This document shows positions 1 through 7,239 of a DNA stretch of 7,239 bases, piece after piece. This stretch comes from a bacterium (GTDB lineage: Bacteria > Coprothermobacterota > Coprothermobacteria > Coprothermobacterales > JAADFF01). The position numbers and the translations under genes were made by a program. The notes under the pieces were generated by a model. It had not been told where the DNA came from. It ran no database searches and saw only the letters and a program-made list of their open reading frames with translations. The stretch's first letter is position 1. Every line of letters starts with the position of its first letter. The DNA lies in assembly GCA_027063755.1 (NCBI GenBank), contig JAMORD010000092.1:1-7239 (forward strand), in the 5' to 3' direction.

Positions 1-723
1 TATACCTGTAGACACCGATGAATTTAAGAGTATGCGTAGCACTTGGGGATGTGTCATAAGCCATATAAACTCCTTGGTGGCCGATAAACTGCTTCGTTTC
101 TTCATGCCCTTCTCATCTATGTAATCTGGGTAGGAGAGTATATTTAAAAAGTTTATCGTCATGAAAAAGGTAGAGGCAATGAAAGTTGTCTTGTAATCTC
201 CCCACAGGACTATGAGCAGTCCTGACAGTAGTGCATTGATAGCGGCTCCAATCTGCCACCAGCTTCTTACACTGCCATAGTATTGTTTTCTTATGTGCTG
301 TAGTTCATGTATTTTCAAATAGCTCATAATCATGGCATTGTGTGTGCCACTGCGAAATGCCTCTGCAGCACCGAGCATAAACATGGCCCATGCAAAGAAA
401 TAAAAACTTTTCATGAAGAGAAATAGTGGCAATATAAGTATATAGATACCCATTGATATCAGTAGAGCCTTTTTTCTGCCGTATGTATCGGCTATAATAC
501 CCGTGGGTATCTCCAGTATATTAACGGCAAACTCTCTTATGGCGTATAATATGCCTATTTGGAAATATGATAGACCTACCGAGAGAAAATATAAGAGCAT
601 GAATGGCTGGTATAGTCTTAGGTTCTTCAAAAATCCATATGCGGCAAATTTTATGTATTGGATATCCTTTTTCCATTCCATAGCCCTATCATTATACAGG
701 GCTGGTGCATAAATATTTGACAT
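1..723 (-). CDS. MFS transporter, N-terminal part (gene runs off the left edge)
   Basis: Read on the minus strand from an ATG at 723-721, the frame stays open for 241 codons to the window edge, so only the N-terminal half is present. The protein is strongly hydrophobic, with helices at about residues 40-60, 63-80, 86-105, 107-125, 155-175 and 180-197. Residues 75-87 hold a good MFS motif A (G75, A78-D79, G82-R83-K84-K85) in the loop between helices 2 and 3, preceded by an EIPTG turn that is common in drug/proton antiporter-like MFS proteins. These features support a proton- or solute-coupled inner-membrane carrier. The substrate cannot be read from this half. The start is the first ATG after the divergent promoter region. 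Its ribosome binding site is weak (AAGG immediately upstream), so Met15 is an alternative start. The gene is divergent from the secreted stalk protein at 780. Confidence 0.85.
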   Translation of the reverse strand, partial: MSNIYAPALYNDRAMEWKKDIQYIKFAAYGFLKNLRLYQPFMLLYFLSVGLSYFQIGILYAIREFAVNILEIPTGIIADTYGRKKALLISMGIYILILPLFLFMKSFYFFAWAMFMLGAAEAFRSGTHNAMIMSYLKIHELQHIRKQYYGSVRSWWQIGAAINALLSGLLIVLWGDYKTTFIASTFFMTINFLNILSYPDYIDEKGMKKRSSLSATKEFIWLMTHPQVLRILLNSSVSTGI

Positions 724-745
724 TGCCTTGTTATTAACTTATAAT
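717..745 (+). promoter_or_regulatory. Sigma-A-type promoter for the stalk-protein gene
   Basis: A consensus -35 box TTGACA (717-722) and a consensus -10 box TATAAT (740-745) are separated by exactly 17 bp, so both hexamers are perfect. Transcription would start near 752, giving a leader of about 28 nt before the start codon at 780. The -35 box overlaps the start codon of the divergent MFS gene (721-723), so RNA polymerase or a regulator bound here would interfere with the MFS gene. Confidence 0.85.
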
Positions 746-765
746 TATCTAATATGAGAATTACG

Positions 766-773
766 AGGAGGTG
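766..773 (+). promoter_or_regulatory. Strong ribosome binding site deciding a GTG start
   Basis: AGGAGGTG lies 6 nt before the GTG at 780. It decides the start in favour of this GTG over the out-of-frame GTG at 776. Together with the consensus promoter it suggests high expression. Confidence 0.8.
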
Positions 774-779
774 CTGTGA

Positions 780-2105
780 GTGAAGAAGTTTCTTTTGTGG
801 AGTGTAGTGATATCGTTTATTGTGGGTATGCTCATGATACCTATGCCTACCCCATCTACATATGCAGGAGACTGTGCTGGTATTAAAGTGCTCTTTGACA
901 ATGCACACGGAGAGACAGCCGGTAATGCCGACTGGTCTATAGATGGGGCATATTCCTCATTTGCCGATGCCCTGAGAAAAGAGGGTATGGTGGTAGACCA
1001 GTGGGGAAATACCGAATGCCGTAGGTGTGGAGAGGACGACGTTCCTATTACATATAATGTGCTTGAGAAATACAATGTATATGTTATTCCCGAACCCAAT
1101 GTCAACTTTACCCCCAGAGAGCGTGCAGCCATACTGATGTTTTTGAGAAATGGTGGTGGCATTTTGTTTATGGGTGACCACTCAGGCAGTGATAGGAACA
1201 ACGACGGTTGGGATAGTGTTGAGATTATCAATGGCTTTACCCAGTGGATGGCTACCGACAAAGACTATGACCTTGAAAAACCTTATATATACGATAAAGA
1301 CTTTGCCGGTAGACTGGGCTTTAGGTATACATTTGAGGGTGCCGATGATGCCCACATATCCAACTTCATGAAGGACCACCCTATCACCCAAGGACTAACA
1401 GAAGTGGGCTCTTGGGGTGGCGGTGTGATAAAGAATCTTGGCTTTGGCAACGCAAATACCGTCATATGGTATAACTCTTCAGAGAAAGATGTTTACCTCA
1501 TAGCCGGTTTTTACTTTAAAGGTAGATTTACCTCTATTGCAGACTCTGGTGTGTTTGATGATGGCACCGGTGCCGAAGGTGAAGCTTTGTATGATGGGTG
1601 GAATTACGGTAGTGATGCACTCATGGGAATAAATACCATTAAGTGGCTTGCCGGATGCTTGCCAGCAGGACCACAGTTTACAGGTAAGAAACTCTTTCTA
1701 TATATAAATGATAAGAATATTGTTACCTACGATGGCAAGACGCATGCCCTTGAGAAGAAGACTATAGACGCTGCTCCCTTTATAGATAAAGATGCATGGC
1801 GTACCCTTGTGCCTGTAAGATTTGTCTCTGAAAATATGGGACTGAGAATAGACTGGAACGGTAAGACCAGAGAGGTGACTATAACATCTGCCGATAAGCA
1901 GATAGTTCTTAAAATAGGCTCTAAAAATGTTGTTGTCAGGGACCTTGCAACAGGTAAAGAGACAAAACAGACTATAGATGTGGCTCCCCGTATCATTCCA
2001 CCGGGAAGAACGGTTGTGCCACTAAGGTTTATATCAGAGACCATGGGCATGCAGGTAAAGTGGAAAGCAAGACAGAAGTATATTATTATCACTGCTGAAG
2101 AGTAG
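780..2105 (+). CDS. Secreted protein: amidotransferase-like domain plus C-terminal stalk (copper amine oxidase N-like) domain
   Basis: This 441-residue protein has a Sec signal peptide: basic MKK, a hydrophobic core at residues 4-20, and likely SPase I cleavage after Ala29 (STYA|GDC). Residues about 35-290 look like an alpha/beta domain of the class-I glutamine-amidotransferase-like or ThuA-like type, with a strand-turn at FDNAHGE, a GGGILFMGDH strand-loop and a GVFDDGTG segment. No obvious catalytic Cys nucleophile is visible, so enzymatic activity is uncertain. Residues about 303-441 match the copper amine oxidase N-terminal 'stalk' domain common on exported proteins of Clostridia, with the paired signatures RTLVPVRF (341-348) and RTVVPLRF (410-417). 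In Gram-positives this domain is a wall- or surface-associated module and does not itself indicate oxidase activity. The start is GTG with a strong ribosome binding site. The gene is monocistronic, with its own promoter and terminator. The biological role is unknown. Confidence 0.85.
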   Translation: MKKFLLWSVVISFIVGMLMIPMPTPSTYAGDCAGIKVLFDNAHGETAGNADWSIDGAYSSFADALRKEGMVVDQWGNTECRRCGEDDVPITYNVLEKYNVYVIPEPNVNFTPRERAAILMFLRNGGGILFMGDHSGSDRNNDGWDSVEIINGFTQWMATDKDYDLEKPYIYDKDFAGRLGFRYTFEGADDAHISNFMKDHPITQGLTEVGSWGGGVIKNLGFGNANTVIWYNSSEKDVYLIAGFYFKGRFTSIADSGVFDDGTGAEGEALYDGWNYGSDALMGINTIKWLAGCLPAGPQFTGKKLFLYINDKNIVTYDGKTHALEKKTIDAAPFIDKDAWRTLVPVRFVSENMGLRIDWNGKTREVTITSADKQIVLKIGSKNVVVRDLATGKETKQTIDVAPRIIPPGRTVVPLRFISETMGMQVKWKARQKYIIITAEE

Positions 2106-2136
2106 GTATAGAAACTATATATTTACTTAGTCTTTA

Positions 2137-2170
2137 TACAATGGCCGATAAAATCGGCCATTGTATTTTT
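2137..2170 (+). terminator. Rho-independent terminator after the stalk-protein gene
   Basis: A perfect 13-bp stem (2137-2149 pairing with 2153-2165) with a 3-nt AAA loop is followed by a run of five T. It isolates the stalk-protein gene from the downstream cluster. Confidence 0.92.
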
Positions 2171-2261
2171 GTCGCTATTAAAAAATAACATTTTATGTAG
2201 TATTTACTTTTAAGATAGGTATATAAAATAGATACAGCCTCATATATTTTAATAGAAGATT

Positions 2262-2291
2262 TTGTTTGTATTGTTTATCACCTTATATAAT
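2262..2291 (+). promoter_or_regulatory. Probable promoter of the cysteine-rich peptide cluster
   Basis: A perfect -10 box TATAAT (2286-2291) is preceded, with an 18-bp spacer, by TTGTTT (2262-2267), a partial match to the -35 consensus. Transcription would begin near 2298, almost exactly where the 54-bp tandem repeat begins (2297). The leader would then be only about 29 nt before the first ATG. The weak -35 could mean that an activator is needed. The remaining spacer 2171-2261 is A/T-rich with nothing else recognisable. Confidence 0.5.
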
Positions 2292-2296
2292 TGCGG

Positions 2297-2423
2297 TTTG
2301 TAAACCCAATGAAAGGAGGTGTTAATATGAAGGAGTTGTGGTATGATTACTTTGTAAACCCAATGAAAGGAGGTGTTAATATGAAGGAGTTGTGGTATGA
2401 TTACTTTGTAAACCCAATGAAAG
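2297..2423 (+). repeat. 54-bp tandem direct repeat (2.35 copies) carrying RBS and start codon
   Basis: Copies lie at 2297-2350 and 2351-2404 and are identical over all 54 bp. A third partial copy of 19 bp (2405-2423, TTTGTAAACCCAATGAAAG) follows. The period is 18 codons, so the repeat is in frame. Each full copy contains the ribosome binding site AAAGGAGGTG (2312-2321 and 2366-2375) placed 5 nt before an ATG (2327 and 2381). The structure is A-B-A-B-A with A=19 bp and B=35 bp, which is what recombination or slippage between two flanking A copies would generate from A-B-A. Confidence 0.95.
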
Positions 2424-2809
2424 ATATAGTTAAGCCTTTGTTGATGTGCGTTATAGTTGGTGCCGTATTCCTATCTTTCTTGTCATTTATTCCCAATGTT
2501 TCTGCTGACACAAAGCCTTTACAACCACATGTTTGTGGTGCTGCAAAAGCTGATAGTAGCAATTCCCATCTAAGTAATAAACTCGGCCATGGCAATGTTG
2601 TTCTTCCAACTTCTGGTAATGTAGCTTGCAATGGAGATTGTGTGAAAACTGGTGATTATTGTTATAGGTGTGAGGGGGCTTGTCCGCATAATCCCGGAAT
2701 GGTAAGTCAGCTTATTGGGACCGAGAAGGCTTGTTTGTGGAATGGAATTCCCCGCAGGGCTTGTTGTGATCCTTGGACTACATACTGCACAGTACATTGC
2801 ATGGAATGA
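2327..2809 (+). CDS. Cysteine-rich secreted peptide precursor, bacteriocin-like; two alternative in-frame starts
   Basis: From ATG 2327 the product is 160 residues, and from the equally good ATG 2381 it is 142 residues. Both starts have the same ribosome binding site. The extra 18 residues only duplicate the N-terminal segment. Numbering from the shorter form, a polar region of 18 residues precedes a hydrophobic core (19-38) and a likely SPase I site NVSA|D after Ala42, leaving a mature part of exactly 100 residues. That part has 11 Cys, at mature positions 10, 41, 45, 52, 55, 59, 76, 86, 87, 94 and 98, including an adjacent Cys pair. This pattern fits a disulfide-knotted or metal-binding secreted peptide. 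A permease and ABC ATPase of bacteriocin-associated type follow directly, which suggests an antimicrobial or signalling peptide. I do not recognise the family. An internal ATG at 2417 would give a normal 30-residue signal peptide but has no ribosome binding site. An upstream TTG at 2291 lies before the predicted transcript start. Confidence 0.85.
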   Translation: MKELWYDYFVNPMKGGVNMKELWYDYFVNPMKDIVKPLLMCVIVGAVFLSFLSFIPNVSADTKPLQPHVCGAAKADSSNSHLSNKLGHGNVVLPTSGNVACNGDCVKTGDYCYRCEGACPHNPGMVSQLIGTEKACLWNGIPRRACCDPWTTYCTVHCME

Positions 2810-2823
2810 GAGGTTAGATAGAT

Positions 2824-4872
2824 ATGAAGGGAATGAAGGTTGTCATATATACCCTATTTTTTCTGATATTTTTCCTGGTTGCCGATTTAGTAAGTATATT
2901 TACCCCTATCTTGGTAGGAGATGTATATATTCAAGGTAGACCAGTTCCCGGCGATGGTAGAGTTATTTACCGCTATCCTATGAAGACATACCTCAAGCAT
3001 AATTTGATGTATAAAACACCAGAACTGTCTGTGGGACTTATATCTGCAAGAGTTGCCAGAACAACCTCTATACTCAATGGTTTAGATGCACAAAGTGTTC
3101 TAACTGGTGTTCTAAGTGGTCAAACTGCGACTAAACTTATAAACTCGGCCCATAATCACAATGTAAAGATAGCAGTAGCCGTTGAGTACTATATAGGTCT
3201 TGATGTAAAGGATGTTATGATAGGTGATAATATTTTTCAAGCTTGTTCTTCATCTTCTCCTGTAATTCTGTCATCGTTATCGTTTATGAGTAACTCTTGC
3301 AAACCAGAGGGGTATCAATGGGTAGACGATGCTAATTTTCCTTATAGTTCTAAAATAAAATACATATTTGTGAAGGGTAATTACCGTGATATAAAGAAAT
3401 TTTTAAGAGATAATGGTATTAATCTTGTGACTCCCTCTTATTTTGGGGGGATGTTTTTCCTTAACTTTTCTTTGGGGTTGCTGGTTTTTTCTGTGGTATT
3501 ACTACTTATCACAATTATCGCTTATGTGTCCATGTTACGAATGAGTATACGTAAGGATGTTGTGAAAAATTCTAGAAGGTTCTTTGTGTATTATGCTTTG
3601 GGAAGATCTTTAAGGGATTTGTCTTTGTGGGCTTTATCTATGGAAATGTTGCAAGTGTTTTTGGCTATAATATTTGCTTGGTTGCTTGACAGGATCTTTG
3701 ATGAAATTAGGTATATACCACTGTCTCATGCTTTAACCTTTGTGATGGGGTTAAGGGGTAAAGTTGCGTACTATTATATTGCTCCCTCCATAACTTGGAG
3801 ATTAATATTGGTAGTTTTCTTTGCATTGTTTGTGGCTCTCTTCTTTTACTATTTATTCCGTGAGGATTTAAAGGGTGCATTTTACCGTCGTGGTGTAGCT
3901 GTTTTGCCATCTTCAATTATTGTTACACTATCGTTTGTAGTAACATCCGTGATGATTATTCTTGCTATATGGGGGGTAACGGTTTTTACCCGTTTGCATC
4001 TAATACAATCTGTCTATTCTCCTTCTGGCTATGTGGTCCAAGACAACGACCTAGAGCTATCTCTATTAGATGGCCATTCCATGAGACAGCTTGTTAAAAG
4101 TGGCAGTGTTTCTTTGGCAAGGGTTATATTTGTGGCCTCTGAAAATACCTTATATACATGCTATACCCCCGATATGAAAAGCTTTATAGATAGGCAGCTA
4201 CCGTTAATTAATACACTCTGGGCAGATGGAAAGGCACAAGTGATTCATGATTGCCGAAAAATTACTAATAGCATACTGTATGCAGATGGAGTATTGGATA
4301 TAACATATGTTCCATCTAATCAGGTAGATAAGTTTGTTGGTGCATATATCTCCATTAAAGCTCAAATGCATAATGAAATTGTTAAGCACGCAGGTGTTAA
4401 TAGTAGTTTTAATGCCAATCAGTTAAAAGAAAATATCAGGTACATGTTCTATAGGGCTAATAATAAGATTAATAGGGCGATGGAGAGGGGATACTTTATA
4501 TTTCTTTCATTCTCTCTTGTTAGTTTGCTTATCTTTCTGGCTTTTATGATAGCTATAGCTGAGATTATGTTAAAGCTTATGCCATTCCGTTTGGCGGTTT
4601 ATATGATAAGTGGCTACACCTTGAGGCAAGGGTTAAAGTCTATGATGTCAAGGCTGCTTAAGTGGATTACTCTTGCATCTGTAGTGGGAGGGTTGCTTGG
4701 GTATTGGTTAGCTACTATTATATGGCGTAAGTTGGGATGGAATTTCCCTTCTGCTATATGGGTGTTGGCTGTTGTTATATTTATTCCTGCTGTTAGTTAT
4801 CTTGGTATGGAACTGGCAACATTGCGTTTAAGAAAAGAAGGAGTCGTGAAGATCCTTAAGGCCGATCTATGA
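2824..4872 (+). CDS. Bacteriocin-associated ABC permease (DUF1430-like, FtsX/MacB-type)
   Basis: This 682-residue membrane protein has about eight helices, near residues 6-31, 213-239, 266-287, 327-346, 363-390, 556-583, 613-633 and 643-665. Two large extracytoplasmic domains (about 32-212 and 391-555) give two similar halves, each being helix, ectodomain, three helices. Each half carries an LG/SG-type coupling helix after its second helix (YYALGRSLRD at 256-265 and YMISGYTLRQG at 593-603). The C-terminus (LRKEGVVKILKADL) is typical of FtsX/MacB-like permeases. Length and layout match the bacteriocin-associated integral membrane proteins found beside lactococcin-972-type peptides. It should pair with the ATPase encoded next, for export of or protection against the peptide encoded just upstream. 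The only four Cys residues (141, 159, 446, 477) fall two per ectodomain, which suggests one disulfide in each. The start is ATG 2824 with GAGAGGT at 2808-2814 overlapping the upstream stop, so coupling is likely. Family assignment is from pattern memory. Confidence 0.85.
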   Translation: MKGMKVVIYTLFFLIFFLVADLVSIFTPILVGDVYIQGRPVPGDGRVIYRYPMKTYLKHNLMYKTPELSVGLISARVARTTSILNGLDAQSVLTGVLSGQTATKLINSAHNHNVKIAVAVEYYIGLDVKDVMIGDNIFQACSSSSPVILSSLSFMSNSCKPEGYQWVDDANFPYSSKIKYIFVKGNYRDIKKFLRDNGINLVTPSYFGGMFFLNFSLGLLVFSVVLLLITIIAYVSMLRMSIRKDVVKNSRRFFVYYALGRSLRDLSLWALSMEMLQVFLAIIFAWLLDRIFDEIRYIPLSHALTFVMGLRGKVAYYYIAPSITWRLILVVFFALFVALFFYYLFREDLKGAFYRRGVAVLPSSIIVTLSFVVTSVMIILAIWGVTVFTRLHLIQSVYSPSGYVVQDNDLELSLLDGHSMRQLVKSGSVSLARVIFVASENTLYTCYTPDMKSFIDRQLPLINTLWADGKAQVIHDCRKITNSILYADGVLDITYVPSNQVDKFVGAYISIKAQMHNEIVKHAGVNSSFNANQLKENIRYMFYRANNKINRAMERGYFIFLSFSLVSLLIFLAFMIAIAEIMLKLMPFRLAVYMISGYTLRQGLKSMMSRLLKWITLASVVGGLLGYWLATIIWRKLGWNFPSAIWVLAVVIFIPAVSYLGMELATLRLRKEGVVKILKADL

Positions 4873-4885
4873 GGGGGAATGGGAT

Positions 4886-5557
4886 ATGGAGATTATAAAG
4901 CTTGAATCTATTGAGAAGTATTATCGTACCCGTTATGAAGAAGTGCATGCCTTAAGAGGTGTGAGTTTATCTGTCAATGAGGGAGAAAAAATTGTTGTGA
5001 TGGGGCCTAGTGGTAGTGGAAAAAGTACTCTTCTGCACATTTTAGCGTTTTTAGATAATCCGGATGATGGCAAGAGATATATTCTTGGTGAAGATAAGAC
5101 ACAAGTTGGTGATACAGAGGCGGCAAGACTTAGAAGAGATATGTTTGGATTTGTATTTCAAGAGTTCAATATTATACCGGAAATGACAGTAGAAGAAAAT
5201 GTGCAGTTGCCATTGAAGATAAAGAAAGTGCCACTTGCAGAACAGAAAAATTATGTGGAAAAAGCACTAAAAGCTGTAGGACTTATTGACAAGAGGAACA
5301 GAAAGGCATATGAGCTTTCTGGGGGAGAAAGACAAAGAGTGGCTATAGCTCGGGCTGTAGCTAGTGATAGCAAGGTACTTGTCATGGATGAGCCAACAGG
5401 TAACTTAGATGAGGAAACGGAAAAGGAAATTGTCAAACTCATACTCGGCCTGAATGAGCAGGGTAAAACCCTTGTTGTGGTGACCCATAGCGATAGATTG
5501 GCTCGTCTTATAGATGGCAAGTTGTATCACATGGAAGACGGAAAACTTTATAAGTAA
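4886..5557 (+). CDS. ABC transporter ATPase (MacB/LolD-type, bacteriocin-associated)
   Basis: This 223-residue nucleotide-binding subunit has every motif: Walker A GPSGSGKST (40-48), Q-loop Gln92 in GFVFQEFN, signature LSGGERQRVAIARA (144-157), Walker B with catalytic glutamate KVLVMDEP (163-170), D-loop NLD (173-175) and H-loop His201. A length near 220 and the FGFVFQ/IIP pattern place it in the MacB/LolD/FtsE group, whose members power mechanotransmission or export through FtsX-like permeases. It should bind ATP at the cytoplasmic face of the permease encoded immediately upstream. The intergenic gap is 13 nt, and its ribosome binding site GAGGGGGAA (4871-4879) overlaps the permease stop codon, so the two are translationally coupled and probably made at matched levels. 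No motif is missing. Confidence 0.95.
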   Translation: MEIIKLESIEKYYRTRYEEVHALRGVSLSVNEGEKIVVMGPSGSGKSTLLHILAFLDNPDDGKRYILGEDKTQVGDTEAARLRRDMFGFVFQEFNIIPEMTVEENVQLPLKIKKVPLAEQKNYVEKALKAVGLIDKRNRKAYELSGGERQRVAIARAVASDSKVLVMDEPTGNLDEETEKEIVKLILGLNEQGKTLVVVTHSDRLARLIDGKLYHMEDGKLYK

Positions 5558-5580
5558 ATAGAAAAGGGGGATGGATCAAC

Positions 5581-5910
5581 ATGGATAGCAGATGTGGTTT
5601 TGTGTCTTTAAAGGAATTGCTGGAGATAGCGGATATATTGTGTAAGTTTTTCTCAAAGTACGATTGGGAGAAAAATGGGAATACTAAAGATATTATTCGT
5701 TTGGTAAGTGAGCTTGCTGAGCCATATCAGCCTGTAAATAAAACTTATGCCGAGGATATGATTAGAGATTGTCTACAGAACCTTAAGCAACATTCAGGAG
5801 CAAAGGTCTTTGTATTTGGGGGAACAGAGGAAGACATGTGGGTTGCCACATGGGTAGGAAGAGTAGACGCTACAGACATATTAGCCCTTGTGTATCTTAA
5901 AGTGTGCTAG
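5581..5910 (+). CDS. Small soluble protein of unknown function, candidate immunity or accessory protein
   Basis: This 109-residue protein has no signal peptide or membrane helix, so it is probably cytosolic. The N-terminal 65 residues look helical (LKELLEIADILCKFF; TKDIIRLVSELAE; YAEDMIRDCLQNL). The last 35 residues look like beta strands (AKVFVFGG; DMWVATWVG; ILALVYLKVC), giving a small alpha+beta fold that ends in a C-terminal Cys. I do not recognise the family. It starts 23 nt after the ATPase, with AAAGGGGG at 5563-5570 ahead of ATG 5581. A nearer ATG at 5571 opens only a five-codon frame. Its place between the ABC pair and a second secreted protein would suit an immunity protein or a regulator of the system, but nothing in the sequence proves it. 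Confidence 0.75.
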   Translation: MDSRCGFVSLKELLEIADILCKFFSKYDWEKNGNTKDIIRLVSELAEPYQPVNKTYAEDMIRDCLQNLKQHSGAKVFVFGGTEEDMWVATWVGRVDATDILALVYLKVC

Positions 5911-5943
5911 GAATACTATGTTGATTATGCCAAGGGGGGAAGT

Positions 5944-6978
5944 GTGTTGAAAAGGTTGTTCATTGGTTTGATTGTATCTAGTGTGTTTTTTTCTGTTGTG
6001 ATAATCTTGACATTTAGTGTATCTTTGGAAGTTAACGGGCAAACTTTTGTATGCCGTGGAGCATGGAATGTATGGAGATTTTATAACAGATTAGGTGAAG
6101 TGGCGGATCTTATTTACATATCAAGTGAAGATATAGATACTGGAGATATTTATGAGCGTTTAGATGCTATGTGTTATGGTTCCGAGAAGAAATATGAGGA
6201 AGTTATGGGAAAATATATATCGGCAGTTTTAAAGAGTGGTAAAGCAGTTTGGGATCAAGAGAGTTGGAGTAATTCGCAAATAGTAAATAAATGGTTAGAT
6301 ACACATGGTACTATCAGATTAAATAACACGCCCAGTGTCTTCCTGACGGGAAGCGGTTATGGTACTTTGAGGCTTAAAGAACCGGAAATGGAGCTAGGTA
6401 GTCCTTTAGCAAAGGTGAAGTTTAGAGGTACTATAAAGATTACAAATTATGGCAATAAGGTGTATGCAAGAATAGAAAAGTTGGAAATAGGTAAGCCTTG
6501 GGGAACAGGGACATGGATATTTACAGATGATAATTGGCCATGTTGGATAGGAGCAGCCAAGGATAAAGGAAGAAAGGAATATGGTAGCTTTCAATGGTAT
6601 GGTACTGCGTTAGGGTTGTTTAGATATCATACAGACACTCATCATGTTGGACCACCGGAGACCAAGCTTGTGGAGGCACAATATGCCGATGGAAGAGGTA
6701 AGACGGTAATGATTAGGATGCAGAATGGGGACTCTGCTGTTGCTAAAGTGGGTTATCATGCCGAGGTTGTATGGCAGGGTAGTATAAACTTGGGTGTTAA
6801 CTTGGGATGGGTGAGTCAGCGTGGTTCTGGAGTAAGTGCTGGGATCTCTATTCCCTTTGTGACTTCTCATCGTTGGGACCCGTATATAGGGATTCGGCTT
6901 GACATGGATAGAGATGGTGCCATACAGTGGCAGAGTGTAGTTGAAAGTCCTGATAAAAATCCAGGTTGGTGCAATTGA
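5944..6978 (+). CDS. Secreted or membrane-anchored protein of unknown family, Trp/Gly-rich C-terminal half
   Basis: This 344-residue protein begins with basic residues and a hydrophobic helix (5-28), and no clear SPase I site follows. It is therefore either exported with an unusual cleavage near VNGQ (30-33) or held as an N-terminal membrane anchor facing outward. The region about 37-135 looks mixed helical. From about 140 onward it looks beta-rich with many aromatic and Gly residues. There are four Cys (37, 77, 200, 343), with the last at the penultimate position. A His/Asp cluster (H229, D231, H233, H234) and a DxDxDG loop (D320, D322, D324, G325) could bind metal, the latter Ca2+. The ribosome binding site AAGGGGGGA (5932-5940) could serve GTG 5944 or the adjacent TTG 5947, which is better spaced, giving 343 residues. 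As last gene of the cluster it could be a second effector or a maturation or surface-retention factor. The family is unknown. Confidence 0.8.
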   Translation: MLKRLFIGLIVSSVFFSVVIILTFSVSLEVNGQTFVCRGAWNVWRFYNRLGEVADLIYISSEDIDTGDIYERLDAMCYGSEKKYEEVMGKYISAVLKSGKAVWDQESWSNSQIVNKWLDTHGTIRLNNTPSVFLTGSGYGTLRLKEPEMELGSPLAKVKFRGTIKITNYGNKVYARIEKLEIGKPWGTGTWIFTDDNWPCWIGAAKDKGRKEYGSFQWYGTALGLFRYHTDTHHVGPPETKLVEAQYADGRGKTVMIRMQNGDSAVAKVGYHAEVVWQGSINLGVNLGWVSQRGSGVSAGISIPFVTSHRWDPYIGIRLDMDRDGAIQWQSVVESPDKNPGWCN

Positions 6979-6984
6979 TTGTTA

Positions 6985-7016
6985 AAGCCCCTCTCTTTAT
7001 AGAGGGGCTTGTTTTC
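6985..7016 (+). terminator. Rho-independent terminator ending the five-gene cluster
   Basis: A perfect 10-bp stem (6985-6994 with 7001-7010, AAGCCCCTCT) with a 6-nt loop is followed by GTTTTC. It begins 6 nt after the stop codon of the last gene, so it marks the end of the transcription unit that starts near 2298. Confidence 0.92.
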
Positions 7017-7069
7017 ATATTTCTCCTTTTGCCTGATTATGATTCTGATTATATGATTATAGGGCAATG

Positions 7070-7086
7070 ATTCTATTTTGTAGAAT
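7070..7086. repeat. Short inverted repeat upstream of the right-hand promoter
   Basis: ATTCTA (7070-7075) and TAGAAT (7081-7086) form a perfect 6-bp inverted repeat around a 5-nt TTTTG spacer, about 37 bp upstream of the -35 box. It may be a regulator site, but short A/T-rich palindromes occur by chance. Confidence 0.3.
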
Positions 7087-7122
7087 AAAGTGGATTGAAT
7101 AAAAGTATACAAAAATACACGA

Positions 7123-7150
7123 TTGACGAGGATACAAAAGCTGGTATACT
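7123..7150 (+). promoter_or_regulatory. Strong extended -10 sigma-A promoter
   Basis: TTGACG (7123-7128) and TATACT (7145-7150) are separated by 16 bp, and the -10 box is preceded by TGG (7142-7144), giving the extended -10 TGn motif. Transcription would start near 7157, at the first base pairs of the predicted outer stem of the RNA that follows. ATACAAAA occurs twice (7107-7114 and 7132-7139) around the -35 box. Confidence 0.75.
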
Positions 7151-7155
7151 AATAA

Positions 7156-7239
7156 CTGCCTGCCTGGGGAGAGAGAAAACCGGGCACGGCGAGAGAGCGG
7201 GAACGCGACCAAGCAGGGGACGAAAGGAAAAGGCAGTGA
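7156..7239 (+). ncRNA. Probable structured RNA or leader, 5' part, unidentified (truncated by the window edge)
   Basis: Directly downstream of the extended -10 promoter the sequence becomes G+C-rich and contains no T at all from 7166 to 7236 (71 nt), unlike the A/T-rich surroundings. CTGCCT (7156-7161) can pair with AGGCAG (7231-7236) as a closing stem. Inside it, CCTG (7163-7166) can pair with CAGG (7214-7217), and GCG/CGC (7197-7199 with 7204-7206) encloses a GGAA loop of GNRA type. I compared it from memory with common riboswitch and ncRNA classes and found no match. A GTG at 7236-7238 preceded by GAAAGGAAA could instead start a coding region, which would make this a leader. Confidence 0.45.

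Follow-up and report, generated by a model that had tools for sequence, protein, structure and literature searches.

The window analysed here spans contig C92 from end to end (7,239 bp) and is part of a 1.5-Mb genome assembled in 251 contigs and estimated to be 88% complete; its assignment to that genome is based on binning, on the presence of a related surface protein in G001, a sibling species, and on a homologous gene set on a second contig, C102. Five open reading frames follow one another on the plus strand, with gaps of 13-33 bp and a purine-rich stretch resembling a ribosome-binding site ahead of each: a predicted Cys-rich exported peptide precursor (2381-2809, 142 aa), a permease with eight predicted transmembrane segments (2824-4872, 682 aa), an ABC ATPase (4886-5557, 223 aa), a predicted soluble protein (5581-5910, 109 aa) and a protein whose N-terminal hydrophobic segment suggests that it is anchored or secreted (5944-6978, 344 aa). 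This content and order agree with the initial annotation, which had also bounded the unit by a promoter at 2262 and a terminator at 6985. The right limit stands, as a hairpin scan places a terminator-like hairpin at 6985-7010 on the plus strand, but the promoter is weak: the possible site at 2262-2291 (plus strand), read from the sequence, consists of TTGTTT (three of six consensus positions), an 18-bp spacer and TATAAT (six of six, 2286-2291), and is missing from the list returned by the consensus scan. Promoter-like sites as a whole show no enrichment (19 observed against 24.2 in shuffled sequences). On the left, the unit is limited by the terminator-like hairpin of the upstream gene (2136-2166, plus strand, a 14-pair stem followed by a T tail), which is stronger than the one on the right. 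Third-position GC in the genes of the unit is 0.33-0.38, compared with 0.43 in their neighbours. No gene for a regulator or a processing enzyme lies within the window, and no repeats beyond chance flank the five-gene unit.

Several other features were noted in the same contig. Positions 780-2105 encode a predicted secreted protein of 441 aa with a C-terminal copper-amine-oxidase-N domain, whose N-terminal part has a relative on contig C73 of G001, and a perfect consensus promoter (TTGACA-17-TATAAT) lies at 717-745. At the opposite end (7123-7239), a promoter-like TTGACG, 16-bp spacer and TATACT, with a TG ahead, precedes 89 nt of G+C-rich sequence that outperforms shuffled sequences in folding (z -3.2), is closed by ACUGCC/GGCAGU and is cut by the contig end. 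This stretch matches no Rfam family and is possibly a new structured RNA.

The peptide precursor carries a predicted signal sequence (2381-2506, plus strand, with a hydrophobic stretch at 19-37 read from the sequence) and a predicted mature part of 100 aa (2507-2806, plus strand) that begins after the putative cleavage site ...NVSA|DTKP. The secreted 11-Cys peptide proposed at the outset is borne out in the predicted product, which holds 11 Cys in the 100 residues after this site, some of them in CxxC and CxxxC spacing (C83, C87, C94, C97 and C101) and two forming an adjacent pair (C128-C129). An alternative in-frame start at 2327 would add 18 aa. A feature overlooked in the initial annotation is a perfect 54-bp tandem duplication (2297-2404, plus strand, two copies), in which AAAGGAGGTG, the ATG and the opening codons of the peptide gene recur in frame, with two in-frame ribosome-site/ATG units preceding the gene. 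The peptide gave nothing usable in Pfam, NCBIfam, PHROGs or PADLOC. In line with the earlier suggestion that it falls outside the lactococcin-972 family, it matched no Lactococcin_972 profile in Pfam or NCBIfam, hhalign against six real members returned a probability of 0.09%, and the W..G / S.Y.H...K.H..T pattern conserved in lactococcin-972 peptides is absent from it. A resemblance of SNSHLSNKLGHGNVV to the lactococcin SNYHHGSKTHSATVV was considered and dropped, as the profile comparison gave it no support. What the peptide does appear to share with that family is the Sec-type signal (a predicted VSA|D site) and a unit with no recognisable modification-enzyme gene.

The permease is predicted to comprise TM1, a first outside domain, TM2-5, a second outside domain and TM6-8. 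Its segments (7-25, 217-235, 270-288, 327-345, 364-382, 558-576, 615-633 and 644-662) coincide with those of LclB (8-26, 159-177, 207-225, 240-258, 279-297, 542-560, 590-608 and 613-631) and of three other permeases, all with eight segments in some 650-700 aa. The description of this protein as DUF1430-like therefore holds for its membrane topology but not for sequence membership: no DUF1430 or TIGR01654 match was obtained, nor anything else usable in Pfam, NCBIfam, PHROGs or PADLOC, and an hhalign comparison with DUF1430 gave a probability of 0.24%, with small alignments and a method that also misses the DUF1430-MacB relationship. Across the phylum TIGR01654 scored above its cut-off in none of nine genomes, compared with one of 14 control genomes. 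Both halves of the permease align in register with the MacB hinge region at weak hhalign p values (0.019 and 0.023), within a range of 0.004-0.023, likewise weak and in register, for the FtsX-fold comparison. A single-sequence model of the permease reached a pLDDT of 41, and its fold search gave no useful match.

The ATPase is the sole gene of the five that matches a known family, and its earlier assignment to the MacB type is confirmed (PF00005, E 4.2e-36; LolD, 214 bits). It belongs to the MacB/LolD/lactococcin-972-ABC type and appears LolD/TIGR03608/FtsE-like while scoring under every curated NCBIfam cut-off shown, with LolD at 214 bits and TIGR03608 ('putative bacteriocin export ABC'), the second-ranked model, at 206.6 bits; the TIGR03608 cut-off of 254.85 bits is also missed by the ATPase of the C102 set (177.3 bits). 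For both ATPases the best NCBIfam models are LolD, FtsE and TIGR03608, as for an ATPase partner of type VII systems. When placed in a tree alongside the ATPases of lactococcin-972 and MacAB loci, the two are sisters (99/98), and together they group with the lactococcin-972 ATPases at only 81/81. Identity to MacAB-type ATPases reaches 47%, about as close as anything outside the source genome, and the nearest ATPases in relatives sit in ordinary MacB-type or MacAB loci.

For the last two genes, nothing usable was found in Pfam, NCBIfam, PHROGs or PADLOC. The 344-aa protein probably lies outside the membrane beyond its N-terminal segment, as judged from its sequence. The 109-aa protein belongs to no known family; its single-sequence structure model was poor and of low confidence, and the corresponding fold search returned noise. 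Two short matches, one of the 344-aa protein in C40 (E 0.012) and one of the 109-aa protein in G048 (E 0.0012), were taken as chance.

A search of the source genome with the window permease retrieved one relative, missed in the initial annotation, on contig C102 (L021). There, on the minus strand, a Cys-rich open reading frame with 17 Cys in 134 aa (5838-5434) lies directly upstream of a permease 23% identical to that of the window (5422-3275), which is followed by an ATPase 53% identical to its counterpart (3262-2573). Order and membrane layout are as in the window, with one marginal extra permease segment. Alignment scores between the two Cys-rich peptides are within the range of shuffled sequences. 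The C102 peptide has a signal-like stretch in frame with its Cys-rich body but without a usual start codon; an ATG and basic n-region lie one base off frame, and the two frames part at seven consecutive G (minus strand, ~5903-5895). This offset may reflect phase switching, with the copy switched off, decay or a sequence error. In ~900 kb of G001, only 15 of 898 mechanically called open reading frames of 90-220 aa reach such a Cys density, and on inspection these resemble ferredoxin-type proteins or out-of-frame readings. A Cys-rich frame ahead of both permeases is hence unlikely by chance, and the proposed association of peptide, permease and ATPase, which recurs in diverged form elsewhere in this genome, is more than coincidence. 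The proposed five-gene set fares less well: its order holds in the window, but the genes for the 109-aa and 344-aa proteins are absent from the C102 set, so that the conserved core consists of three genes and the two unknown genes accompany the peptide in the window only.

Comparison with the sibling species revealed how the C102 set is placed. In G001 the flanks of the set are contiguous, forming an empty site: positions 1712-2800 of locus L065 correspond to C102 1008-2096 (86% identity) and positions 2762-3231 to C102 6046-6515 (93%). These two matches overlap by 39 bp, and the 39-bp sequence, TGCGGTATACTATCTATGAAAATACCTTTAAAGGGGGGA, occurs as a perfect direct repeat in C102 (2058-2096 and 6046-6084) and as a single copy in L065 (2762-2800), identical at all three places. 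With direct repeats at both ends and one copy at the empty site, the 3.95-kb C102 set constitutes a discrete insertion, and mobility is directly evident for this copy. The insert carries just three genes, with no integrase inside, and its GC content is 36%, compared with 41% in G001. For a transposon target duplication, 39 bp would be a long repeat; the length is nearer to what a circle would leave behind on integrating by site-specific recombination or by a single crossover. A misassembly could also explain the structure but is less probable. The gene adjoining the insertion resembles, we presume, that for 2-amino-3-ketobutyrate CoA ligase. At the downstream end of the insert (L021 2097-2572) there is no clear gene, and the segment may be a decayed minus-strand reading frame. 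Searches of G001 (93% complete) found neither a relative of the permease nor, at E <= 1e-40, a match to the ATPase. The empty site of the window's own unit was not located, because the window's MFS gene and right flank found no match in ~0.9 of the 1.4 Mb of G001.

The distribution of the system is narrow. Among 386 genomes, chosen largely as single representatives of families and with nine from the phylum, neither a permease profile nor an ATPase search found relatives outside the source genome, and searches with the peptide, the 109-aa and the 344-aa proteins, in up to 386 genomes, gave nothing convincing beyond it. A protein-pattern scan and an ATPase motif scan of 84,980 species genomes were both empty, although scans of this kind detect only close relatives or exact motifs and distant relatives may exist; plasmids, phages and viral contigs likewise yielded no relatives. 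The gene set is lineage-specific, undescribed in the libraries searched and more than a chance assembly.

By analogy, these observations may describe a lineage-specific, horizontally gained bacteriocin-like system in which a secreted disulfide-rich peptide is paired with ABC-based self-protection. This is the best supported of the readings considered, and we place its chances at about even. It draws on a gene order and 8-TM layout equal to those of lactococcin-972 loci (pBL1 and other plasmids), on TIGR03608 as the second NCBIfam model of the ATPase, under cut-off, on the second diverged set with its own Cys-rich frame directly upstream, on the 3.95-kb insertion between 39-bp repeats at a site that is empty in G001, and on third-position GC below that of the neighbouring genes. 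Gene pairs that diverge fast and are narrowly spread would also suit peptide weapons. Set against this are the lack of a sequence relation to any known bacteriocin, two peptides that cannot be aligned above chance, a window that encodes neither a regulator nor a processing enzyme, the frame offset of the C102 peptide, disulfides that are putative in a strictly anaerobic host, and a role for the lactococcin-972 permease and ATPase that is itself only presumed (PMC11796350).

Secretion, disulfides, killing and protection are steps that we infer, and they could be ordered as follows. The peptide would be made with a Sec signal and cleaved at ...NVSA|DTKP, releasing a disulfide-rich or metal-binding product of ~100 residues that would inhibit close relatives. 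It has been noted that no specialised exporter is needed where a Sec signal is well predicted (PMC12345188). The permease and ATPase would form a type VII ABC complex of the MacB/FtsX superfamily that takes no part in carrying the peptide across the membrane; ATP would instead move its outside domains, so that the peptide is pulled or kept away from whatever it targets in the envelope of the producing cell. By the same analogy, the ABC pair could help to free the peptide rather than guard the producer. The three-gene core would travel as one unit, while the 109-aa and 344-aa proteins would act as cytosolic and surface partners, possibly contributing extra immunity. A more far-reaching version, which we regard as doubtful, is that of a new mobile class: a Sec-exported, disulfide-rich or metal-binding bacteriocin of Coprothermobacterota-like thermophiles with its own MacB/FtsX-type complex, unrelated by sequence to DUF1430, travelling as a cassette of three genes flanked by 39-bp repeats, with peptides that diverge past recognition and an ATPase that is conserved. 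To our knowledge, no bacteriocin has come from this deep-branching thermophilic lineage.

Three other accounts were weighed. The peptide might be a secreted Cys-rich protein that binds metal or sulfide or belongs to the surface layer, with the ABC pair acting as a MacB/LolCDE-like pump for its release or for the transport of metal or lipid. The CxxC/CxxxC spacing, the identity of up to 47% between the ATPase and MacAB-type ATPases and the anaerobic-digester habitat of the cultured relative (PMC4022818) fit such a role, but the two peptides share Cys content only, the distribution is mobile and patchy, and no MacA-like adaptor adjoins the genes, unlike in most MacAB loci of relatives; we consider it unlikely. 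A rather unlikely arrangement, which bears on the composition of the unit, is that peptide, permease and ATPase form one system and the last two genes are accessory cargo, for instance an immunity or surface gene, joined by insertion. The C102 set with its three genes argues for this, as do the gaps of 23 and 33 bp before the 109-aa and 344-aa genes compared with 13-14 bp inside the core. However, no promoter or terminator above chance separates these genes from the core, and third-position GC of the 344-aa gene (0.336) equals that of the core genes (0.335-0.337), the 109-aa gene standing at 0.38.

Type VII ABC proteins can serve as sensors, as BceAB does, and this precedent, together with the co-encoded 109-aa cytosolic partner, would allow a signalling role in which the Cys-rich peptide serves as a pheromone or as the ligand of a sensor, the MacB/FtsX-type complex senses or relays it and the 109-aa protein belongs to the relay inside the cell. 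We find this quite improbable: no kinase, regulator or transducer of another kind is encoded in either locus, a pheromone of ~100 residues and 11 Cys would be a large one, and the C102 set lacks the 109-aa gene. Should the bacteriocin-like reading be correct as a system parallel to lactococcin-972, the ABC pair, rather than the peptide fold, would be the common part of such loci, and this one genome offers two independent peptide/permease pairs for a comparison of cross-protection.

Among known systems, the closest counterparts are the lactococcin-972 loci (pBL1 of Lactococcus lactis, the streptococcin B genes scbABC and mediterrocin), in which a Sec peptide is followed by an 8-TM permease and an ATPase. 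The same order on one strand is found in the window and on C102, and the earlier observation that the first three genes copy it extends to the permease layout when six plasmid loci, pBL1 included, are compared. In contrast to those loci, the peptide here has 11 Cys and none of the family pattern, the permease has no detectable DUF1430 similarity and the window unit carries two extra genes. For lactococcin-972-type permeases and ATPases, immunity and transport are presumed, with no experimental proof in any organism (PMC11796350). The MacB/LolCDE/FtsEX (type VII) superfamily shares the ATPase type and, at weak p values, hinge segments in register with those of the permease, but here two permease halves are fused in one chain, a peptide gene lies upstream and there is no MacA adaptor gene. 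Extra small genes also join the three-gene core in the YxeA-bearing lactococcin-972 variants of Macrococcus and Staphylococcus plasmids, although YxeA lies between permease and ATPase in these variants, whereas the 109-aa and 344-aa genes follow the ATPase and match no family. By analogy, the locus most likely works like the lactococcin-972 loci without being a member of their family.

Follow-up and report, generated by a model that had tools for sequence, protein, structure and literature searches.

The locus raises the question of how one bacterial gene came to carry two identical start regions, and of what the second of them does. The window, that is the whole stretch of 7,239 nucleotides analysed here, corresponds to contig 92 in a 1.5-Mb draft genome. 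At positions 2297 to 2423, TRF detected a tandem repeat with a period of 54, 2.35 copies, 100% match and no indels, and repeat finding returned two units of 54 bp and three of 19 bp, all at 100%. The array has the exact structure A-B-A-B-A, in which A measures 19 bp and B 35 bp:

2297 to 2350, plus strand: repeat copy 1 (A 2297-2315, B 2316-2350), with the SD sequence AAAGGAGGTG at 2312-2321 and ATG at 2327-2329
2351 to 2404, plus strand: repeat copy 2 (A 2351-2369, B 2370-2404), with the SD sequence at 2366-2375 and ATG at 2381-2383
2405 to 2423, plus strand: third A element, 19 bp, encoding the signal-peptide n-region residues FVNPMK

These data bear out, with zero mismatches, the perfect 54-bp tandem duplication claimed in an earlier sequence-only reading. 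The longest exact repeat within the array is 73 bp. For a 73-base exact periodic match the chance expectation in the window is about 10^-36 (about 10^-4.5 for the 19-bp match alone), and such a periodicity cannot result from chance. The duplication could be an artefact of a draft or metagenomic assembly, the true number of units being one or something other than two. The fragmented state of the genome (251 contigs, 88% complete) favours such an error, as does the overlap of window positions 1-302 with the end of contig C197, where 4 mismatches in 302 bp make a strain mixture likely; the assembly may mix close strains. However, repeats of this size tend toward collapse rather than expansion, and a longest exact repeat of 73 bp fits ordinary short reads and k-mers. 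We therefore regard an artefact as very improbable.

The rarity of the array was evaluated in a background sample of 516,288 bp, a third of the genome, composed of whole contigs and large stretches. With minima set at 0.8 of an extra copy and at 24 bases, and for periods of 15 to 399, it is the sole perfect tandem duplication in this sample. The next-best array found there by TRF is imperfect, with 77% matches and a score of 88 versus 254, and across the whole genome the entire array has a single occurrence. Beyond its 127 bp, similarity in register 54 is at background level on either side, so that no eroded additional copies are visible in the flanks. Double starts in themselves are not unusual, since in 24 of the 232 SD-led ORFs of the sample, the present gene among them, another SD-preceded start occurs in frame within 180 nt; nine of these 24 are adjacent codons sharing one SD. 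The duplication is thus remarkable for the host genome, the double start as such less so. Three other roles for the repeat were ruled out: element A is not a genome-wide regulatory motif (only three scattered sites elsewhere, each with 3 mismatches), and the array corresponds neither to a known RNA family nor to an RNA structure with significant folding (z of -1.75 at best).

Both repeat copies present the same cassette, made of AAAGGAGGTG, five bases and ATG. The two ATG codons, at 2327 and 2381, and the gene belong to one open frame running from TTG 2291 to the stop codon at 2807-2809. One gene is hence preceded by two complete and identical RBS-plus-start cassettes in a common frame, as had been proposed; a 54-bp period falls in frame by chance in 1 case out of 3. 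Pairing of the SD with an anti-SD assumed to be canonical, and not taken from the host genome's own sequence, gave -19.5 kcal/mol in each unit, the strongest value among the gene starts tested. Folding between 37 and 65 °C left neither SD specially exposed or hidden.

The duplicated start region belongs to a peptide gene, which heads an operon also encoding a permease and a LolD-type ATPase:

2327 to 2809, plus strand: precursor, long form of 160 aa, from start 1
2381 to 2809, plus strand: precursor, short form of 142 aa, from start 2 (predicted signal peptide about 2381-2506, mature part 2507-2806)
2824 to 4872, plus strand: membrane protein of 682 aa, its C-terminal part resembling the permease of a sister operon
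4886 to 5557, plus strand: ABC ATPase of the LolD or lactococcin-972-export type, 53% identical to the sister operon ATPase
5581 to 5910, plus strand: protein of 109 aa in the same gene run, with no Pfam or NCBIfam match
5944 to 6978, plus strand: protein of 344 aa with an N-terminal membrane anchor, of no known family, low-confidence fold prediction

The precursor translated from ATG 2381 has the sequence MKELWYDYFVNPMKDIVKP-LLMCVIVGAVFLSFLSF-IPNVSA/DTK..., the stroke marking the predicted cleavage; translation from ATG 2327 gives the same protein with 18 additional N-terminal residues. Downstream of both starts lies a strongly hydrophobic segment that terminates in VSA/D. Hydropathy and this motif together point to a Sec-type signal peptide with predicted cleavage after VSA, leaving a mature peptide of 100 aa with 11 cysteines. 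Given signal-peptidase cleavage at this site, the sequence agrees with the earlier proposal that one mature peptide would arise from both starts. The same anatomy makes a tuning by leader length, also suggested earlier, less likely to matter, because the repeat extends only the n-region of a leader that would be removed.

The peptide has no Pfam or NCBIfam match, and a search of its own genome, 98 genomes, genome contigs, viral contigs and plasmids (with nine genomes from the host's phylum in the collection) yielded neither a homologue beyond its own genome nor, anywhere in these sets, a second instance of the locus; an exact search of the viral contigs with the B segment gave no match. The 682-aa membrane protein likewise falls into no Pfam or NCBIfam family and has no homologue outside its own genome; structure predictions for this permease and for the 344-aa protein were of poor quality. 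The gene order recalls the lactococcin 972-type operons (TIGR03608 ABC ATPase), which comprise a Sec-exported small peptide, a large membrane protein and a LolD-like ATPase, in that order. Unlike lactococcin 972, the window peptide is rich in cysteines and unrelated, with no Pfam or NCBIfam match to that family, and its permease matches no family model; the ATPase lies below the TIGR03608 cut-off (206.6 versus 254.85 bits). The operon arrangement nevertheless suggests a bacteriocin-like peptide with an antibacterial role.

Two further elements lie upstream of the gene:

2136 to 2166, plus strand: intrinsic terminator with a 14-bp stem and a T-run, belonging to the upstream gene
2262 to 2291, plus strand: possible weak promoter, -35 TTGTTT at 2262-2267, 18-bp spacer, -10 TATAAT at 2286-2291

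The terminator indicates that the peptide operon probably forms its own transcription unit. Every checked detail of the earlier description held but one, the placement of the transcription start at the repeat boundary, which is only weakly supported: the -10 box is perfect, but the -35 box matches at only 3 of 6 positions, and a consensus promoter scan of the region did not report the candidate. An RNA start near 2297-2299, at the edge of the repeat, is only plausible. A separate promoter-like stretch, window positions 7099-7173, recurs at the termini of other contigs (G001 C15, G000 C45). Every contig sharing it stops at this point, a pattern suggestive of the 5′ flank of an operon present in several copies, perhaps rRNA.

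A second operon of the same genome (L005, minus strand) encodes a Cys-rich peptide of 134 aa with 17 cysteines, a permease and an ATPase. The ATPases of the two operons are 53% identical, and the permeases 27% identical over the C-terminal 118 residues. No similarity between the two peptides was found by BLAST; by eye, their cysteine order is comparable (C-x6/7-C-x2-C-x3-C ... C-x9/10-CC-x-C-x-C). Only one start region precedes the sister peptide, and it has no repeat. On each side of the sister operon lies a perfect 39-bp direct repeat (L005 2058-2096 and 6046-6084, 3,988 bp apart). In another species of the genus (L103) the site is empty: the left flank is followed by a single 39-bp copy and, joined directly to it, the neighbouring aminotransferase-like gene. 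These observations indicate that the sister operon came by insertion. The insertion duplicated the 5′ end of the aminotransferase-like (kbl-like) gene. By inference, the duplication in the window belongs to a peptide system that is mobile and probably competitive; such mobility would also account for relatives not being found at the same place. At L005 5895-5901, the signal-peptide and mature frames of the sister gene join in a tract of seven G residues (C on the plus strand), and the 516-kb sample contains only nine G or C tracts of at least 7, this one among them. The tract may reflect a sequencing slip or act as a slippery site.

The anatomy of the array suggests how it may have arisen. With a period of 54, an array of 127 bases leaves a 19-bp remainder at any number of units, so that the one-unit state must be A-B-A. 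The one-unit ancestor would then have been a gene whose start was spanned by a 19-bp direct repeat, one A element lying just upstream of and overlapping the SD and the other within signal-peptide codons. Slippage or unequal exchange between these elements would have produced the tandem A-B duplication. The sequence-only reading had invoked a recent event or gene conversion; the zero differences between copies, and the fact that a third of the genome contains nothing comparable, argue for recency, while the two processes are inseparable. A single mRNA would thereafter carry two strong initiation sites in one frame, separated by 54 nt, and ribosomes loading at either of them would synthesize the 160-aa or the 142-aa precursor. 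Since the 18-residue difference would be removed by signal peptidase, the expected net effect is more of one mature peptide, itself unchanged. Our favoured reading, which we hold to be probable but by no means certain, is that a recent tandem duplication of the initiation region added a second functional start and raised the output of the secreted peptide. Copy number could also revert to one.

An engineered counterpart exists in Bacillus licheniformis, where tandem in-frame RBS-plus-start cassettes gave more protein as copies were added, the mRNA being unchanged (PMC9723656). Each site was used, with one protein band per site, and the start codons were required; secreted proteins appeared as one product size, the extra N-terminus being lost with the signal peptide (PMC9723656). 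The likeness to the window lies in tandem copies of SD and start codon, all in frame, ahead of a secreted protein. In contrast to the synthetic cassettes, tried at SD distances of 12-24 nt only, effective at 15-21 nt and present in up to six copies or more (PMC9723656), the window array is natural, with two copies and SDs 54 nt apart, beyond the distances tried. The use of both starts and the resulting gain in output are thus inferred for the window, as is the instability of the array. The duplication is probably unstable; such instability, and the tuning of dose suggested earlier, would be in keeping with its anatomy and with the engineered tandem in-frame RBSs.

A neutral accident would explain the same structure differently: a recent duplication of little or no effect, caught before its loss, with only one start mattering. 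The locus is a single observation, devoid of homologues and of any sign of selection, and both the indifferent exposure of the two SDs at 37-65 °C and the z of -1.75 at best for array structure are compatible with such an accident. On the other hand, the array is unique in a third of the genome, and it coincides exactly with the initiation region of a gene that probably encodes a secreted weapon and whose frame is still open. On balance we find a neutral origin rather unlikely.

The A-B-A-B-A anatomy would also permit steps in copy number, as in a contingency locus where 0, 1, 2 or more units switch or grade the peptide across the population. Were the B segment lost, the remaining ATG, at 2417, would keep the signal peptide and have no SD. 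Changes in the number of leader repeats do control expression elsewhere, as in Streptococcus gallolyticus pil1 (PMC3894217), and the sister peptide gene also contains a potentially slippery site, its seven-G run. As in the window, the pil1 repeats lie in a 5′ leader before a secreted product; there, 5-bp GCAGA units alter a separate leader peptide and a terminator (PMC3894217), whereas the window unit consists of 18 codons within the gene's own start region and no attenuator was seen at the array. Repeats made of a few long units usually vary in number more slowly than those made of short ones, and every copy number stays in frame, which allows a rheostat at most. A contingency locus is accordingly improbable in our judgement. 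We give a similarly low weight to a natural copy-number rheostat, in which the in-frame SD-plus-start cassette would expand and contract within the n-region, changing the dose and keeping the mature product constant.

A search of the open-access literature found no natural duplicated in-frame RBS. If both starts are used, as in the favoured reading of a second functional start, the locus would be a natural case of a designed expression tool, in which extra in-frame starts are housed inside a cleavable signal peptide. It would then represent a simple bacterial route to more or less of a secreted peptide, with the product unchanged.
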